This document shows, one piece after another, positions 1-64,000 of a DNA stretch of 64,000 nucleotides (the stretch's first letter is position 1; each line of letters opens with the position of its first letter). Made by a program: the position numbers and the translations under genes. The stretch comes from Polyangiaceae bacterium. GTDB taxonomy: Bacteria > Myxococcota_A > Polyangia > Polyangiales > Polyangiaceae. The notes beneath the pieces are model-generated. The model did not search any database. It was given only the letters and a program-made list of their open reading frames with translations, and was not told the origin of the DNA. The stretch lies in assembly GCA_029266615.1 (NCBI GenBank), contig JAQSWN010000056.1:1-64000 (forward strand), in the 5' to 3' direction.

Positions 1-168
1 GCGCCGCAGCTCCTCCACCCCACAATCCGCGAACACTTCCGCGGCCTCTGCCTCTACCGACTTGACCACGAGCCTGACCTGCTCGGCGTCAGCCATCACC
101 TCCCGCACCGCGACCTTTACCTGGGACTGGATCGAATCCACCTCGAGATATACCTTCTCGTCCGCCAT
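1..168 (-). CDS. Hypothetical protein, N-terminal part (runs off left edge)
   Basis: An ATG at 168 on the minus strand opens 56 codons that stay in frame to the first base of the window, so the gene continues outside it. The visible protein starts MADEKVYLEVDSIQSQ and is rich in Val, Ala and Glu, which suggests a soluble, mostly helical protein. An AAAGGA sequence lies about 9 nt upstream of the ATG and supports this start. I do not recognise a family; function unknown. The 169-373 gap to the next gene is divergent and holds no other feature I can support. Confidence 0.6.
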   Translation of the reverse strand, partial: MADEKVYLEVDSIQSQVKVAVREVMADAEQVRLVVKSVEAEAAEVFADCGVEELRR

Positions 169-373
169 TGGAAATAATCCTTTCAGTGGCCACGGGGTCC
201 GGCTGTTACAGCAGCGCGGGCCCCACTCCTTTTTCACGTCTCCACCGCGTTAGCCTGCCCTCTGCAGCGAGCACACCACGCGATGGATGCCCCACTGTAT
301 GCGTAGGCATTCATTTCAGCAAGCCAATCCGATAGGATTGGTCGTCAGATCGACAACGAGCTAGCCTCGCCGC

Positions 374-1036
374 ATGCTCGACGCCGACGAGATCCTGCGC
401 GAGGCGCTAGCGCTGCCTGACGATGAGAAACGTTACGTCGCGCAAGAGCTCCGGAAGAGCCTGGGTAGCGCGCCAACCTTGCGTGACCAAGTACCGTGGC
501 ACCCGCTGATCCCCGACGAGGGGCTGCTCATTCGTCGATCCCTCATTGCGTACATCGTCGTCAAGCTGCGCATCGGGGACGAGGATTGTTTGCTCCTCAA
601 CATCCACCGCAAGTGGGGCGACTGGACCTTCCCCGGCGGCCACGTCGAACCGTACGATGCGGACTTCCGCGCCGCCGCCGTGCGCGAAGCCATGGAGGAG
701 CTCGCGCCGCTTCGCCCTGGCGAGCACTTCGAGATCGCGCCCGAGCCGCTAGCGTCCCCCGAGTGGGGCCCGGTCGCCTCGCCAACCCACTTCGGCGTCG
801 CGACACGCTACCAAAGCGCCTTCTTTTCCCTGCAGTTCAAAAAGCCCCCCACCGACTGCCTCCCTTGGCTGCCTCCAGGCGAGTTTCGCTTTCACCCGAT
901 GAGCAACGTCCTCGAGCGCCGTGACGTGGGCAACGTCGTCAAGGTGCTGCGCTATGACCTCGCAACGAATTGGTCGTCGATACCCCTCTCGTGGAGCGAC
1001 CCTCTCGAGATCGACCCTTTACGGCGACGATGCTGA
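374..1036 (+). CDS. Divergent Nudix-fold protein
   Basis: A 220-residue soluble protein with a Nudix-like segment at about residues 80-115. The sequence WTFPGGHVEP is followed by REAMEELAP, matching the core of the Nudix box (GGxxE, REUxEE), which binds Mg and hydrolyses a nucleoside diphosphate linked to another group. Two positions depart from the classic box: the GE after GGxxE is replaced by YD, and the Gly after EEx is Ala. Catalysis may therefore be altered or lost. The N-terminal ~30 residues are helical and acidic. It stands alone, with the palindrome array downstream. Substrate cannot be inferred. Confidence 0.75.
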   Translation: MLDADEILREALALPDDEKRYVAQELRKSLGSAPTLRDQVPWHPLIPDEGLLIRRSLIAYIVVKLRIGDEDCLLLNIHRKWGDWTFPGGHVEPYDADFRAAAVREAMEELAPLRPGEHFEIAPEPLASPEWGPVASPTHFGVATRYQSAFFSLQFKKPPTDCLPWLPPGEFRFHPMSNVLERRDVGNVVKVLRYDLATNWSSIPLSWSDPLEIDPLRRRC

Positions 1037-1113
1037 ATCGTCATGCGTGCGACTCAACGTGGCTTCAAAGCCGAGCTCCGAGGCTGCCCCGAGCGGCTCG
1101 GCCGGAACAAGCG

Positions 1114-1506
1114 CGCGGTGGAGCCGTTGCGCCGCGCCAATCCGACGCCACATTGACGGTGTCACCCCTCGCGACGGTCAAGCGAGTCTCAGAGGTTGAC
1201 GGTCCGACCGTCCCTCTAAGTCAGCTGAACCTCAGACGACCACGGTCGATCCGTGCACGCCCGATTTTGATTCCCCGACATCGACGGTCGAACCGCCCGT
1301 TCTCTGGAAAACTCCCTTCCGTGCACGGTCGGACCGTCGCAAAGGCAAAACGTTTCTACTTTTTCGGGGGTCGAACCGTCCAAAAAGTGGAACCAGTCGT
1401 GTATCGGACCGGTCCAACCGTCCACCCGGGCATTTCGAAAAGCGTCGGCGGGGGGTGACCGTACGCGTCCAGCTCCTGAAATCCGTCGGTGACGGTTGCA
1501 CCGTCC
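1114..1506. repeat. 42-bp-periodic array of about ten 15-16 bp palindromes
   Basis: In the 628-bp gap between the Nudix gene and the next gene, a motif close to GACGGTCCGACCGTCC recurs at 1114, 1155, 1198, 1241, 1283, 1324, 1366, 1408, about 1450 (degenerate) and 1491. Steps are 41-43 bp. Each unit is two 6-bp arms, GACGGT and ACCGTC, around a 3-nt centre. The units at 1198 and 1491 are perfect. The unit at 1241 has a compensatory change (CACGG with CCGTG). Spacers of 25-27 bp are all different. Since 42 bp equals four helical turns, all units would sit on one face of DNA. This looks like a protein-binding array. No gene is convincing here. Confidence 0.75.
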
Positions 1507-1664
1507 GGGGGCAGCTCAAATGCTCTCTGCCCGCCCCCGCACAACTTCCGTCTAGCCAGCGCCCTGAGGTGCACGCCAAGCGCGGCGTAGCAGCGGCTGC
1601 AGCGTCCCCTCCGGCTCCCATCGCGCTCGTGCCTGCGCGGCAGCACCCGCCTTCCACGCCGCTC

Positions 1665-2726
1665 CTAGGGCCGCTTACGCCCGCCCTCGCGCCACTCCTC
1701 CGCGGTCGGCGCCCGACGAGCCACGTCAAACACGACCTGCCCCTCGTTGTTGCTCAGATCGCGATCGTTCAACCCCACGCGCAGGCTCCCCGCGTGCCCC
1801 GCCACGAACGTCCTCCCCGCGCCCACCGCCACCCCCTCCACCGTCGAGCCGCTCCCGATCATCGCGATGCCGCACGCGTGCGGCTCCTCCCGGAACGACT
1901 GCAGATTGTAAGAGCGCCCTTCCTTCCCCGGATAGCCGGAGGGCGTGATGCGTTCGTCGTACCAAGAGCCCACCTTGAATTCGCCCGCAGCGCGCACCGT
2001 CACCACCTCCCCCGCCATCACCCCGCGCCCCACCACCACCGGCCCATCACTCGCGCGCCTCGAGCTCCGAACTGGAGCTTCATCCGCGTACGGAGAGACG
2101 ACCACCTGAAGCCGCCGCACCGCGCCCGCCGAGAGCGTGAGCATCCGCGACGGCGACTGATACGCCCTCGTCAGCGCCTCCCGCGACAGCCGCATCCCTC
2201 CCACCAGCTCGTGCAGCTCGCTCGGCCCTCCCCCGTCATGATCCAGCACCTCCAAGCGCAGCCCATCCGCCGGCACCGCGCTCACCGGCACCACAACCTC
2301 GTACTGCAGTGACTGACTAAACGTATCGCGCTCGATCCACGAGCTGTACTGCACGTCCGCTCCCGCCCCGAGCCGCACCACCAAGTCCGGCGCCTCCGGA
2401 CGCCGCTCCAACTGCGGCCGCGTCGCCAGCCTGCACAGCGCCGCCGCCGGACTCAACACCGGCTCCCAAATCGAAAGCCCCGCCACCAACACCCGGCACC
2501 CCGCCCCAGCATCACTCTCGGGCGCTCCACCATCCCACCCCGCCCGACCACTCGGCGCCTCCACCTCCACAGCGTCGATCCGCAACACCAACGTCGCCGG
2601 CAACCGCGGCGACCCCGGCTCCTCCGCGCGCGCCCCGCAGCCCAGTAAAGCCACCGCCGTGATCGCCGCCGCTGCGGCGCCTCGGCACCGCATCACCGCT
2701 CGGCAATCCGCCTTCGCTGCGACCAT
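1665..2726 (-). CDS. Lipoprotein with C2-like and PA-IL-like beta-sandwich domains
   Basis: 353 residues. A lipobox-type signal ends VALLGC with the Cys at residue 30, so the protein is probably lipid-anchored. An internal ATG (2693, residue 12) gives a more typical signal length and may be the true start. Residues ~45-200 resemble a C2-like calcium/lipid-binding sandwich. Residues ~230-340 resemble the PA-IL/LecA-like fold: an envelope segment with HACGIAMIGSG, then GSLRVGLNDRDLSNNEG, the usual Asp/Asn-rich calcium-sugar loop. Role in sugar or surface binding is an inference. It is transcribed toward the palindrome array. Confidence 0.65.
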   Translation of the reverse strand: MVAAKADCRAVMRCRGAAAAAITAVALLGCGARAEEPGSPRLPATLVLRIDAVEVEAPSGRAGWDGGAPESDAGAGCRVLVAGLSIWEPVLSPAAALCRLATRPQLERRPEAPDLVVRLGAGADVQYSSWIERDTFSQSLQYEVVVPVSAVPADGLRLEVLDHDGGGPSELHELVGGMRLSREALTRAYQSPSRMLTLSAGAVRRLQVVVSPYADEAPVRSSRRASDGPVVVGRGVMAGEVVTVRAAGEFKVGSWYDERITPSGYPGKEGRSYNLQSFREEPHACGIAMIGSGSTVEGVAVGAGRTFVAGHAGSLRVGLNDRDLSNNEGQVVFDVARRAPTAEEWREGGRKRP

Positions 2727-3005
2727 CCCCCTCTCTCTACCGCCCCCGCGGCAGCGACGCCAAGCTCAGCGCCGCACACCGCCGGAAGCCCGCCCGCCGC
2801 GCTCGAAACCCGAGGTCTCCAACCGCATCGCCCGCGCCGCGACGACGCGCGCCGCGCACTCGAAAAACTACCAGCATGAATATGCGAGCCATCAATTATT
2901 ACTAGCGCTCGAACATTCCAGAGCCTTGAAGTCACTCCTCAGTTTGTACAACTATGAAAGCTTCGAGCGCTTTCGCTCGAGCTTGGTCACGCCACCGGGG
3001 AGCTC

Positions 3006-4601
3006 ATGGATTTCGAAAAGGCTGTCTCGCTCGTAGGCACCGTCACGGATCTGCGCCGCATCGCTAGCGCACACGTCATCGATCACAACCAGCTCAAGGA
3101 CGAAGAGCTGCGCGCCGCCCTGGTCAAATCCAAGGCCCAATACACCGCCACCGAGACCGTGCAGCAAGCGCTGGGCGAGCTCCTGCGCAGCGAGCCGAAG
3201 GACAGCGTCCGCGCGCTCAACCGCCTTCTCCTGGTGGACGTGCTGCTCGACCAGTACGACTGCACCCTCCCCTACGAGGAGACGGACGGCAAGGTCATCG
3301 CCGCCGAGCAAAACGTGCTCGATCGCTCCAACGAGCTGGACCTCGAACAGCTCGCCTGCGGCGACAAGTCCACCCAGCGCCACCGCGACCTGGACACGTA
3401 CAACTTTGTCCTCGGCGTCGCCTGGGAACAGCGTGACAGCGTCTCCCCCGACGAAGCCAACCTGCTCAGCAACCTCCGCCGCCACCTGCGCGTCAACGAG
3501 TTCGAGCACCGCGTGCTGGAAGCCAAGCTCCGCCGCTTCCCCAAGACGGGCAACGAGCTTCACACCCGCGCCGAAATCACCTCCGCCCGCCGCGGCGTCC
3601 AACAAGCCGGCCTCCTCTTCAGCATCCGCCAAGAAGACGGCAAAGACTACGACGTCATCCCCGACGAGCTAGCCGCCGAGCTGCGCGCCGCCCTGCGCCT
3701 CGAGCTCCGCACCGACGCCTACCGCGAGCTCTTCAAGTTCCACAAGGTCCGCACCAAAGCCCACCTGACGGACGTCCTCGAGCGCCACAACATCCCCTTC
3801 CTCAAGTCCGACAAGGTCGACACCCTCGTCGACCGCGTCATCGCCAACGTCCCGCCCAGCAAAGCCATCGGCAGCGCCTCCCCCCGCTACGGCCTCAACG
3901 GCGAAGAGCTCAGCGACTGGTGCCGCGACCTGGAGCTCTCCCCCTCCGGCACGATCGACGAAAAGGTCCAGCGCATCGTCCAACACTTCGCCGCCCTGCG
4001 CCCGCGCCTCGAGCCCCACGTCGACCAGCGCTCGCTCTGGTACGGCTTCTTCACCGACTTCGCCACCCGCAACCGCGAGCTCCTCCGCGCCCAGCACCTC
4101 ATCGAGAAAGACAACGAGATCGAGGTCAAATTCGAGCACGCCACCCAATACCTCTTCCAAACCAAGCTCGGCCACACCCCCCTCAAGCAGCCCGGCACGG
4201 ACCACCCTGACGGCCTGCTCAGCCTCAAGTCCGACTACCTGATGTGGGACAACAAGAGCAAAGACGCGCCCGGCCTCTTCCACCTCAAAGACTGCATCGC
4301 CCAGTTCGACCGCTACATGAACGCCGCCGACAAGCGCGTCCCCATCTTCCTCGTCATCGCCCCCGCGTTCACCGAAGACTCCGAACCCGAAGCCATCCGC
4401 TACCACGCCGAACACTTCGACCGAAACATCGTGCTGATCACTGCGAGCGAGCTGAAGGCGCTGGCGGAGGAGTGGTCGGCGCCGACTCATAAGAACCGGG
4501 AGACGCGCGATGAAGGCATCAGGCGGTTGCAGGCAGTAGCCGAGCTAGGGGGTGTCCCTAGTTCGGTGCGAGCCATAGCCATGCACACGCGAGCTGCGTG
4601 A
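3006..4601 (+). CDS. Putative SAP-like/PD-(D/E)XK nuclease, 3' end altered by IS remnant
   Basis: 531 residues, ATG preceded by GGGAGC. Residues ~120-190 are a helical, TerB-like stretch (SPDEANLLSNLRRHLRV). Residues ~250-285 look like a SAP-type DNA-binding helix pair (LTDVLERHNIPFLKSDKVDTL). Residues ~395-480 contain HPDGLLSL, then LMWDNKSKD, then a helix with QFDRYM and the strand VPIFLVIAP. This order fits a PD-(D/E)XK (restriction-endonuclease) core with Asp, Asp/Asn-x-Lys as catalytic residues. It stands alone without a methylase, so it could be a defence or repair nuclease. The last ~17 codons lie in IS-derived DNA starting at 4549, so the native C-terminus is lost. Family assignment is by motif only. 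Confidence 0.6.
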   Translation: MDFEKAVSLVGTVTDLRRIASAHVIDHNQLKDEELRAALVKSKAQYTATETVQQALGELLRSEPKDSVRALNRLLLVDVLLDQYDCTLPYEETDGKVIAAEQNVLDRSNELDLEQLACGDKSTQRHRDLDTYNFVLGVAWEQRDSVSPDEANLLSNLRRHLRVNEFEHRVLEAKLRRFPKTGNELHTRAEITSARRGVQQAGLLFSIRQEDGKDYDVIPDELAAELRAALRLELRTDAYRELFKFHKVRTKAHLTDVLERHNIPFLKSDKVDTLVDRVIANVPPSKAIGSASPRYGLNGEELSDWCRDLELSPSGTIDEKVQRIVQHFAALRPRLEPHVDQRSLWYGFFTDFATRNRELLRAQHLIEKDNEIEVKFEHATQYLFQTKLGHTPLKQPGTDHPDGLLSLKSDYLMWDNKSKDAPGLFHLKDCIAQFDRYMNAADKRVPIFLVIAPAFTEDSEPEAIRYHAEHFDRNIVLITASELKALAEEWSAPTHKNRETRDEGIRRLQAVAELGGVPSSVRAIAMHTRAA

Positions 4602-4945
4602 GAGCAAGGAAGTTCCGCGCGGTCTTCTCAAAGCGCGTGGCGATGGCTCGGAACCGCTTCGGGTTGTGGAAAAAGCAGTCGATAAGGTAGCGCTTGGCGT
4701 AGAGCTCTCGGGACTTGGGTAGCTTGCGCGGCCGCTCGGCTTGGAGCCGATGACTGCTCGCTTCTTCCTCTTGCGGATTGCCTGCCGGAACCGATTCGAG
4801 TCGTAGCCGGCGTCGGCGATGAATGCCTTGCCGGGAGCGTGGTCGAGGAGTTCGTCGACCATCATCATCTCGTGCCGCTGCCCGGGCGTGAGCGCGATTT
4901 AGATAGGCCGGCTTTTCGTATCGACGACGGCGTGGAGTTTGGTCA
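4549..4945 (-). pseudogene. IS5/IS427-like transposase remnant, frameshifted
   Basis: Reading the minus strand from about 4945, the peptide TKLHAVVDTKSRPI ends at an in-frame TAG. It resumes as LTPGQRHEMMMVDELL and IADAGYDSNRFR, the usual DDE-domain signature with the catalytic Asp in DAGYDS. After RKRKKRAVI the frame shifts, and another frame continues RELYAKRYLIDCFFHN, then FEKTARNFLALTQL, to a stop. These blocks are the conserved C-terminal part of IS427-type transposases. At least one nonsense codon and one frameshift make it inactive. The N-terminal half is missing. Confidence 0.75.
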
Positions 4946-5788
4946 AATAACCTCCGCGTCGTAGCCCCTGTCGGCGCCGACCGTGATCTGGCCAGTGCGC
5001 GGGTTGTTGTCGACGAGCATCATCAGAGCCTGATCCCGCTCGGCGGTGCCACTAGCCTCGGCGATCCGAAAGTCGACCAAGAGGCCGTTCCGATTCTCCA
5101 TCAATGCATGTGCGCTGAACCTGAGCTTCGCCTCTTTCCCGGCACCTTCTCTAGCGAACCGAGCTTCTGGATCGGTCTTCGATTCATGCGTTTGATTCGA
5201 GCGCGTCTCGCCGTGGAAGCTCACGTCCGGGTTGGAGCCGCCGCCCTTAGGGCCGCCGCCTCGCCGATCTTTGCGGGCGCGCTTCTTCGCATCCCGTAAC
5301 TTGCGGGCCTCGTCCTTGGCCTGAAAGCTCTTGAGTGAGGCCCATGCATCAATGGGGGTGCCGTCGACGGTGAAGTGCTCCGTGCTCATCAGGTGCGCTT
5401 GCTGCGCCTGCCCGAGGAACTCCTGCGCCACCTCGTGCTTCATCAGGCGCTCCCGATTCTTGGAGAACGTGCTGTGGTCGAACGGCGCTTCCGTCATATT
5501 CATCCCCACAAACCAACGAAGAAGCATGTTGTAGCCGAGCTGCTCGCAGAGCATCCGCTCGCTCCGGACCGAGTGAAGCGCCATCAGAAGCGAGCTCTTC
5601 AAGCGCCACTCCGGCGGAATCGAAGCGCGGCCGCCGGCCGCGTACATCTCGTCCAGCTTCCCTGACATCTCCCGCAAAGCCGCGTCGATCAGCGCCTTCA
5701 CTGCTCGGATCGGGTGATCCTGGGGCACCAACGACTCCGGGGACTTTAGGAACAGCATCGACGCTTGCTTGCTCGGCTCGCCTCGCAT
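4943..5788 (-). pseudogene. IS5-type (DUF772/DDE) transposase, C-terminally truncated
   Basis: 281 residues from an ATG at 5788. The N-terminal DUF772-type region is intact: it has PIRAVKALIDAAL, PPEWRLKSSLLMALHSVRSE and FDHSTFSKNRERL. The DDE domain follows with HFTVDGTPIDAWAS (first catalytic Asp) and VGADRGYDAEVI (second Asp). It then stops where it meets the neighbouring IS remnant, so the region with the catalytic Glu is missing. Full relatives are roughly 350-450 residues. It is presumably inactive. Upstream DNA to about 5859 holds the element's right end. Confidence 0.75.
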
Positions 5789-6017
5789 GTCCCGGTTAGA
5801 TCACAACCGAATTTCCGTATCGATCCGCTACCGGTACCCACGCCATTTTCAACAGCCTGCTAGGGCGCCAGTGCATCAAACTCCGCAGAGAAAAGCAGGC
5901 TGTACGGGAGCCACGCCAACATCCTCGGGTCTTGACTCAGCCCGAGCTGGAGAACCTTGCCGTGACCTGGTAGGGTCAATGACAGCCTCGTCATCTGGCT
6001 CGCGAGAAGTCGAGGAC

Positions 6018-6593
6018 ATGCCATGCAAGACGACATGCTTCGTAACGGCAAGCCTCAGCCTTGGGGCACGCAACTTGATTAGCGGACGATCATCGCGTTA
6101 CAGCACGCGGTCTCGCTTCTCCAGGACTAAACTCGCGGCCTTCGTCGTTATTGCATGCTGCGGTCTCTTCGCGTGCCGTCGCCACCGCAACCTCGTGCCG
6201 CCGCCTGGGTGCAAAACCCCGGAGGTGATCACTTGCCTATCCAAGTATGCGTTAGAAGAGTTGAACGAGAGTGCCCTGGAGCATCTCTTGGAAGAAGGCA
6301 TTCACGAGTGCTTTGCGGGTGACCCCCGCATTCTGAGGGAGCAAGGGTCCTGCCTGCCGATCACGCTGGGTAGGGACAAAAAATCTGGGCTCCCGGTCGT
6401 CGCGAACTACTCTTGCTCAGATATCTGTCCGGATCGCGGTTCCATCCTGCTAACGCTACACGCCAAGCTTGATCGTGCGAGTTGCTGCAGGGTCGGGGGA
6501 ACACCCTTCATTGACGGGGCCTTCGGCGGATACTACGGCTGCATGCCCGTTGTAGCAGACAAGGCGCTGCGTAACGCCGCGTGCCGCCAATAG
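6018..6593 (+). CDS. Cys-rich putative lipoprotein
   Basis: 191 residues from ATG 6018; the frame is open further upstream but that part looks non-coding. A hydrophobic stretch FVVIACCGLFAC ends in a lipobox-like Cys near residue 53, unusually far in. A shorter start, such as the TTG near 6075, would give a normal signal. The mature part is about 135 residues with many Cys, which suggests disulfides in the envelope. I see no known domain. It lies just right of the IS remnant. Function unknown. The 6594-6701 gap is featureless. Confidence 0.5.
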   Translation: MPCKTTCFVTASLSLGARNLISGRSSRYSTRSRFSRTKLAAFVVIACCGLFACRRHRNLVPPPGCKTPEVITCLSKYALEELNESALEHLLEEGIHECFAGDPRILREQGSCLPITLGRDKKSGLPVVANYSCSDICPDRGSILLTLHAKLDRASCCRVGGTPFIDGAFGGYYGCMPVVADKALRNAACRQ

Positions 6594-6701
6594 ACAATGT
6601 CGATGATGGAGACATCTAGCAACGCAGACTCTGAACGATGGTCGAGGCAAGCACCCTCATTGGCATTGACGCCGCAAGGCGCTTGGTGAAACCGCCTCCA
6701 C

Positions 6702-7025
6702 CTACCGCGTCATCCGCCAAAGGATCGCCACGATGCGCCCCACCAGCCTCAACGCCGCCTCCGCCTCCCCCGCACTAATGTGCCGCCAAGCGATCGCCTG
6801 CCTCAACGCATGCTGCGACTCTCGCGCGCTCCCCGCCGCCGTAAACAGCCGAGCCCGTCTGTTCCCCGGATCGCTCCCCGCCGCCTCCGCACAGTTCAGC
6901 CCAATGCTGCACGCCGCTCTTCGTAGCTGATCCTCCAGCGACTTATCGCGCTGTTTGATCTTGGGCATCAGCGGAACGAGCGTTTTGATGAATTGGATGC
7001 TGAGCTCTTCGGCGTGGAACTTCAT
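6702..7025 (-). CDS. Four-helix-bundle protein (S23/IVS-like), copy 1
   Basis: 107 residues. The protein opens MKFHAEELSIQFIKTLVPLM and continues DKSLEDQLRRAACSIGLNCAEAA, the pattern of the four-helix-bundle family first known from 23S rRNA intervening sequences. The basis of its activity is not established. A second copy lies at 10675-11049. The ~180 bp 5' leader and the hairpin array beyond it are also duplicated there, so gene, leader and array appear to move as one unit. This copy keeps the full last helix (LRLVGRIVAILWRMTR). Confidence 0.8.
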   Translation of the reverse strand: MKFHAEELSIQFIKTLVPLMPKIKQRDKSLEDQLRRAACSIGLNCAEAAGSDPGNRRARLFTAAGSARESQHALRQAIAWRHISAGEAEAALRLVGRIVAILWRMTR

Positions 7026-7214
7026 GGTGGGTCGCTCTCCTCGGGCTTGCTCGCCCTAACCAGCCCTCAACCCACCGTGCGCGCAGGCGCAGTCGGGGCT
7101 GCCCGCGTCTTCGCGGGCACCGGCGCAGCCGGCTCGGCCTCGACGGCGCCGAGCACACGGATACAATCCCCCTCCCGCGAGCAAGCTCCCTCTCGCCCGC
7201 AAATCACCGTCGTC
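7026..7214 (-). repeat. Duplicated leader of the four-helix-bundle gene, copy 1
   Basis: The 190 bp upstream of the four-helix gene contains CTCAACCCACCGTGCGC, GTCGGGGCTGCCCGCGTCTT and CTCGGCCTCGACGGCGCCGA in order. The same blocks in the same order lie upstream of copy 2 at 11050-11234. It links the gene to the mini-hairpin array and probably holds the gene's promoter, though I could not pick out -35/-10 boxes. Confidence 0.7.
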
Positions 7215-7605
7215 CCGCGCGCAGCGCGTCTCGCCCCCGGCGAAGCCGCCCCCGAGCGAAGCTCGCTCCCCGGCAAAGCCGCCCCCCGCCGAAGGCGGTT
7301 CACGCCCCCGGCGAAGCCGCCCCCGAGCGAAGCTCGCTCCCCGGCAAAGCCGGCCCTCCGCCGAAGGCGGTTCACGTCCCCCGGCGAAGCCGGTACCCGC
7401 GCCGCAGGCGCGCCCCCGGGCGAAGCCCGCCCTCGCCGAAGGCGTCCCCGCGCAGCGCCCCCGGGCGAAGCCCGTTCACCCTCTCCGCCCACCGCGCGCC
7501 GTCCCCACCACGCGCATTGACGTAAGGGAGACGACACGGTTGCACCTGGTGTCGACCCGGAACCCTTGCGCCAGGCGTGCCGCGTCTCAGCGACCCCCAA
7601 ATCGA
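7215..7605. repeat. GNA mini-hairpin array A with conserved 3' flank
   Basis: From 7215 to 7480 the DNA is a string of short perfect palindromes with GAA, GCA or AAA loops, such as GGCGAAGCC (7239-7247), CGAGCGAAGCTCG (7253-7265), CCGCCGAAGGCGG, GCGCCGCAGGCGC and GGGCGAAGCCC. A non-palindromic flank follows to 7605, including GACACGGTTGCACCTGGT and GCCGCGTCTCAGCGACCC. The same order recurs in arrays B, C and D. Long open frames through this DNA are repetitive Arg/Gly/Ala and I regard them as non-coding. Confidence 0.85.
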
Positions 7606-7622
7606 ACCCGGTCAGACGCCGC

Positions 7623-8576
7623 TCACGGTGCGCCCGCGCAGCGAAATCCGAATTCGCTACGTCGTGCGGTCGGCGCGCTGTTGTAGCGGAGCGGCGAGCG
7701 CAGGTCGGCGGCTTCGGAAGCCCATCCGCTGCCGCGGATCGTGCGGTACGCGTCTGCGGTGACATGGGCGTAGTCGCGCGCCACGGCTGGGTAGGCGCGG
7801 TACGAATCGAGCACCCATTCCCAAACGTTGCCCGCGAGGTCTTGGTGCCCCCAGCGGCCGGCGCCAGCGGCTTTCGAGCCGACGTCGAGAACATCCGTGA
7901 TGGCGCAGTCTTGCGCGGCGCTGCCGTCGCCGGTGCAGTCGTAAGCGGCGCGACTCGCGTCGGGCTTGTCCGTTCCCCACGGGAATGGCCGCGCTTCGTC
8001 GCCACCGGTAGCGGCCGCCTCCCACTCGGTTTCGGTTGGCAAGCGCGCCCGGTCCCAGATGCAAAACGCGAAGGCTTCCAGCCAAGTCACGCAATTGACG
8101 GGCAGCTCAGCGCGGCCGACCGTGAAGGTCTGGCTGAGCGAGCTGCATTGGATCCCCGCCTCGCTCTCGAGCTCGGCGGCTGTCCCTAAAAGGCTCCACT
8201 CGCTGCGCCAGCCGCTGTCGGGAATGAGCGGATGGGCGCCGGCTCCGGCAGCCGGGTTCCCGGCGCTGCGCCAAGCGTCGTAGCCGTCAATGAAGGCTCG
8301 GAAGCGCCCCACCGTGACCTCGTACTTGTCGAGCTCAAAGCCGCTGACCGTGGCCTCGGCCGTCGGCGTCTCGACCTGGCCGCCCAGCGTGAAGCTCTGG
8401 GTCGGCACAGGCAGGCTGGCACAACAGCTCTCCCCCTGACAGTTGGCCCCACTGGGTGCGGTGCACGATGGGCGTTCGGGCTCTAGCTGAGCGGCAGGGT
8501 CGTCCGCACCGCAGCCGACGCTAACCATCGCGAGCAACCATGCGAGGCGGTACGACTTCGAACGCGCTTCAACCAT
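7623..8576 (-). CDS. FGE-sulfatase-fold lipoprotein
   Basis: 317 residues from ATG 8576; the open frame extends into repeat DNA but residues before MVEARSKSYRLAW are repeat-derived. A signal with a lipobox-like VSVGC is followed by a Cys-rich linker. The FGE-sulfatase (formylglycine-generating-enzyme-like) fold then runs to the end: FELDKYEVTVGRFRAF, VTWLEAFAFC, LPTETEWEAAATGG, DLAGNVWEWVLD, and the closing RGSGWASE and FGFRCAGAP. True FGE needs two catalytic Cys, which I cannot confirm here. Many such lipoproteins are binding or scaffold proteins. Two tandem relatives lie at 13097-15358. Confidence 0.85.
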   Translation of the reverse strand: MVEARSKSYRLAWLLAMVSVGCGADDPAAQLEPERPSCTAPSGANCQGESCCASLPVPTQSFTLGGQVETPTAEATVSGFELDKYEVTVGRFRAFIDGYDAWRSAGNPAAGAGAHPLIPDSGWRSEWSLLGTAAELESEAGIQCSSLSQTFTVGRAELPVNCVTWLEAFAFCIWDRARLPTETEWEAAATGGDEARPFPWGTDKPDASRAAYDCTGDGSAAQDCAITDVLDVGSKAAGAGRWGHQDLAGNVWEWVLDSYRAYPAVARDYAHVTADAYRTIRGSGWASEAADLRSPLRYNSAPTARRSEFGFRCAGAP

Positions 8577-8685
8577 CTCATGATGAGTGACTTTCTCGCG
8601 CGCTCCCCCATCAAATTCTTTCGTCTGTCGCCCCGCATGCCCACTGGTAAAGCTTTGAGGGTGCGCCGGCGATGCGATCTCATTC

Positions 8686-9203
8686 CGCGCGCAGCGCGCC
8701 GCGCCCCCCGGCGAAGCCGCCCCCCGCCGAAGGCGGTTCACGTCCCGGCGAAGCCGCCCCCGAGCAAAGCTCGCCCCCCGGCGAAGCCGCCCCCCGCCGA
8801 AGGCGGTTCACGTCCCCGGCGAAGCCGCCCCCGAGCGTAGCTCGCCCCCCGGCGCAGCCGGCCTTCCGCCGAAGGCGGTTCACGACCCCGGCGAAGCCGG
8901 ACCCGCGCCGCAGGCGCGCCCCCGAGCGAAGCTCGCCCCCCCCGGCGAAGCCGCCCCCCGCCGAAGGCGGTTCACGACCCCGGCGAAGCCGGACCCGCGC
9001 CGCAGGCGCGCCCCCGGGCGAAGCCCGCCCTCGCCGAAGGCGTCCCCGCGCAGCGCCCCCGGGCGAAGCCCGTTTACCCTCTCCCCCGCCCCGCGCCGTC
9101 CCCACGACGCGCATCGACGTCGGGGAAGACGACACGGTTGCACCTGGTGGCGACACGGAACCCTTGCGCCAGTCGTGCTGCGTCTCAGCGACCCCAAGAT
9201 CTC
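8686..9203. repeat. GNA mini-hairpin array B with conserved 3' flank
   Basis: The longest array (8686-9075) has the same palindromes as array A, several of them repeated as a block: GGCGAAGCCG, GAGCGAAGCTC, CCGCCGAAGGCGGTTCACG, GCGCCGCAGGCGCGCC. The flank to 9203 again has GACACGGTTGCACCTGGTGG and TGCGTCTCAGCGACCCC. It sits just upstream of the FGE-fold gene at 7623-8576, and the alcohol dehydrogenase lies beyond it. Between 9204 and 9345 are further shared bases and a large hairpin. No gene is evident in 8577-9374. Confidence 0.85.
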
Positions 9204-9275
9204 AAAGAGCTCCGTTCAACCCGTCAATCTCACCTAGGCGCTCCCGCGCATAGGCTACGGGCGTGGTGGTACTCC

Positions 9276-9315
9276 TTCGACGATGGCGCAAGCCGTTCGC
9301 TTCGCCATCGTCGAA
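9276..9315. repeat. Large hairpin at the distal end of repeat B
   Basis: TTCGACGATGGCG (9276-9288) pairs perfectly with CGCCATCGTCGAA (9303-9315). Inside, after one unpaired C, AAGC pairs with GCTT around the loop CGTTC. The inner half, GATGGCGCAAGCCGTTCGCTT, recurs near 13047-13067 at the end of repeat D, but its outer arm is decayed there. Just after the hairpin, GAACGCGCTTCAACCATCTC repeats the 5' edge of the FGE-fold gene at 8560-8580. Confidence 0.7.
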
Positions 9316-9374
9316 CGCGCTTCAACCATCTCGATGATGAGTGACGCGCGCGCCCATCAAGTTCGAGCCGAATA

Positions 9375-10547
9375 CTACGGCTTTAGCACCACCTTGATGC
9401 AGCCATCTTCCTTGTCGCGGAAGGCTTTGTACGCGGCCGGCGCCTGGTCAAGCGGAACGCGATGCGTGACGACGAACGACGGGTCGATCACGCCGGCTTC
9501 AATCTTTTCGAGAAGGGGCTTCATGTAACGTTGCATGTGAGTCTGCCCGGCCTTCATGGTCAGGCCCTTATTCATGAAGGCGCCCATGGGGATCTTGTCG
9601 GGTAAGCCGACGTACGCGCCGGGCACCGAGATCTGACCGCCTTTGCGACAGCAAAAGATGGCCTGCCGGAGCACGTGCGCCCTATCCGTCGTGAGCATGA
9701 CGGCGGCTTTGGCCTTGTCGATGACCGCGTCCAACCCACCGGTCCCGTGCGCCTCACAGCCCACTGCGTCGATGCAGCGATCCGGGCCGCGGCCTTGGGT
9801 CATCTCTTGCAAACGTTCGTAAACGTCCTCCTTCTCGAAGTTGATGGTCTCGGCCTTACCCTTGGCGCGCGCCATCTCCAGCCGTTCCTCGACGCGGTCG
9901 ATGGCGACGACTCGGCCCGCCCCGAGCAGCCAGGCGCTCTGAATGGCAAACTGCGCGACCGGGCCGCAACCCCAAACGGCCACGGTGTCACCGGGCTCAA
10001 TATCGCAATTCTCCGCCGCCATATAACCGGTCGGGAAGATGTCCGACAGAAACAGCACCTGTTCGTCGGGGAGGTCTGTCTCGATCTTCAGCGGGCCAAC
10101 GTCCCCGTACGGAACGCGCAGGTATTCGGCTTGGCCACCGGCAAACCCACCAAGCATGTGCGAGAAGCCGAACAAGCCCGAAGGTGAATGTCCCATCGCT
10201 TTCCGCGCCAGCTCGGCGTTGGGGTTCGAGCGGTCGCACAGCGAAAATAGCGTCCTTTTACAGAAGAAGCAGTCGCCACAAGCGATGGTGAAGGGAACGA
10301 CCACGCGGTCGCCCGCTTTGAGCTTGGTCACCGCGCGGCCGACTTCGACCACGATGCCCATCGGTTCGTGGCCCAGAATGTCGCCTTTCTCCATGGTGGG
10401 CATGTAGCCGTCCAACAGATGCAGGTCCGATCCGCAAATGCCGCTCGACGTGATCTTCACGATCACGTCCGTATCGTCCTGGATGGTCGGGTCAGGGACC
10501 GAGTCCACCCTCACGTCGCCGTGGCCGTGCCAACAGAGTGCTTTCAT
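9375..10547 (-). CDS. Zinc-dependent alcohol dehydrogenase
   Basis: 390 residues from ATG 10547 ([14 protein letters not shown]). This is a medium-chain dehydrogenase that uses NAD(P) and zinc. Catalytic-zinc residues are in [10 protein letters not shown] and ILGHEPMG. The structural zinc loop is [15 protein letters not shown], and the Rossmann motif is [14 protein letters not shown]. Length and spacing fit the glutathione-independent formaldehyde dehydrogenase-like subgroup, which acts on aldehydes or alcohols; the real substrate is unknown. The gene is bracketed by hairpin arrays and does not form an operon. Earlier in-frame starts exist but MKAL is the conserved family N-terminus. Confidence 0.92.
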
Positions 10548-10674
10548 GGCGCGCTCTCTCGCAAGCGCAGTGCCAAGCACTGTCAGAGCGTCAGGCCGTG
10601 ATGTCGACAGCCTTAACTTACGCACCGACCGGTCTACTCTTCGCACTGCGGGTCAACCTTGTAGGGCGGGGACA

Positions 10675-11049
10675 TTAGGCAGCGGTCGTCTTGCCGCCTA
10701 CGTCCCCTCGAAGCCGGTGCCTGCGTGACCGCGGTATGGGCTCGGTGCCGGGGTCATAAGGCTCGTTCCGTCCCTCGGACGCCTCCGCCTCGCCGGCACT
10801 GAGATGCCTCCAAGCGATCGCCTGCCTTAGCGCATGCTGCGACTCCCTCGCACTCCCCGCCGAAGTAAACAGCCGAGCCCGTCTGTTCCCCGGGTCGCTC
10901 GCCGCCGCTTCCGCACAGTTCAGCCCAATGCTGCACGCCGCTCTCCGTAGCTGATCCTCCAACGACTTATCGCGCTGTTTGATCTTCGGCATCAACGGCA
11001 CGAGCGTTTCGATGAATTGAATGCTGAGCTCTTCGGCGTGGAATCGCAT
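10675..11049 (-). CDS. Four-helix-bundle protein, copy 2, with replaced C-terminus
   Basis: The first ~87 residues are nearly identical to copy 1 at 6702-7025 (MRFHAEELSIQFIETLVPLM, DKSLEDQLRRAACSIGLNCA). After AGEAEA the match ends abruptly, and a Pro/Arg-rich tail reads to a chance stop. The last helix is therefore lost by a 3' deletion or rearrangement near 10783. It is likely a degenerate copy. Its leader and hairpin array (to 11612) are duplicated with it. Confidence 0.7.
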   Translation of the reverse strand: MRFHAEELSIQFIETLVPLMPKIKQRDKSLEDQLRRAACSIGLNCAEAAASDPGNRRARLFTSAGSARESQHALRQAIAWRHLSAGEAEASEGRNEPYDPGTEPIPRSRRHRLRGDVGGKTTAA

Positions 11050-11234
11050 GGTGGGTTGCTCTCCTCGGGCTCGCTCGCCCTAACCACCCCTCAACCAACC
11101 GTGCGCACCGGCGCAGTCGGGGCTGCCCGCGTCTTCGCAAGCACCGGCGCAGCCGGCTCGGCCTCGACGGCGCCGAGCACACGGATGATCCCCCTCCCGC
11201 GAGCAAGCCCCTCTCGCCCCTAAAACGCCGTCGT
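11050..11234 (-). repeat. Duplicated leader of the four-helix-bundle gene, copy 2
   Basis: This matches 7026-7214 block for block, including GTCGGGGCTGCCCGCGTCTT and CTCGGCCTCGACGGCGCCGA. It joins the truncated copy 2 gene to array C in the same orientation as copy 1 to array A. Confidence 0.7.
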
Positions 11235-11612
11235 CCGCGCGCAGCGCGTCTCGCCCGGCGAAGCCGCCCCCGAGCGCAGCGCCCCCCGGCGAAGCCGCCC
11301 CCCCGAAGGCGGTTCACGCCCCCGGCGAAGCCGCCCCGAGCGAAAGCTCGCCCGCCGGCGAAGCCGGCCCTCCGCCGCAGGCGGATCACGTCCCCCGGCG
11401 AAGCCGGACCCGCGCCGCAGGCGCGCCCCCGGGCGAAGCCCGCCCTCGCCGAAGGCGTCTCCGCGAAGCGCCCCCGGGCGAAGCCCGTTCACCCTCTCGC
11501 CCGCCCCGCGCCGCCCCACGACGCGCATCGACGTAGGGAAGACGACATGGCTGCACCTGGTGCCGACCCGGAACCCTTGCGCCAGGAGTGCCGCGTCTCA
11601 GCGACCCCCCAA
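11235..11612. repeat. GNA mini-hairpin array C with conserved 3' flank
   Basis: Palindromes such as CGCGCGCAGCGCG, GGCGAAGCC, GAGCGAAAGCTC (expanded loop), GCCGGCGAAGCCGGC and GGGCGAAGCCC run from 11235 to 11492. The flank to 11612 has GACGACATGGCTGCACCTGG and GCCGCGTCTCAGCGACCCCC. Only about 60 bp separate it from the start of the Rpn-family gene at 11675. Confidence 0.85.
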
Positions 11613-11674
11613 CGCCAAGTGTGCGGCGGGCGCGATTTCGAGCAATTGGCTTCGCCCCTGACCGACACGGAGGG

Positions 11675-12595
11675 ATGACGGAGATTGCTCGCGATCAGAA
11701 GCTCCCTACGCTCGATCCCAAGCTCGACGTCGTTTTCACCTTCTTGTTCGGCGCGGAACGAAACCGTCATCTATTGGTCGCGTTGCTCGAGAGCGTGCTG
11801 CGGCCGGTGGCGCCGATCGCTTCTATCGATCTCCTCCCGCCTCGCCCCGACGTGGAAGACGTGGACGAGAAGAGCGTTTTCCTCGACTTGAGGATTCGTC
11901 TGGATAGCGGCGAGCAGGTGGATGTCGAGATGCAGACCCGGCGCCACCCCGCGTTGCGCGAGCGTGTCCTGTTCTACTGGGCCCGTCTGTACACTTCTCA
12001 ACTTCACCACCGGGACCGCTACCCAAGTTTGCAGCGCTGCATCGTGATTTTGATCGCCAACTTCATCGAGCTCGACGGCCCTGAATTTCACTCGGTTTTT
12101 CAGGTCCTGGACCGCAAACGCCAGAGGCTCTTCAGCCCCACTCTCGAGCTGCACTTGCTGGAGCTGCCCAAGCTTTCCAATCTTGCGCCTGCCGACGAGC
12201 CCCAACTCGCCGCATGGTGTAGATTTCTCTCCGCCGACACGGACGAACAGCGCGAGATACTAGCCATGCAGCACTCCTTCCTCAAAGACGCCAAGCAAGC
12301 TCTAGACGACCTCAGCGCGGACCCGCAAGTGCGTGAGGCAGCCATCCGCCGGGAGCTGGAGCTCCACCTCCGAGAGTACGACAAAGCCGTCACGCGCCAG
12401 CAAGGGCTCGACGAGGGGCGCCAACAAGGCCTCGCCGAAGGAATGCGCCGCTCGCTAGCGAGGCTGCTCGTCCTCAAGTTCGGGCCGTGCACCACCGAGG
12501 CACAAGATCGTCTTCAGAACGCAACTCCAGAGGAGTTGGAGCTCTGGCTAGAACGCGCTGTCGCCGCCACCACGCTGGAGAGCGTCTTCCACTAA
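11675..12595 (+). CDS. Rpn/PDDEXK_2-family nuclease-transposase
   Basis: 306 residues from ATG 11675, preceded by GGAGG. The N-terminus LDPKLDVVFTFLFG matches the Rpn (recombination-promoting nuclease, PD-(D/E)XK 2) family signature of the form D..FK.lFg. The nuclease core continues with KSVFLDLRIRLDSGEQVDVEMQT, where the Asp and the VEMQ motif are the acidic and E-x-Q catalytic set. FYWARLYTSQL is the usual following helix. The C-terminal helices with QQGLDEGRQQGLAEGM are typical of the family. Rpn proteins are DNA endonucleases that promote recombination. This one sits between hairpin arrays C and D. Confidence 0.85.
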   Translation: MTEIARDQKLPTLDPKLDVVFTFLFGAERNRHLLVALLESVLRPVAPIASIDLLPPRPDVEDVDEKSVFLDLRIRLDSGEQVDVEMQTRRHPALRERVLFYWARLYTSQLHHRDRYPSLQRCIVILIANFIELDGPEFHSVFQVLDRKRQRLFSPTLELHLLELPKLSNLAPADEPQLAAWCRFLSADTDEQREILAMQHSFLKDAKQALDDLSADPQVREAAIRRELELHLREYDKAVTRQQGLDEGRQQGLAEGMRRSLARLLVLKFGPCTTEAQDRLQNATPEELELWLERAVAATTLESVFH

Positions 12596-12623
12596 CGCAT
12601 CGCGCCCCACGCGTTCTCGGATG

Positions 12624-13078
12624 GGGCCGAAGGCCGTTCACTTCGCCGCGCGCAGCGCGTCTGCGGCAGAGCCTCCCTCGGCCGAGGCCGTTCACCTGCC
12701 GGCGCAACCGGCACCCGCCCCGCGCAGCGCCCCCGGGCGAAGCCCGCCCTCGCCGAAGGCGTCCCCGCGCAGCGCCCCCGGGCGAAGCCCGCCCTCGCCG
12801 AAGGCGTCCCCGCGCAGCGCCCCCGGGCGAAGCCCGTTCACCCTCTCGCCCGCCCCGCGCCGTCCCCACGACGCGCAAAGACGTCTGGCAGACGACACGG
12901 TTGCACCTGGTGCCGACCCGGAACCCTTGCGCCAGTCGCGCCGCATCTCAGCGACCCTCAAGATCTCAAGGAGCCCTGTTCAGCCCGTCAATCTCGCCCT
13001 AACTGCTCCCGTGCGTCAGCTGCGGCGGTGCTGCTACTCGTTTGAAGATGGCGCAAGCCGTTCGCTTCGCCAACGTGG
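12624..13078. repeat. GNA mini-hairpin array D with conserved 3' flank
   Basis: The array (12624-12842) includes two tandem copies of a ~45-bp block, starting GCCCTCGCCGAAGGCGTCCC and ending GGGCGAAGCCC. The flank has GACACGGTTGCACCTGGTGC and GCCGCATCTCAGCGACCCTC. It runs on through CAAGATCTCAAGGAGCCCTG to GATGGCGCAAGCCGTTCGC near 13065, as repeat B does. It lies between the Rpn gene and the first tandem FGE-fold gene. No gene is seen in 12596-13096. Confidence 0.85.
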
Positions 13079-13096
13079 CTTTGCTAGCGAGGACGG

Positions 13097-14221
13097 ATGA
13101 ACCGTAGCGGTGGGCGGGCGGCTGTGGTCCTGGCGGCGGTGGCCAGCTTGGGCTCGGCGCATTGCCGCGAACCTGCTTCGAACGTCAGGCCAGCCGGTGC
13201 CGCGGGCAATGGCGCGACTGTGGGCGAGGCTGGCAAGGCGGCGGGCGGCGACGGCGACGCAGGCATGCCGACAGGGGGCTCTGCGAGCTCCGGCGGTCCG
13301 AGCACGGCGGGCGGGGAGGCGTGCGAGCTCGCGCCTCTCGACGCGGTGGAGTGTGAGCCTGCGCGCGTCGAAAAGCAGTGCGCGTCTGGTTGGTGCAAGA
13401 TTCCGGCGGGTTGCTTCGTGATGGGCGCTCCTCCGTGCGAGTGGGGGCGCGCGCAGCGGAGTCAAAACGAGATGCTCGCGACCCTCACGCACGGCTACGA
13501 GATTCAGCAGCACGAAGTCACTCAGGCGGAGTGGACGGCGCTCGGCCTCACCAATCCGAGCGGTAGCCGGGACGACGGTCGCGATTGTTTGGAGCCGGAT
13601 TGCCCCGTCGGCAACGTGAGCCTGACGGACGCGCTCGCGTACGCCAACTTGCTGTCCGAGCGCCACGCGCCACCATTAGCTGCGTGCTATTCGCTGTCGG
13701 GTTGCACCGGAAAGCTCGGGGAAGGCTTGTCCTGCAAAAGCCGAGCGGTGGTCGGGCCAAGCGTTTATGACTGCGCGGGTTACCGCCTTCCCACGAAGGC
13801 CGAATGGGAATACGCGGCGCGAGCCGGCGCGCGCACGGCCTTTTATAACGGCGACATCACGCCGCAGGCCGGCGTCGGAGTTTGTGGCGCCGACGCGAAG
13901 TTGGAGGCCATCGCGTGGTATTGCTTCAACTCGGGCAAGACCACGCACCCCGTTGGCGGCAAAGACCCGAACGGCTGGGGTCTGTTCGATATGCTGGGCA
14001 ACGCGAGCGAATGGACGACGGGCGGGCCCTCCGACACGAATCGGCCCGCCGCTGCGACCGACTACGAGGCCACCTTCACCGACGATTTGATCTTCCCCAC
14101 AAAAGGCGGCTTCATGAATGCCGACTCGCTCAGCTGCCGCATCGCCGGACAGCTCCCGGCGCCTCCTAACGAGCGCGCGCCCGGCTCCGGCTTCCGACTC
14201 GTTCGCACGCTTCTTCCATAG
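13097..14221 (+). CDS. FGE-sulfatase-fold putative lipoprotein, tandem copy 1
   Basis: 374 residues, ATG preceded by GAGGACGG. A signal ends in GSAHC, then comes a Gly/Ala/Ser-rich linker to residue ~75, so it is an envelope protein. The FGE-sulfatase fold follows: IPAGCFVMGAPPCEWG, YEIQQHEVTQAEW, YRLPTKAEWEYAARAG, GLFDMLGNASEWTTG and GFRLVRT. The extra Cys in the domain suggest disulfides. The next gene starts 6 bp after its stop and is a clear duplicate, so they probably form one transcript. Function beyond the fold is unknown. Confidence 0.85.
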   Translation: MNRSGGRAAVVLAAVASLGSAHCREPASNVRPAGAAGNGATVGEAGKAAGGDGDAGMPTGGSASSGGPSTAGGEACELAPLDAVECEPARVEKQCASGWCKIPAGCFVMGAPPCEWGRAQRSQNEMLATLTHGYEIQQHEVTQAEWTALGLTNPSGSRDDGRDCLEPDCPVGNVSLTDALAYANLLSERHAPPLAACYSLSGCTGKLGEGLSCKSRAVVGPSVYDCAGYRLPTKAEWEYAARAGARTAFYNGDITPQAGVGVCGADAKLEAIAWYCFNSGKTTHPVGGKDPNGWGLFDMLGNASEWTTGGPSDTNRPAAATDYEATFTDDLIFPTKGGFMNADSLSCRIAGQLPAPPNERAPGSGFRLVRTLLP

Positions 14222-14227
14222 GGGGCG

Positions 14228-15358
14228 ATGTTGCACGTAACCGCGCTCTCACCTCGTTGGATATTGTTGGCCGCCTTCGCCCTGGGCGCCGCCGGTTGCC
14301 GCTCGCAAGATTCGCCGGCCATGCCCAGCGGCGGCGGCTCGAGCGGCGAAGCCGGTCAGGCGCGTGGGGGCGTCGGGTCCGGCGCCACCGGCGGGAGCGC
14401 CAACTCAGCCGGAGGGACGAGCGCCACGGCAGACAGCGGCGAAGGCGCGATGGGGGGCGCGTGCGACCTGCCGGCGTTGGACGCCGCTGGTTGTGAGCAT
14501 CCACCAGTACGTGCTCAGTGCGCGGACGGTTGGTGCCAGCTCCCGGCTGGTTGCTTCATCATGGGCGCGCCGCCGTGCGAGTGGGGGCGCGCGCAGAAGA
14601 GCGAGAATGAAATGCGAACGACACTCTCGCACGCATTCGAGATACAGCAGTACGAGCTCACCCAGCAACAGTGGACGGAGCAGGGCTTGCCAAACCCCAG
14701 CGGCAGCCGACAAGACGGCGCGGACTGTATGGATCCCCAGTGCCCCGTCGGCAAAGTGAGCCTGACGGAAGCGATGGCTTACGCCAACTTGCTCTCCGAA
14801 AAGCACTCACCGCCCCTGCCGAGCTGTTACGAGCTCAGCGGCTGCTCCGGCAAGCTCGGAGTGGACCTCTCTTGTACGAGCCGCAGCGCCGTTGGCAAGA
14901 ACGTTTACGAGTGCGGCGGCTACCGCCTCCCCACAGCCGCCGAGTGGGAGTATGCGGCCCGCGCGGGCGCTCGCACCGCCTTCTACGAGGGCGACATCAC
15001 CCCTCATGCCGGCATCGGCGTCTGCGCAGCAGACTCAGCGCTGGAGCCGATCGCCTGGTACTGCTTCAACTCTGGCAAGACGACTCACGCGGTGGGCCTT
15101 AAGCAGCCCAACGGCTGGGGCCTACACGACATGCTCGGTAACGCGAGCGAATGGACGACCGGCGCAACCTCCGACACCCATCGCCCCCCGTCCGCCACTG
15201 ACTACGAAGGCGTCTTCGTAGACGACCTCCTGTTCCCAAGCCGGGGCGGATTCATGAACGGTGACTCCCTCACGTGCCGCCTCGCGGCCCAGCTCCCGTC
15301 CCCTCCCAACGAACGCGGACCCGGCTTCGGATTCCGTCTGGTGCGGACGCTTCCGTAG
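14228..15358 (+). CDS. FGE-sulfatase-fold lipoprotein, tandem copy 2
   Basis: 376 residues, closely similar along its length to the gene just upstream. The N-terminal signal ends in LGAAGC, a good lipobox, and a Gly/Ser linker follows. Shared blocks include LPAGCFIMGAPPCEWG, FEIQQYELTQQQW, YRLPTAAEWEYAARAG, GLHDMLGNASEWTTG and GFGFRLVRT. The close spacing and high similarity indicate a recent tandem duplication, with the signal peptides diverging faster than the domain. Confidence 0.87.
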   Translation: MLHVTALSPRWILLAAFALGAAGCRSQDSPAMPSGGGSSGEAGQARGGVGSGATGGSANSAGGTSATADSGEGAMGGACDLPALDAAGCEHPPVRAQCADGWCQLPAGCFIMGAPPCEWGRAQKSENEMRTTLSHAFEIQQYELTQQQWTEQGLPNPSGSRQDGADCMDPQCPVGKVSLTEAMAYANLLSEKHSPPLPSCYELSGCSGKLGVDLSCTSRSAVGKNVYECGGYRLPTAAEWEYAARAGARTAFYEGDITPHAGIGVCAADSALEPIAWYCFNSGKTTHAVGLKQPNGWGLHDMLGNASEWTTGATSDTHRPPSATDYEGVFVDDLLFPSRGGFMNGDSLTCRLAAQLPSPPNERGPGFGFRLVRTLP

Positions 15359-15770
15359 AACGAAGGCGCCTACTCGACGAGCTCGCGCTGGCTCGAGCTG
15401 ACTGCTCAAAGGCATGCACCGGGCTCCCGGCGTACAAGAAGCTGAACGCGGTCATCGAGGAGAAGTCGCCGACCTACGCTCCGCCGGAGACGCCAACCGA
15501 CGAAGAGGCCGCGCTTGCGGCGCGGCTCGGGCCCGAACTGGCGCGCATCAACGAGCGAATCCTAAAATACTCGGCTTCGAAGTTCCTCAAGATCGCACGC
15601 ATCACTCTCGATGCGCTAAAGGATGGCGGCTTCGATGCTTGGGACGAATCTGCGGTGGACCTGCACGCGCGTCGCGCGATCGCGCTGATCGAGCAGGGGA
15701 AATTCGAGGTGGCGGGCAACCCGCACCGACCGCGGGCGAAGTTGCCGGGCGCATCACGAATAGGCATAAC
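15355..15770 (+). pseudogene. Remnant of an unrecognised helical protein gene
   Basis: Directly after the FGE-fold pair, one frame reads like real protein for about 135 codons: RRRLLDELALARADCSKACT, PETPTDEEAALAARLG, INERILKYSASKFLKIARIT and FDAWDESAVDLHARRAIAL. No start codon or ribosome site precedes it; its first codons overlap the upstream gene. After about 15770 the protein character fades. I read it as the 3' part of a gene whose start was lost. Family unknown. Confidence 0.35.
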
Positions 15771-15846
15771 TCCGTCGCCTCCGAGGAGCCGGCTAGAGTG
15801 CTTCGCGCATGATGGCGACAGCGGCGGACAGGCCGCGAAGCACGAG

Positions 15847-16214
15847 CTAGACGGGGAGCCGCACGACGCGGTAGCCGGCGCGCTCAAGGTGGCGGCCGCG
15901 ACGCGGTACGCGCCGTCCACGTCCACGCGCCGAGCTGCGAGGCGCGGAGCGCCTGCCAGAGCGCGCGCTCCGGCGCGGTGGGCTCGCGGCGCCACCGGCA
16001 CGATGCCGATCGGCCACGCTTCGCACGCTTCCTCGTCCAACCCGGTGTGCACCGACTCCGGCAACGGCAAGCCGTGTGGACGGTTGCCGGGCGGAAACCG
16101 CAAGATCGAGTCATGAGTGCCGCCACAACCGACCAGCAGAAGAGAGCCCACCGCCCCGAGCGCGCGCTCGGCCCTCGACGTGAGCCGCCTCGCTTCGACA
16201 TGTGGAGCCCTCAA
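15847..16214 (-). pseudogene. Small lipoprotein gene broken by several frameshifts
   Basis: The minus strand starts with a lipoprotein-like signal (GAVGSLLLVGCGG) and DEEACEAWPIGIVPVAP. The sensible sequence then moves to a second frame (REPTAPERALWQALRASQLG), back to the first (RVDVDGAYRVAAA), and to a third (LERAGYRVVRLPV, then TAG at 15847-15849). Joined together these make one continuous peptide, so three frameshifts seem to have broken one gene. The suggested TTG start at 16214 is weak. Sequencing error in GC-rich DNA is an alternative. Confidence 0.4.
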
Positions 16215-16287
16215 CTAGATTGTTCGGGGCTCCCATCGTCAACACTGACTATTTCGGCTGACGGCCTTTTCGAACCGAGGGCGCGGG

Positions 16288-17694
16288 TCAGCCGCCGGGG
16301 CGAACTGGGATCGTGCTCGGCGCCGAGCCCTCGAGCGCGAAGTACGAGTCGAAGATCAGCTGGCGCACGTAGACGGGATTGTGGATACCGCCGGCTGCTC
16401 CCCGCGCCATCAGCAGGTAGTTGTACACGGCGCCCGTTACGTCCCCACTCAGGCCGGTGTTTCCGGGACGAGCGGCGTCCTCCGCGAAGTTCGCGTCCGC
16501 GAGCTGGGCCGGGGTGAGCACGTCGAAAGGAGCGGCGCTGGCGCGAGTCAGCAAGCCTTCGTCGTTGAGCGCTTTGCGGAGCTGGCGAAGACTCTCCTTC
16601 ATCGCGGTCTGGCCACCGATGATATCGAAGCTCGTCGCGGAAGAGTGGCAGCCTCCAGTCGTGCAAGCGCTGAGCTGCGGACGGAAGGAGTGGTCTCCGA
16701 CGCCTTGGTTGAGGTCGGTGCTCGGCATGTGGCAGCTCACGCACCCCTTCTCCAGCGCTTGGTGGGAGGAGTTGTTGTAAGTCTTGCCGGTGTAGTGGTA
16801 GCCGCCGAGGCCGGTGAAGATGTCCGTCTGCGGGCCTTCGTGGGGGCCCCAGTTGCGGCTGGTGAGCGAGTTGCCCGTAGCGGTGATGTAGTTGGTGACG
16901 TCTTTGCGCGACTTGTGACACCACATGCACGCATTGCCGGAGCCGTACGGCTCAATCGGCGTGCCATCCGAGAGGCCGACCGCCGAGCTCTTTTCAATGT
17001 AGGCCACTTCGCTGCTACCCGTCGGCACCCGAAGCGGAAACGAGCCGGGGGTGTAGGGGGCGCCTGTGCGGTGAGGGTCGTTCTCTTCCGTCACCTCGTG
17101 ACAGGTCGTGCAGTGGACGACGGCGACGCTGGCGTGGCCCGCGTACGTGGACTCACTCACCTTGTTGGTGGTGCTGTTCAGGTAGTTGATTTGGCCGTGG
17201 GAGACGTTGGTCGGGCCCGTGGTGCCAATGAAGCGCACGTTTTCTTCCAGCCGCTGCTGAATGCCGTCGATGGCGTGACAGTTGCCGCAGCCAGCGGTGC
17301 CCGTCCACGTGTCCACTTCTTCACCGCCGAGGTTCGCGACGTAGGTCGCGAAATGGGTGCTGGTCTTCCACTGCTCCACCACGCCGGTAAAGCCATGACA
17401 CGGGGACAGGCAGCTGGAGCTGAGGGGGGTGGAGCCGGCGCCACCCACGCCCGTTTCCCCGCCGTCGCCCATGCCGACCGGACCTGCGGGGCCCTCCGGA
17501 CCGGCGGGTCCGGCCGGACCCTCGGGACCAGCCGGACCTCTGGGCCCGGAGTCACCTTCATCACCGGTATCTCCCTTGGGGCCCTGAGCGCCTGCCGGAC
17601 CGGTCGCGCCGGTCTTGCCGTCATCCCCGGAGCACGCAGGTGCTACCGCAGCAAGAATCAAGAAGAGTGCATAGACAGAGTGACGAGCGCGCAT
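16288..17694 (-). CDS. Multiheme c-type cytochrome lipoprotein with collagen-like stalk
   Basis: 468 residues, ATG 17694 preceded by GGAGGATCGG. The signal ends VAPAC (lipobox). Residues ~26-75 are collagen-like Gly-X-Y repeats (GATGPAGAQGPKGD and similar). The rest carries four CX2CH sites (CGNCH, CTTCH, CMWCH, CVSCH), one CX3CH (CLSPCH) and one CX4CH (CTTGGCH), so up to six hemes. Other His residues can serve as distal ligands. It is divergent from the NapC-type gene and probably part of the same electron transfer cluster, as an outer-surface or periplasmic carrier held off the membrane by the stalk (inference). Confidence 0.88.
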   Translation of the reverse strand: MRARHSVYALFLILAAVAPACSGDDGKTGATGPAGAQGPKGDTGDEGDSGPRGPAGPEGPAGPAGPEGPAGPVGMGDGGETGVGGAGSTPLSSSCLSPCHGFTGVVEQWKTSTHFATYVANLGGEEVDTWTGTAGCGNCHAIDGIQQRLEENVRFIGTTGPTNVSHGQINYLNSTTNKVSESTYAGHASVAVVHCTTCHEVTEENDPHRTGAPYTPGSFPLRVPTGSSEVAYIEKSSAVGLSDGTPIEPYGSGNACMWCHKSRKDVTNYITATGNSLTSRNWGPHEGPQTDIFTGLGGYHYTGKTYNNSSHQALEKGCVSCHMPSTDLNQGVGDHSFRPQLSACTTGGCHSSATSFDIIGGQTAMKESLRQLRKALNDEGLLTRASAAPFDVLTPAQLADANFAEDAARPGNTGLSGDVTGAVYNYLLMARGAAGGIHNPVYVRQLIFDSYFALEGSAPSTIPVRPGG

Positions 17695-17850
17695 GTCCGA
17701 TCCTCCGAGCTAGCTTGGATCAAAGCTAAACCGCCCGAGCGCATACTGCCCGACCCTCCAAGCCGCCGTCAAAGCTTTGCACGCTTATGTACAAGCTCTC
17801 AAAACGGGTACTTCCGAAACGAAAGGGCAAATTGGCGGGAGACCAAGCAG

Positions 17851-17880
17851 CAAGCTTTGCGCGGGCTCGCGCAAAGCTTG
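17851..17880. promoter_or_regulatory. 30-bp perfect inverted repeat in divergent cytochrome promoter region
   Basis: CAAGCTTTGCGCG pairs perfectly with CGCGCAAAGCTTG around a GGCT centre. It lies in the 265-bp gap between the divergent collagen-like cytochrome gene and the NapC-type gene, about 80 bp upstream of the latter. A related half, CAAAGCTTTGCACGC, lies near 17769. This could be an operator for both genes or a hairpin in the mRNA leader. The TTTTT run 10 nt later is too distant for a standard terminator. Confidence 0.55.
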
Positions 17881-17959
17881 CGCCTCTGTTTTTGCCAGAG
17901 TGGAATGACTCGATGACTCCTCTTGCGAGACCGGCGGTCACGGGCTCTGATGCGCGATC

Positions 17960-18667
17960 GTGGCTCTGGCGACCTCTTGGCTTGGGGTAATTGCGCTCGT
18001 TAGTGCGGCGTGCGCTGCAGCAATTCTGCTCCGCTTCTTAATCAAGAAGCCGCCGTTGGACGTGCGCGCCAAGCTGCTGCTGTTGTTCGGCCTGGGAGTG
18101 TTCCCGGCGTTAGCTGCCGTCTCCTCTACGGTGGCAGGCATGGAAGCCACGACCCACCGTGAGTTCTGCGGCTCTTGTCACGTGATGGGCCCTTACCATG
18201 AAAACGCGTCGGATCCGCAGGCGCAGTCTCTCTCGGCGCGGCACTCCCGCAATCCGTTCTTCGGCGACCGCAGCTGTTACGTGTGTCACGCCGACTACGG
18301 CATGTTCGGCTACGCCATGACGAAGGCGGGCGGTATGCGCCACGTTTACGAGTACTGGCTCGGCGGCTATCGGAGCATGACGCTAGAAGAATCCAAGCAC
18401 GCGATCCACCTGCTCAAGCCGTACGACAATCACAACTGTCGGCAGTGCCACACCACGACGGTGCACGATTGGCGGCGCATCCCCGACCACCAATCACTCG
18501 AAGCGGAGCTCGCCGCCAACCGAGTCAGCTGCGCGAGCGCCGGCTGCCATGGCTACGCCCACCCCTTCACGAAAGCCGACGGCGCTCAGGCGGGCGGCGC
18601 TCACCCCGTGCCCAGCGCGAGCCCTAGCCTGAGCGCGAGCCCTAGCGCCAGCGGAGGACGGCCATGA
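17960..18667 (+). CDS. NapC/NirT-type tetraheme cytochrome c (quinol dehydrogenase)
   Basis: 235 residues from a GTG start. Two N-terminal hydrophobic segments (residues ~5-25 and ~38-60) anchor it in the inner membrane. Heme sites follow: REFCGSCHVMGPY, CYVCH, CRQCH and a CX4CH (CASAGCH). HREFCGSCHVM is the usual first-heme signature of NapC/NrfH quinol oxidases. They pass electrons from menaquinol to periplasmic cytochromes. The C-terminus is a Pro/Ser/Ala repeat tail. It overlaps the next gene by 4 bp (ATGA) and is the likely entry point of the electron route. Confidence 0.88.
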   Translation: MALATSWLGVIALVSAACAAAILLRFLIKKPPLDVRAKLLLLFGLGVFPALAAVSSTVAGMEATTHREFCGSCHVMGPYHENASDPQAQSLSARHSRNPFFGDRSCYVCHADYGMFGYAMTKAGGMRHVYEYWLGGYRSMTLEESKHAIHLLKPYDNHNCRQCHTTTVHDWRRIPDHQSLEAELAANRVSCASAGCHGYAHPFTKADGAQAGGAHPVPSASPSLSASPSASGGRP

Positions 18668-18903
18668 ACGAGCCTCGCTCGCGTTGGCTCGACGCCATTT
18701 TGCGTCGCTCGGTGCCAGAGCTCGTGCGGGTAGCGTGCGTGCTCGCGCTCCTCGGTCTGGCGGTGATGATCTACCCGCTGCTTTTTCCGGGCGCGCTGGG
18801 CATCGTCTTGTCGATGGGGGTCGGGCACATGATTGGCTTCACGGCGGCGGGCCTGTACTTGCTGGCCGTCGTCCTGGACGTAGCGCGGCGCCGTGATCGC
18901 TGA
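18664..18903 (+). CDS. Small two-helix membrane protein of the cytochrome operon
   Basis: 79 residues with two hydrophobic segments (VRVACVLALLGLAVMIYPLL and VGHMIGFTAAGLYLLAVVL) and basic ends. The start overlaps the NapC-type gene (ATGA), and the end overlaps the next cytochrome gene by 11 bp, so the three genes are translationally coupled. It has no heme motif. It may be a membrane partner or assembly subunit; family not recognised. Confidence 0.75.
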   Translation: MNEPRSRWLDAILRRSVPELVRVACVLALLGLAVMIYPLLFPGALGIVLSMGVGHMIGFTAAGLYLLAVVLDVARRRDR

Positions 18904-20671
18904 CGGGCGTCCCAGCTGCAGTCTCTGGCTGCGGTACCTCACCCTGCTGGCGCTCATCGTCGCGTGCTCCAGTGGGGATAGCTCTGGCCACCTCCACCCC
19001 GGGCTCGGCGTTTATATCCCCGCCACTTGGTCCGCGATTCGCCAAACCCCCGGCCACGACGTCCACGTCGTGCAAAAGCAGGTGAGCTGCGCGTCCTGCC
19101 ACGCCATCACCGACAGTGACATTGGACCCGTGCGCCCGGAGCGCTGCGGGGCGTGCCACGAAAAGGAAGCAAAAATCCAGCACGCAGGCGCGCAGGCGCT
19201 CGCCAAGCTCGGCACCACCATCACCAGCGACTGCACCCTGTGTCACCGCTTCCGCGAAGAGCAGCCGCTCGGCGCCATCGAAGCCACGGCCGCGGGCGTG
19301 GAGCTGGGCGTGCACCCTCATCAAGCCAGCGACTGCGCCCACTGCCATTTGAAAGCTCAAGGGCAGACCCCCGCGGTTCAGGTACACGCCAAGGAGGCGT
19401 GCCTGGACTGTCACCGACCCCACGAGGACGCGAGCCCGCAATCCGGTCCCTGCGCTCAGTGCCACAAGGACATCTCGACCACCCACGCCGCCCACGGTAA
19501 GTCGGCGAACGCGGTTTGCACCACCTGCCATCAAAAGCAGCACGCGCCGGCCAAAGAAGCGCTGGGCCGCTGCGCAGAGTGTCACGCCAAGCAAGAGCCA
19601 GTCGTGCCTGCGACCGCGCTGTTCGAAGGGGGGCACTTGGAGTGCGTGGGCTGCCACCGACCGCACGACTTTGGCAAGGCCAAGGCCGCGCCTTGCCGGA
19701 CGTGCCACGAAAACGTCTTCGTGTTGAGCCAGGCGAAGGTCGCGGCGCACGCAGACTGCAAGAGCTGCCACCAGCCCCACGACGTTAGGGGCAGCGCTCA
19801 GCAAGCTTGCGCCCGCTGCCACACGGCTCAGCAACCCGACCACCCCAAGCACGGCGCCGCCGGGACCTGCGTCGGCTGTCACGATCCGCACCCGGCTTCC
19901 AATCAGCAGGTCGCCCGAGCCGCGGCGTGCAGCTCCTGTCACCAAGCCGCGCCGAAGGAGACGGCCTTCCACGCAGGGGTAGAGTGCAAGAGCTGCCACG
20001 CCGCCCACGACTTCGTGCGCGAAAGCTCCGACCATCGCGCGTGCCAGGGTTGCCACGCCGCGCAGGTCACCAAGGCCGAGCACTCCAAGGGGCACCGCGC
20101 ATGCGAGAGCTGCCACCGCGGCTTGCCCCACCAGCCACTGCTCTCCCTCTCCGGTTGTGAGACGTGCCACGTGGCGGAGCGGGCCACCGCGAACGCCGGT
20201 CACGCGCAGTGCGTCGGCTGTCATGAGCCGCACAGCGGCGCGCAAGGAGCCGCCTGCGGTAGCTGCCACAAGGCCGAGCAGGCGAGCGCCCCCGCGGGCC
20301 ACCAAACCTGCCGCAACTGCCACGAATCTCACTCCGGCTCCGCCGCGAGCGCTCCTTGCGCGAAGTGTCACGAGCGGCAGGCGAAGTCGCCCCACGGCCA
20401 GCTCGCCGCGGATTGCCGCGATTGTCACCGCCCTCACGGGCCAAGCGGGCTGTCCACGCCCCCCCCGTGCAGCAGCTGTCACGAGCGCCCGAAGCTGCCC
20501 GGCTTGCACCTCGTGGACAAGCACGCCTCCTGCGCGAGTTGCCACACGGGTCACGGGGAAGCCCGTTCCGCGCTGCGCGACGCGTGCTTGACCTGTCACA
20601 CCGATCGCAAGCAACACTTTCCGGACGCGCCCAGCTGCACGAGCTGCCATCTCTTCGGAAAGGCTCGCTGA
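18893..20671 (+). CDS. 27-heme c-type cytochrome lipoprotein
   Basis: 592 residues from a GTG inside the upstream gene. The signal LTLLALIVACSS has a lipobox Cys. I count 27 CXXCH motifs between residue ~65 and the C-terminus, about one per 20 residues, with His-rich spacers (CHRPH, CHEPH, CHDPH) supplying distal ligands. Such packing fits a long heme wire rather than an enzyme. It is co-transcribed with the NapC-type protein and likely carries electrons across the periplasm or at the outer membrane. It faces the convergent barrel-cytochrome operon with only 7 bp between the stop codons. Confidence 0.9.
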   Translation: MIADGRPSCSLWLRYLTLLALIVACSSGDSSGHLHPGLGVYIPATWSAIRQTPGHDVHVVQKQVSCASCHAITDSDIGPVRPERCGACHEKEAKIQHAGAQALAKLGTTITSDCTLCHRFREEQPLGAIEATAAGVELGVHPHQASDCAHCHLKAQGQTPAVQVHAKEACLDCHRPHEDASPQSGPCAQCHKDISTTHAAHGKSANAVCTTCHQKQHAPAKEALGRCAECHAKQEPVVPATALFEGGHLECVGCHRPHDFGKAKAAPCRTCHENVFVLSQAKVAAHADCKSCHQPHDVRGSAQQACARCHTAQQPDHPKHGAAGTCVGCHDPHPASNQQVARAAACSSCHQAAPKETAFHAGVECKSCHAAHDFVRESSDHRACQGCHAAQVTKAEHSKGHRACESCHRGLPHQPLLSLSGCETCHVAERATANAGHAQCVGCHEPHSGAQGAACGSCHKAEQASAPAGHQTCRNCHESHSGSAASAPCAKCHERQAKSPHGQLAADCRDCHRPHGPSGLSTPPPCSSCHERPKLPGLHLVDKHASCASCHTGHGEARSALRDACLTCHTDRKQHFPDAPSCTSCHLFGKAR

Positions 20672-20678
20672 GCGTGGT

Positions 20679-22370
20679 TCAGGGTAGCTCGAACGTCACG
20701 ACGCCATCGACGTGCAGGTCCGGCCGGAGGAAGCTCTGGCCGTCCGGGGTGAGGTTCTTGTGACAGCGCCCGCAATCCTGCGAGTAGTAGGGGTGTGGGC
20801 GCGGAGGTGGTAACGCGTGGCACGAGCCGCAGGCCAGCTGCTCGCCGTCCACCGGTAGCCAGGACGGAGCGGTGGCGGTCCCTCCGGAGCGGTGCCCGCC
20901 CGGGAACACCGCGCCGTGACACGACGTGTCTACGCAGCGCCCGGCGCTGAACCGAGCCTCGCCCCCAAAGCTGTTGGCGGTGCCGGACAGCACGACCTCG
21001 GCCGGCGGACGCGTGTCCACATGTCCGGGCGCGAGCACCTCTTCCGGGACGACATGGCACTCGGCGCAGGGCACGGCGCGCGAGCGGGGCGTCCCCAGCA
21101 CGTGAGTCTGGTGAGCTCCCACGCCCCGCGCCCGGAGGCTCGAGTCTCCGTCCACGTTACGGGGCGGCGCGGCGTTGTCACCGCCATGGCAGCTGCGACA
21201 GCTCTGGTCGAGCTTCACGTCCACGTGGCCGTCGACGTGCCGGTCCTTCGCGATGATGGTGACGTCGTCGCTCCCCACCATGTCACCGTGGCAGCGTGAA
21301 CAATCGCTCATCTGCGGGTGCGGAGCGGGCGGAGGCGCGCCGTGGCAGGACGTGCAGCTCAGACGTGTCACGCGGTTCCAGGCTGGCGTGGGCTCGGCCG
21401 GGGTCGCGCCCGGGCCGTGACACCAACTGTCCGCGCAACGTGCGTCTCGGGGCTGCCAAGCCGGCTCACGGTCGCCGGTCTGAGCCACCCCGCGTAGCCG
21501 AACCTCCGCCGGCAGCCCGTCCGCGTGGTCGAAGTAGTCCGGCTCCGCCGGCACGTCGTGGCACTCCTGGCACGAGAGGGGGCGTGACCAGCGCCCGCCG
21601 GCGAGATGAGCTTGGTGGGCGCCGACGCCGAGGGCGGAGAGCGAGTCGTTGCCGGACACGTCGCGCGGCGGCGCCGGGTCGTCCCCGCTGCCGTGACACT
21701 GCGTGCAGCTGTTTGCGCTCACCTGCACCTCGCCGTCCACGTGGAGCGAGGGCGAGAAGAGCTTACCGGCCGCGTCGATGACCTCCCCATGGCAGCTGGA
21801 GCACAGCTTGGATTGGGGGTGGGGAGCGGCCGGGGGCAGCCCGTGGCAGGTACCACACGCCTCGGCCGAGCTGCGGGGCTCGGTCCACACCGCCTCGGAA
21901 GGGCCGTGGCAGTAGCTGTTGTCGCAGCGTCGCGCCACGCGGTCGTAGGCCGGCTTTCGTCCGCCGGTCTTGGCCAGAGCGCCGAACACGAGCTCCGCCG
22001 GGGCCGCGTCGTCGGCGTGACCGGGGCTGTCTGTTCGCTCCGGCACGACGTGACATTCCGTGCACGCGAAGGCGGCGTGAGTGTCGCTCGCGTACAGGTG
22101 AATGGAATGTGCGCCGACGCCGGGGTAGCTCGAGTCCGTTCCGCCCGAAAGGTCGCGAGGCGGCGCGGAGCGGAGCAGGCTGTCACCGGACCGCGACGGC
22201 TCCCCGTGGCACGCCGCGCATTCGTCGTTCGCGGAGCCGCGGGGCGGATCACGCCGTGAAAGGCAGCTGGTGCCGCTCGACAACACTCCCAGCGACGCGA
22301 GGGACACGAGCGCGGCCGCCCACCACGCCTTCGGCTGGGCGCGACGCGAAGCGGAGCGCGCCTCAACCAT
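20679..22370 (-). CDS. 15-heme cytochrome lipoprotein of the CX4CH/CX2CH type
   Basis: 563 residues from ATG 22370, which overlaps the upstream cytochrome stop by 8 bp. The signal ends SSGTSC. Fifteen sites are seen: twelve CX2CH and three CX4CH (CDNSYCH, CADSWCH, CVDTSCH). They form three repeats of five, each with a VGAHxxH segment, a CxECH, the CX4CH, then two CX2CH near APHPQ and LHVDG. The pattern resembles the Geobacter C4xC/C2xCH cytochrome repeat. It is the last gene of the barrel operon and probably an outer-membrane electron carrier. Confidence 0.88.
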   Translation of the reverse strand: MVEARSASRRAQPKAWWAAALVSLASLGVLSSGTSCLSRRDPPRGSANDECAACHGEPSRSGDSLLRSAPPRDLSGGTDSSYPGVGAHSIHLYASDTHAAFACTECHVVPERTDSPGHADDAAPAELVFGALAKTGGRKPAYDRVARRCDNSYCHGPSEAVWTEPRSSAEACGTCHGLPPAAPHPQSKLCSSCHGEVIDAAGKLFSPSLHVDGEVQVSANSCTQCHGSGDDPAPPRDVSGNDSLSALGVGAHQAHLAGGRWSRPLSCQECHDVPAEPDYFDHADGLPAEVRLRGVAQTGDREPAWQPRDARCADSWCHGPGATPAEPTPAWNRVTRLSCTSCHGAPPPAPHPQMSDCSRCHGDMVGSDDVTIIAKDRHVDGHVDVKLDQSCRSCHGGDNAAPPRNVDGDSSLRARGVGAHQTHVLGTPRSRAVPCAECHVVPEEVLAPGHVDTRPPAEVVLSGTANSFGGEARFSAGRCVDTSCHGAVFPGGHRSGGTATAPSWLPVDGEQLACGSCHALPPPRPHPYYSQDCGRCHKNLTPDGQSFLRPDLHVDGVVTFELP

Positions 22371-23412
22371 GGCAGTACCTGCACATTTCTGCGCTGGGCT
22401 CGCGCGCGCTCTGCCAGCCGCGGGGGTGCGGGTTACCCCCATAGCCACCGACTTGGTGGCAGCGGATGCAGTTGGTGGCAGGCCCTTGTTCGTGGCAGCT
22501 CGCGCACGCGACGATGTCTCGGCGCGCTTCTTGACCGTGCAGGCTGGTGAAGCCGGGGTTGTTGCTGACCCAGCCCGGCGGGTGCACGTTGCGCGCGTTG
22601 CGTAGACCCGCGCTGACCCCGCGCTCCAAGTGGCACTTGTCGCAGGACTGCGGCTCGTGGCAGGTGGTGCAGCGCGTGGGGGACGCCTTGGCCTCCAAAG
22701 CGTGGCGCGTCATGAAATCGCCACGGTGCACGAACGCGCCCTCGAGCTTTTCGGGGGCCCGAACCTCGGCGGTCAAAGTCTGGCTCACGTCGTGGCACGC
22801 CTGGCAGTCCTTTTGCGTGTGGCACGACTGGCAGAGCGCCTGCTGCTGAGGCGCGAGGTCACCGTGGCGGCGCATGAACGCCGCATCATGCTGGAGGAAC
22901 GTGCGGGGCGTGGTCCGACGCAAGTCCGCCGGTTGGTGACAAGGGCCGCACTCCGCGTTCGCCCATTGACGCTCGTGCTCGTGACAGCTGAAGCAGCGCT
23001 CCATCGGCGGCAAGGTCGACTCCCCCGCGCGCACCACTCCCTCGTGGCACTTGACGCATTGGCCGCGAATTTCCGGCATCGCCAAGTGTCGCGCGTGGTC
23101 GATGGCGATCTCACCCGAGATTCGCGGCGGCAGTAAAGACAGCGTCGCCTCCACCTTGGCCGCGTCCTTCTGGTGACAGCTACCGCACGCCTCCGGCCCC
23201 GGAAGCTTGTACTCCCGCGTGGGTTGGCTGGGGGCGTGGCAGGTGTTGCAAGTCAAACAAGCGGGCTTGCCCGGAGCGTTGCAGGCCAGCTCTGTCAGGT
23301 GGAGACGATGAGGGAAACGCTGAGGAGGCTTGGCCACGCAGGCGGCGAGCAGGGCCGCGAGCGCCACCGCGAGCGCGAGCAACCACGTAAACGCGGGCGG
23401 CCGGCGCTTCAC
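22363..23412 (-). CDS. 12-heme c-type cytochrome lipoprotein
   Basis: 349 residues from GTG 23412, overlapping the barrel gene stop by 3 bp (GTGA). The signal ends LAALLAAC. Twelve CX2CH motifs are present, including CNTCH, CGSCH, CVKCH, CFSCH, CGPCH, CQSCH, CQACH, CTTCH, CDKCH, CASCH, CIRCH and CRYCH. A barrel gene coupled to a multiheme lipoprotein is the layout of porin-cytochrome conduits in Geobacter. The protein may fill or plug the barrel next door and pass electrons through the outer membrane (inference). Confidence 0.88.
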   Translation of the reverse strand: MKRRPPAFTWLLALAVALAALLAACVAKPPQRFPHRLHLTELACNAPGKPACLTCNTCHAPSQPTREYKLPGPEACGSCHQKDAAKVEATLSLLPPRISGEIAIDHARHLAMPEIRGQCVKCHEGVVRAGESTLPPMERCFSCHEHERQWANAECGPCHQPADLRRTTPRTFLQHDAAFMRRHGDLAPQQQALCQSCHTQKDCQACHDVSQTLTAEVRAPEKLEGAFVHRGDFMTRHALEAKASPTRCTTCHEPQSCDKCHLERGVSAGLRNARNVHPPGWVSNNPGFTSLHGQEARRDIVACASCHEQGPATNCIRCHQVGGYGGNPHPRGWQSAREPSAEMCRYCHG

Positions 23413-24812
23413 CGGGCCCCCTGGGCTGGGAAGTCGAAGGCATAGTTGGCGCGCACCAAGGTCTGCGCGTCTATCGCCGCGTACGGAGAGCGCATGAGCG
23501 AAGCTCCCCACAGCAGGTTGAGTCGCGCGCTGGCTTCGTAAGACAGGGTACCCGCGTACACGAACGACGTATCGTAGAGCTGGATCGGCTCATCGTAAAA
23601 GTAGCCGTAAGCCTCTAGCGTCGCGGCGAGGCGGCTGGGAAAGCGCCGGGAGATGGAGCTGCGCAGGGAGTGGTAACCGTTGCCGGGGGCGACGACGCGA
23701 GCGTAGCTGAGCCGCACGAGGGTGGACTCGTCGACGACGAAACGCGCGGTGGCTTCCACCCGGCCACCGGGCTTTCGGTCTTGGTAAAGAGTCGCGAACG
23801 CGAGCCCCTCCACCGTCAACCCCTTCAGGGGCCGCAGCTTCGCGATGCCGCCCACTTCGTCGAAGCGGTCGTTGGAAAAGACGGAAAGCACCGACTGGCG
23901 TGACAGCCAGAGCGCCGGCTCCGTGTGCAGGTACTCTAACGAGCCGGTGAGCCAGGTAGCAGGAGTCCAATCCACCCACGCGCGAGTGTCGGCCAACCTG
24001 CCGGCGTCCGTGTCCACGATCGCGCTCACCGCCCCCGTGACGTCGGCGGTCGGGGTGCCTCGCAGATCCAGCCCCAGGTTCCGGTGGCCCAGCTCACCTT
24101 GCTCGCGCTGCTCATGAAAGGACGCGGACGCGGTGAGCGAAGGCTGGCTGTAAACGAGCCGCCCACCGAGCATCCAGTGACCTGACCGCTCCGGCTGCTG
24201 AAACGTTTCCGGGTTTCTGAGCAGCGAATCCGCGTTCGAGCCCAAGTGGTAGTAACTCAACCTCTGATTCCAGCGTGGCAGTACCGTCATACCGCCGTAA
24301 GCGTGCGCGGTGAAACCGGCCCCGAGGGCGGTCTCCAGCGCGGCACCGTCGAAGCGCGCAAATCTTGCGGCACCGCCCACGAACTGCTGGCGGCCCAGTT
24401 TGAATGAGGCGCCCCGCTGGTGATAAGTGACCGACGCGGTTTGTACGTCCCCGTCCGCAGGGCGCTCGAAGGTGTTGTTAGTAAAGAGTGCCCTCCCCCA
24501 CCCGCTGAGCTCGATATCCACGCTGTCTCGATGCCAGGGGCTATCCAGGTTCCGCGCCCGGACCTGCACGTACTCGAACACGGGCAGCACTGTCTCCGTT
24601 TGCACCAGCGAGCCCGCCGGACCGGGCAACAAAGCCCGGCGAAACAGCGTTGCATAAGTCTGCGATTGCGCCTGGAGCTCGAAGCGGTCGCTCGTCTGGC
24701 CCGCCCCGGGCGTCGGCGCGAGGACCTGCGGCTCCGCCACTAGCGGCTGTACAAAAATGAGAATTGCTACAGCGACCGATAGTGTCGGAGCAGCCCTCAT
24801 TGGCGAATCCAT
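23409..24812 (-). CDS. Outer-membrane beta-barrel of a putative porin-cytochrome conduit
   Basis: 467 residues. A cleavable signal (VAVAILIFVQPLVAEP) is followed by ~20 alternating amphipathic strands with Tyr/Trp girdles, as in RLSYYHLGS, ASVTYHQRGASFKLGRQQ, LEAYGYFYDEP and LVRANYAFDF. No soluble domain is present. It is first in an operon with the 12- and 15-heme lipoproteins, with coupled starts. In porin-cytochrome systems the barrel forms a sheath for a heme chain. Another start at 24800 (residue 5) is equally good. It diverges from the acyl-CoA synthetase gene. Confidence 0.8.
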   Translation of the reverse strand: MDSPMRAAPTLSVAVAILIFVQPLVAEPQVLAPTPGAGQTSDRFELQAQSQTYATLFRRALLPGPAGSLVQTETVLPVFEYVQVRARNLDSPWHRDSVDIELSGWGRALFTNNTFERPADGDVQTASVTYHQRGASFKLGRQQFVGGAARFARFDGAALETALGAGFTAHAYGGMTVLPRWNQRLSYYHLGSNADSLLRNPETFQQPERSGHWMLGGRLVYSQPSLTASASFHEQREQGELGHRNLGLDLRGTPTADVTGAVSAIVDTDAGRLADTRAWVDWTPATWLTGSLEYLHTEPALWLSRQSVLSVFSNDRFDEVGGIAKLRPLKGLTVEGLAFATLYQDRKPGGRVEATARFVVDESTLVRLSYARVVAPGNGYHSLRSSISRRFPSRLAATLEAYGYFYDEPIQLYDTSFVYAGTLSYEASARLNLLWGASLMRSPYAAIDAQTLVRANYAFDFPAQGAR

Positions 24813-24908
24813 AGCCTACCTGAAGAGCAATGAGAACCTGCTCGCGAGACGTCACGCCTCTGGTGCTGCGGCGCCGCGCGTCGACTATGGTCGAAGCCTG
24901 GAGGCTAT

Positions 24909-27668
24909 ATGTCCGAACCCCTCGACGGAGCTCGACGCGATTCCATTGCACTCGCCAACGACATTTGGAGACAGCAGGGACATGCGCTCGACCACTTCTT
25001 CAAGCCGCGAAACATCGCGGTCATCGGCGCGACGGAGGCTCCGGGCAGCGTCGGTCGCACCATCCTCTGGAACCTGATCAGCTCCCCGTTCGGCGGCACG
25101 GTCTTCCCCGTCAATCCCAAGCGGGCGAGCGTGATGGGCATCAAGGCATACCCCGCCCTCGCCGACGTTCCGGCGCCGGTGGACCTCGCGGTCATCGTCA
25201 CGCCCGCCCCCACCGTCCCCGGCATCGTGCAAAGCTGCGAGGAAGCGGGCGTCCCCGCCGTGCTGATCATCTCGGCCGGGTTCAAGGAGCTCGGCCCCCC
25301 CGGGCTAGAGCTGGAAGCTCAGGTTCGTGCCATCGCCCAGCGCAGCCGCATGCGCATCATCGGGCCGAACTGCCTCGGCATCATGAACCCGACGAGCGGC
25401 GTCAATGCCACTTTCGCCAAGGGCATGGCGCGCCCCGGGAAGCTCGCGTTCATCAGCCAGAGCGGCGCGCTCCTCACGGCGATTTTGGACTGGAGCCTAC
25501 GTGAGCAGGTCGGCTTCAGCGGCTTCGTCTCCACTGGCAGCATGCTGGACGTCGGTTGGGGCGACCTCATCGACTACTTCGGGGACGACCCCAACACCAA
25601 AGCCATCTTGCTGTACATGGAGTCGATCGGGGACGCGCGTTCGTTCCTGTCCGCTGCGCGCGAGGTCGCGCTCAACAAGCCGATCATCGTCATCAAAGCG
25701 GGCCGGTCGGATGCCGCCGCCAAAGCGGCGGCGTCGCACACCGGCTCCCTCACCGGCTCGGACGAGGTGCTGGACGCCGCGTTCCGCCGGTCTGGGGTGC
25801 TGCGCGTCAACAGCATCGACGAGCTGTTCAACATGGCGGAGATCCTCTCCAAGCAGCCACGCCCGACGGGGCCGGGGCTGACCATCGTCACCAACGCGGG
25901 CGGTCCCGCCGTGCTCGCCACCGACGCGCTCGTCGCCGGCGGAGGCGAGCTGGTGAAGCTCGCCCCCGAGACGCTGAGCGCGCTAGACGCCGTGCTTCCC
26001 TCGGCTTGGAGCCATGGCAACCCGATCGACGTTTTGGGGGACGCGGGGCCCGAGCGCTACGTCAAGGCGCTCGAGATCGCGGCGCAAGATCCGAGCTCCA
26101 ACGGCTTGCTCGTGATCCTGACTCCGCAGGACATGACCGACCCGACCCTCACTGCGGCCGCGCTACAAAAGTACGCGACACTGCACGGCAAGCCCGTGCT
26201 CGCGAGCTGGATGGGCGGGGCGAGCGTCGCGGCCGGCAACGACATCCTCAACCGCAGCGAGATTCCGACCTTCGACTACCCGGACAGCGCGGCCCGCGCG
26301 TTCTGTTACATGTGGAGCTACACCTACGACCTCAAGGGTCTGTACGAGACGCCGAGCCTCGGCGAGGAAGCGAACGCGGATGCAGCCGCCGCGAGCGAGC
26401 TGGTCGAACGCGCCCGCCAAGGCTCTCGTACCTTGCTGGATGAAGCGGAGTCCAAGCGCTTACTCGCCGCCTACGGCATCCCGGTGGTGGAGACTCGCGT
26501 CGCGCACGAAGCGGAGCAGGCGGTTGCCATCGCGCGGGAGCTCGGCTTCCCCGTCGTCGCCAAGCTCTTCTCGCGGACCATCACCCACAAAACGGACGTG
26601 GGCGGGGTCATGCTGGACCTGAAGACGCCGGAAGCGGTGAAGGCCGCTTTCGAGACGATTCGGGCGCAGGTCGCCAAGCACGCCGGCGCTGAGCACTTTC
26701 AAGGGGTCACCGTGCAGCGCATGGTGCGCATGGCAGACGCCTACGAGCTCATCGTCGGCAGCAGCGTGGACCCGCAGTTCGGCCCGGTGCTGCTGTTCGG
26801 CGTCGGCGGGCAGCTGGTAGAGGTGTTCCGGGACCGCGCGCTGGCCCTGCCTCCACTCAACGCCACGCTGGCGCGCCGGCTCATCGAGGAGACTCGCATC
26901 GCCAAGGCGCTACGGGGCGTACGCGGACGCCAGCCGATCGACTTGGAAGCGCTGGGGAACGTCCTCGTGCGCTTCAGCCGGCTCATCGTGGAGCAGCCCG
27001 CGGTCAAAGAGCTGGACATCAACCCGCTCATCGCCTCGCCCTCCGGCATCATCGCGCTGGACGCGCGCGTCGTGCTGCACGAGCCAGGCGTGGACGCGGC
27101 GCACCTGCCGCGCCCCGCCATTCGCCCGTACCCGACTCAGTACGTGAAGCCTCACCGCTTGTCGGACGGGACGGAAGTCCTGATACGCCCAATCCGCCCG
27201 GAGGACGAGCCCGCCATCGCCGAGTTTCACAAGGAGCTCAGTGAGCGCAGCGTTCGCCTGCGCTACTTCCAGCCCCTGCAGCTCGGGCAACGCACGGCCC
27301 ACGAGCGCTTGATCCGGGTGTGCTTCGGCGACTACGACCGAGAGCTGGCGCTAGTCGTTGAGCGAAAGCAGGAGGGCGGCGAAGCCGGGCAGATCATCGC
27401 CGTCGGCCGGCTCAGCAAGACGCCGGGGCAGACGGGGGCCGAGTTCGCGATCCTCATCAGCGACGCGTGGCAGCGCCGGGGCCTCGGCACGGAGCTGCTC
27501 CGCCGCTTGATTCAAATCGGCAAAGACGAGAAGGTGTCCCGTATTTCCGCCGACATCTTGCCCGACAACGCCGACATGCGGCGCGTCTGCGAGAAGTGCG
27601 GCTTCAAGCTCGAATACCGGCCGGGTGACAGCGTCGTCCGCGCAGTCTTGCCCATCGACGGCCGATGA
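24909..27668 (+). CDS. ADP-forming acyl-CoA synthetase fused to GNAT acetyltransferase
   Basis: 919 residues, ATG preceded by GGAGG. The order is CoA-binding domain (~25-150: [20 protein letters not shown]), succinyl-CoA ligase-like domains (~160-470), ATP-grasp (~500-710: [20 protein letters not shown]), and GNAT (~735-919: [33 protein letters not shown]). The phospho-His is in [18 protein letters not shown]. Two activities are known for this architecture: acyl-CoA/acetate interconversion, and protein lysine acetylation (Pat-like). The next gene overlaps it by 4 bp. Closeness to the cytochrome cluster suggests acetate-linked energy metabolism, but this is only context. Confidence 0.93.
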
Positions 27669-28507
27669 CAGTAGCGTCCCCGCGAGCCATGAAAGCCACT
27701 GCGCCGCTCCTCGCCGTCGCTGTCGTCACTGCCGCCGTGGTCGCAGCGTTGGCGCGGCGGGAGCCCGCGGCCGCCCCGCCGAGCTACGAACCGGTGCGCG
27801 CGCCCGGGGCGGCGTGGGCCCCGGGCGACGCGGCGGAAGGCGCGCCGGCCACCAGCCTGCGGGGCAAGGTGCTAGAGGTGATAGACGTCGCGGAGTACAC
27901 GTACCTGCGGCTCGCGACGAGCGCCGGGGAGCAGTGGACCGCGGTGGCGAAGACCCGCGTAGAAGTGGGCTCCACCGCGCAGGTGTTGGACGCGTCGCGG
28001 ATGGAAGACTTCGCGAGCCCGACCCTGGGGCGAACCTTTCCCCTCATTTATTTCGGCCGCCTCGGGGACGGCGTCACGGCGAGCCAGGACCTCCCTCCCG
28101 GACACCCCGCGGTCCCCGCGCAAGGGGCGTCCTCGCCCCATCACGGCTCCCCGCCCCCCGCGTCTTCTGCGCTGGCGGAGGTGCCGGTCCCGCCCGCGCG
28201 CGGCAAGGACGCGCATGTCATCGCCGACTTGTACGCATCACGTGACCAGCTGCGCGGCCGCGTGGTGCGCGTCAGCGGCCAGGTCATGAAGGTGACCTCC
28301 GGCGTGCTCGGCAAGAACTACCTGCGCATCCGCGACGGCAGCTCTGCCAAAGCGGAGCAGCGGGAGCTCGTCGTGACGACCCTAGCCAGCACCGAAGTCG
28401 GCGCAGTCGTCACCGTGAAGGGCACGTTGCAAGCGGACGTGGACGTGGGCATCGGCTATTCCTACCCGGTGCTGCTCGCTGACGCGGAGCTCTTGCCCAG
28501 CCCGTAG
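27665..28507 (+). CDS. OB-fold protein with two nrf-like OB domains, exported
   Basis: 280 residues, ATGA overlap with the upstream gene. A hydrophobic N-terminus ([16 protein letters not shown]) suggests export or membrane anchoring. Two OB-like domains are seen at ~65-135 ([20 protein letters not shown]) and ~205-275 ([20 protein letters not shown]), joined by a Pro/Ser/His-rich linker. Similar OB proteins occur near cytochrome genes in other bacteria and are thought to assist redox protein maturation. That link is an inference here. The 28508-28634 gap holds nothing clear. Confidence 0.65.
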
Positions 28508-28634
28508 CGCGACGTTAGTGCGAAAGCGCCGGCGCGACCCGGTGAGGGCCGGAGTCCGGGAGCTCCAGAGACAGCTGTCGGAAGCGCGGCAGGCAGTCGA
28601 GGAGGGCCTCTACCAACCGAGCCTCGAACTGCAC

Positions 28635-28670
28635 TCCCCGGGCGAAGCCCGTTCACCCTGTCGCCGGGGC
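28635..28670. repeat. Isolated 3' edge of a GNA-hairpin array
   Basis: CCCCGGGCGAAGCCCGTTCA followed by CCCTGTCGCC matches the last hairpin and flank start of arrays A-D, here without the rest. The matching distal flank is at 29881-29955, beyond two lipoprotein genes. Confidence 0.6.
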
Positions 28671-28692
28671 GGCACCGAGCACGCGAGGGTCA

Positions 28693-29190
28693 TCAGAGCA
28701 CCTCTACCGTGATGGGGATTTTAGTGAAGCACTCGGAAGTGCAGGAGGCGTCGGCTCCGACCGAAACCGTGAACGTGAGGTGTGTGCTGATCGTCTCTCC
28801 GCGCTTGGGGTAACGGCTCAGGTCCGGGAACCCGCTCACATGACCCTGTCGCGCGATGTCCCCCGTCGCGCAATCCGGCGCGGTTGCCTTGCAGTCGAAC
28901 CCGATGCCGATGGGGTCCTCGCTGCAGGACCCCAGCTTGAACGAGCTCATGGGAAACTGAGCGAGCTCGGGCGGGGCCCCCGTGCTCGAATTGCCGGTAC
29001 AGATCCCGTCTCCGCCTTGTGCCCAAACCGCGCCTGCGCGCATCGTCAGCGTGTCACCAGCGTTGAGCGGCACTACCGTTGGGCAGTCAGAGGACGCTGC
29101 GAGCACCGTAACTTTGAAGGTCGTTCCTTCGGAGACGACCTCGCGCTCGCAAACCTCATGGCATGCCAGGAGGCCTGAGCACGCCGCCAA
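28693..29190 (-). CDS. Small Cys-rich lipoprotein, duplicate B
   Basis: 165 residues from a TTG at 29190. The segment SGLLACHEVCE holds a lipobox and the mature start. With TTG the signal has only nine residues. The same frame stays open back to a CTG near 29220 with KLHLSVLAACSGLLAC, a normal signal, so the true start may be that CTG. The mature part matches the neighbour: VSEGTTFKVTV, LNAGDTLTMRAGAV, GNSSTGAPPELAQFP and KIPITVEVL, with paired Cys. Family not recognised. The sequence lies between two pieces of a repeat element. Confidence 0.6.
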   Translation of the reverse strand: MAACSGLLACHEVCEREVVSEGTTFKVTVLAASSDCPTVVPLNAGDTLTMRAGAVWAQGGDGICTGNSSTGAPPELAQFPMSSFKLGSCSEDPIGIGFDCKATAPDCATGDIARQGHVSGFPDLSRYPKRGETISTHLTFTVSVGADASCTSECFTKIPITVEVL

Positions 29191-29280
29191 AACCGATAGG
29201 TGGAGCTTGAAGTGGGCCAGCTATCACCAAATTCTATCTTATGAAGCGTCAACCTACAGGCGCCGAGGAACGTCTTTCGT

Positions 29281-29817
29281 TTAGATGAGCTCGATGGTGA
29301 TGGGGATCTTGGTCGAGCACGCAGAGAAGCACGAGGTGTCCGCGCCCGCGCCGAGCGTAATAGTAAACTCAGAGTCGAGAACCTCACCCCACTTTGGCCG
29401 CACCCCTATGCCGCTCTCGCGAATGGTTCCCGGCCCCTTAATGTCGCCCGAAGCGCATTCTGGAGCGGTTGCCTCACACTCGAAGCCGAGAAAGCCGATT
29501 CGACCGCCCTGACATTTACCGAGCGTGAAGGGACTCGCTGGATATTGCGGGAGCTCGGACGGAGCCCCCGTGCTCGCGTTGCCCGTACAGCCGCCATCGC
29601 CCGTGCGCGAAATCACTGCGCCTGCCCGGAACGTAAGGGTGTCGCCAGCCTTGAGTGGAAGGAGCTCCGGGCAATCAATAGACGGCGCTTTTACCGTCAC
29701 CCGGTAGGTTGTTCCTTCTGCGACGATGTCCTGTTCACAAACTTCGTGGCATCCGAAAGAGCCCAGAACGGCGAGGCCAACGAAGAAGCTTCTGCTCGAG
29801 CCGATCAGGTCCATCAC
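29281..29817 (-). CDS. Small Cys-rich lipoprotein, duplicate A
   Basis: 178 residues from ATG 29817. The signal FFVGLAVLGSFGC has a clear lipobox. The mature protein matches the gene downstream block for block: CHEVCEQDIVAEGTTYRVTV, LKAGDTLTFRAGAV, GNASTGAPSELPQYP, ATAPECASGDIKGPG and KIPITIELI. It is a tandem duplicate about 90 bp upstream on the same strand. Eight or so conserved Cys indicate disulfides in the envelope. Function unknown. Confidence 0.75.
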   Translation of the reverse strand: MMDLIGSSRSFFVGLAVLGSFGCHEVCEQDIVAEGTTYRVTVKAPSIDCPELLPLKAGDTLTFRAGAVISRTGDGGCTGNASTGAPSELPQYPASPFTLGKCQGGRIGFLGFECEATAPECASGDIKGPGTIRESGIGVRPKWGEVLDSEFTITLGAGADTSCFSACSTKIPITIELI

Positions 29818-29880
29818 CCACCTTCACTGCCACTGTCGCCGGCCAAGGACGCGTGAGCCCGAATGGTACATGGTTCGCTC

Positions 29881-29955
29881 CAGACGCGCCAGCCGTGCCG
29901 CGTCTCAGCGACCCTCAAGACCTCAGGGAGCGCTGGTCAGCCCGTCGATCGCGCC
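29881..29955. repeat. Isolated distal flank of the hairpin-array element
   Basis: GCCGTGCCGCGTCTCAGCGA, then CCTCAAGACCTCAGGGAGCG and CAGCCCGTCGATC, match the distal flanks of arrays B and D. The hairpin part is absent here but its edge lies at 28635-28670. Confidence 0.65.
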
Positions 29956-30137
29956 GACACCGGAATCCGCTCGGCGCCTTTACCCGCACGCAGGATCGCC
30001 AGTGACAGCAGCACCAGTACGGAGAGGAACGCGGAGTTGGCGAGCAAGTTCACGTAGGCGCCGTTGACGATGGAGGCGAGTCCGTCGAGGCACAACCACG
30101 TGCCGGCGCCGATGGCGAGCGCGCGCGCGACCACCAC
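29937..30137 (-). CDS. Small membrane protein, probably truncated
   Basis: 66 residues from a GTG at 30137. Two hydrophobic segments (ALAIGAGTWLCLDGLASIV and SAFLSVLVLLSLAILRA) point to an inner-membrane protein. Its 3' end runs into the repeat flank, so the C-terminal residues may be repeat-derived. A regulator fragment starts 60 bp away on the other strand. Family not recognised. Confidence 0.4.
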   Translation of the reverse strand: MVVARALAIGAGTWLCLDGLASIVNGAYVNLLANSAFLSVLVLLSLAILRAGKGAERIPVSARSTG

Positions 30138-30198
30138 GTAGCCAATTTTTTGCGTTCATTGCTCGGAGCTGGCGCCGGCCCGCGCCATCGTCGAGCGC

Positions 30199-30489
30199 AT
30201 GCTGACCAAGCACGAGCCCTACCCGGCGTTTGCACTGGACCGGTGGTGGGACATCGTCGCGGCCAACCGGACCGCGGAGCACCTCTTCCAAGCCCTCTCC
30301 GCCACCTCGCCGAACGCGGTCGAGCTCTTTCTCGGGCAAGGCCCGGTGCGACAGATGCTCGAGAACTGGAGCGAGGTGGCGTGGGTGACGGTCGCCCGGC
30401 TTCGCAACGAAGTGAGCTCGTGCGGTGCCGACGAGCGCCTGCTCGAGCTCCTGCGCCACGCCGAAGCGCTCGTGAAAGGCGTGCCATAG
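30199..30489 (+). CDS. MmyB-like ligand-binding domain fragment lacking the HTH
   Basis: 96 residues: MLTKHEPYPAFALDRWWDIV, AANRTAEHLF and ENWSEVAWVTVARLRNEV match the C-terminal domain of MmyB-type XRE regulators (EPYPA, DRxWDIVAAN). Full relatives have an N-terminal helix-turn-helix and are ~250-280 residues. The frame upstream reads ELAPARAIVER, so a little more of the domain precedes the ATG, but no HTH can be found. Probably a decayed regulator. Confidence 0.6.
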   Translation: MLTKHEPYPAFALDRWWDIVAANRTAEHLFQALSATSPNAVELFLGQGPVRQMLENWSEVAWVTVARLRNEVSSCGADERLLELLRHAEALVKGVP

Positions 30490-30784
30490 CGCTACGCCGA
30501 CGCCCCACCCGCTCGCCCTGACCTTCATGAGTGCTCCCTTATACCAAAAGATCGGAGCTTCTCATGGGGGGGCCAACGAAGCCGTTCCGCAGCGGCACGA
30601 ACGGCGCACGTCACCGCTTCAGCGCCAGGCGGGCGGGTGACCGCCTGAGCGAAGCGCACGCACGGCCTGAGCGAAGCGCGCGCTGCGCCCGCGGAGATTG
30701 AGCTATTCGTGGTAAAGTTCAGATTGTGAGCGTGGAAAAGAACGAGCCGCCGGCTTGGCCCGAGCCGCCGATCGACGCACCACG
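30490..30784. other. Intergenic DNA with short inverted repeats
   Basis: This gap holds GCCGTTCCGCAGCGGCACG next to AACGGC (a nested hairpin near 30581-30606). It also has two copies of GCCTGAGCGAAGCGC (about 30642 and 30665) with the same GCGAAGC core as the arrays on the left. A relatively AT-rich stretch (30690-30730) may carry the promoter of the following small gene. No gene is convincing. Confidence 0.4.
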
Positions 30785-30973
30785 ATGACGCTAGAGGTCG
30801 TCGCCCTGGGCGAGCGTAAGGTGTCGCCCTACGCCCATTGCACTCCTGAGGAACGCTTGGCTGCCGCCTTTCGTCTCATCCAGCACCAACAAGCGCTTCT
30901 GGGCGCTCGCGCTCCGCTTCGCCGCGCGGAGTGGCCGGGAGAGAAGTTCGTCATCGGTGCGGAGCGCGACTAA
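30785..30973 (+). CDS. Small hypothetical soluble protein
   Basis: 62 residues from ATG 30785 (MTLEVVALGERKVSPYAHCT). The middle forms a helix, PEERLAAAFRLIQHQQALLG, and the end is basic then acidic (WPGEKFVIGAERD). The TTG ten codons earlier is a possible start. No family recognised; its size and charge would fit an antitoxin-like or regulatory protein but nothing proves it. The envelope gene at 30984-31652 converges on it. Confidence 0.4.
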   Translation: MTLEVVALGERKVSPYAHCTPEERLAAAFRLIQHQQALLGARAPLRRAEWPGEKFVIGAERD

Positions 30974-30983
30974 GAGGCTGACG

Positions 30984-31652
30984 TCAGAAGGCTTCGTAGC
31001 CGACGTTGAACGTCGGCATGACGATTGTCTTCAACCCTTCCAGGCTCGTGAAGCGGAGATCCATGCCTAGCATGAGCCCTTTGCGACGTGCTTTCGTGTC
31101 GCTGCGGCTCATCAGCGGGTAGCCGCCGACTCGCAGGAGCGGAGTGAGCCCGGCCGGGTTGTTGTAGATCGTGTAACCGACGCCAGCTCCGACGAAGAAA
31201 CGGTCCGCGAAGGTGGCGTCCACGACCGCGGCCATTCCGAGGAGCCCGCCGGCCGCGAGGGCGCCGCCGCCGTTGACGGTGTAGTAGCCAATCGTCGGCT
31301 GCGCGTAGACGCCGAACATGTTGTTGATCTGCGCTCCGAAGCGGAGGTCCACGCCGTAGTACGTGCAGTTCACTTTCGCGTTGCCGATTTCGTTCGCGGC
31401 CGTGAAGAACCCCATGCCGCCCGCGACTCCGAAGCGGAACCGAGCTCCGTCCTCCACCGCGCCGGTCGCGCTGCTGTCCGTTGCGGCCACGGTAGAGGCG
31501 GGAACGGTCGTGGGAGCTGCCTCCACGGGCGCCGCCGCGGGCTCGGCCGTCGTCTCCACCGGTGCGTCCTGCGCCTGCGCCTGCGCCTGCGCGAACCCGG
31601 ACGTCGTGACCCCTACCGCGACCACCAAACCCGCAACAACGAAATGTGTCAT
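30984..31652 (-). CDS. Outer-membrane beta-barrel-like protein
   Basis: 222 residues from ATG 31652, preceded by GAGGGA. A signal (FVVAGLVVAVGVTTSGFAQA) is followed by a low-complexity Ala/Thr/Pro stretch to ~75, then amphipathic strands: FRFGVAGGMGFFTAAN, FGVYAQPTIGYYTVNG, RFFVGAGVGYTIYNN and VMPTFNVGYEAF. A final aromatic residue fits barrel insertion signals. Length suggests 8 strands. Function unknown. A 16-bp palindrome lies just upstream. Confidence 0.7.
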   Translation of the reverse strand: MTHFVVAGLVVAVGVTTSGFAQAQAQAQDAPVETTAEPAAAPVEAAPTTVPASTVAATDSSATGAVEDGARFRFGVAGGMGFFTAANEIGNAKVNCTYYGVDLRFGAQINNMFGVYAQPTIGYYTVNGGGALAAGGLLGMAAVVDATFADRFFVGAGVGYTIYNNPAGLTPLLRVGGYPLMSRSDTKARRKGLMLGMDLRFTSLEGLKTIVMPTFNVGYEAF

Positions 31653-31678
31653 GCGTTCCCTCGCTTTCTCCCAGAGCA

Positions 31679-31694
31679 TACGAATCGATTCGTA
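31679..31694. promoter_or_regulatory. 16-bp perfect palindrome upstream of the barrel gene
   Basis: TACGAATCGATTCGTA is a perfect palindrome, 27-42 nt before the start at 31652 on the minus strand. A second inverted pair, GGTAT and ATACC, lies ~35 bp further upstream. The local AT content is higher than in the neighbours. It looks like an operator or promoter-proximal regulator site; the binding protein is unknown. Confidence 0.5.
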
Positions 31695-31830
31695 CAAACT
31701 TCCACAACTTCGTTACTGGTATCGACAATACCGAGCTGCGGATTCGCACTGACATGTAGACTGGTGCCTGACAGCGGAGCTCGTATTCGTTTTGCCCTCA
31801 TGTCGGCCGCTTCGCCGGCCGCCCCCGCGC

Positions 31831-32604
31831 TTAACGCCGCTTCATCAGCTCCTGAAATCTCCGCGCGTCTCCCACCCTCGGCAAGTTATTGAAGAGCACC
31901 GAGGCGCCGCTCGGCACCTTCTCCGCCAGTGTCTTCAGCTGTTCGTCGGTGTACACGTGCCTCGCTCCGCCGATGCCGTGCAGGCGCAGATAAGCCGGCC
32001 CCGCGCTCGTCACGTGGACCGCGTCCACGAACGGGTCGACGACGTAGATGAGCTGCAGCTCCTCACAGACCCGCAAAGCGAGCGCCGCCTGCGTGCTCCA
32101 AGCGGGCCCGCGCGGTTCCCAGGCGAGCCGTAGCTCGGGCGGGCACTGGGGCCGTGCGACGTTCGTGATGAAGTCGCGAAGGTTCTGCACGTTCTCCGCC
32201 TCTGGTCCAAAGCTAGCCGGACACTGAAAGAGCACGGTGCTGGCGCGGAGGGTGCGCACGATCGCGAGCGTGCGCGACATGGCCTCACGAACGATGGGCG
32301 TGTCGCGGAAGCGCCCGCAGTCCGCGCGCTCTCGCTCGCTCAGCGTGCGCTTGAGTCTTCGGTAGGTGGGACTCTTGCTTTCGTGGGTGATGAGCTGCCA
32401 CGCTTTGACCGTGAACTCGAAGTCGGGCGGCATCGCGTCGCGCCATCGCTGGGCCACGCGCTCGGCGGGCGGCTCGTAGAAAGATTGCTGCACCTCGAGG
32501 AGCCCGAAGTGGCGGGGGTACTCGGCCATGGCCATCGTGAAGCCGCACAGACCGACTTTGACGGCGGCTTCGGGGGGACCCGGGGGCTCAGTCGGCGGCT
32601 GCAC
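31831..32604 (-). CDS. DUF72 (YecE-type) protein
   Basis: 257 residues from GTG 32604, overlapping the CBS gene by 17 bp. DUF72 motifs are seen: KVGLCGFTMAMAEYPRHFG at the N-terminus, the QQSFYEPP and FEFTVKAWQLITHE segments, then LFQCPASFGP, RLAWEPRGPAW and AYLRLHGIGG. The family has a TIM-barrel-like fold and no settled biochemical function. The usual first Cys-Gly pair is kept. It forms a likely two-gene operon with the CBS protein. Confidence 0.85.
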   Translation of the reverse strand: MQPPTEPPGPPEAAVKVGLCGFTMAMAEYPRHFGLLEVQQSFYEPPAERVAQRWRDAMPPDFEFTVKAWQLITHESKSPTYRRLKRTLSERERADCGRFRDTPIVREAMSRTLAIVRTLRASTVLFQCPASFGPEAENVQNLRDFITNVARPQCPPELRLAWEPRGPAWSTQAALALRVCEELQLIYVVDPFVDAVHVTSAGPAYLRLHGIGGARHVYTDEQLKTLAEKVPSGASVLFNNLPRVGDARRFQELMKRR

Positions 32605-33091
32605 GCGCTTGCTTCGCCTTGCAGTAGGCGCAGATAGGCCGACCGTAGAGGCCGGGGCGCAGGTGCTCGCCGGCGCGGCACACCGAGCAGCGCGCGGGCT
32701 CCAGGAGGGCGGCCAGCTCGGGGCTGACTTCGCGCAGGTCGTCGGCGGTGACGATACCGCGGAGGCCGCCCGGAGCCATGACGAGGAGCGAGCCGACACC
32801 GTGCATGAGCAGGAGGCGAGCGGCGTCCGTCACGGTGCAACTCGGCGACACCGAGGCCGGATGGTGCCAGGCGAGCGGCAACACTGGCTCGTCCGCACCA
32901 GCGCTAATGAGGTCGCAGGTGCACACGAAGCCGACGACTGTCTCGTCCTGCACGATCGGAAAGTGATGGACGCCTTCTGATTCCGCTTTAGCGAAAACCT
33001 CAGCCACTGGCGCCCCCGACGAGACCACCACCACGGGCCGGCTCATCACCTCGCTGACGCATAAATCTCGGCCGCCTCGCTCCCGCTTCAC
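32588..33091 (-). CDS. CBS-domain pair protein with C-terminal zinc-ribbon-like motif
   Basis: 167 residues. Two CBS motifs fill residues ~10-125 (VSEVMSRPVVVVSSGAPVAE, HHFPIVQDETVVGFV, then SVSPSCTVTDAARLLLMHGV, SLLVMAPGGLRGIVTADDL). They usually bind adenosine nucleotides. The C-terminus has CSVCRAGEHLRPGLYGRPIC and a further Cys, a CxxC...CxxC zinc-finger-like set. This suggests an energy-sensing regulator. It is translated with the DUF72 gene. Confidence 0.85.
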   Translation of the reverse strand: MKRERGGRDLCVSEVMSRPVVVVSSGAPVAEVFAKAESEGVHHFPIVQDETVVGFVCTCDLISAGADEPVLPLAWHHPASVSPSCTVTDAARLLLMHGVGSLLVMAPGGLRGIVTADDLREVSPELAALLEPARCSVCRAGEHLRPGLYGRPICAYCKAKQARAAAD

Positions 33092-33156
33092 AGGCGCACG
33101 TCTCGCTTCATGCGCACACCGTCAGCAAATCGCATACCAGCACGCCGGGCTCACGG

Positions 33157-33438
33157 TCAGGCGAATTCGAGCCTCGTTTCGGGCGTTATGCGGCGCGGTG
33201 GGGCGTCGGGCGCGTTCGTGCGCGTTCGTGCGCGCGGGGCGCCGCTGCTGCGGCTTGCTTGGCCGCGCCACCAAGCGTGATTGAAGAGCTCCGGCTGCTC
33301 TAACAGGCTGCGCAAACCGAGGTCGTCGTCCGTCGGCTCCGGGGTGAGCTCGTGCCGGATTTCGGGCAGCGCTCTGAGGAGCTCCGTGGGTAGCTCGTCG
33401 GCCTCATCCATGAAGGTGACATCGACGGGGCGAAGCAT
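33157..33438 (-). CDS. Small hypothetical protein
   Basis: 93 residues, ATG preceded by AAGGAGAGACCC, a strong ribosome site. The N-terminal half (MLRPVDVTFMDEADELPTEL, PEIRHELTPEP) is acidic; the C-terminal half is basic and probably disordered. No family recognised. Good start signal and codon use make it likely real. Confidence 0.5.
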   Translation of the reverse strand: MLRPVDVTFMDEADELPTELLRALPEIRHELTPEPTDDDLGLRSLLEQPELFNHAWWRGQASRSSGAPRARTRTNAPDAPPRRITPETRLEFA

Positions 33439-33514
33439 GGGTCTCTCCTTGCTGAGGTCCTTTCGGATTTTTTGCTAATAATCGCGGGCAAAGCGGTCAA
33501 GAGGCGCCCCACCC

Positions 33515-33751
33515 TCAAGGGCGCGGCGGTGCGGGCTCGGCTTCGGGCTCGAGGCCATGGGGGGCTGCGTCCTCAGCCGCGGGAGCTTTTCGGACGGCGC
33601 CGGGGGCGGCCTCGCGAACGCGCTCGCTAGAAGCGTAGGCGATGGCGATCCCCGTGAAGGCGAGGACGATCGCCCCAAAGGGCAACCAGAAGCGCGCGAC
33701 GCCGCTGGAGCGTCGCTTGGTCTGTGCGTCCGGCATTCGCTCGTTCGTCAT
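33515..33751 (-). CDS. Small single-pass membrane protein
   Basis: 78 residues. A basic N-terminus (TKRRSSG) is followed by one membrane helix, FWLPFGAIVLAFTGIAIAYA, and a Pro/Ala/Glu-rich tail that would lie outside the cytoplasm. No recognisable domain. Confidence 0.45.
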   Translation of the reverse strand: MTNERMPDAQTKRRSSGVARFWLPFGAIVLAFTGIAIAYASSERVREAAPGAVRKAPAAEDAAPHGLEPEAEPAPPRP

Positions 33752-33805
33752 CGATGCAGAGTGTGCAAGTGGGGTGCCAGGCGGCCGCGAGAGCTTCGTC
33801 GAGGG

Positions 33806-35461
33806 TCAAAATAGCGTGCGTTGCTTCGGCGCCAGCTCACCGCCTCGTACGAGTGTCTGGCTCGTCTCTTCGTAGATTCGGGCGTCGGCTTGCTTTTGTG
33901 CGTCGGCCCTTTTCGCCTCCGCTGCCATCGGCAGTTTGAGGCGCGGTACCTGCTGCAGCGCGGCGCGGTGCCGACCGAGGTAGGCCCAGTAAAGTGGCGT
34001 GATGGGGCACGTCGTCTTGGGATCGAAGCGGCAATGCTCGCAGTAGTCGCTCATGCGGTCGATGTACGCCGCGCCCGCGATGTATGGCTTGGTGGTGAGC
34101 AGATCCCCGACGCCGAAGGTGCCCATGCCGTGGACGTTGGGCTCGACGACCCAGTCGTAGGCGTCCACGTACGCGGCCCAAAACCAATCCGTGAGCTCGC
34201 GTGGCGCGACATCCAGGAGCATCGCCAGATTGGAGAGCACCATGAGGCGCGTGATGTGGTGGCTGTAGCCGTCTTGCCAGACAGAAGCGATGACCGTATC
34301 CAGACAGTGCAGGCCCGAGCGCGCTCCCCAGTAGGCGGGCGGCAGAGGTTGCTGGGCGCCGAGGTGTGAGGCGAGCGAGCCGCCGTCGCCGCCTTCGGGC
34401 GTCGGCCACGGTGTGCCGGCCCAGCGGGCGTAGCCGCCGTCTCCTGGGACGCGCGCGCTCGGTGAAACAACACCGGCGAGGACGCGGAAGCCGTCAGTCG
34501 CGTCGTGGACGTGATGCATGTACTCGCGCCAGCCGAGAATTTGGCGCACGAAGCCCTCTTGGCTGGCGAGCGGTATACGTGGGTCGGCGGAGACCTCCGC
34601 CACGAGCTGGTGAGCGCTGATTCGCTGCAAGTTGAGGAGCGCGGAAACTTGCGTATGAAAGAGCGCGCGCGAACGCGTCGACATGGCGTCTTCGAAAGGG
34701 CCGAAGCTGGGCAGACATTCGCGCTTGGCCCACGCCCAAAGGTGCTGCGCGTCTGCGCGCGTCGCGGGCAGGCGCTCGGGCGTGAGGGTGCCGGGGTGGT
34801 GAGCGAAACGTTCGCGCACCAGCGAGCAAACCTCTCGAGTGATGTCGTCGACTTCGAAGGTAGGCGGCGCGGGCGCAGCCGGCTCGCCGCGCCAAGGCTG
34901 GCGGTTGTCCGTGTCGAAGCTGAAGCGACCGCCGAGCGGCTGGCCACCGTGCATCAGCAAGCCCGTGCGGCGGCGCACTTCGCGATAGAAGGCGTCCATG
35001 CGCCAGGGTGGGCCGCTTTGACTTTGGCGAAAGTCTTCGGAGGTGGTGAGCCAGCCTTCGTGCGGCAACAGGCGTAGCTTGCCGGAGTCCACGAGCGGGG
35101 CGAGCTCCGCGCGGAGCTCACGCTCGGCCGGGCGCATCATCTCCAGCGGACCCGGATGTGCCTGCAGCGCAGCGACGTAAGAGGACGCGACGACGTGCCG
35201 CACCGACACGCCGCGCGCAGCTTGCTCGAGCGCGAAGTGCCGCAGATTAGTGAGCAGGAGCGCGAGCTTCTGCTGGTGGTAAGGGCGCCGCCCCGCCTTC
35301 TCCGGGCACTCGACGAGGACGATGCCGAGCGACTCGGGAGCGTCGCGAGAGAGAGGGCCAACGGCGTCCGTGAGCTGGTCGTAAGGCACGAACAGCCAAC
35401 GCCGCCCATCGCGCTCGCTCGGTGCGGTACCGTAAGCTCGCAGGGCGGCGCGGAACGTCAT
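33806..35461 (-). CDS. Cryptochrome/photolyase-related protein (FeS-BCP/PhrB type)
   Basis: 551 residues, FAD-binding photolyase fold. The N-terminal Rossmann domain has WLFVPYDQLTDAVGPLSRD. The C-terminal helical domain has FVRQILGWREYMHHVHDA, YGARSG-like AYWGARSGLHCLDTVI, MVLSNLAMLLDVAPRELTDW and PNVHGMGTFGVGD. Four Cys, one in GLHCLD, two in DYCEHC and one in TTCPI, match the [4Fe-4S] set of the PhrB/(6-4) FeS-BCP family. These enzymes repair (6-4) UV lesions using light. A standalone gene. Confidence 0.92.
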   Translation of the reverse strand: MTFRAALRAYGTAPSERDGRRWLFVPYDQLTDAVGPLSRDAPESLGIVLVECPEKAGRRPYHQQKLALLLTNLRHFALEQAARGVSVRHVVASSYVAALQAHPGPLEMMRPAERELRAELAPLVDSGKLRLLPHEGWLTTSEDFRQSQSGPPWRMDAFYREVRRRTGLLMHGGQPLGGRFSFDTDNRQPWRGEPAAPAPPTFEVDDITREVCSLVRERFAHHPGTLTPERLPATRADAQHLWAWAKRECLPSFGPFEDAMSTRSRALFHTQVSALLNLQRISAHQLVAEVSADPRIPLASQEGFVRQILGWREYMHHVHDATDGFRVLAGVVSPSARVPGDGGYARWAGTPWPTPEGGDGGSLASHLGAQQPLPPAYWGARSGLHCLDTVIASVWQDGYSHHITRLMVLSNLAMLLDVAPRELTDWFWAAYVDAYDWVVEPNVHGMGTFGVGDLLTTKPYIAGAAYIDRMSDYCEHCRFDPKTTCPITPLYWAYLGRHRAALQQVPRLKLPMAAEAKRADAQKQADARIYEETSQTLVRGGELAPKQRTLF

Positions 35462-35489
35462 CTACCGGAGGCGTAGCACTTCGCGCCCG

Positions 35490-36242
35490 TCATTTCTGAC
35501 AGCAGGCGCCGGACTGCCCGATCGTCGGTGCCCCGCCCAAGTCGTCGCTCTTGCCCGCGGCGATGCGCTCCCATTGCGCGGTGGGTCGCCCGTCCTTACG
35601 GAACTGCGCGCCTCGCTCGTCGAACTGCTTTGGCCACCCTGCCGGCGAGTCTTCCCAGTTTTCTTGCCGGCCGTAGACTGCGATGTCCATGAGCCCGTAG
35701 GTCGGCGCCATCACCTCCGTGCCGCGCCCCGTGCTCCAGTACGTCTCGAACACTTGGTCGCCCCGGCGCAGGTAGCAAGCCAGCATGCCGAAGCCCCGCC
35801 CCGCGAGCAGCGGATCTACGGAGCCTTCCGGCACCGAATACCAGGGCTGCGTCCAGCCCATGAATTCCCGGTAACGCGAGCTCTCTTCGTACGGCCCCTC
35901 GCAGAACGTGGCGAAGCTGATGTCGCGCGAGTGCAGGTATGACAGCTCCTGCACGTGGGTCGTGAAGAAGGTGCAGCCCTCGCACTGCTCCGGAGCGGCC
36001 TTACCGAGGTGCCACATGTGAAAGTACACGATGAGCTGCGAGCGGCCTTCGAACACCTCCAGCAGCGGCACCGGGCCGCGCGCGCCCACGAGCTTTACGG
36101 ACGCGTCCACCTCCACCATCGGCAAGCGCCGTCGCTCCGCGGCAAGCGCGTCCCCGGCCCGGGTGTGAGCTTTTTCTTTGGCGAGGAGCTCGTCCAGCTT
36201 TGACTGCCAGGAGACACGATCGGTGACGGGCGGTATCGGCAT
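35490..36242 (-). CDS. DUF899 thioredoxin-fold protein
   Basis: 250 residues from ATG 36242 (MPIPPVTDRVSWQSKLDELL). The thioredoxin-like fold contains LIVYFHMWHLGK, the QCEGCTFFTTHVQEL motif with the CxxC pair, and FMGWTQPWYSVP. Further C-terminal signatures are YWSTGRGTE and APTYGLMDIAVYGRQENWED. DUF899 proteins are widespread; function is not firmly established. The ORF extends upstream but those residues do not fit the family. Confidence 0.88.
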   Translation of the reverse strand: MPIPPVTDRVSWQSKLDELLAKEKAHTRAGDALAAERRRLPMVEVDASVKLVGARGPVPLLEVFEGRSQLIVYFHMWHLGKAAPEQCEGCTFFTTHVQELSYLHSRDISFATFCEGPYEESSRYREFMGWTQPWYSVPEGSVDPLLAGRGFGMLACYLRRGDQVFETYWSTGRGTEVMAPTYGLMDIAVYGRQENWEDSPAGWPKQFDERGAQFRKDGRPTAQWERIAAGKSDDLGGAPTIGQSGACCQK

Positions 36243-36741
36243 GCCACACGTGTAGTCCCCGCCCCAGCGCGCGACAACTCCAGCCGAGATCGCCTCAGCA
36301 GGTCGGCCGACGAACTTCAACCTTGCCCCCGCCGCGCCAAGCAGGGTCGACGTTTTCAAAAAAGGAAGGGTGTTCGAGACTCGAGACGATGTCCGTATTC
36401 GGACTAAAATTGCTGAATTATATCGAGGCAACGTTCGCAGCTCACCACTTAGTCGCAACGGTGACGAATCTACGCCGTGCTGCCGGAAATGGTTACCGAT
36501 GCGACCAATCGGGTTCGAGGCGTGCTGCCGTTGAAATCGTTGGCGAATTTTAGTGAATCTTACGACTTCGTTTCGAGTCTACGGAGGCGCCTCTTTTTCA
36601 GGCGAGCGTTTCGCGCGAGGCGACGCGACGCGACGCGACGCAAGGCGACGCGAGGCGACGCGAGGCGACGCACCTGATCTTACCGCGCGAAGCCTACCCG
36701 ACCTATTGACGGGCTCACGCCTGGGGTTCGTATGCGGAAGC
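36243..36741. other. 500-bp gap, AT-richer, with pentamer repeat
   Basis: Between 36380 and 36600 the DNA is clearly less GC-rich than its surroundings. From 36615 to 36672 runs a CGACG-based tandem repeat (GCGAC and GCGAGGCGAC units). Possible promoter for the DUF899 gene in its left part. No credible gene; the short open frames show no protein character. Confidence 0.4.
36615..36672. repeat. CGACG-type tandem repeat
   Basis: About 58 bp of imperfect GCGAC/GCGAGGCGAC units in tandem. No relation to the mini-hairpin arrays is seen. Slippage-type simple repeat. Confidence 0.7.
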
Positions 36742-37533
36742 TCACAAAGCGCCAATGCACACGTCGGAGACGGTGCCGTCCAACGTGACGGTGCCGTCTA
36801 GGCTCATGCACTGCGTCGTTTTAGTGGTGAGCGGAACGAGGGTCGTAAACGCGGTCGCGTTCGGGCCGTCCACCACGAGCTCGCCGTCCGCAAACACGTA
36901 AACGTGGCCGGACTTTCGACACACGCGGACCTCATGGGCCGCGCCGTCATTGATGACCATCGGCGCGGTGAGGTCCGTGTAGTTGGAGGCGTCGTCCAGC
37001 TCGACGGAGATGCTGGTACCACCGTTGCGCAAGCGAATATCCCAAAACCTAGAGCGCATGCAGATCTGGCGCTGCGAGAGGATACCGGAGCCGACCGTGG
37101 CCGTCGTCTGGATCGAAAATGCGATCGAGAAGTCCTCCAAGCCGAGTCCGCTCAAATCATTGCTGCACGTCGTCGCGCGCTCGCAGCTGATCTCCGCAAC
37201 CGCGCCGCCGGCGCCTCCTTCACCGGACACGCCGCCTTCCGCCGACACGCCTCCTTCACCGGAGCTTCCGCCGCTGCCTCCCGGCGCAGGTGCAGCGCCG
37301 CCCGCCACCGGCATGCCCCCTTCGCCGGCTCCCATGGCGGGCACGCCCGCGCTCGGCGTGCCGCCCCCGGCAAACATCGTTGGCTCTCCGCCTGCGCCAC
37401 CATCGGTTGGCTCCAGTTTGCGCCTGTCGTCCTTGGAGCCGCACGCCACGAATAGCGGAATGACCGCAGCCGCGAGCCCCAGTGCAAACTGTACCGCCTT
37501 CAAAGTGCGCGCCACGTTAATCGGCGCGCGCAC
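36742..37533 (-). CDS. Lipoprotein with Gly-rich linker and LamG-like domain
   Basis: 263 residues from a GTG at 37533; GTG 37515 is equally possible. The signal AAAVIPLFVACG is a lipobox. A Gly/Ala/Pro/Glu linker runs to residue ~120. The C-terminal ~140 residues (LEDFSIAFSIQTTATVGSG, WDIRLRNGGTSISVELDD, HEVRVCRKSGHVYVFADGEL) resemble a laminin-G/concanavalin-like sandwich. Three Cys pairs are likely. Probably a surface binding protein; ligand unknown. The upstream DUF4215 gene ends 13 bp before, so they may be one transcript. Confidence 0.65.
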   Translation of the reverse strand: MRAPINVARTLKAVQFALGLAAAVIPLFVACGSKDDRRKLEPTDGGAGGEPTMFAGGGTPSAGVPAMGAGEGGMPVAGGAAPAPGGSGGSSGEGGVSAEGGVSGEGGAGGAVAEISCERATTCSNDLSGLGLEDFSIAFSIQTTATVGSGILSQRQICMRSRFWDIRLRNGGTSISVELDDASNYTDLTAPMVINDGAAHEVRVCRKSGHVYVFADGELVVDGPNATAFTTLVPLTTKTTQCMSLDGTVTLDGTVSDVCIGAL

Positions 37534-37546
37534 ACCGCTCAAGATG

Positions 37547-38077
37547 TTACTGCACGGCGAAGTCGCACGTGCCCTCGGCCGTGCACCGACCATCTGGCAG
37601 CCAAGGGCTCACGCCCGCGCAGTCGCGATCGGTGTGGCACCAGGCGAGAGTCCCGTCCGCCCGGCACGCCCTGTCGTGCGACGCCATCCAGCACCTACTG
37701 CCGCCTGCGCAGTCCTCCGGGCCGTCGCACGTCGCCACGTGGAGCGGATCCAGGCACCCCTGCTCAGGCGCCGCGCAGGTCGGCTCGCCCGTCAGGCAAC
37801 ACAACGTGCCCGCCGTGCAAGTGATGCCCGGCGTGAGCGCGTCCGGCGCACAGTAGAAGAAGCCAGCGCGATCGTCGCCCGGCGTCCGCTCGTCGTCGTC
37901 TGGCTCGCAGCTCGCGCTACAGCCGTCGCCGTTCGCGCGATTGCCGTCGTCGCAGGCTTCTTCCGGTGAGAGCACGCCGTCGCCGCACGCCGGCTCGACC
38001 TCGCAGCCGATCAGCTCGACCGAACCGATCAGCGTCAGCAGCGCCGCACCCCAACGACGCGACATTCGAATCAGCAT
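37547..38077 (-). CDS. DUF4215-type Cys-rich lipoprotein
   Basis: 176 residues from ATG 38077. The signal ends VELIGC. The repeat CGDGVLSPEEACDDGN, NGDGCSASC is the myxobacterial Cys-rich DUF4215 motif. A further Cys-rich tail follows (TAGTLCCLTGEPTC, CDGPEDCAGGSRCWM). Surface or secreted role, function unknown. Alternative start further upstream would add unlikely residues. Confidence 0.75.
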   Translation of the reverse strand: MLIRMSRRWGAALLTLIGSVELIGCEVEPACGDGVLSPEEACDDGNRANGDGCSASCEPDDDERTPGDDRAGFFYCAPDALTPGITCTAGTLCCLTGEPTCAAPEQGCLDPLHVATCDGPEDCAGGSRCWMASHDRACRADGTLAWCHTDRDCAGVSPWLPDGRCTAEGTCDFAVQ

Positions 38078-38319
38078 GTCGCCGCGCAAGCAACTGATAT
38101 GCCTTTCACGCTCTCGACAACAAGCAAGCGCTGATTGTCGCTGACGTTGCCGCGAAAATGCGCGCCTGGGACGAACGTGTGCGAGTCGTGCGTGTGTGGG
38201 GGTTGCCACCGGCGCGGCCCACCCGGCAGCGCTCATGCGCGTCTAGCGGTATCTCTGTGCGGCTCCTGCGCGGCGCCGCCTCATCGCGGTTGCGGCGCGG
38301 TTCGTGCTCGGCGCCGCGC

Positions 38320-39492
38320 ATGACTCGCTCCCTGCTTGCCTACCCGCGGATTCGCTCCTGGTTCCAGCCGAAGTCCTGGCATGCAGCGCTCGGCATGCTC
38401 GGATTCTTCCCGCCCGTCGTCGGCCTCCTACCGCGGTCGTGCGACCCGAATGGCCCGGGCGGGCCGGGCAGCGGCGGCTCTTCCGTGGGCGCTTCCGCTG
38501 GTGACGCCGGACACGGTGGCTCGTCCGCTGGTGACGGGGGGGAAACGCCCGGCGCCTTCGACGTGATTGAGCCCTCCTACGACGTGGGTCAGCCCGCAGA
38601 CCAGCGGTGGATCACCGATTGGAGCGGCGACGGCCAGACGGCGGTCGGTGTGCACACCAATCCACCGTACGAAGACGCCTATGGCGCATTCTTCGTCAGC
38701 TGGAATGCGGCGCGGGGTTGGGAGCTCCAGGCCAAAGTGCGCGTGGAGACCGACGTCTTCAACGAGCCGCCCACCCACCTCACCAACTGCGACGCCCGCG
38801 TGAAAGTGTGGCGCGACGGCACCGGCTGGATAACGAGCAATGCAGGGCTCGGCGTGCCGTTCGTCGAACCCGGGCTCTTTCACGATGACCTCGTGCTCTC
38901 CGAAGACGGCACCGCGCTCACCTTCCGTACCGGCATCCGCGACCAAGTGCGTCCGTGGACAGAGTGGCACGACACGAGCGGCAACGAGAGCTCGCTCCTC
39001 CTCGACACCGTGTACAGCCTCTCCGCGGACGGCTTGACCGCGTTCGGCATCAGCAGCTGCTACACCGTGAGCTGCACGTACCCCAAGACCTTCCGCTGGC
39101 GCCCCCTCGAAGGCTACGCCGACATCTCCACCACCGCCCCCACTCCTTACGTCGCCGCCGACGGCGAGACCATCGTCTACAATTACAACGAGACCCACCT
39201 CGGCATTTGGCAAGAGGACAGCCTCGACATCATCGACTGCGTCGACGCCTGCACCGCCATCGCCTGGAGCTCGCGCGCGCAGGTACTGCTCGTCAATCGC
39301 AACGACGACTTCTTCATTTGGACGCGCCCCCACGGCTTCCGTCGCGTCCTGGATTTGATCAACGTGCCCGCCGGAGTCGCCGTGTGGCCCACCGGGGTAT
39401 CGCTCGACGGCTGGACCATCACCGGCGACGCCTTCACCGACGCCCCCTACGCCAACTTCCGCGCGACCTTGAAGGCAGACGCCTTCCAGTGA
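38320..39492 (+). CDS. Secreted beta-propeller-like HAF-repeat protein
   Basis: 390 residues from ATG 38320. A hydrophobic N-terminus (LGMLGFFPPVVGLLPRSC) and Gly/Ser linker suggest export. The rest has repeated blocks with SGDGQTAVGV, LSEDGTALTF, LSADGLTAFGI, VAADGETIVYN and VSLDGWTITGDAF, spaced about 40-60 residues. This is the pattern of extracellular HAF repeats (SADGxxVVG) that form a propeller. The last ~45 bp overlap an opposing small gene. Confidence 0.6.
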   Translation: MTRSLLAYPRIRSWFQPKSWHAALGMLGFFPPVVGLLPRSCDPNGPGGPGSGGSSVGASAGDAGHGGSSAGDGGETPGAFDVIEPSYDVGQPADQRWITDWSGDGQTAVGVHTNPPYEDAYGAFFVSWNAARGWELQAKVRVETDVFNEPPTHLTNCDARVKVWRDGTGWITSNAGLGVPFVEPGLFHDDLVLSEDGTALTFRTGIRDQVRPWTEWHDTSGNESSLLLDTVYSLSADGLTAFGISSCYTVSCTYPKTFRWRPLEGYADISTTAPTPYVAADGETIVYNYNETHLGIWQEDSLDIIDCVDACTAIAWSSRAQVLLVNRNDDFFIWTRPHGFRRVLDLINVPAGVAVWPTGVSLDGWTITGDAFTDAPYANFRATLKADAFQ

Positions 39493-39677
39493 GCGAGTCG
39501 GGCGTCACGTCGCCTGACGCCGATTTCGTTCTTGCCGGGAGAGGGTGATCTCTCCTTTCGCTTTGCCTTGGGTGGCATCGGCGGTAGCTGCTTTGCAGCA
39601 GGCCAAAAGGCGCGAGTGACGATGGCGCTGATTAGGCCGATTGCGGCCAGAATGACTTGGTCGCTGGGGTACTGCAT
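39447..39677 (-). CDS. Possible small membrane protein
   Basis: 76 residues from ATG 39677: MQYPSDQVILAAIGLISAIV gives one membrane helix, then a Lys/Arg/Pro-rich tail. It overlaps the 3' end of the convergent propeller-like gene by ~46 bp. Composition is reasonable but evidence is weak; function unknown. Confidence 0.35.
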   Translation of the reverse strand: MQYPSDQVILAAIGLISAIVTRAFWPAAKQLPPMPPKAKRKERSPSPGKNEIGVRRRDARLAHWKASAFKVARKLA

Positions 39678-40170
39678 GGCTGACTCCGCTCTTAGTCGGT
39701 TGCTGGCCGCAGACCACTCGCTACTCAAGGCATGTACCATGACGAGACACGAGAAACCTCAATCATTTACAGCGCGCTCGCCTGGCGCCCCGAGCTGCCT
39801 CTGATCTTCCGCTTCCTCGACGTCTGGTGATGTCGAGACCTGTCCGAAGCATTCCTGCGCCGGCCAGGTCCCTCGCCACGACAACGCTGAGGTCCAAAGG
39901 AGGCTCTTCATCATCTACAATAGAACCTTTAACCCGGACCAGCCGGTCACGACACGTGCGCCCGCTGATCAATGCAGCCCGCGCCCCTACGCTCGGCGCT
40001 CGCCTATCGCTTGTTTGGGGACTAGCTGCGGCATTGCAACCGTGGAGCCCTTGCGGACTCGGCTCATCCTAGTCGGCAGATGAGTCGCCTCGCGCCCGTC
40101 CCCGTCAATCAACGCTCAAGAATAGGGAGAAGAGCAGCGAACGTTCCGACTCAATCAGCGTGCCCGTGCA
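39678..40170. other. 490-bp gap without a convincing gene
   Basis: A minus-strand frame at 39763-39972 (GRTCRDRLVRVKGSIVDDEE) has weak protein character and I do not call it. No repeats, hairpins or RNA gene were noticed. Likely regulatory or decayed DNA. Confidence 0.35.
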
Positions 40171-40701
40171 TTACGGGCAGTCCGTTCCACCTTCAGGCTT
40201 GGCACCTTGCTCGAGCCAGCCGAGCAAGGTCGCTTTCTCTTCGACCGTCAGCGGCTCCACCGGAGGCATGAGGCTGGTCGGCGGCTCGTTGAGGATGACG
40301 TACGGCATGATATCGCTCTCGACGACACTGCTCATGACGTCGGCGTAGCTGACGCCGGAACTCCCATATTGCGCTTGGGTATCCTCGTAAGTCAGAAACG
40401 GGACGGGCGCTCCGTTCCTACGCGGGTCGCCGTGACAGCGTTGACACTTCGCTTGCATCACTGCCAGGGCGTCACAGAAGGAAATGAGCGCGCCGGAGCT
40501 CGCATCGCCTGCTGCGCCACTGTTGCCAGACGGCGGGCTCCCGCCAAGGTTGTCTTCTCCGCCGCTACCTGCGGCTACCTTGCCCGCAGCTCCATCTGGC
40601 GGGAGGGGGCCGCCGCGGCGCTCGACGGTAGGATCATCGCTCGAGCAAGCTATCGAGAGTGCAAAGATGGCTACGCCGAACGACAGCAAACAATGCGGCA
40701 C
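40171..40701 (-). CDS. Monoheme cytochrome c-like lipoprotein
   Basis: 176 residues. The signal ends FALSIAC. A Gly/Ser linker is followed by one heme site, MQAKCQRCHGDP. The conserved LMPPVEPLTVEEKATLLGWL gives the Met ligand (LMPP) and a C-terminal helix typical of class I cytochrome c. TLLGWLEQGA is usual for envelope cytochromes of myxobacteria. Likely a periplasmic redox carrier. It is separated from the large cytochrome cluster by 16 kb. Confidence 0.8.
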   Translation of the reverse strand: MPHCLLSFGVAIFALSIACSSDDPTVERRGGPLPPDGAAGKVAAGSGGEDNLGGSPPSGNSGAAGDASSGALISFCDALAVMQAKCQRCHGDPRRNGAPVPFLTYEDTQAQYGSSGVSYADVMSSVVESDIMPYVILNEPPTSLMPPVEPLTVEEKATLLGWLEQGAKPEGGTDCP

Positions 40702-40727
40702 GACAACAAGGTAGTCTCTCCCGATAA

Positions 40728-40773
40728 CCCAGGAAAAAGAAAACGGCGCGACTCCGGATGAAGGAGCCGCGCC
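40728..40773 (-). terminator. Rho-independent terminator
   Basis: On the minus strand, GGCGCGGCTCC pairs with GGAGTCGCGCC (one bulge) around TTCATCC, then a run GTTTTCTTTTT. It lies about 70 bp downstream of the Gly-rich lipoprotein gene (40845-41483) and would end that transcript before the next gene. Confidence 0.8.
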
Positions 40774-40844
40774 GGCTTTCTAGGAGGTAGCCTCCGATTG
40801 GTAGCTCAGGGCTGCTACCGCTTCGAGGGCAAGCCTCTCTGCCG

Positions 40845-41483
40845 TCACTGGGGCCAGGTCGTGCAGTTGCCGACGCCGATAGCGTGCCCACAATGTTCGG
40901 TCTTCTGCGCACCCGATGCGCCCTTCGCAAGGTCGACGTGCATTTGCCAGCACCCGACCTTCGCGGAATCCTGCTCTTTGCCACAGCGCGTCTTGCACAT
41001 GGCCGCGTCCTTGTAGCTCGCGCCGACGTTTTGCTCGCTCATGCAAACGGTCCCGATCGAGTCGGTCCCTTCGCACAGTTTGTTGCACGCCGCGCTCGGA
41101 GCGCCACCACCACCGCCGGCACCGCCGCCGCCGGCACCGCCGCCACCGGCGCCGCCACCACCCGCGCCGCCGCCGCCGGTCGCACCACCCGCGCCGCCGC
41201 CGCCGGTCGCACCACCCGCGCCGCCGCCGCCGGTCGCGCCACCCGCGCCGCCGCCGCCTGCGCCGCCGCCGCCCTTACCGGCAGTGCCGCCGGCACTGCT
41301 ACCGCCGGCGGAGGTGCCACCCGCGCCGCCGCCGCTCGTGCCGCTACCGCCCGCAGCGGTGCCGCCGCTGGAGGTGCCGCCCGTGGTCGTGGGCGGCGTG
41401 ACGTCGTCACCGCAACCGGTGATGGAAAACGCGGCGAGGGTGCCGACGCTGAGAATGAGTCCAAGCTGACGAAAGTTCTTCAT
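40845..41483 (-). CDS. Gly-rich lipoprotein with Cys-rich C-terminal domain
   Basis: 212 residues from ATG 41483. The signal LAAFSITGCG has a clear lipobox. A 100-residue linker is almost pure Gly/Ala/Ser/Thr with GGGGAGGATGGGGAGG-type repeats. The last ~80 residues hold seven or so Cys (AACNKLCEGTDSIGTVCM, MCKTRCGKEQDSAKVGCW). The layout matches the many Gly-rich surface lipoproteins of this genome. Function unknown. A terminator follows. Confidence 0.75.
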   Translation of the reverse strand: MKNFRQLGLILSVGTLAAFSITGCGDDVTPPTTTGGTSSGGTAAGGSGTSGGGAGGTSAGGSSAGGTAGKGGGGAGGGGAGGATGGGGAGGATGGGGAGGATGGGGAGGGGAGGGGAGGGGAGGGGGAPSAACNKLCEGTDSIGTVCMSEQNVGASYKDAAMCKTRCGKEQDSAKVGCWQMHVDLAKGASGAQKTEHCGHAIGVGNCTTWPQ

Positions 41484-41670
41484 AATTTTATTTCCCCTTG
41501 GCTAACGCGGCGAAAGCATCCGAGAAGAACCGGCAATCGTCAAGGAACCGGCGGACAATCGCGGGGACAACCGGTTGCGCCAGAGAGCAACTGACGGCGT
41601 GGCCCGTGGGCTCGGGCCCCGAAGCGACGAAACGTCATGTCGTGCGCCGTGCCCGGCGCCGTAATCGCAG

Positions 41671-42942
41671 TTAGCCGTCTGCGGGGATACTGCGCGCGCG
41701 TTTGCTGTGCGCGCTGGGCCGCTCGTCGGGCAACTTTTCGACTTCCATACGCTCGGCGCGGCGGGCGGTGGCGCGCGTGACCGTGAAGCGCCAGCCGTGC
41801 CACTCGACCTTATCGCCGATGCGCGGGACGCGTCCGACCAGGTGCGCGACGAACCCGGCGACGGTGACCATCTCCGAGTCTTCTTCGACGTCTAGGATCT
41901 CGAAGAGCTTGCGTGTCTCCGCCATACCGCGACACACGAGCTTGCCGTCCGCCCGGCGAATGATGGTCTGGTCGACGCGATCGGTTTCGTCCTCGATTTC
42001 GCCGACGATTTCTTCGAGCACGTCCTCCAGCGTGATGATGCCTTGGCAGCCGCCGTACTCGTCCACGACGAGCGCGAGGTGGCGACGCTGTTCTTGGAAG
42101 GTGCGCAGAACGCGCTCCAGCTGGGCGGCGGCGGGGATGACGAGCAGCGGTGTGGCGAGCGCTTTCCAGTCTGGGTCGTCCGGAGTTTCGCGCAGCTTGA
42201 ACATCAAGTCTTTGACCAAGACCATGCCCTCGAAGCGGTCGGGGTTGCCGTCGGCCGTGAAGGGGAAGCGGCTGTGGCCGGACTCTCGCACGACTTGGAG
42301 GTTCTCTTCCAAGTCGCGCTCACCCGAGAGGTAGACAACGCGCGCGCGCGGCACCATCACGTCGTAAGCGGTGAGCTCACGCAAGGCGGTGGCGCCCTCG
42401 ATCATGTCCGCAACGCGGCCCGCGACCGCGCCTTCGGTGCGGCCCAGCGCCACCAGTAGCTTGATCTCCTCGACCGAGGTGACCGGGTTCGCGTGCTCGC
42501 CGCGGAGCAGGCCCGCGAACAAGCTGGTGAGCCACAAGAGGGGCTTGAGGATGATCACCAGGACCCGCACCGAGTACGCCACCGGTACCGCCAGCGCCGG
42601 CGCGTAGGTCACGCCCAGCGTCTTCGGGATGATCTCGGAGAAAACCAGCACCGCGACCGTGAAGCCGACCGAGAACACCCACAGCGTTTTCTCGCCGAAG
42701 ACGTTCACGTACATGGCGCCGCACACGGAGGCGCCCACGGTATGGGCCACGGTGTGAAACGAGACGATCGCCGCGATGGGCAGGTCAATCTCGCGCTTGA
42801 ACTCGCGCAAGATCTCCGCACCGCGAGTGCGCCCAAGCGCCTCTACCTGCGCGTGGGTCACGCTGAGCACGACCGCCTCGCTCACGGAGCAGAAGAACGA
42901 GACGACGAGCGACCAAAGAACGACGAGGACGAGCAACAACAT
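41671..42942 (-). CDS. CNNM/CorC-type hemolysin-family membrane protein
   Basis: 423 residues. The order is DUF21/CNNM membrane domain (~1-160, with AAIVSFHTVAHTVGASVCG and EIIPKTLGVTYA), CBS pair (~185-320, with MVPRARVVYLSG, LVKDLMFKL and LALVVDEYGGCQGIITLEDV), and CorC-HlyC C-terminal domain (~335-410). The family acts in Mg/Co transport or efflux and cation homeostasis. IIPKTLG is the conserved ion-site segment. Standalone gene. Confidence 0.9.
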   Translation of the reverse strand: MLLLVLVVLWSLVVSFFCSVSEAVVLSVTHAQVEALGRTRGAEILREFKREIDLPIAAIVSFHTVAHTVGASVCGAMYVNVFGEKTLWVFSVGFTVAVLVFSEIIPKTLGVTYAPALAVPVAYSVRVLVIILKPLLWLTSLFAGLLRGEHANPVTSVEEIKLLVALGRTEGAVAGRVADMIEGATALRELTAYDVMVPRARVVYLSGERDLEENLQVVRESGHSRFPFTADGNPDRFEGMVLVKDLMFKLRETPDDPDWKALATPLLVIPAAAQLERVLRTFQEQRRHLALVVDEYGGCQGIITLEDVLEEIVGEIEDETDRVDQTIIRRADGKLVCRGMAETRKLFEILDVEEDSEMVTVAGFVAHLVGRVPRIGDKVEWHGWRFTVTRATARRAERMEVEKLPDERPSAHSKRARSIPADG

Positions 42943-43047
42943 GGCGAGGCGATCGCGAAGCCCGGCAGGCTAGCATCCCGGCGGTGGGGCCCCGCGTGTT
43001 CGGCGAAGAAGCCCCTAAACACGCGGGTTTGTCGCGCAGGCGAGCGC

Positions 43048-44220
43048 TCAGACGCGCTTGGGAAGGCCCGGGACGGGTCCGGCCCCGGCCCCTGCGCCCA
43101 CGAGCTGTTGCTGCTGCTGCTGCAGGTACTGCGCGACGGCGCGCGAGCGCTCGATGGCGAACTGCTTTACCTCGCGGTTCTGCGAGCCGGCGAGGGCGTT
43201 GAGCAGCTTGGTGACGCGGTCCAGCTGGCGCTTCTGGAAAAGCGCCTCGAAGTAGTTGTTCGCGAGCCGCACGTCGCTCGTCATCTTCTGCTCGTGCTTG
43301 GAGAGCAGAGCGATGACCGAGTCCAAGTCACCGGCCTGGCCGTAAAGGGCGGACAGGCAGATGAGCGCGAGCGGATCGTTGTCGTTGCGCTCGACGGCTT
43401 TCTTCGCAAACTCCACCGCTTTGTCGCGGCCGGTTTCTTCGTTGGCGTACAGGCCCTGCAGCGCGATGTAGGGCGCGGCCGTGCGCTTGTTCGGCTCCGT
43501 GTCCGCCAGCGCCGCGACGGCGGCGATGGCGGCCTCTTCGCTCTCCGCTTGGCGCACCGCGGAGTAGAGGTAGGCCCACGCGTCCACCGCGTTCGGCTCG
43601 ATCTTGATCGCGGCTTCGATCGTCTCGCGCTCTTTCGCGGTTTCCTTTTGGCCTTGGTAGACCTTGGCGAGGTGCAGGGTGGGGAACGGATTCTTCGCGA
43701 GCAGGTTCTGCGCGCCCTTGAGCGTGCCCTCCGCCTTTTCCCACTTCTCTTGCTGGAGCTGCGCGATGCCGAGCGCGAGCCAGTCGTCCCCCGTGCCGCC
43801 GAGCGCGACGAGCCGGCCGAGCACCTTCTCCGCTTGCTCGAAGCGGTTGTACTTCATCAGCTCTTGCGCGTAGAGGCGGCCGCGGTTCACGTCCTCCTTG
43901 TTCTCTTGCCAGTGCTTGTCCAGACCGCCGAGCAGGTCCTCCAGACCGATGGCGATGGGGCGGCCCTCCGCGTCTTGCACTTGCACGGCAGGGCCGTTGA
44001 AGCCGAGCATCTTCCACATCTGCTCCACCTCGAGCGCGACGGGGCCCTTCTTCAGCGAGTCCAAAAGGTCGTCCGACGGCTTGCTCAGCGGCAGCACGAT
44101 GAGCGCGTTGCCCGGAACCCCGCCCGGAAACGCGCTGACGGGAGCGACGATGGCGGCGCCTCCCTGGAGCTGCAAATTGGCGGACGCGTCGATCCCACTC
44201 GGCAGATTCGGCTCGGACAT
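43048..44220 (-). CDS. TPR-repeat cytoplasmic protein
   Basis: 390 residues without a signal. From ~110 to 370 come TPR-like helices: GRLYAQELMKYNRFEQAEKV, ALGIAQLQQEKWEKAEGTL, TLHLAKVYQGQKETAKE and ALICLSALYGQAGDLDSVIA. The C-terminus is a poly-Gln stretch and Gly/Ala/Pro tail. The N-terminal ~100 residues form an unknown module. Likely a scaffold protein; partner unknown. Confidence 0.8.
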   Translation of the reverse strand: MSEPNLPSGIDASANLQLQGGAAIVAPVSAFPGGVPGNALIVLPLSKPSDDLLDSLKKGPVALEVEQMWKMLGFNGPAVQVQDAEGRPIAIGLEDLLGGLDKHWQENKEDVNRGRLYAQELMKYNRFEQAEKVLGRLVALGGTGDDWLALGIAQLQQEKWEKAEGTLKGAQNLLAKNPFPTLHLAKVYQGQKETAKERETIEAAIKIEPNAVDAWAYLYSAVRQAESEEAAIAAVAALADTEPNKRTAAPYIALQGLYANEETGRDKAVEFAKKAVERNDNDPLALICLSALYGQAGDLDSVIALLSKHEQKMTSDVRLANNYFEALFQKRQLDRVTKLLNALAGSQNREVKQFAIERSRAVAQYLQQQQQQLVGAGAGAGPVPGLPKRV

Positions 44221-44354
44221 TGGGCGGCTTCCCTAGCATTGTGCCGGGGTTTGCACCAGACCCCGCAGAATTGCCGCGCGGCAAGGCTGCGTCATGAGAA
44301 GATTTCCGGGACGATAGCTAGCCAGCCTCGTCACGTGCCGGCGATAGTAGCGTC

Positions 44355-44957
44355 ATGAAGCTCCGAGCCAGAGCCCTCGTGGTCGCGACGCTGACGGCTG
44401 CCTCGCAGTACGCATTTTCCGACCCTGCCCTCGCCGACACGCTCATCATCAAGAACCCCGGCGATCACCCTCGGTACAGCTTCGAGCTGGAGCCGCACTT
44501 GGTCCTTGGGTTCATCGACCCGCCTGGCTACGCGTCGGGCGCGGGGTTCGGGCTGGGTTTCCGCGGGTCCATTCCCCTGGTCAGAAACGGCTTCATCCCG
44601 AGCATCAACAACAGCGTCGCGATCGGCTTCGGCATGGACTTCGCGCGCTATGGCCGCGGGGACTACTGCCGAAACGGCGGCGTGCTCGCGAACTGTGACC
44701 GGCGCCGGCTCGACGGCTTCAACGAATTTTACTTCCCCGTCGTCCTCCAGTGGAACTTCTTCTTGAGCCGCAACTGGTCGGTCTTCGGCGAGCCCGGCAT
44801 CGCGCTCACTTATCACGGCTGGGACGGCCCCCGAGCCGTGGATTTGGAGCCTTTCGTCTTCTACGTGGGCGGTCGCTACCACTTTTCCGACAAAGTCACG
44901 CTGACCATGCGCATCGGTTATCCCGCGTTTTCGGTCGGCGCTTCGTTCCTTCTGTAG
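44355..44957 (+). CDS. Outer-membrane beta-barrel protein, about 8 strands
   Basis: 200 residues. A signal (ALVVATLTAASQYAFSDPALA) is followed by strands with alternating aromatic residues: RYSFELEPHLVLGF, NSVAIGFGMDFARYG, FYFPVVLQWNFFLS, WSVFGEPGIALTYHG and FVFYVGGRYHFSDK, ending SVGASFLL. The Phe-Leu-Leu end fits barrel assembly. Function unknown. It precedes the site-2 protease gene. Confidence 0.75.
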   Translation: MKLRARALVVATLTAASQYAFSDPALADTLIIKNPGDHPRYSFELEPHLVLGFIDPPGYASGAGFGLGFRGSIPLVRNGFIPSINNSVAIGFGMDFARYGRGDYCRNGGVLANCDRRRLDGFNEFYFPVVLQWNFFLSRNWSVFGEPGIALTYHGWDGPRAVDLEPFVFYVGGRYHFSDKVTLTMRIGYPAFSVGASFLL

Positions 44958-45018
44958 CCGCCTTTCGGCCATTTCGAGCTGATGGCCCCGCCCCCCGGGT
45001 CACGCTATAAATGAGCGC

Positions 45019-46110
45019 GTGAGTCTCCTGCACATTCTGGCCGGCATCTTGGGCCTCGGGCTTTTGATTGTCGTGCACGAGACCGGGCACTTGCTCGCCG
45101 CGCGCGCGTCGGGAATGCGCGTCATCCGCTTCAGCATCGGCTTCGGCCCGCCCCTGATTCGCTACCAGAGCAAGAAGAGCGAGACGCTCTACCAGATCGC
45201 GCTCATCCCTTTCCTCGCCTACGTGCAGATCGCGGGGATGAATCCGTTCGAGGAGATCGATCCGGACGACAAGGGCTCCTACGCGAACGCTTCGCTGTTC
45301 GCGCGCGTGGCCGCGATCATCGCCGGGCCGCTCGCCAACTACCTCTTCGCGTCCGTGCTGTTCTTCATCTGTAACGCGGTGGGTGGGGTGCAGCAGCCGA
45401 GCACCCGGGCTCAGGTCGAGGTCTTGGACGAAGGCCCCGCCAAAGCCGCGAACCTCAAGACCGGGGACACCATCACCGCCGTCAGCGGGGAGAAGGTGTC
45501 GACCTGGGAGGACATGCGCAAGGTCGTGGTCAAGAGCCCCGGCAAGCCGCTCGTGTTCGACGTGGAGCGCGGCAAGGAGCGCCTGCAGCTCACCATCACG
45601 CCCAAGGCCGACAAAAAAGAAGGTCGCATCGGGGTCACGCTGTACGCGCCCTACATGCCCGTCAGCCTCAAGGAGGCGGCCGTCCGCTCCCTCGTCACGC
45701 CCTACCTGGTGGTGAAGAGCTCCATCACCGCGCTGGCGCGGGTCATCACCTTGCAGGACGAGCCGGACCTGGGCGGTCCCGTGCGCATCGTGAGCGAAAC
45801 CTCGAAGGCGGCTCGCGACGGCTGGCTTTCCTTCACCTGGTTTTTGGGCGCGCTGAGCGCTTACCTAGGCGGGTTCAACGCTCTGCCCTTCCCGGCCCTG
45901 GACGGCGGGCGTCTGGCATTTTTGGCCTATGAGGCAGTTACGCGCCGCAAGCCCAACGCGCGCATCGAGGTGATGGTGCATGCCCTCGGCTTCGCGATGC
46001 TGCTCACGCTGATCGCGATCGTGACCTTTGCGGACACGAAGAAGGTCATCAGCGAGGCCAGCGACGCCCCCGCCTCCAGCGCGGCGCCGAAGAAGAAGCC
46101 GGCGCCGTAA
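45019..46110 (+). CDS. rseP: RseP-type site-2 metalloprotease (M50)
   Basis: 363 residues from a GTG at 45019. The zinc motif HETGH is in GLLIVVHETGHLLAARASG, within the first membrane helix. A PDZ domain lies at ~125-215 (AKAANLKTGDTITAVSGEKV). The second active-site segment, NALPFPALDGGR, supplies the Asp ligand. RseP cuts anti-sigma factors and leftover signal peptides in the membrane. The C-terminal helix and Lys/Pro tail complete the usual layout. The gene is next to a barrel protein, in line with an envelope stress role. Confidence 0.92.
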   Translation: MSLLHILAGILGLGLLIVVHETGHLLAARASGMRVIRFSIGFGPPLIRYQSKKSETLYQIALIPFLAYVQIAGMNPFEEIDPDDKGSYANASLFARVAAIIAGPLANYLFASVLFFICNAVGGVQQPSTRAQVEVLDEGPAKAANLKTGDTITAVSGEKVSTWEDMRKVVVKSPGKPLVFDVERGKERLQLTITPKADKKEGRIGVTLYAPYMPVSLKEAAVRSLVTPYLVVKSSITALARVITLQDEPDLGGPVRIVSETSKAARDGWLSFTWFLGALSAYLGGFNALPFPALDGGRLAFLAYEAVTRRKPNARIEVMVHALGFAMLLTLIAIVTFADTKKVISEASDAPASSAAPKKKPAP

Positions 46111-46190
46111 CGCCCCCGCCTCCGTTCTCGCGCTCGCTCGTCGAACTTCTTCACCCAACGATCGCTTGTCGCTCTAGACTGGCCCCGTCG

Positions 46191-46877
46191 ATGAAGTCGC
46201 TCCTTGCCGTCGCCGTCCTCAGCTCAGCGGCGCTCGCCTGCTCCACCCCGAAGGTGCGGCTGGACGAAGGTCCGCGCGAGTACGTGGGGACGGACTACGA
46301 AACCGTGCTCAAGCACTGGACGCGCGACAAGCAGTTCACGAACGTGAACGTGATGGACAACGTGCTGTCCGTCACCGCGACCTACGAGTCGTGGGACTTT
46401 CGCTGGGCGTACGTCGTTCGCTACGCGGAGGACTACCGCCTCACGGTGGACCAGCGTCACCAGCTGCTCGAGCGCTCCCTCACGGAAGCGCGCGAAGGTC
46501 ACCAGTTTTACGTCTCGCTCTACACGCAGAAGTTCAAGTGGAACGACCTCACCGCGAAAGAGCCCGCGTGGATCGTGCGGCTCATCGACGACGAAGGGAC
46601 GGAGACGGCACCTTCGGAGATCGACAGCATCCGTAAGCCGGGCGCGATCGAGCTCACTTATTTTCCTTACACGTCCCCCTGGCGCAGCTCGTTTCGAATC
46701 AGCTTCCCGCGCGTGCGAGTGGACGGGCGCCCCACCATCTCCGGGGCGGCGCGCTGGTTCGGCCTGCGCTTCGCGGGCGCGCAGGGGTACGAAGAAGTCA
46801 TCTGGGAGTTGGAGGACGGGCGGCTCGCCCAGCGCGCCTTCAGCGTGCCAGACGCTCCCCAAGTCGCGGCACGCTGA
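46191..46877 (+). CDS. Hypothetical lipoprotein
   Basis: 228 residues. The signal AVLSSAALAC has a lipobox. The mature part (TDYETVLKHWTRDKQFTNVN, WAYVVRYAEDYRLTVDQR, QFYVSLYTQKFKWNDL, SSFRISFPRVRVDG) is a single beta-rich domain with no match I know. It lies 80 bp after the site-2 protease gene and may be transcribed with it. Confidence 0.75.
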   Translation: MKSLLAVAVLSSAALACSTPKVRLDEGPREYVGTDYETVLKHWTRDKQFTNVNVMDNVLSVTATYESWDFRWAYVVRYAEDYRLTVDQRHQLLERSLTEAREGHQFYVSLYTQKFKWNDLTAKEPAWIVRLIDDEGTETAPSEIDSIRKPGAIELTYFPYTSPWRSSFRISFPRVRVDGRPTISGAARWFGLRFAGAQGYEEVIWELEDGRLAQRAFSVPDAPQVAAR

Positions 46878-46912
46878 GCATCAGCCCGGGCGCGGGAGAG
46901 CGCTTCGCGATC

Positions 46913-47854
46913 TCAGAGGCACGAGTTGTACCCGACACCATCGAGGTAACTGTCTTGGTAGCCCTGACCGACGGATAGGCAATGCCCGGAGCCGTCTACG
47001 CATTCCTGAGCTACGACGATCTGCCCCGTATCCGCGTTGACGGAGAGCCGGAGCGTGTAGTTCGCCAAACCGGGTTGATCGAGGTAGCCGATGAACGGGC
47101 AAGGCCCTCCGTATGGGTCGCTGAAGCGATAGGTGTACGTCGTAACAGGCCCGCTCGTCATTGAGCTTTGATAGCCCTCCACCGCATCGCCATCCACGGT
47201 CAAGTCGTCGGCAGTGGGCCCGAGCCTCACGCGCGACGTCTTGTGGAACTGCGCCATGGAGTCCTTGCAAGTCTTGTAGGCCCACGTCCAGACCGCGTAC
47301 TGGACGTCGACGACGAATTCGCTCTCGAGCGGGAACGATGGACTACACGGCACGCACGGTGGACACTCCGCGCCGCCGCAATCCACGCCCGTCTCGTCTT
47401 CATCGACAGCCAGGCTCTCGCAATGGTCGGCGCTCGCGTTGCCTCCCGCTCCGCCGTCCCCAGCGGGCGCGCCGCCGAACGACGCCGGGCTGCCCCCCGG
47501 AGGCTCCGATACGCCGCCTGCTCCCGATGCATCCGAAGGGTTGCCTCCGAGAGCTCGATCTGGGGCGCCCCCTGCGCCCCCTAAATCCGTGCTGGCTCCA
47601 CCGATGGGCGGGTCGGACGCTCCACCCGCGCCCGCGTCGCCTTGATTCAAGCCGCCAGGGGCACCGCCGTTCGTGGCGTGCGGCCCCGCCCCCGCGACCT
47701 CGTCAGCACCTCCGCCCGCCTCGCCCGCGCGCCCCGCGCTCGGCTCTCCTGACGTCCCGCCCGGATCGGCACCGTCGGAATCGTCGTCGCCGGAGCACGA
47801 CGCGATGATGACTCCCGTGGCCAAGGTCCATGCAGTCAGCTTCCGCCATGCCAT
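46913..47854 (-). CDS. Gly-rich lipoprotein with Cys-rich C-terminal domain
   Basis: 313 residues from ATG 47854. The signal ends GVIIASC. A Gly/Ala/Ser/Pro linker of ~130 residues is followed by a Cys-rich start (DCGGAECPPCVPC) and a ~150-residue domain (FVVDVQYAVWTWAYKTC, YTYRFSDPYGGPCPF, YTLRLSVNADTGQIVVAQEC). Surface protein of unknown role, of the same design as those at 36742 and 40845. Confidence 0.72.
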   Translation of the reverse strand: MAWRKLTAWTLATGVIIASCSGDDDSDGADPGGTSGEPSAGRAGEAGGGADEVAGAGPHATNGGAPGGLNQGDAGAGGASDPPIGGASTDLGGAGGAPDRALGGNPSDASGAGGVSEPPGGSPASFGGAPAGDGGAGGNASADHCESLAVDEDETGVDCGGAECPPCVPCSPSFPLESEFVVDVQYAVWTWAYKTCKDSMAQFHKTSRVRLGPTADDLTVDGDAVEGYQSSMTSGPVTTYTYRFSDPYGGPCPFIGYLDQPGLANYTLRLSVNADTGQIVVAQECVDGSGHCLSVGQGYQDSYLDGVGYNSCL

Positions 47855-47932
47855 GTCTCCGCCCTTCTCCCGCTCGCGACGACCGCGCACGAGGAAGCAG
47901 AGCTTATACCTTCAGGGCGTGGCGCGGGGAGA

Positions 47933-49750
47933 TCAGCCTGCCAGAAGCTCCAGCAACGGGGGCACGCTGAGCATCAGCTCGTGCGCGGCGGAGCGCTCTG
48001 CGACCATGAGCAGCGTTCCGGCGCTTCCCGCGCGCGCGCTGGTCGGTGCCGAGCCCCCGCCTAGAATTTGCTGCGCAAACAAGAAGTCGCCCGGCCTGAG
48101 CTCGCTTTCGGAGTTGCCGAGCTTCAGCCGCCCCGCGCCCACGATGTAGAGCCCACCGACTGGTTTGCCCTTCTCGACGAGCAGCTCGTCCGGCAGCAGC
48201 TTCACGAGGCGACAGCGCGACAGGACCATCCCCCGCAGAGAGTCGTCCAGCCGATCCCCCATGGGCCCCATCGAGACGCCGGCCAACGCCTGATAACGAT
48301 CCGCCACTCCTTGCAGCTCTTCGAGCACCCAAGGGCATTCAGCAAGGGGGGGCTCGATGGCGGCAAAGTCCCAGATCGCCACTTGGGTGTCCGGCGCGGT
48401 CGCGACGAGACGTAGCGCCACGCCGTCCGGCAAGGTGCCGCGCCCATAGACGAGGTCCCGCTCACCGGCAGAGCCACACGTTAGATCTGCCACCGTCGGC
48501 ATCACGTTCACGGAGCCGCGCAGCACCAACGCGAGGCCGAAGCCAGCGACCTCTTCATCCGTTGCCAGGCGCTCCACGCGCGCGACGCGGGCGAGTGAAA
48601 GCTGAGTCTCGGGCGGGAAGTCTTCGAAGCCTTTGATCTCTGCGAGTGAGATGCCCGCCACGAACGGCTCCATCTGCCTGGACGGAGGTGGCAGCTCGGG
48701 CTCGGGTTGCGCGTCCGGCTCGGATTTGAGATCCATCTCCGAGGGGAGCGCGGCGCGGGCCTCCGGCGGGAGCTCCGAGGCGGGTGGTCGCGACGAAGGT
48801 GGCGCGCTGACCAAAGGCTCGACTTCGGGCTCTGGCTCGACTTCGGGCTCCGGCTCGACTTCCTCTTCTTGGGCTTCGGGCTCGGGGACGACTTCCTCTT
48901 CCTGGGCTTCGGGCTCCGGCTCGACTTCCTCTTCTTGGGCTTCGGGCTCGGGCTCGATTTCCTCTTCTTCTTCAGCTTCGACGGCGTGCGCGGCATCGAC
49001 AGGGTCGGCCGCTGTCGAGCGGAGGGGCGTCGGCGACGGATCTTCGAAGGCGGGCGAGGGCGGCTCCGAGTGAGTCTGCGGCTCGGGCTCCGAAACGGTG
49101 TCCGGAACCTCGGACTCGGGCTCTTCTTCGTACGGTAGCTTAAAGCCAGGGTTCGGGATGTTGGCGGTCGGCGCCTCGCTCGCGAAGCGGGGCAGCGCTT
49201 CGTCCTCGTCTCCCAGCTCGTCCTCGGAGATGTCGTCCTCTTCGATCTCGAGGACTTCGTCTTCTTCGATCTCGGTCTCGTCTTCGTCCGGCTCCGGCTC
49301 GATCTCCGTCGCCTCCTCTTCGTCCTCTTCCGCGTCCTCGTGCGCGAGCTCGCTCGTGACGTCCGTGTGCTCGTCGGTCGCGTCTCCATGCAGCGGGGAC
49401 AGGGACGGCGCGTTCATGTCCGCGTCGGGAGGCAATGACATGGCCTCGTCGTCGATGATGTCCGTCCCGTCGAAATCGTCCACCTCCACGTGGGCGGCGG
49501 GGGCTGGGGGGAGCGACGCGGAACCGCCGCGCATGACGTGCTGCTCGAGGGTGTCGGTCTGGCGCGTGAGCTCGGCCGCGCGCCAAGTCGCCCCCACCGA
49601 CACCGCCGAGTCGATGGCGCGGCGCAGCCACACCACCGCGTCGGCCTGGGAGCCGCGCTTCCACTGTACGAGAGCCGTCGACAGGGCCCACGCGACGTCG
49701 TCGTCGTCGTCGTCCTTCGCGGCCGGAAATACGGGCGACCCTTCGATCAT
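47933..49750 (-). CDS. Acidic-repeat protein with C-terminal cNMP-binding-like domain
   Basis: 605 residues from ATG 49750 (MIEGSPVFPAAK). The N-terminus (~10-75) looks TPR/Sel1-like (TALVQWKRGSQADAVVWLRR). Residues ~85-345 are extremely acidic, with EEEVEPEPEAQ repeats. The C-terminal ~250 residues hold Crp-like cap folds: LLPDELLVEKGKPVGGLYIV, GAGRLKLGN and LRPGDFLFAQQIL. Binding of a cyclic nucleotide is uncertain, as the phosphate cassette is not clear. It starts 54 bp after the FtsK stop and may be in its operon. Confidence 0.75.
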   Translation of the reverse strand: MIEGSPVFPAAKDDDDDDVAWALSTALVQWKRGSQADAVVWLRRAIDSAVSVGATWRAAELTRQTDTLEQHVMRGGSASLPPAPAAHVEVDDFDGTDIIDDEAMSLPPDADMNAPSLSPLHGDATDEHTDVTSELAHEDAEEDEEEATEIEPEPDEDETEIEEDEVLEIEEDDISEDELGDEDEALPRFASEAPTANIPNPGFKLPYEEEPESEVPDTVSEPEPQTHSEPPSPAFEDPSPTPLRSTAADPVDAAHAVEAEEEEEIEPEPEAQEEEVEPEPEAQEEEVVPEPEAQEEEVEPEPEVEPEPEVEPLVSAPPSSRPPASELPPEARAALPSEMDLKSEPDAQPEPELPPPSRQMEPFVAGISLAEIKGFEDFPPETQLSLARVARVERLATDEEVAGFGLALVLRGSVNVMPTVADLTCGSAGERDLVYGRGTLPDGVALRLVATAPDTQVAIWDFAAIEPPLAECPWVLEELQGVADRYQALAGVSMGPMGDRLDDSLRGMVLSRCRLVKLLPDELLVEKGKPVGGLYIVGAGRLKLGNSESELRPGDFLFAQQILGGGSAPTSARAGSAGTLLMVAERSAAHELMLSVPPLLELLAG

Positions 49751-49803
49751 TTCTAGCAGACCTTTTACACGAACCGCTCGGTCTTGGGGCAGTCCCTGCG
49801 GAC

Positions 49804-52545
49804 TCACTGCCCGTGCACGTAAACTTCGCGGTCCTTGGCGCCGTTCGGCGGTCCGACCACGCCACGCTTTTCCATCATTTCGACGATCTTGGCAGCCCGA
49901 TTGTAGCCGATTGTCATCTTCCGCTGCAGCCAGCTGGTGGAGCAGCGCTGGGTCTCCGCCACGATCCGGACCGCTTCGTCGTAGCGCGCGTCCAAAGGCT
50001 CCTCGCCCCCATCTTCTTCTTGCTCGTCCTCGGCGGCCTTGAGAATTGCGTCGTTGTACTCCGGCGTGCCCTGCGCGCGCAGGTAGTCCGTGAGCCCGCT
50101 CACCTCTTCTTCGCTCACGAACGGGCACTGCACGCGGCGCGTGTCCGTCGCGCCGTTGAGCTTCACGAGCATGTCGCCGCGGCCGAGCAGGAGCTCCGCA
50201 CCCATTTCGTCCAGAATGGTCCGGCTGTCGACCTTCTGCGCGACACGAAACCCGATGCGCGACGGGAAGTTGGCTTTGATCATGCCGGTGATGACGTCCA
50301 CGCTCGGACGCTGCGTCGCGAGCACCACGTGCATGCCGGCCGCGCGCGCTTTCTGGGCGAGGCGGGCCACGCTCGTCTCCACCTCTTTGCCCTGCTGCAT
50401 CATCAAGTCGGCGAACTCGTCGACCACGATCACGATGTAAGGCAGCGCGTCCGGGTAAACGATGCCGTCGCCCTGATCTTTGGAGAGGGGAACCGCCACC
50501 GCGTCGCCGTCGGTGTTGATGGCCTGCACGGTCTCCACCTTGGGCGCCGGCAGCTCTCCGCGCCGCACCTTCTCCACCCAGCCGTTGTACGTCGTGATGT
50601 TCTTGGTGCCCGCGTTGGCGAACAGCTGGTAGCGCCGCTCCATCTCGTCCACCGCCCAGCGCAGGGCGGTGGCGGCCTGCTTCATGTCGGTCACGACCGG
50701 CAAAAGCATGTGGGGAATGCCGTCGAACGGCGCGAGCTCGACGACCTTGGGATCGATCATAAGCAGGCGTAGCTCTTGCGGCGTGCGACGCATGAGCAAA
50801 CTGGTGAGCATCACGTTGAGGCCGACGCTCTTACCGGCGCCGGTCGCGCCCGCGACGATGACGTGCGGCATGGACGCCAAATCCGCGTAAAATGGAGCGC
50901 CTACGATGTCCCGACCGAGCACCACCGGTAGCGGCGCTTTCTCGGAAAGCTTCTCGAAGCGCTGGTCCTCGATCAGCTCGCGCAGGTTGACGGGGATACG
51001 CTCGTCGTTGGGTAGCTCGAAGCCAATGCGGCTTTTGCCGGGGATGGGCGCGATGATGCGCACCTTCCGGGAAAGACCGAGCGCCAAGTCGTCGGCCAGA
51101 CCCGCGACGCGACTCACCTTCGTGCCGGCCTCGCACGTCACCTCGTAGGTCGTGACGGTGGGGCCGGGATGAATCTCCACGACCTTGCCCGAGACGTCGT
51201 AGTCCTTGAGCGTCTTCTCGAGCTGCTCGGCGTGCTCCAAGATCTTGGTGCGATCGATCTCGGGCGCTTGCTCGCTCGGCGGATCGAACAGTGTGGAGGA
51301 GGGCAAGCGGAACTCGCCGCGTCGCTGAGCCTTCTCGGCGTCCTTGGCTTTCTTGACCTCGGCGGCGGGATTGCTCGCGACGATCGTCGGGCCGCCCGCG
51401 GCGGGTGCGGCAGCAGGTGCGGCAGCGGGTGTGGCAGCGGGTACAGGCCTCTCTGGCTCGCTGCTCTCCGGCGCGGCGTCCTCGGCATCGTCGGCATCCT
51501 CTTCCTCTTCGAGTTCCGGCTCCGGCTCCGGCTCCGGCTCTGGCCTCTTCGCGCGCCGCCGCTCGGTTTTCGGGGGTTTTGCGGTTTTTTCGACCTTGTT
51601 CGCCTTCTCCGCTTTGTCCGCCTTGTCGGCGACACGCGGAGGCGAGCCGGTAAGGATCTCTTCGAGCCCGGACAGGGCCGCGCGATCGGCGAGCCCCGCG
51701 CGCAGGGCCGCGGAGATGGCGAGGGGCGGCTCGCCGGTCGTGTCGAGCGGGATCCAGTCGGACTCGTCGTCCTCGAGGTGCATCAGGATCGCTTCGTCCT
51801 TGTCGTGCATCTCGATGCGCGGCGCCTCGCGCTGCGTCGCCGCTTCGCGATCGGCGCGACGCAGCGCGCGCGCCTTGGACCAGGCCATGTGGAGGTTCGA
51901 GAACAGCGCGAGCAGCTTTTGCAGGACGAGCGCCGACCAGTCCGACGCACGACGGCACCACTCGATGAACGAGAAGCTGCTGCGACCAATCAAGATCAAG
52001 CCGACGCAGGTGAGCCCGACCAAGAAAGAGCCGAGCGTCGAGAACGCTTGGCGCGAAAGCTCGCCGAACAACATGCCCACGTTGCCCGCTGCCGAGACCG
52101 CGCCGAACGCGGTGAGCTCCGGCGCCGTCACTTGCACGAGCGCGGCCATCACGACCCCGACGAGCACGTCCGCCGCGACGCGGTAGCCGAGGTTCTCGGG
52201 AACGCGTCCACGAAACAGCGGCGCGCCGAGCAGCACGAGGTCGATGGGCAAGAGCCACGCGACCACGCCAAACCCTTGCACCAGCACCGCCGCCACCGCC
52301 GCTCCGGTCGCACCCGCCAAATCGCTGCCGCTCAGCGCCGGGTCGTAAGGATCGATCCGATAGCTAGCGAGGGAGAGGGCCACGAAGGCGGCCGCGAAGA
52401 AGAGGAGGAGCGCCGCCGCTTCGAGCAGGCGCCCGTGAAATTGTTGACCGTTGGGCCGGTCTTGGCTCGAATGGGCGGGCCTCGATGAGTCCGGCGAATG
52501 GCCGGCCTCGAAAGCATTTCGCGGCGAAAACAGTCGAACACCCAT
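49804..52545 (-). CDS. ftsK: FtsK/SpoIIIE-type DNA translocase
   Basis: 913 residues. Four or so N-terminal membrane helices (~40-210), an acidic and Ala/Pro-rich linker (~300-400), then the motor. The motor has Walker A GATGAGKSVGLN, Walker B IVIVVDEFADLMMQ and VLATQRPSVDVITGMIKANF. A gamma winged-helix DNA-reading domain ends it (YDEAVRIVAETQRCSTSWLQ, IGYNRAAKIVEMME). It moves chromosomes at the division septum and activates dimer resolution. Full length, no oddity seen. Confidence 0.95.
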   Translation of the reverse strand: MGVRLFSPRNAFEAGHSPDSSRPAHSSQDRPNGQQFHGRLLEAAALLLFFAAAFVALSLASYRIDPYDPALSGSDLAGATGAAVAAVLVQGFGVVAWLLPIDLVLLGAPLFRGRVPENLGYRVAADVLVGVVMAALVQVTAPELTAFGAVSAAGNVGMLFGELSRQAFSTLGSFLVGLTCVGLILIGRSSFSFIEWCRRASDWSALVLQKLLALFSNLHMAWSKARALRRADREAATQREAPRIEMHDKDEAILMHLEDDESDWIPLDTTGEPPLAISAALRAGLADRAALSGLEEILTGSPPRVADKADKAEKANKVEKTAKPPKTERRRAKRPEPEPEPEPELEEEEDADDAEDAAPESSEPERPVPAATPAAAPAAAPAAGGPTIVASNPAAEVKKAKDAEKAQRRGEFRLPSSTLFDPPSEQAPEIDRTKILEHAEQLEKTLKDYDVSGKVVEIHPGPTVTTYEVTCEAGTKVSRVAGLADDLALGLSRKVRIIAPIPGKSRIGFELPNDERIPVNLRELIEDQRFEKLSEKAPLPVVLGRDIVGAPFYADLASMPHVIVAGATGAGKSVGLNVMLTSLLMRRTPQELRLLMIDPKVVELAPFDGIPHMLLPVVTDMKQAATALRWAVDEMERRYQLFANAGTKNITTYNGWVEKVRRGELPAPKVETVQAINTDGDAVAVPLSKDQGDGIVYPDALPYIVIVVDEFADLMMQQGKEVETSVARLAQKARAAGMHVVLATQRPSVDVITGMIKANFPSRIGFRVAQKVDSRTILDEMGAELLLGRGDMLVKLNGATDTRRVQCPFVSEEEVSGLTDYLRAQGTPEYNDAILKAAEDEQEEDGGEEPLDARYDEAVRIVAETQRCSTSWLQRKMTIGYNRAAKIVEMMEKRGVVGPPNGAKDREVYVHGQ

Positions 52546-52780
52546 CTTGGTTACCTTTACCTACATCACCCTACCACCCTCGGCAAGTTAAGGAGCTGGC
52601 GGTAGTGGCCGATGAACGGCAAGGCATGCGAGAGCGCGGCCGCTCAGCCGGCGCGCCAGCCCCGAACCGCGACTTCGTTAAGCGCCGCTGGGCGTGGCCG
52701 AATACAGCCACTAGCTTGAGTCTCGCTCGCACGCGAGAGTACGATGACGGGTCTTTCGGCCCAGGGGCGAAGTAAGAACC

Positions 52781-54397
52781 ATGATGGGACACGGCCAAAC
52801 ACGGCGAAATTCAAAGAGAATGATGCGCGGACGTCTCCTACCTACTTTCGTCCTGCTCGGCGCCCTCGCTGCGACGAGCACCGGATGCCGAACTGACAGC
52901 GACAACATTCAAGCTTGGGCGAGCAAGAGTCAGGGGCCGCGCAAGCTCGTCGCGGTCCTGACGCACGACAAGTACCCGATGGAGCTGCGCATCGAAGCGG
53001 CGCTCACGCTCATCGGAATGAAGCCACGCGGAGGTCGCCGTATCGGCATTCAAGGGACCGACGAGCAGCCGGGCCTCATCGACGCATTGGCGCAAATGCA
53101 GCCGGCGCAGCGCAGCACGATCGTGTCGCGCCTGGTGCCCAAGCTGCAGGAAGAGATGATGAAGCCGCTGCCCCCCGCCCAAGCGGGTCAAGCGGTCGTC
53201 GATCACAGCATCCCGTACAAGGACGCGGCCTTCGCGCTGCTCACGCACGACGACGGCGCGCTCCTTACGGACGACGCGCTGCGGAAAGGGCTGCGCACGA
53301 CGCTCGCCAACTGGACCGCGACGAACTTCGCCGAGCGCTTGGACGACACCTCGCAAATGTTCGGCATGGAGCAGGTCCTGCGGGAGCTGAAGGCGGACGG
53401 CGTGCGTTCCCTGCCGGACCTGATCGTGCCCGGAGCCAACAAGGTCGACCGCATCTCCGCGATGATCGCGGACTTTGGCGACGAAGCCACGAGGGCCAAG
53501 GCGGGCGAAAAGCTGGTCGGCGTCGCCAAGGAGGTCAACTCCGAGGCGTGGATCAAGCAGAAGGCGCCAGGCGTGGAGGCCGCCAACAAGGCTTCCAAGC
53601 TGAACCCGACGCCGGATCAGTTCAAGGCCCAGCTCGCCAAGTACCAGGACGAAGAGCTGCTGCGCGTCTTCTCCTCCATGAAGAAGGTGGGCGGCAAGCC
53701 GGTCGTCGCGTACTTGCTATCGGTCGCGCAAGACAAGACGCAAGACGAGCGCCGACGCGCCCCCGCGCTGGCCGCGCTCCAGGGTAACCTGGACAAGAAG
53801 GACCCCGCCCACGCCGCCGCGGTGCTGGCCGTCGCCGGCGCCTCGGACACGCCCGACTCGGTGCGCGAGGTCGCATTGGCGCGCGCCGGAGAGCTCCCCC
53901 GCCCCCTCGTCATCGAGAAACTCTACGACCTGTTCAGGGATCCGAACTGGAAGGTGCGCTGGGTCGCGGCCGAGCTGGTCCTCAAGATGAGCGAGACGCC
54001 GCAGCTGCCGGAGTTCTTCTCCCGGCTGGACAAGGCCGAGAACATGGCCATCACCGAGCCGCTGAAATACGGCGCCCTCATCGCCAACATGAAGGGCACG
54101 CCGCCCGCCGCAGAAGTGGCCGAAAAGTACGCCGGCAGCGGACACTCCGTACAGAACCGTCTAACCGCGCTGGGTTACTACTACAACGTCGGAACACAGG
54201 CCGACTTGGCCAAGATCTCGCGCTATGCTGCGGACCGGACCGCGGCGCCGAAGTGCAAGGCCGACGCCAAGGACTGCGACTGGAAATGCGACGTGCAGAC
54301 CGACAAGGGCTCGGAGACGAAAGAGGTGACGACACTCGGCGAGTTCGTCGAGCACTGCGTCAAGCCCGCGATGGAAAAGCGCAAGTCGCTAAAGTAG
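52781..54397 (+). CDS. HEAT-repeat-like lipoprotein
   Basis: 538 residues; ATG 52820 (residue 14) may be the true start and gives a neat signal. The lipobox is ALAATSTGC. The mature protein is helical with HEAT-like pairs: PMELRIEAALTLIGMK, DSVREVALARAGELPRPLVI, DPNWKVRWVAAELVLKMSE. A short Cys-rich tail (KCKADAKDCDWKCDV) is unusual. Likely a scaffold in the periplasm. It is followed 8 bp later by the FHA gene. The 52546-52780 gap is a divergent promoter region. Confidence 0.72.
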   Translation: MMGHGQTRRNSKRMMRGRLLPTFVLLGALAATSTGCRTDSDNIQAWASKSQGPRKLVAVLTHDKYPMELRIEAALTLIGMKPRGGRRIGIQGTDEQPGLIDALAQMQPAQRSTIVSRLVPKLQEEMMKPLPPAQAGQAVVDHSIPYKDAAFALLTHDDGALLTDDALRKGLRTTLANWTATNFAERLDDTSQMFGMEQVLRELKADGVRSLPDLIVPGANKVDRISAMIADFGDEATRAKAGEKLVGVAKEVNSEAWIKQKAPGVEAANKASKLNPTPDQFKAQLAKYQDEELLRVFSSMKKVGGKPVVAYLLSVAQDKTQDERRRAPALAALQGNLDKKDPAHAAAVLAVAGASDTPDSVREVALARAGELPRPLVIEKLYDLFRDPNWKVRWVAAELVLKMSETPQLPEFFSRLDKAENMAITEPLKYGALIANMKGTPPAAEVAEKYAGSGHSVQNRLTALGYYYNVGTQADLAKISRYAADRTAAPKCKADAKDCDWKCDVQTDKGSETKEVTTLGEFVEHCVKPAMEKRKSLK

Positions 54398-54404
54398 AAG
54401 ACCG

Positions 54405-55226
54405 ATGACGGCGGATACGAACAAGAAGACTCAGCGCACGTTCCAGTGCAAAGACGCCCTGTGGCAGAAGTTCGAACAGATGGCCCGCGAGCTCGAATGC
54501 TCGGTGGACTACCTGGTGAACGACGCCATGAAGCAGTACGCGCGTCAGCGCGGCTACGGCGCGGCGGCCGGCTCGCCGTCGATCCCGCCGCCGATGGCGT
54601 CGCCGCCGTCCTCGGCTCCCGCGCCGAGCCCGACGGGGCTTGCGCCCTCCGCGCCGGTGCCGCCACCGCCTGCGCCCACCAAGGTCGCGCCTCCGCCGCC
54701 GGCGCCGGGTAAGCGACCCGTCGCACCGCCGCCGGTTCCGGCGGCTCCTCCGCCCGCCGCAGCCGCGCTCGCGCCACCGCCCCTGCCGCCGCCGGGTGGC
54801 TCCGCGCTACCGGCGCCGACGCGACGCGCTCCGGGGCCGCCTCCGCCCCCCATGCCCAGCGGCGGTGCGCGCAGCATGCCGCCACCTCCGCCACCGCCGC
54901 CCCCTCGAGGCGCGGTCGCACCGGCTCCGACTCAAGGCGCCGCGGGCGCGAAGCTCACCATCAGCTACCAGGGTGAGACGTTTCCGGTCACCAAAGACCG
55001 TTTCATCATCGGCCGCGGTAAGCAGTCGAGCGACCTGACCATCAAGGACCCGAACGTTTCGCGCCAACACGCGATGATCGAGTTCTCGAACGGCCAGTAC
55101 TACATCGTAGACATGGGCTCGACCAACGGCGTCGAGTACAACGGGCAGCGCGTGCAGCGCAAAGTCATCTCCGAAGGTGACTCCTTCCGCGTCTGCGACC
55201 ACGAGCTGACCTTCAGCTTTAGCTGA
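54405..55226 (+). CDS. FHA-domain protein with N-terminal ribbon-helix-helix-like part
   Basis: 273 residues. Residues ~10-50 (RTFQCKDALWQKFEQMAREL, VDYLVNDAMKQYARQ) look like a ribbon-helix-helix DNA-binding unit. A 120-residue Pro/Ala linker follows. The FHA domain (~185-273) has FIIGRGKQSSDLTIKD, VSRQHAMIEF and IVDMGSTNGVEYNGQRV, which keep the phosphothreonine-binding Arg, Ser, His and Asn. It may link Ser/Thr kinase signals to DNA. Close spacing suggests an operon with the genes on both sides. Confidence 0.85.
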   Translation: MTADTNKKTQRTFQCKDALWQKFEQMARELECSVDYLVNDAMKQYARQRGYGAAAGSPSIPPPMASPPSSAPAPSPTGLAPSAPVPPPPAPTKVAPPPPAPGKRPVAPPPVPAAPPPAAAALAPPPLPPPGGSALPAPTRRAPGPPPPPMPSGGARSMPPPPPPPPPRGAVAPAPTQGAAGAKLTISYQGETFPVTKDRFIIGRGKQSSDLTIKDPNVSRQHAMIEFSNGQYYIVDMGSTNGVEYNGQRVQRKVISEGDSFRVCDHELTFSFS

Positions 55227-55232
55227 GGCGCC

Positions 55233-56456
55233 TTGCGCTGGGCGTCACTGGCGTTCGGGCTGCTCGCGACCGTGAGCGGCGCCCCCGCCACGCGCGCGGC
55301 GCCCGACCAGCTCGAGGGCGTGCGCAGCGTGCTCGTGCTGCGCCGCGACGAGCCTCTCTTTACCGAGCCCAACAAGGGCGCCGCGCGGCGAGGAGCGGCC
55401 GAGCGCGGCGCAACCCTGCCCGTGTTCGACCTCGCGCGCGGCGGCGGCTGCAGCGCGCGCTGGTTCTCAGTCGGCCCGCTCGCCTGGATTTGCGAAGAGG
55501 GCGCGGAAGCTTCGGGCGCGACCCCACCTCCGGAACACACCCGGGAGCCGAGCGCGGACGGCTTGCCCCACGCTTACTACTTCGTGGGGCCGGACGGCTC
55601 CTTCGGCTACGGCGACTTGCTGGTCGCGGAGGAAGGCGTACCGGAGACGCAATTCCTCAAGGGCTTCGGGGTCGCGCTCACGCGTGAGGGGCAAAAGCCG
55701 GGCGGCGAGCGCTACGGTCTTTCCACCCACGGCTACTGGATTCCGCTGCGCGACTTGCGACGCGTGACGCCGCCGCTCTTCCGCGGTGCTCCGCTCGAGA
55801 GCGGCCTCAACGTGGGGTGGGTCAACGTCGAGAAGTCTCATTTTCGAAAGACGCCCGGCGGTCCCCCGACGCGGGACGTGGTGCCGCGGCAGACTCGTCT
55901 CACGGTGCTGGAGACACGGGAGAGCGCCGGGAAGAGGTGGCTGCGTGTTGGCGAGAACGAGTGGCTGCCTCAGAGCGACGTGAGCTCCCCCACGCCCGCG
56001 CCCAAGCCGCCCGAGGTGAAGGCCGGTGAGCGCTGGTTCGACGTGGAGCTCGCGACGCAGACCCTCACCGCGTACGTCGGAGACCGACCAGTGTTCGCGA
56101 CGCTCGTCTCGACTGGCCGGGGACCGCAGGGCTCCGTGCTCGCCACGCCGAAGGGTGTTCACCGCATTTGGGTGAAGCTCGCCCGAAGCGACATGGACAA
56201 CCTGGAGAACCTCGAGGCGAGCGAGACCTACGCCATTCAGGCCGTCCCTTGGGTGATGTACTTTCAGAAGGGCTACGGCCTGCACGGTACCTTCTGGCAC
56301 CGAGCTTTCGGGCGCGTGCAGAGCCATGGCTGCGTGAACCTCAGCCCGGCCGACGCCGAGCGCCTGTTCGAGCTGGCGAGCCCTCGCCTGCCGAGTGGCT
56401 GGACAGCCGTGCTCCCGACGGTCTACGAACAGGGAAGCTTGGTGCGGGTCCGGTAG
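55233..56456 (+). CDS. L,D-transpeptidase (YkuD)
   Basis: 407 residues from a TTG only 6 bp after the FHA stop. A signal (LAFGLLATVSGAPATRA) is followed by an SH3-like N-terminal region. The YkuD domain is at ~270-400: WFDVELATQTLTAYVGD, HGTFWHRAFGRVQSHGCVNL, with the catalytic Cys in SHGCVNL. It makes 3-3 peptidoglycan cross-links or attaches proteins to the wall. TTG start fits the gene coupling. Confidence 0.9.
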   Translation: MRWASLAFGLLATVSGAPATRAAPDQLEGVRSVLVLRRDEPLFTEPNKGAARRGAAERGATLPVFDLARGGGCSARWFSVGPLAWICEEGAEASGATPPPEHTREPSADGLPHAYYFVGPDGSFGYGDLLVAEEGVPETQFLKGFGVALTREGQKPGGERYGLSTHGYWIPLRDLRRVTPPLFRGAPLESGLNVGWVNVEKSHFRKTPGGPPTRDVVPRQTRLTVLETRESAGKRWLRVGENEWLPQSDVSSPTPAPKPPEVKAGERWFDVELATQTLTAYVGDRPVFATLVSTGRGPQGSVLATPKGVHRIWVKLARSDMDNLENLEASETYAIQAVPWVMYFQKGYGLHGTFWHRAFGRVQSHGCVNLSPADAERLFELASPRLPSGWTAVLPTVYEQGSLVRVR

Positions 56457-56496
56457 TAGAACTCCGGGCGCCCCGCCACCCCCTCGGAGAAAACGG

Positions 56497-56943
56497 ATGG
56501 AGCTCAAAATCGGTCGCGACACCCTGCTCGCCATTGCCGCCATCGCTTGGGCCGACGGCTCGATCGATCCGCGCGAGGCGGAAGCGCTGCGCCAAGCGAG
56601 CCAGCACTTGGAGGTCCAGGGTCAAGACCTCACGGACGTGGAGCGCGCGATGCAGACCCGCGTCGGGCTGGACGAGGTGGAGACGGTGCGCATGAACCGG
56701 CTCACGCGGCTCTTCACCTACGCCGCCTGCTATTGGATGGCGGGGGTGGACGGCGCCGCGTCCGCGGAGGAGAGCTCGCTGTTGCAGCTGCTCGGGGACC
56801 GCTTGGGCTTGTCTCGTGTCTCGCGCGAACGGGCACAGAACGCCGTCCGCGGCATCGCGCAGCGCTCGGCGACGAGCCCGTTCGATTTGCTGGAGCTGCG
56901 CTCGCGACTATCCGCCGGGCTGAGCCAAATCGGCGACGAGTGA
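56497..56943 (+). CDS. TerB-like domain protein
   Basis: 148 residues from ATG 56497 (MELKIGRDTLLAIAAIAWAD). The TerB/DjlA-like pattern AIAWADGSIDPREAEALRQA and AGVDGAASAEESSLLQLLGD carries two acidic DG segments that could bind metal. It is soluble and helical. The gene follows the transpeptidase by 40 bp. Role unknown. Confidence 0.75.
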   Translation: MELKIGRDTLLAIAAIAWADGSIDPREAEALRQASQHLEVQGQDLTDVERAMQTRVGLDEVETVRMNRLTRLFTYAACYWMAGVDGAASAEESSLLQLLGDRLGLSRVSRERAQNAVRGIAQRSATSPFDLLELRSRLSAGLSQIGDE

Positions 56944-56991
56944 AGCTCGTGCCTTCGGCTCAGCCCGCGGGAACGCGGAGCGCTCGCCAGC

Positions 56992-57306
56992 TCAGATCTT
57001 GCCGGTGAGCAAGAAGGCGATGATGAACGCGAAGAGCACGAGCGACTCGATGAGGGCCAGGCCGAGAATCATCGGCGTCTGGATGCGGGGGGCGGCGCCG
57101 GGGTTACGGCTGATGCCCTCGAGCGCGGCCGCAGCCGCACGACCCTGAGCGAGACCGCCGCCGAGCACTGCCAAGCCGATCGCGAGGGCAGCGCCGATCG
57201 CGGCAGCGGAGCTCGCGCCACTCGCCGGTTCGCCCTGAGCGAAGGCCGGGCTGGCGGTGAGGGTGGCGAGGGCAACACTGGCAAGCTTGAGCTTGTTCTT
57301 CGACAT
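56992..57306 (-). CDS. atpE: F-type ATP synthase subunit c
   Basis: 104 residues from ATG 57306. The N-terminus ([20 protein letters not shown]) looks like a signal or extra helix before the normal c-hairpin. Helix 1 is [20 protein letters not shown], the loop is ISRNPGA, and helix 2 is [15 protein letters not shown] with the proton- or ion-carrying Glu. AQG in helix 1 with ES in helix 2 resembles the Na-binding set of some synthases, but other ligands are absent. It is downstream of atpB (183 bp). Confidence 0.92.
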
Positions 57307-57489
57307 AAAAGGACTCCTTGTACTCCGCGTGGCGCTGGTTGCGCCGAAGACCAACCGTGCGACGCACGGGGGTAATTTCGCGACCCGCTCTTAGTTCGTT
57401 TTCGTTCCCCGTGCCACTCGTTTTTGGGGAGTAGGCACTTTCGACGTCGAGCGGGTCATTCTGTTTCCGAGCTGATTGAAAGCCGAGCG

Positions 57490-58278
57490 TCAGTGATGCG
57501 CGTGACCGGGGCCGTGCGCCTCATGCTCGGTCGCAAGGCCGATGTAAATGCAGGTCAGCATCGTGAAGACCAACGTCTGAATCAGCACGACGAGGCAGCC
57601 CAGGATCATGAGCGGGATCGGCACGAATAGTGCCACCAGCGACATGAACAGGCCGAGCATCAAGTGGTCCGCGGCCATGTTCACCATGAGGCGCACGGCC
57701 AACGTGACCGGGCGCACGCAAAGCGAGATGACTTCGATCGGAAACATCAACGGGGCGAGGTACCAGGCCGGGCCGGCGAGGTGCTTCACGTAGCCGAAGC
57801 CGTTGGTCATGATGCCGTAGGCGTTGAACAGCACGAACACCACGAGGGCACTGCCGAGGGTGATGTTCAAGCTGCTGGTCGCCACCGGCATGCCGGGGAT
57901 GAGCGCCATGACGTTGCCGAAGAACACGAACAGCGCCGCGGTGCCGATGAGCGGGAAGTACTTTTTTGCGCGCTCCGCATCCATCACGTTCTTCGCCAGG
58001 TCGTAGAAGTAGGCGAGGAACGCCTCCATGAACGTGCGCAGCGTGAGCTTGTCTTCCGGAATGATGGCCTCTTCCGTCTTGTCGAGGCGAGACCGAGTGC
58101 GCGCGCCCATGAGCAAGATGAGCACGGTGATGAACAGCGACGCGGCGAGCGGCTCGAAGCCGTGCCAAGTCGGCGCTTGCTTACCAACGATACTCTCTCC
58201 GAGCATGTCGGCGTTGTGCTCGAGGGTCTCGCGGAAGTGCGAGAGGATCAGCGTAAGCCAAGAGGAATGTTCGGGCAT
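57490..58278 (-). CDS. atpB: F-type ATP synthase subunit a
   Basis: 262 residues with five to six helices. The essential Arg is in SLCVRPVTLAVRLMVNMAAD. Other conserved parts are YFPLIGTAALFVFFGNVMAL and YIGLATEHE near the end. It forms the ion half-channels against the c-ring. The gene follows directly on the atpI-like gene. The rest of the ATP synthase genes are not in this window. Confidence 0.94.
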   Translation of the reverse strand: MPEHSSWLTLILSHFRETLEHNADMLGESIVGKQAPTWHGFEPLAASLFITVLILLMGARTRSRLDKTEEAIIPEDKLTLRTFMEAFLAYFYDLAKNVMDAERAKKYFPLIGTAALFVFFGNVMALIPGMPVATSSLNITLGSALVVFVLFNAYGIMTNGFGYVKHLAGPAWYLAPLMFPIEVISLCVRPVTLAVRLMVNMAADHLMLGLFMSLVALFVPIPLMILGCLVVLIQTLVFTMLTCIYIGLATEHEAHGPGHAHH

Positions 58279-58722
58279 CTATCGACCTTTGAGGTTTCCG
58301 TCGCGAGCAATTGGGCTGGAATCAGGCTCGATTCCGCCTTGAACTTCGGGTGAGGTAGCGACGCGCGGGCGACCGCCGCCGAGCTGCGCGAACACGATGC
58401 CGACCGGCAACGCCACGTAGCCAACCGCCAACGGCACGACCGCGGCGACCTCGAACTTGAGCACGAGCGCGACCAGCGCCAGCAAGCCGAACAGCTTGAA
58501 CGCGGCCAGCAGCACCCACGGCAGCCCCGCCCCGTTCATGAACGCGCGCACGATTCGCGCGAGCGCCCACAGGTTGAAGGCGGCCACGAACCCGCCGATC
58601 GCGACGCCGAGCACCGCGCCCTGACCGAGCACGAACGGCGAAAGGGCCGTGAACACCGCCGCGGTGATGACCACCGCCCACAGCGCTGCGCGGAGGCCGC
58701 TATCTTCATCCGTTCGGGGCAT
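58279..58722 (-). CDS. AtpI-like ATP synthase assembly protein
   Basis: 147 residues from ATG 58722. Four helices: ALWAVVITAAVFTALSPFVL, AVLGVAIGGFVAAFNLWALA, LPWVLLAAFKLFGLLALVAL and VVPLAVGYVALPVGIVFAQL. Position ahead of atpB and overlap with the AtpZ-like gene (17 bp) fit AtpI (c-ring assembly or Mg uptake). Sequence match is loose. Confidence 0.75.
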   Translation of the reverse strand: MPRTDEDSGLRAALWAVVITAAVFTALSPFVLGQGAVLGVAIGGFVAAFNLWALARIVRAFMNGAGLPWVLLAAFKLFGLLALVALVLKFEVAAVVPLAVGYVALPVGIVFAQLGGGRPRVATSPEVQGGIEPDSSPIARDGNLKGR

Positions 58723-59053
58723 CGTCGTCGTATTTCTGCCGGGCTTCTTGGTCGCGCCGTTCCGCCTCTTCGGCGTCTCGGTTCGACTTTCGCACCGCTC
58801 GATAGATGGCGCGCCCCGCGGCCGCAAGTCCGTAAGCGAAGCCAACCCAAGTCAGCACGCCGCCGGTGTTCAGCTTCTTGTCCAACCACTGGCCGCCGAA
58901 CAGGCCGACGCACACGCTGAGCGCGATCTCCATGCCCAGGGTCCCGTAGGTCCCGAGGGCTTTCCAGTCTTGCTGCACGGCCGGCGGTTTGATGGTGACT
59001 CTCGAAGCAGCGCCGAGGGGGGCGCTAGCGCGGCGGGCAGTAGCACGCTGCAT
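58706..59053 (-). CDS. AtpZ-like ATP synthase-associated protein
   Basis: 115 residues from ATG 59053. Two helices, LGMEIALSVCVGLFGGQWLD and WVGFAYGLAAAGRAIYRAV, match the AtpZ/AtpI subunit family (GGQWLD is typical). The C-terminus is charged. It is the first gene of the F0 operon. It diverges from the gene at 59071 with only 17 bp between the start codons. Confidence 0.75.
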   Translation of the reverse strand: MQRATARRASAPLGAASRVTIKPPAVQQDWKALGTYGTLGMEIALSVCVGLFGGQWLDKKLNTGGVLTWVGFAYGLAAAGRAIYRAVRKSNRDAEEAERRDQEARQKYDDDAPNG

Positions 59054-59070
59054 GCTATGGTCCAGCTCGG

Positions 59071-60000
59071 ATGAAGCGCGTTGCCGTTCTTCTGGGCGTG
59101 GCTGCGGCCGTGCTGCCGCACGCCGCTCGGGCTCAGCTTCCTTTGACACCGGCCGCAGAGAGCTCGTCGCCGCCAAGCGACGCTCCTTCGCCCGGCCCTG
59201 CGACCTCGCCGCCAGCTGGCGTGCAGGCTCCCCCGGGCGATCAGTACTTCGTGGAGCCGGCCCCGACCGCAACGGAGCCGCCGGCCGCAACGGAGCCGCC
59301 GCCCTTCGAGCCACCACCGCCGGGGGGCTATTTCGAGCCACCACCGCCTCCGCAGGTTCGTCACCTCGCCCCCCTCCGCTCGCTGTACGTGGGCGTGCGG
59401 CTCGGCTGGTTTTTCCCGTTCGGCAACGCTTGGGCGCGCGCTCGTCCCATCTCCGCGAACGGGACCTCCGGCTACGTGCTGGAAGGCGTGCCGTGGCGAG
59501 ACTACGCGACGTCGGGGCCCATGCTCGAGCTGAACGCGGGGGTGCGCTTGTCGCGCTCGTACGCTTTGTTCGCGCTCTGGGAGCGCGCCCAGCTCGGCTC
59601 CGGCAACGACACCACGGAAGGTGAGCCCGACGGCGCCGAGACTGACTTTTGGGCGGCGGGGCTGCGCGCCTCCTCCAACCCGGACGGGCTCGGCTTCGTC
59701 ACGGAAGTGGCGGTCGGCTACCGCCGTGCGCGTAGCTTCTACGAGAACGGCGTGGAGGTGCAGTTCACGGACGCGCCGTTCGAAGCGCGCCTCGGGTTGG
59801 GCGCAGAGCTGCGTACCAGCCGCTTGGCGACGTGGTCCGGCCTGGTCACGGTGGGTGTCGGTGGCTTCGGAGAGGTGCGCACGGTTGCGCCTAACGGCAG
59901 CGCCCTACCGAAGAATCGCCCGGAAGACACCGGCGACGGTCACGCTTGGGCGACGCTCAACATTGGCGGGCACTTCGACTTCTTCCCCACCGACGACTGA
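59071..60000 (+). CDS. Outer-membrane protein with Pro-rich N-terminus
   Basis: 309 residues. Signal (VLLGVAAAVLPHAARA), Pro/Ala/Ser-rich linker to ~95, then barrel strands: LYVGVRLGWFFPFGNAW, LELNAGVRLSRSYALFALWE, GFVTEVAVGYRRARSFY, LATWSGLVTVGVGGFGEV and ATLNIGGHFDFF. Ends in an aromatic strand. Linker may cross or bind peptidoglycan. Function unknown. Confidence 0.75.
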   Translation: MKRVAVLLGVAAAVLPHAARAQLPLTPAAESSSPPSDAPSPGPATSPPAGVQAPPGDQYFVEPAPTATEPPAATEPPPFEPPPPGGYFEPPPPPQVRHLAPLRSLYVGVRLGWFFPFGNAWARARPISANGTSGYVLEGVPWRDYATSGPMLELNAGVRLSRSYALFALWERAQLGSGNDTTEGEPDGAETDFWAAGLRASSNPDGLGFVTEVAVGYRRARSFYENGVEVQFTDAPFEARLGLGAELRTSRLATWSGLVTVGVGGFGEVRTVAPNGSALPKNRPEDTGDGHAWATLNIGGHFDFFPTDD

Positions 60001-60001
60001 A

Positions 60002-61519
60002 TCACGCGCCGGCGAGGTGGAGCACGATGCGCGTGCCGCGCGGCTGGCGCGGCTCCACCCGAATGCCGCCCCCGTGGGCTTCTGCGATCTGCCGAGTGAT
60101 GGCTAGGCCCAAGCCCGTGCCGTGCTGCTTGGTCGTGAAGAAAGGCTCGAAGAGGCGCTCGCGCGTCGTAGACGGCATCCCCACCCCTTCGTCGTCCACG
60201 ATGAGATCCAACCCGCCGTTGCTGCGGATGACGCGCACCACGACGCGCCCCCCGCTCGGCATCGCCTCCCGCGCGTTGCGCAGCAGATTGAGCAGCGCCT
60301 GCCGCACTTGAGCTTCGTCCATGGGGAGCATGAGCTCGGCCGCTTCCGGCTCGATGGCGAGCTCTAGCTGCACCCCCGCCTGCGACAGCTCGCGCCGCAC
60401 GAACTCGCACGCCTCCTCCACGATCTCTACGAGCTTCTCGGGCTGCTTCGGCTGGGGGCGCTGCCGCGCAACGGACAGGTACTGTTCGCTCAGCGCCGAG
60501 AGCCGCTCCACCTCGGCTTTGATGGCGCGCAGCAAGTTGTGCGCCTCGTCTGCGGAAGCCGGCACCTCCTCCTCGAGCAGCTCCAAATTCAAGGCGAGAG
60601 AAGAGAGTGGGTTTCGGATCTCGTGCGTCACGTGCGCGGCCATTTTGCCGATGGTGGCAAGGCGCTCCGAGGACAAGAGCTGCTCGTTGGCCCGCGCGAT
60701 GGCGCTCACCATGCTCTCGAACGTCGCCGCCAGCTCGCCTATTTCGTCGTTGGAGACGACCGCCGTCCGCGGCTTCAAGTCACCTCGCGCCACCGCCTTG
60801 GCTCGCTCGGTGACCAAGCCGAGCGGCAAGAGCATGCGCCGCGCGTACACGGCCATCGCCGCGCCCGTCAGCAGCGTGGCGAGCGTGAGCAACACCAAGA
60901 GCCAAGACGCAATGCGCTCTCGGCTGCGCGCTTGCGCCACCAAGCCGTCCACGCTCCGCTCCACGTGCTGCTCGATTTTGGCCAGGCGCTGGCTCTCGTC
61001 CACGCCGCGCGTGACGAGCTCGTCGCGGAGCCGCTCGGCTTGCGCGGGGTCCCGCCGATCCATCGCTTCGAACAGCCGCTCCAGGCGCTCGTCGTCGGTG
61101 GCGACGAAACGCTCCGCGTCGTCCAGCTCGCGCAGCAGCTCGCGGCCGATGGCGCGTGACTCCGCGTCGGTTCGGTCCAAAAAGGCACTCGAAACGGCGG
61201 TGCGGGCTCGGTTGAAGAGCCGGGGCCGCTCCACCGAACGCGCGGCCCGGAACCAATTTCGAATATCCACCGGGTTCTTGGCGCTCGTGCTGTGGTTCAG
61301 CTGGGTGTTCCACGTGTCTTGCCGGGCGACGACGTCACGCAGCGCGAGCGCGAGCGGGAAGTAGCGTGACCGCATCAGGTTCGCTTCCTCCACCGCTTCA
61401 CGCTGCGCGAACACCGAGAAGCCGGCGGCGGCCGCGAAGGCCACGACCACCACGACGAACGAAGCAAACACGCGCGCGGCCACGGGCCTGCGCTTGCGCG
61501 TCGATCCGGAGTCAGTCAT
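60002..61519 (-). CDS. Sensor histidine kinase with HAMP domain
   Basis: 505 residues. Two helices (VFASFVVVVVAFAAAAGFSV and LLVLLTLATLLTGAAMAV) frame a periplasmic helical sensor (~45-200). HAMP is at ~225-280. The kinase has H-box HVTHEIRNPLSSLALNLELL, N-box NLLRNAREAMP, G1 DDEGVGMP, F FEPFFTTK and G2 GTGLGLA. No receiver is next to it. It overlaps the Fe-S protein gene by 8 bp, so the two are coupled. Confidence 0.93.
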   Translation of the reverse strand: MTDSGSTRKRRPVAARVFASFVVVVVAFAAAAGFSVFAQREAVEEANLMRSRYFPLALALRDVVARQDTWNTQLNHSTSAKNPVDIRNWFRAARSVERPRLFNRARTAVSSAFLDRTDAESRAIGRELLRELDDAERFVATDDERLERLFEAMDRRDPAQAERLRDELVTRGVDESQRLAKIEQHVERSVDGLVAQARSRERIASWLLVLLTLATLLTGAAMAVYARRMLLPLGLVTERAKAVARGDLKPRTAVVSNDEIGELAATFESMVSAIARANEQLLSSERLATIGKMAAHVTHEIRNPLSSLALNLELLEEEVPASADEAHNLLRAIKAEVERLSALSEQYLSVARQRPQPKQPEKLVEIVEEACEFVRRELSQAGVQLELAIEPEAAELMLPMDEAQVRQALLNLLRNAREAMPSGGRVVVRVIRSNGGLDLIVDDEGVGMPSTTRERLFEPFFTTKQHGTGLGLAITRQIAEAHGGGIRVEPRQPRGTRIVLHLAGA

Positions 61520-62576
61520 CCCGCGAGAGCCCGCTTTCCAGCAGAGTGACGAGATCCACCGCCGCCACGCCCGCGCCGCGGAGCCGGGAAAGACTGGAAG
61601 CGCAGCTCGTGACGAGCGGACCGCCCCCCAGCGCCTGGTGCTCGCTGGCGAGCCGTGCCGCGCCCGCCTTGGAGACTTCCGGCATGCTGACGGGCAAGAT
61701 GCCGCCCGCGCCCGAGCAGCGCGACAGCTCGCGCGAAGTCGTCAGCTCCAGGGGTGTGTGGCCCGTCACGCGAGCCAGCAACCGACGTGGCGGGTCGTAC
61801 ATTCCCAGCCCCCGGCCGAGCGCGCAGCTGTCGTGGTAGCGCACGGGCTCCGCGCCGGGCGCTCGTACGAAGCGCTCTCCGTGCCGCGCCGCGAGCGCCA
61901 CGAGCGGCGTCGGTCGGAGCGGCGCGAGCTCCAGCGCGCAACGTGGATCCAAAACGAGGAGGCGCGCCGTCCCCAGCTCGGCGGCGAGGCGTTGCTGCGC
62001 CGCATCCGCCGCTTTCGCGGCGCCCGCCGCGCGCTGCCAAGCGCCACAACAGCCGCGAAGCAGCCGTACCGGTCCGCTCAAGGTCACGGCCAAGCGAATC
62101 GCCGCGCGCGCCTCGTCCGGAAAGACCTTGGCGTAGCGACAGCCCAGCAGCAGCGCCTGCGCCGCATCCGCCCGCACCCCCGGCGAGTCCGAGAGCCGCT
62201 CGTTCGCCGCCACGTGCTCGGCCTCGATGTCGCTCGCGCGCTCGAGGAGGGCGGCGACGCGCGGCGGCGCGAGCCCTTGGTCGACGTAGTCGGCGCGGGC
62301 ATCGTTCAGCGTGGGCGTGACGGGGTTACGGTGGTCGCACGCTTCGCGGCACCGAAAACAATTGCTGCAGCCCCAGGCCAGCTCCGCGCGCTCGGCGTCG
62401 GCTCCGCCGCGCGTGCTCTCGAACGCGCTCGTCATTTTGCCCCAAGGGGTGAGGGCTTCGCGCGGCTCCGCTTCAGAGACGACGCACGTGGCGCGGCACA
62501 GCTTTGGGCAATAGGCGCATTTCGACAGCTCGTCTTCGCGCTGCGCCAGCAAGGGCAAGCCGTGGCGGTTGCTCAT
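61512..62576 (-). CDS. CCG-domain [4Fe-4S] protein (GlpC/HdrD-like)
   Basis: 354 residues. Two [4Fe-4S] motifs at the N-terminus (CAYCPKLCRATC and CSNCFRCREAC) are followed by two CCG-like halves with LLRGCCGAWQRAAG and LSRCSGAGGILPV. Similar proteins move electrons in heterodisulfide reductase, glycolate oxidase and anaerobic glycerol dehydrogenase. The catalytic partner is not here. The gene is co-translated with the kinase at 60002-61519. Confidence 0.85.
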   Translation of the reverse strand: MSNRHGLPLLAQREDELSKCAYCPKLCRATCVVSEAEPREALTPWGKMTSAFESTRGGADAERAELAWGCSNCFRCREACDHRNPVTPTLNDARADYVDQGLAPPRVAALLERASDIEAEHVAANERLSDSPGVRADAAQALLLGCRYAKVFPDEARAAIRLAVTLSGPVRLLRGCCGAWQRAAGAAKAADAAQQRLAAELGTARLLVLDPRCALELAPLRPTPLVALAARHGERFVRAPGAEPVRYHDSCALGRGLGMYDPPRRLLARVTGHTPLELTTSRELSRCSGAGGILPVSMPEVSKAGAARLASEHQALGGGPLVTSCASSLSRLRGAGVAAVDLVTLLESGLSRDD

Positions 62577-62596
62577 CCTGAGCCAGTTCTACCCCG

Positions 62597-64000
62597 TCAA
62601 GGTGCGGAGCGCTGACCCTTAGCGGGCTTGCGCGACGCCGCCTTCTTCTCCTCCAGCTCCGGCTGCGGGAGGCGCAGCTCGAAAGTCGCGCCTTTGGAGC
62701 TGGATTTCACCCTGACGTTGCCACCGTGCTCCTCCACGATCTTCTTGACGATGGCGAGGCCGAGCCCGGTGCCCCCCTCTTTGCCCATGGTCACGAAGGA
62801 TTGAAACAGCCGGTGCTCGATGGCGGGGGGGATGCCGGGGCCGGTGTCGCTCACGGCGATGAGCAGATCTTTGCCCTCCAGCTTGCCGGCGAGGGTGAGC
62901 ACGCCGCCCGCCTCCATGGCTTCGATCGCGTTACGGGCCAGGTTGTGTACGGCGCGGGCGACGCGCGCCTCGTCGAAGCGGGCCACGACCTTGGTGTCCA
63001 CCGCGAGCTTCAGCTCGATCGGCATGCCGTTCAGCTCCAGCTCGAGCTGGCGCCGGAGGTCGCCGAAGAACTTGTGCAGGTAGACCCGCCTGACGAACAG
63101 GGTCCGCTCGCCCCGCGCGAACTCCAGGACCTCTCGCTGCATGCCGGTGAGCACGTCGAACTGCTTGAGGACCTCTTCCGAATACTCGTGGCGCTTCTTG
63201 GCGTCGCCGGCCTCCGCCATCAGCTGCACGTAGCCGCTGATCACGGTCATCGGCGTTTTGAAATCGTGGATGACCTGCGAGAGGAGGCGCCCAATCGACG
63301 TGAGCCGTTCGCTCCGTTCCCGCGACTGAGTGGAGAAGAACAGGCGCACGGCGGTGGACACGTTGGCCGCCACCAACTGCATCAAGCTCTCGTCTTCTCG
63401 CGTGAACGAGCGCGAGCCCGCGGTGCCGAACAGGGCCACCGCGCCCAGCTGCGCGCCGTCGCCTTCGAGCGGCAAGACCAGCGCCGCGTCTACGGAGAAC
63501 GGCAACGTGCCCTCGACGCGCTCGTGCCAGTGCGGGCTCCGAGCCCCGCGTTTGACGTGCAGCATCTCCCCGCGCGACATCGCCGCGGCCAGGAGTCCCT
63601 CCCCCGCCTTCACCCCGATGCGCAGTAGCTTCTCCGGCGACTCCGCGTCGAGCACGTATTCGACCAAGTCTCCGGACTCTTCTTCCGCGACGAGCAGGGC
63701 CGCGCCGCGCGCCTCCGTGGACTTCGCGGAAAGGCTCAGCAGCGGCTGCGCCAGTTCTTCCAACGTCGTCGCGCGTCCGGTGGCGCGCTCCAGCTCGAAC
63801 AAGAGCGAGAGGTCGCGGAGGCGCCGCTCGAGCTCGCCCTTCGTGTCCAAGAGCTGCTTGTTCTTCTGGATGAGCGACAAGAAGAGCCGCGAGTTGTCGA
63901 TCGCGACCGCGGCTTGCGTGGACAGCGCCGACAAGATCGCTTCGTCTTCGGTCGTGAACTCGAACGAGCCGCGCTTGTTCAAGATCTGAATCACGCCGAT
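62597..64000 (-). CDS. GAF-sensor histidine kinase (partial, runs off right edge)
   Basis: Codons are in frame to base 64000, so the N-terminus is outside; 467 codons are visible. The first part is the end of a GAF domain (GVIQILNKRGSFEFTTEDEA), then a coiled-coil and a second GAF (~75-205). The kinase has H-box QVIHDFKTPMTVISGYVQLM, N-box NLARNAIEAM, G1 SDTGPGIP and G2 GGTGLGLAI. Asp and Phe after the His in HDFKTP differ from the common HEIRTP. Cytoplasmic sensor; signal unknown. Stop is 20 bp from the Fe-S gene start. Confidence 0.92.
   Translation of the reverse strand: MGVIQILNKRGSFEFTTEDEAILSALSTQAAVAIDNSRLFLSLIQKNKQLLDTKGELERRLRDLSLLFELERATGRATTLEELAQPLLSLSAKSTEARGAALLVAEEESGDLVEYVLDAESPEKLLRIGVKAGEGLLAAAMSRGEMLHVKRGARSPHWHERVEGTLPFSVDAALVLPLEGDGAQLGAVALFGTAGSRSFTREDESLMQLVAANVSTAVRLFFSTQSRERSERLTSIGRLLSQVIHDFKTPMTVISGYVQLMAEAGDAKKRHEYSEEVLKQFDVLTGMQREVLEFARGERTLFVRRVYLHKFFGDLRRQLELELNGMPIELKLAVDTKVVARFDEARVARAVHNLARNAIEAMEAGGVLTLAGKLEGKDLLIAVSDTGPGIPPAIEHRLFQSFVTMGKEGGTGLGLAIVKKIVEEHGGNVRVKSSSKGATFELRLPQPELEEKKAASRKPAKGQRSAP

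What the first reader, a model, noticed from the sequence alone, without database searches (positions are those of the whole stretch)
16288..24812. Putative extracellular electron transfer system in a myxobacterium-like genome
A NapC-type quinol dehydrogenase, 27-, 15- and 12-heme lipoproteins, a beta-barrel and a stalked cytochrome are arranged in coupled operons. In total 64 heme-site motifs are present. The barrel plus multiheme lipoprotein layout is that of porin-cytochrome conduits in metal-reducing bacteria such as Geobacter. Such a system is not what one expects of a typical aerobic predatory or cellulolytic myxobacterium.
Basis: partly seen in the sequence, partly recalled or inferred. 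Interest (0 to 1): 0.82.

Follow-up and report, generated by a model that had tools for sequence, protein, structure and literature searches.

The report
Myxobacterial outer-membrane electron conduit, collagen-stalked cytochrome
A gene cluster in an uncultivated myxobacterium looks like an electrical wire through the cell's outer membrane, ending in a haem protein held on a collagen-like stalk, which suggests that some myxobacteria exchange electrons with things outside the cell.

Summary
In detail: six intact genes at 16288-24812, five multiheme c-type cytochromes with exactly 64 heme motifs and a porin-like protein. Best reading: a porin-cytochrome (Pcc) conduit. A NapC/NrfH-type protein feeds a 27-heme relay, then a 12-heme cytochrome paired with a 22-strand barrel, a 15-heme outer cytochrome, and a hexaheme head on an 18-triplet collagen-like stalk. 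The barrel + 12/13-heme core is conserved: 79 of 80 homologous loci hold the barrel, 77 of 80 pass an adjacency test. Cultured Anaeromyxobacter soli and A. terrae carry a two-gene form like the Anaeromyxobacter pcc clusters of Shi et al. 2014. So it is a known kind, compared here with Anaeromyxobacter, not Geobacter, and not rare in Myxococcota. Less expected is the stalk: a lipobox-like cysteine plus 7-22 Gly-X-Y triplets sits on three head groups that BLAST does not join. In loci chosen only by the 12-heme protein it is on 26 of 246 multiheme ORFs and 4 of 1899 others, those four being ORFs cut at a locus end with 1-3 heme motifs. Function, direction and surface location are inferred.

The parts
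16288..17694 (-). Hexaheme cytochrome (468 aa): signal sequence with lipobox-like Cys21 (APAC, imperfect), 18 Gly-X-Y triplets at residues 23-76, then a head with 4 CX2CH, 1 CX3CH, 1 CX4CH whose C-terminal part resembles NrfA
   Evidence: related heads in 14 of 282 Myxococcota genomes, two copies in the own genome
17960..18667 (+). NapC/NrfH-type tetraheme membrane cytochrome (235 aa, two hydrophobic N-terminal segments), putative quinol dehydrogenase
   Evidence: PF03264 49.6 bits against cut-off 24.1; TIGR03153 E 1e-10 but below its equivalog cut-off; hydropathy
18893..20671 (+). 27-heme lipoprotein (592 aa, lipobox IVAC) of c3/c7-like repeats, putative trans-periplasmic relay
   Evidence: a homologue of 19 or more hemes adjoins the NapC-type gene in all 15 named loci that hold both
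20679..22370 (-). 15-heme CxxxxCH/CxxCH cytochrome, putative outer-membrane lipoprotein (ATG at 22370 overlaps the 12-heme gene by 8 bases)
   Evidence: TIGR01904 111 bits against cut-off 27; 56 of 61 homologues have a lipobox-like Cys by a crude scan
22363..23412 (-). 12-heme lipoprotein (349 aa), conserved partner of the barrel, putative trans-barrel cytochrome; GTG start overlaps the barrel stop (GTGA)
   Evidence: lipobox Cys25 invariant in 16 of 16 aligned homologues
23409..24812 (-). Porin-like outer-membrane barrel (467 aa), 22 predicted strands
   Evidence: AlphaFold2 mean pLDDT 85.9 from 78 sequences (strands counted by me from its list); no Pfam or NCBIfam match at E<=0.1

Best explanation
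A porin-cytochrome conduit that carries electrons between the quinone pool and the cell surface. Proposed path: quinol -> NapC/NrfH-type tetraheme (inner membrane) -> 27-heme relay across the periplasm -> 12-heme cytochrome seated in the 22-strand barrel -> 15-heme CxxxxCH cytochrome on the outer face -> hexaheme head that reaches beyond the surface on a lipid-anchored, collagen-like stalk. Eighteen triplets (54 residues) would be roughly 15 nm as a triple helix (rise per residue recalled), and a triple helix would make the head a trimer. Shown here: gene content, heme motifs, gene overlap, conservation of the core, NapC-relay adjacency, homology to the Anaeromyxobacter pair, a 22-strand barrel model, and a stalk found on cytochromes and on almost nothing else in these loci. 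Inferred: localisation, the order of the relay, trimerisation, outward direction, and the acceptor (mineral, humic substance, another cell).
For: Motifs and genes. Core: 79 of 80 loci hold a barrel, 77 of 80 pass the same-strand adjacency test, 64 of 80 hold a CxxxxCH homologue. Homology to the Anaeromyxobacter soli pair: 12-heme 33% identity, E 2e-59; barrel 25%, E 4e-15. That pair has the make-up that Shi et al. 2014 (PMC4245776; abstract, outline and passages) report for three Anaeromyxobacter strains: two genes, a porin-like protein and a cytochrome with 12 motifs (338-344 residues for these and Kuenenia together; 348 in A. soli). The 12-heme profile matches the dodecaheme 3ov0 (E 3.6e-26), 6r2q_A (2.8e-8) and the OmcA/MtrC chain 6r2q_C (2.4e-5) (that 3ov0 is GSU1996 and 6r2q_A is MtrA is recalled). 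NapC-type and relay genes: 15 loci both, 2 NapC only (weak, about 29% identity), 9 relay only, 54 neither (Fisher 2e-8, not corrected for kinship), adjacent in 15 of 15. Relatives carry stalked OmcA/MtrC-family cytochromes: 20 of 36 stalked proteins match TIGR03507 at E<=0.001; that this family holds surface reductases is recalled. By my count, 11 of 14 genomes with a related head hold the barrel at E<=1e-39, against 40 of 268 without.
Against: No localisation or activity data exist. The barrel has no sequence match to a solved conduit, and the 50 of 1086 Foldseek rows shown are generic barrels (TM at most 0.52), with no MtrB among them. The head model failed (pLDDT 47). The 12-heme protein has a lipobox, in Anaeromyxobacter too, whereas Shi et al. 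call it periplasmic, so its side of the membrane is uncertain. The window's stalked and 15-heme proteins have imperfect lipoboxes. The genome is a 444-contig assembly with 7% estimated contamination. A crude scan finds a lipobox in only 15 of 24 relay relatives. Three of 14 genomes with a related head have no barrel match. Shi et al. note pcc clusters in organisms that do not reduce solid Fe(III).
Confidence: 0.72

Rival explanations
1. The same conduit runs inward: the surface cytochromes take electrons from Fe(II), minerals or partner cells and the NapC-type protein reduces quinone.
For: NapC/CymA-type proteins may work either way; CymA of Sideroxydans is proposed to be a quinone reductase (PMC6295460, passages). 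The own genome has three COX1-family hits, so it could respire such electrons on oxygen.
Against: Pcc relatives in culture are Anaeromyxobacter, of which A. dehalogenans is named an Fe(III) reducer in PMC4245776 (passages; not checked for A. soli and A. terrae); stalked OmcA/MtrC relatives belong to a family known from outward systems (recalled). Genes for autotrophy or Fe(II) oxidation were not looked for.
Confidence: 0.13
2. A surface or periplasmic reductase for a soluble nitrogen or sulfur oxyanion: the NrfA-like head is the enzyme and the rest only feeds it.
For: The head's C-terminal 150 residues match NrfA (8bcx E 4e-5, 6v0a 2e-4) and octaheme nitrite reductase (8rv0 0.007); a tetraheme + pentaheme gene pair that looks like NrfHA lies elsewhere in the genome (named by motif number only).
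Against: No CXXCK catalytic motif; only residues 222-366 of the 385-residue head align; in relatives an OmcA/MtrC or octaheme protein carries the same stalk beside the same core; a soluble substrate would not need a barrel and a stalk.
Confidence: 0.1
3. All cytochromes stay in the periplasm as an electron store or relay, and the barrel is an ordinary porin.
For: Heme-dense proteins may act as capacitors (speculation also made in PMC11495043, passages, for other phyla); localisation is untested; two lipoboxes are imperfect (for the stalked one).
Against: The barrel adjoins the 12/13-heme gene in 77 of 80 loci, with overlapping genes in the window; a collagen stalk behind the lipobox has no obvious use inside the periplasm.
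Confidence: 0.05

Closest known systems
Anaeromyxobacter pcc gene clusters (Shi et al. 2014, PMC4245776; abstract, outline and passages read)
   Same: Barrel gene next to a 12-heme cytochrome gene of similar length; homologous to the pair in A. soli SG29; A. terrae SG22 has the same pair; the 12-heme protein has a lipobox-like start in both isolates and in the window
   Different: Anaeromyxobacter is reported with two genes and no outer cytochrome beside them; here a 15-heme outer cytochrome, a NapC-type protein, a 27-heme relay and a stalked hexaheme are added. That the A. soli pair is the published type is inferred
Geobacter OmbB-OmaB-OmcB, ExtABCD, ExtEFG (PMC6148476; passages read)
   Same: Layout: barrel, multiheme partner and outer lipoprotein cytochrome in one operon
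   Different: No Geobacter sequence was available for a direct test; the paper says that the Ext and OmcB conduits share no homology with each other; no collagen stalk, NapC-type or 27-heme gene is mentioned for these operons in the passages read
Shewanella MtrCAB / OmcA / CymA
   Same: Same logic (recalled): quinol dehydrogenase, relay, barrel with trans-membrane cytochrome, surface cytochrome; the 12-heme profile reaches 6r2q_A; solved MtrF, OmcA and UndA have a short run of about five to six Gly-X-Y triplets near the start of the chain (alignments, my count)
   Different: Barrel not detectably homologous to a solved barrel; no OmcA/MtrC-family match in the own genome; stalk of 18 triplets here
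NrfA / octaheme nitrite reductase superfamily
   Same: C-terminal part of the stalked head
   Different: Six hemes, no CXXCK heme, collagen-like stalk, N-terminal half unmatched

Membership tests
Porin-cytochrome (Pcc) system | porin-like outer-membrane beta-barrel | tested here: met
   22 strands, mean pLDDT 85.9
Porin-cytochrome (Pcc) system | multiheme c-type cytochrome gene next to the barrel gene | tested here: met
   12-heme gene overlaps the barrel gene; adjacent in 77 of 80 loci
Porin-cytochrome (Pcc) system | that cytochrome is periplasmic | tested here: inconclusive
   lipobox Cys invariant in 16 of 16, also in A. soli and A. terrae; a lipoprotein may face either side
Porin-cytochrome (Pcc) system | outer-membrane lipoprotein cytochrome in the cluster (present in most, not all, described pcc clusters) | tested here: inconclusive
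   15-heme protein in the operon; 56 of 61 homologues have a lipobox-like Cys, but the window copy's box (GTSC) is imperfect and the side is unknown
Porin-cytochrome (Pcc) system | sequence homology to a described Pcc pair | tested here: met
   A. soli pair, E 2e-59 and 4e-15; that this pair is the published Anaeromyxobacter type is inferred from gene number, heme number and length
Porin-cytochrome (Pcc) system | sequence homology to Geobacter OmbB/OmaB/OmcB | not tested
[quoted passage not shown]
   needs biochemistry
MtrCAB | barrel homologous to MtrB | tested here: not met
   profile of 78 barrels finds no solved barrel at E<=10 (one unrelated row); no MtrB among the 50 of 1086 Foldseek rows shown
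MtrCAB | OmcA/MtrC family surface decaheme | tested here: not met
   no TIGR03507 match in the own genome; no control genome rang above the cut-off there, but the same model does ring on other loci
NapC/NirT family | PF03264 above cut-off with tetraheme content | tested here: met
   49.6 against 24.1 bits; 3 CX2CH + 1 CX4CH
NrfA nitrite reductase | catalytic CXXCK heme | tested here: not met
   no CXXCK in any of the six proteins; some NrfA have CXXCH instead (recalled)
OmcS-type nanowire cytochrome | sequence similarity to solved OmcS-type filaments | tested here: not met
   no match for the head alone (none at E<=1); its profile gives 7 rows, six nitrite reductases and one cytochrome c-552; no positive control was run

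The most novel reading that the evidence does not exclude
Myxococcota use a modular class of surface cytochromes in which one lipid-anchored, collagen-like, probably trimeric stalk carries interchangeable heme heads of different descent (NrfA-like hexaheme, OmcA/MtrC decaheme, octaheme) and is fed by one conserved barrel-cytochrome core; the stalk sets the reach of the terminal cytochrome into the cell's surroundings.
Probability: 0.42. Interest if true: 0.72.

Novelty: new variant of a known kind. Interest (0 to 1): 0.55.

Why it matters
If right, extracellular electron exchange is a common option in Myxococcota, beyond the genus Anaeromyxobacter, in a phylum usually described as aerobic predators and degraders. 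The collagen-like stalk would be a solution to a physical problem of extracellular respiration: how a terminal cytochrome reaches past the surface layer to a mineral or another cell. The prediction of a trimeric head on a rod of defined length can be tested directly with purified protein.

Tried and rejected
Structure of the stalked head: AlphaFold2 from 10 sequences gave pLDDT 47, so I did not search it against structures. Fold search of the barrel gave generic barrels in the 50 rows shown and tells nothing about kinship. PF09698 in the own genome found nothing although the 15-heme protein matches it at E 7.5e-4; no control rang there either, so I gave it no weight. Rfam found nothing at gathering scores. 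Promoter scan: none found; terminators 9 against 5.6 expected; not used. An OmcA/MtrC-type query in the plasmid collection: no match. OmcS-like nanowire: considered because the head has six hemes, not supported. NrfA itself: not supported, no CXXCK motif and only the C-terminal part aligns.

Literature. Searches without any hit: collagen-like + multiheme cytochrome + extracellular electron transfer; extracellular electron transfer + Polyangia + multiheme; collagen + cytochrome + OmcA + Anaeromyxobacter. Collagen + decaheme gave two papers, neither about such a protein in the passages read. Other searches. I saw passages of PMC6148476, PMC7399161, PMC4245776 (also abstract and outline), PMC6295460, PMC11495043, PMC5732950, PMC5244752 and PMC11821767; every other paper only as a search listing. 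The library is open-licence PMC only, so absence there is weak.

Weak spots in my counts. Rows come from a mechanical ORF caller; the 'other' ORFs include non-coding frames, so the stalk contrast is inflated on that side. The pooled figure (35 of 305 against 4 of 2363) mixes in loci L143-L162, most of which were fetched because they hold a related head (the query had no stalk); one search splits it: named loci L041-L120 26 of 246 against 4 of 1899, in 25 of 80 loci; L143-L162 9 of 59 against 0 of 464; L021-L040, left out, 6 of 69 against 0 of 578 (ten of these twenty loci duplicate named ones: L021/L043, L022/L044, L023/L064, L024/L046, L025/L045, L027/L054, L028/L067, L029/L114, L030/L095, L039/L085). 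One search, with a looser lipobox rule, gave 23 of 80 loci with a stalked cytochrome and 4 with other hits, two of them Gly-rich frames that are probably not genes. The window's own stalked protein fails the rule because of its APAC box and was added by hand as the 36th row. Loci are related by descent; Fisher values are not corrected. Loci under 18 kb often lack flanks; for the 37 of 80 that are 18 kb or longer one search gives 37 adjacent, 35 CxxxxCH, 11 NapC-type, 16 relay, 17 stalked. The genome-contig scan used one peptide pattern and kept the best 80 of 94, so it says nothing about absence. One search scored only a few candidates per genome, and its matches near E 1e-4 may be other barrels.
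Full report
WHAT IS THERE. The window lies on contig C396 of an 8.88 Mb, 444-contig genome (98.2% complete, 7.0% contamination). Between 16288 and 24812 six genes are intact. On the minus strand, a porin-like gene (24812-23409), a 12-heme gene (23412-22363) and a 15-heme gene (22370-20679) overlap one another by 4 and 8 bases. On the plus strand stand a NapC/NrfH-type tetraheme gene (17960-18667) and, 225 bases on, a 27-heme gene (18893-20671). On the minus strand, divergent from the NapC gene, is a 468-residue hexaheme protein (17694-16288). The total is 64 heme motifs: 58 CX2CH, 1 CX3CH, 5 CX4CH. Chance gives 2.4 +/- 1.5 CX2CH matches in the whole window against 62 found.

THE ORGANISM. In a sample of 282 Myxococcota genomes the barrel finds its best relatives in the window's own family f1 (own genome and seven others). 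Six of those seven have contigs of exactly the lengths of named contigs: Polyangiaceae bacterium ACE_MYX3, Polyangiaceae bacterium MAG.220, Myxococcales bacterium NC_groundwater_781, a Myxococcales MAG from SRR2107183, and two MAGs titled delta proteobacterium. The host is therefore an uncultivated myxobacterium, probably of Polyangiaceae type. It has three COX1-family hits. It also has a five-heme protein that may be the ActA subunit of alternative complex III and a tetraheme/pentaheme pair that looks like NrfHA; these two names rest on motif number, position and profile similarity, not on a family search.

THE CORE IS CONSERVED. A profile of 16 homologues of the 12-heme protein found 80 loci in a collection of one genome per species (best 80 of 94 kept; by their titles 78 MAG records and two isolates, Anaeromyxobacter soli SG29 and A. 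terrae SG22). In 79 of 80 a barrel of the same family is in the locus; the exception, L119, has its match 56 bases from the end of its locus. A stricter same-strand adjacency test passes in 77 of 80, and 64 of 80 hold a homologue of the 15-heme CxxxxCH protein, with up to 36 motifs. Over 282 Myxococcota genomes a profile of 78 barrels rings in 104 at E<=0.001 (76 of 191 of the better genomes); by my count of that table 50 lie below 1e-40. The system is therefore frequent in the phylum.

BARREL AND PLUG. AlphaFold2 gives a 22-strand barrel (mean pLDDT 85.9). Foldseek returns generic barrels in the 50 rows shown, and a sequence profile finds no solved barrel. The 12-heme profile matches solved multiheme wires: 3ov0 (E 3.6e-26; recalled as GSU1996), 6r2q_A (2.8e-8; recalled as MtrA, the file gives another name) and 6r2q_C, an OmcA/MtrC protein (2.4e-5). 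Such matches partly reflect heme spacing. Against A. soli the 12-heme protein is 33% identical (E 2e-59) and the barrel 25% (E 4e-15). In the two isolates no other gene with three or more motifs is in the fetched stretches of 11.9 and 18.8 kb. Shi et al. 2014 (PMC4245776; abstract, outline and passages) describe for three Anaeromyxobacter strains two pcc genes, a porin-like protein and a cytochrome with 12 motifs that they call periplasmic, without an outer cytochrome (Kuenenia likewise, with 14). I file the core as a Pcc system on this ground. The 12-heme protein has a lipobox cysteine that is invariant in 16 of 16 aligned homologues and is also present in both Anaeromyxobacter isolates, which leaves its side of the membrane open.

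THE FEED. The tetraheme protein passes PF03264 but no NCBIfam cut-off, and has two hydrophobic N-terminal segments. In the 80 named loci, 15 have both a NapC-type gene and a relay with 19 or more hemes, 2 only the first (both weak matches), 9 only the second, 54 neither (Fisher 2e-8, uncorrected for kinship); in all 15 the two genes adjoin. The 24 relays have 19 (1), 23 (11), 27 (4), 33 (3) or 34 (5) motifs. This suggests that the pair works together: quinol oxidation and a long relay over the periplasm. The lipobox of the relay is clear in the window; a crude scan sees one in 15 of 24 relatives.

THE STALKED CYTOCHROME. The hexaheme protein has 18 uninterrupted Gly-X-Y triplets just after its lipobox-like cysteine. 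Eight homologues of the same head with their N-terminus present all have 9-22 triplets in the same place behind a lipobox-like cysteine. The same arrangement recurs on other heads. With one fixed rule (cysteine preceded by lipobox-like residues, then at least 7 triplets beginning within 14 residues, ORFs of 200 aa or more), 26 of 246 ORFs with four or more motifs carry it in the named loci, against 4 of 1899 other ORFs; the named loci were chosen by the 12-heme protein alone. Those four are ORFs cut by a locus end, with 1-3 motifs. Adding loci L143-L162, many of which were chosen for a related head, gives 35 of 305 against 4 of 2363. The window's own protein fails the rule because its box is APAC. 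Heads of the 35 plus the window's fall into three groups that BLAST does not join at 1e-10: 13 with the window's protein, 19 OmcA/MtrC-type, 4 octaheme. The first group is not uniform: it includes three 9-heme proteins of about 920-985 residues. Twenty of 36 match TIGR03507, OmcA/MtrC, at E<=0.001 (best 4e-134). The window's head resembles NrfA only in residues 222-366 of 385 and lacks CXXCK. Solved Shewanella MtrF, OmcA and UndA show a short run of about five to six triplets near the start of the chain (alignments), so the stalk is best seen as a lengthened version of something present there in short form.

MECHANISM. I propose quinol -> tetraheme -> 27-heme relay -> 12-heme/barrel -> 15-heme outer cytochrome -> stalked head -> acceptor. 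Order, sidedness and direction are inference. If the triplets form a collagen triple helix, the head is a trimer on a rod of about 15 nm (0.286 nm per residue, textbook value, recalled).

WHAT IS NEW. Myxococcota MAGs with several predicted extracellular multiheme proteins, and Anaeromyxobacter as a group with extracellular cytochromes, are in print (PMC11495043, passages). Geobacter conduits are described in PMC6148476 (passages). I found no paper on collagen-stalked surface cytochromes or on EET in Polyangia, in an open-licence library only. I therefore call it a new variant of a known kind.

AGAINST THE READING. No experiment; uncertain side for the 12-heme lipoprotein; two imperfect lipoboxes in the window; failed head model; generic barrel match; 3 of 14 genomes with a related head lack the barrel; a MAG with some contamination, though homologous clusters occur in many separate assemblies.

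Noticed in passing
L163 (own genome, contig C120), 7240-10106 +: A second, divergent module in the same genome: a 501-residue protein with signal peptide followed by a 13-heme protein that matches the 12-heme profile (E 2e-42) and seems to have an ordinary, not lipoprotein, signal. The first protein does not match the barrel profile at E<=10, so that it is a barrel is a guess.
   Followed up: partly
L143 (own genome, contig C256), 1924-3390 -: A second stalked hexaheme gene, 73% identical in the head, on a 3.6 kb contig, with 21-22 collagen triplets.
   Followed up: partly
L160, 9904-12551 + and L161, 8211-11071 -: Barrel plus 13-heme pair also in two large genomes of the same order, one a single contig of 10,327,335 bases, with no other gene of three or more heme motifs in the 20 kb fetched.
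   Followed up: partly
L084: A record titled Candidatus Omnitrophota carries the barrel + 13-heme pair; misbinning or transfer not examined.
   Followed up: no
window 13097-15358 +: Two tandem FGE-sulfatase-domain proteins with lipoprotein-like starts, upstream of the cluster.
   Followed up: no
window 24909-27668 +: Acetate-CoA-ligase-like protein (CoA-binding, ligase and ATP-grasp domains) fused to a GNAT acetyltransferase domain, next to the barrel operon and divergent from it.
   Followed up: no
L109 and L116: CxxxxCH-type cytochromes with 36 heme motifs beside the same barrel core, showing how variable the outer part is.
   Followed up: no
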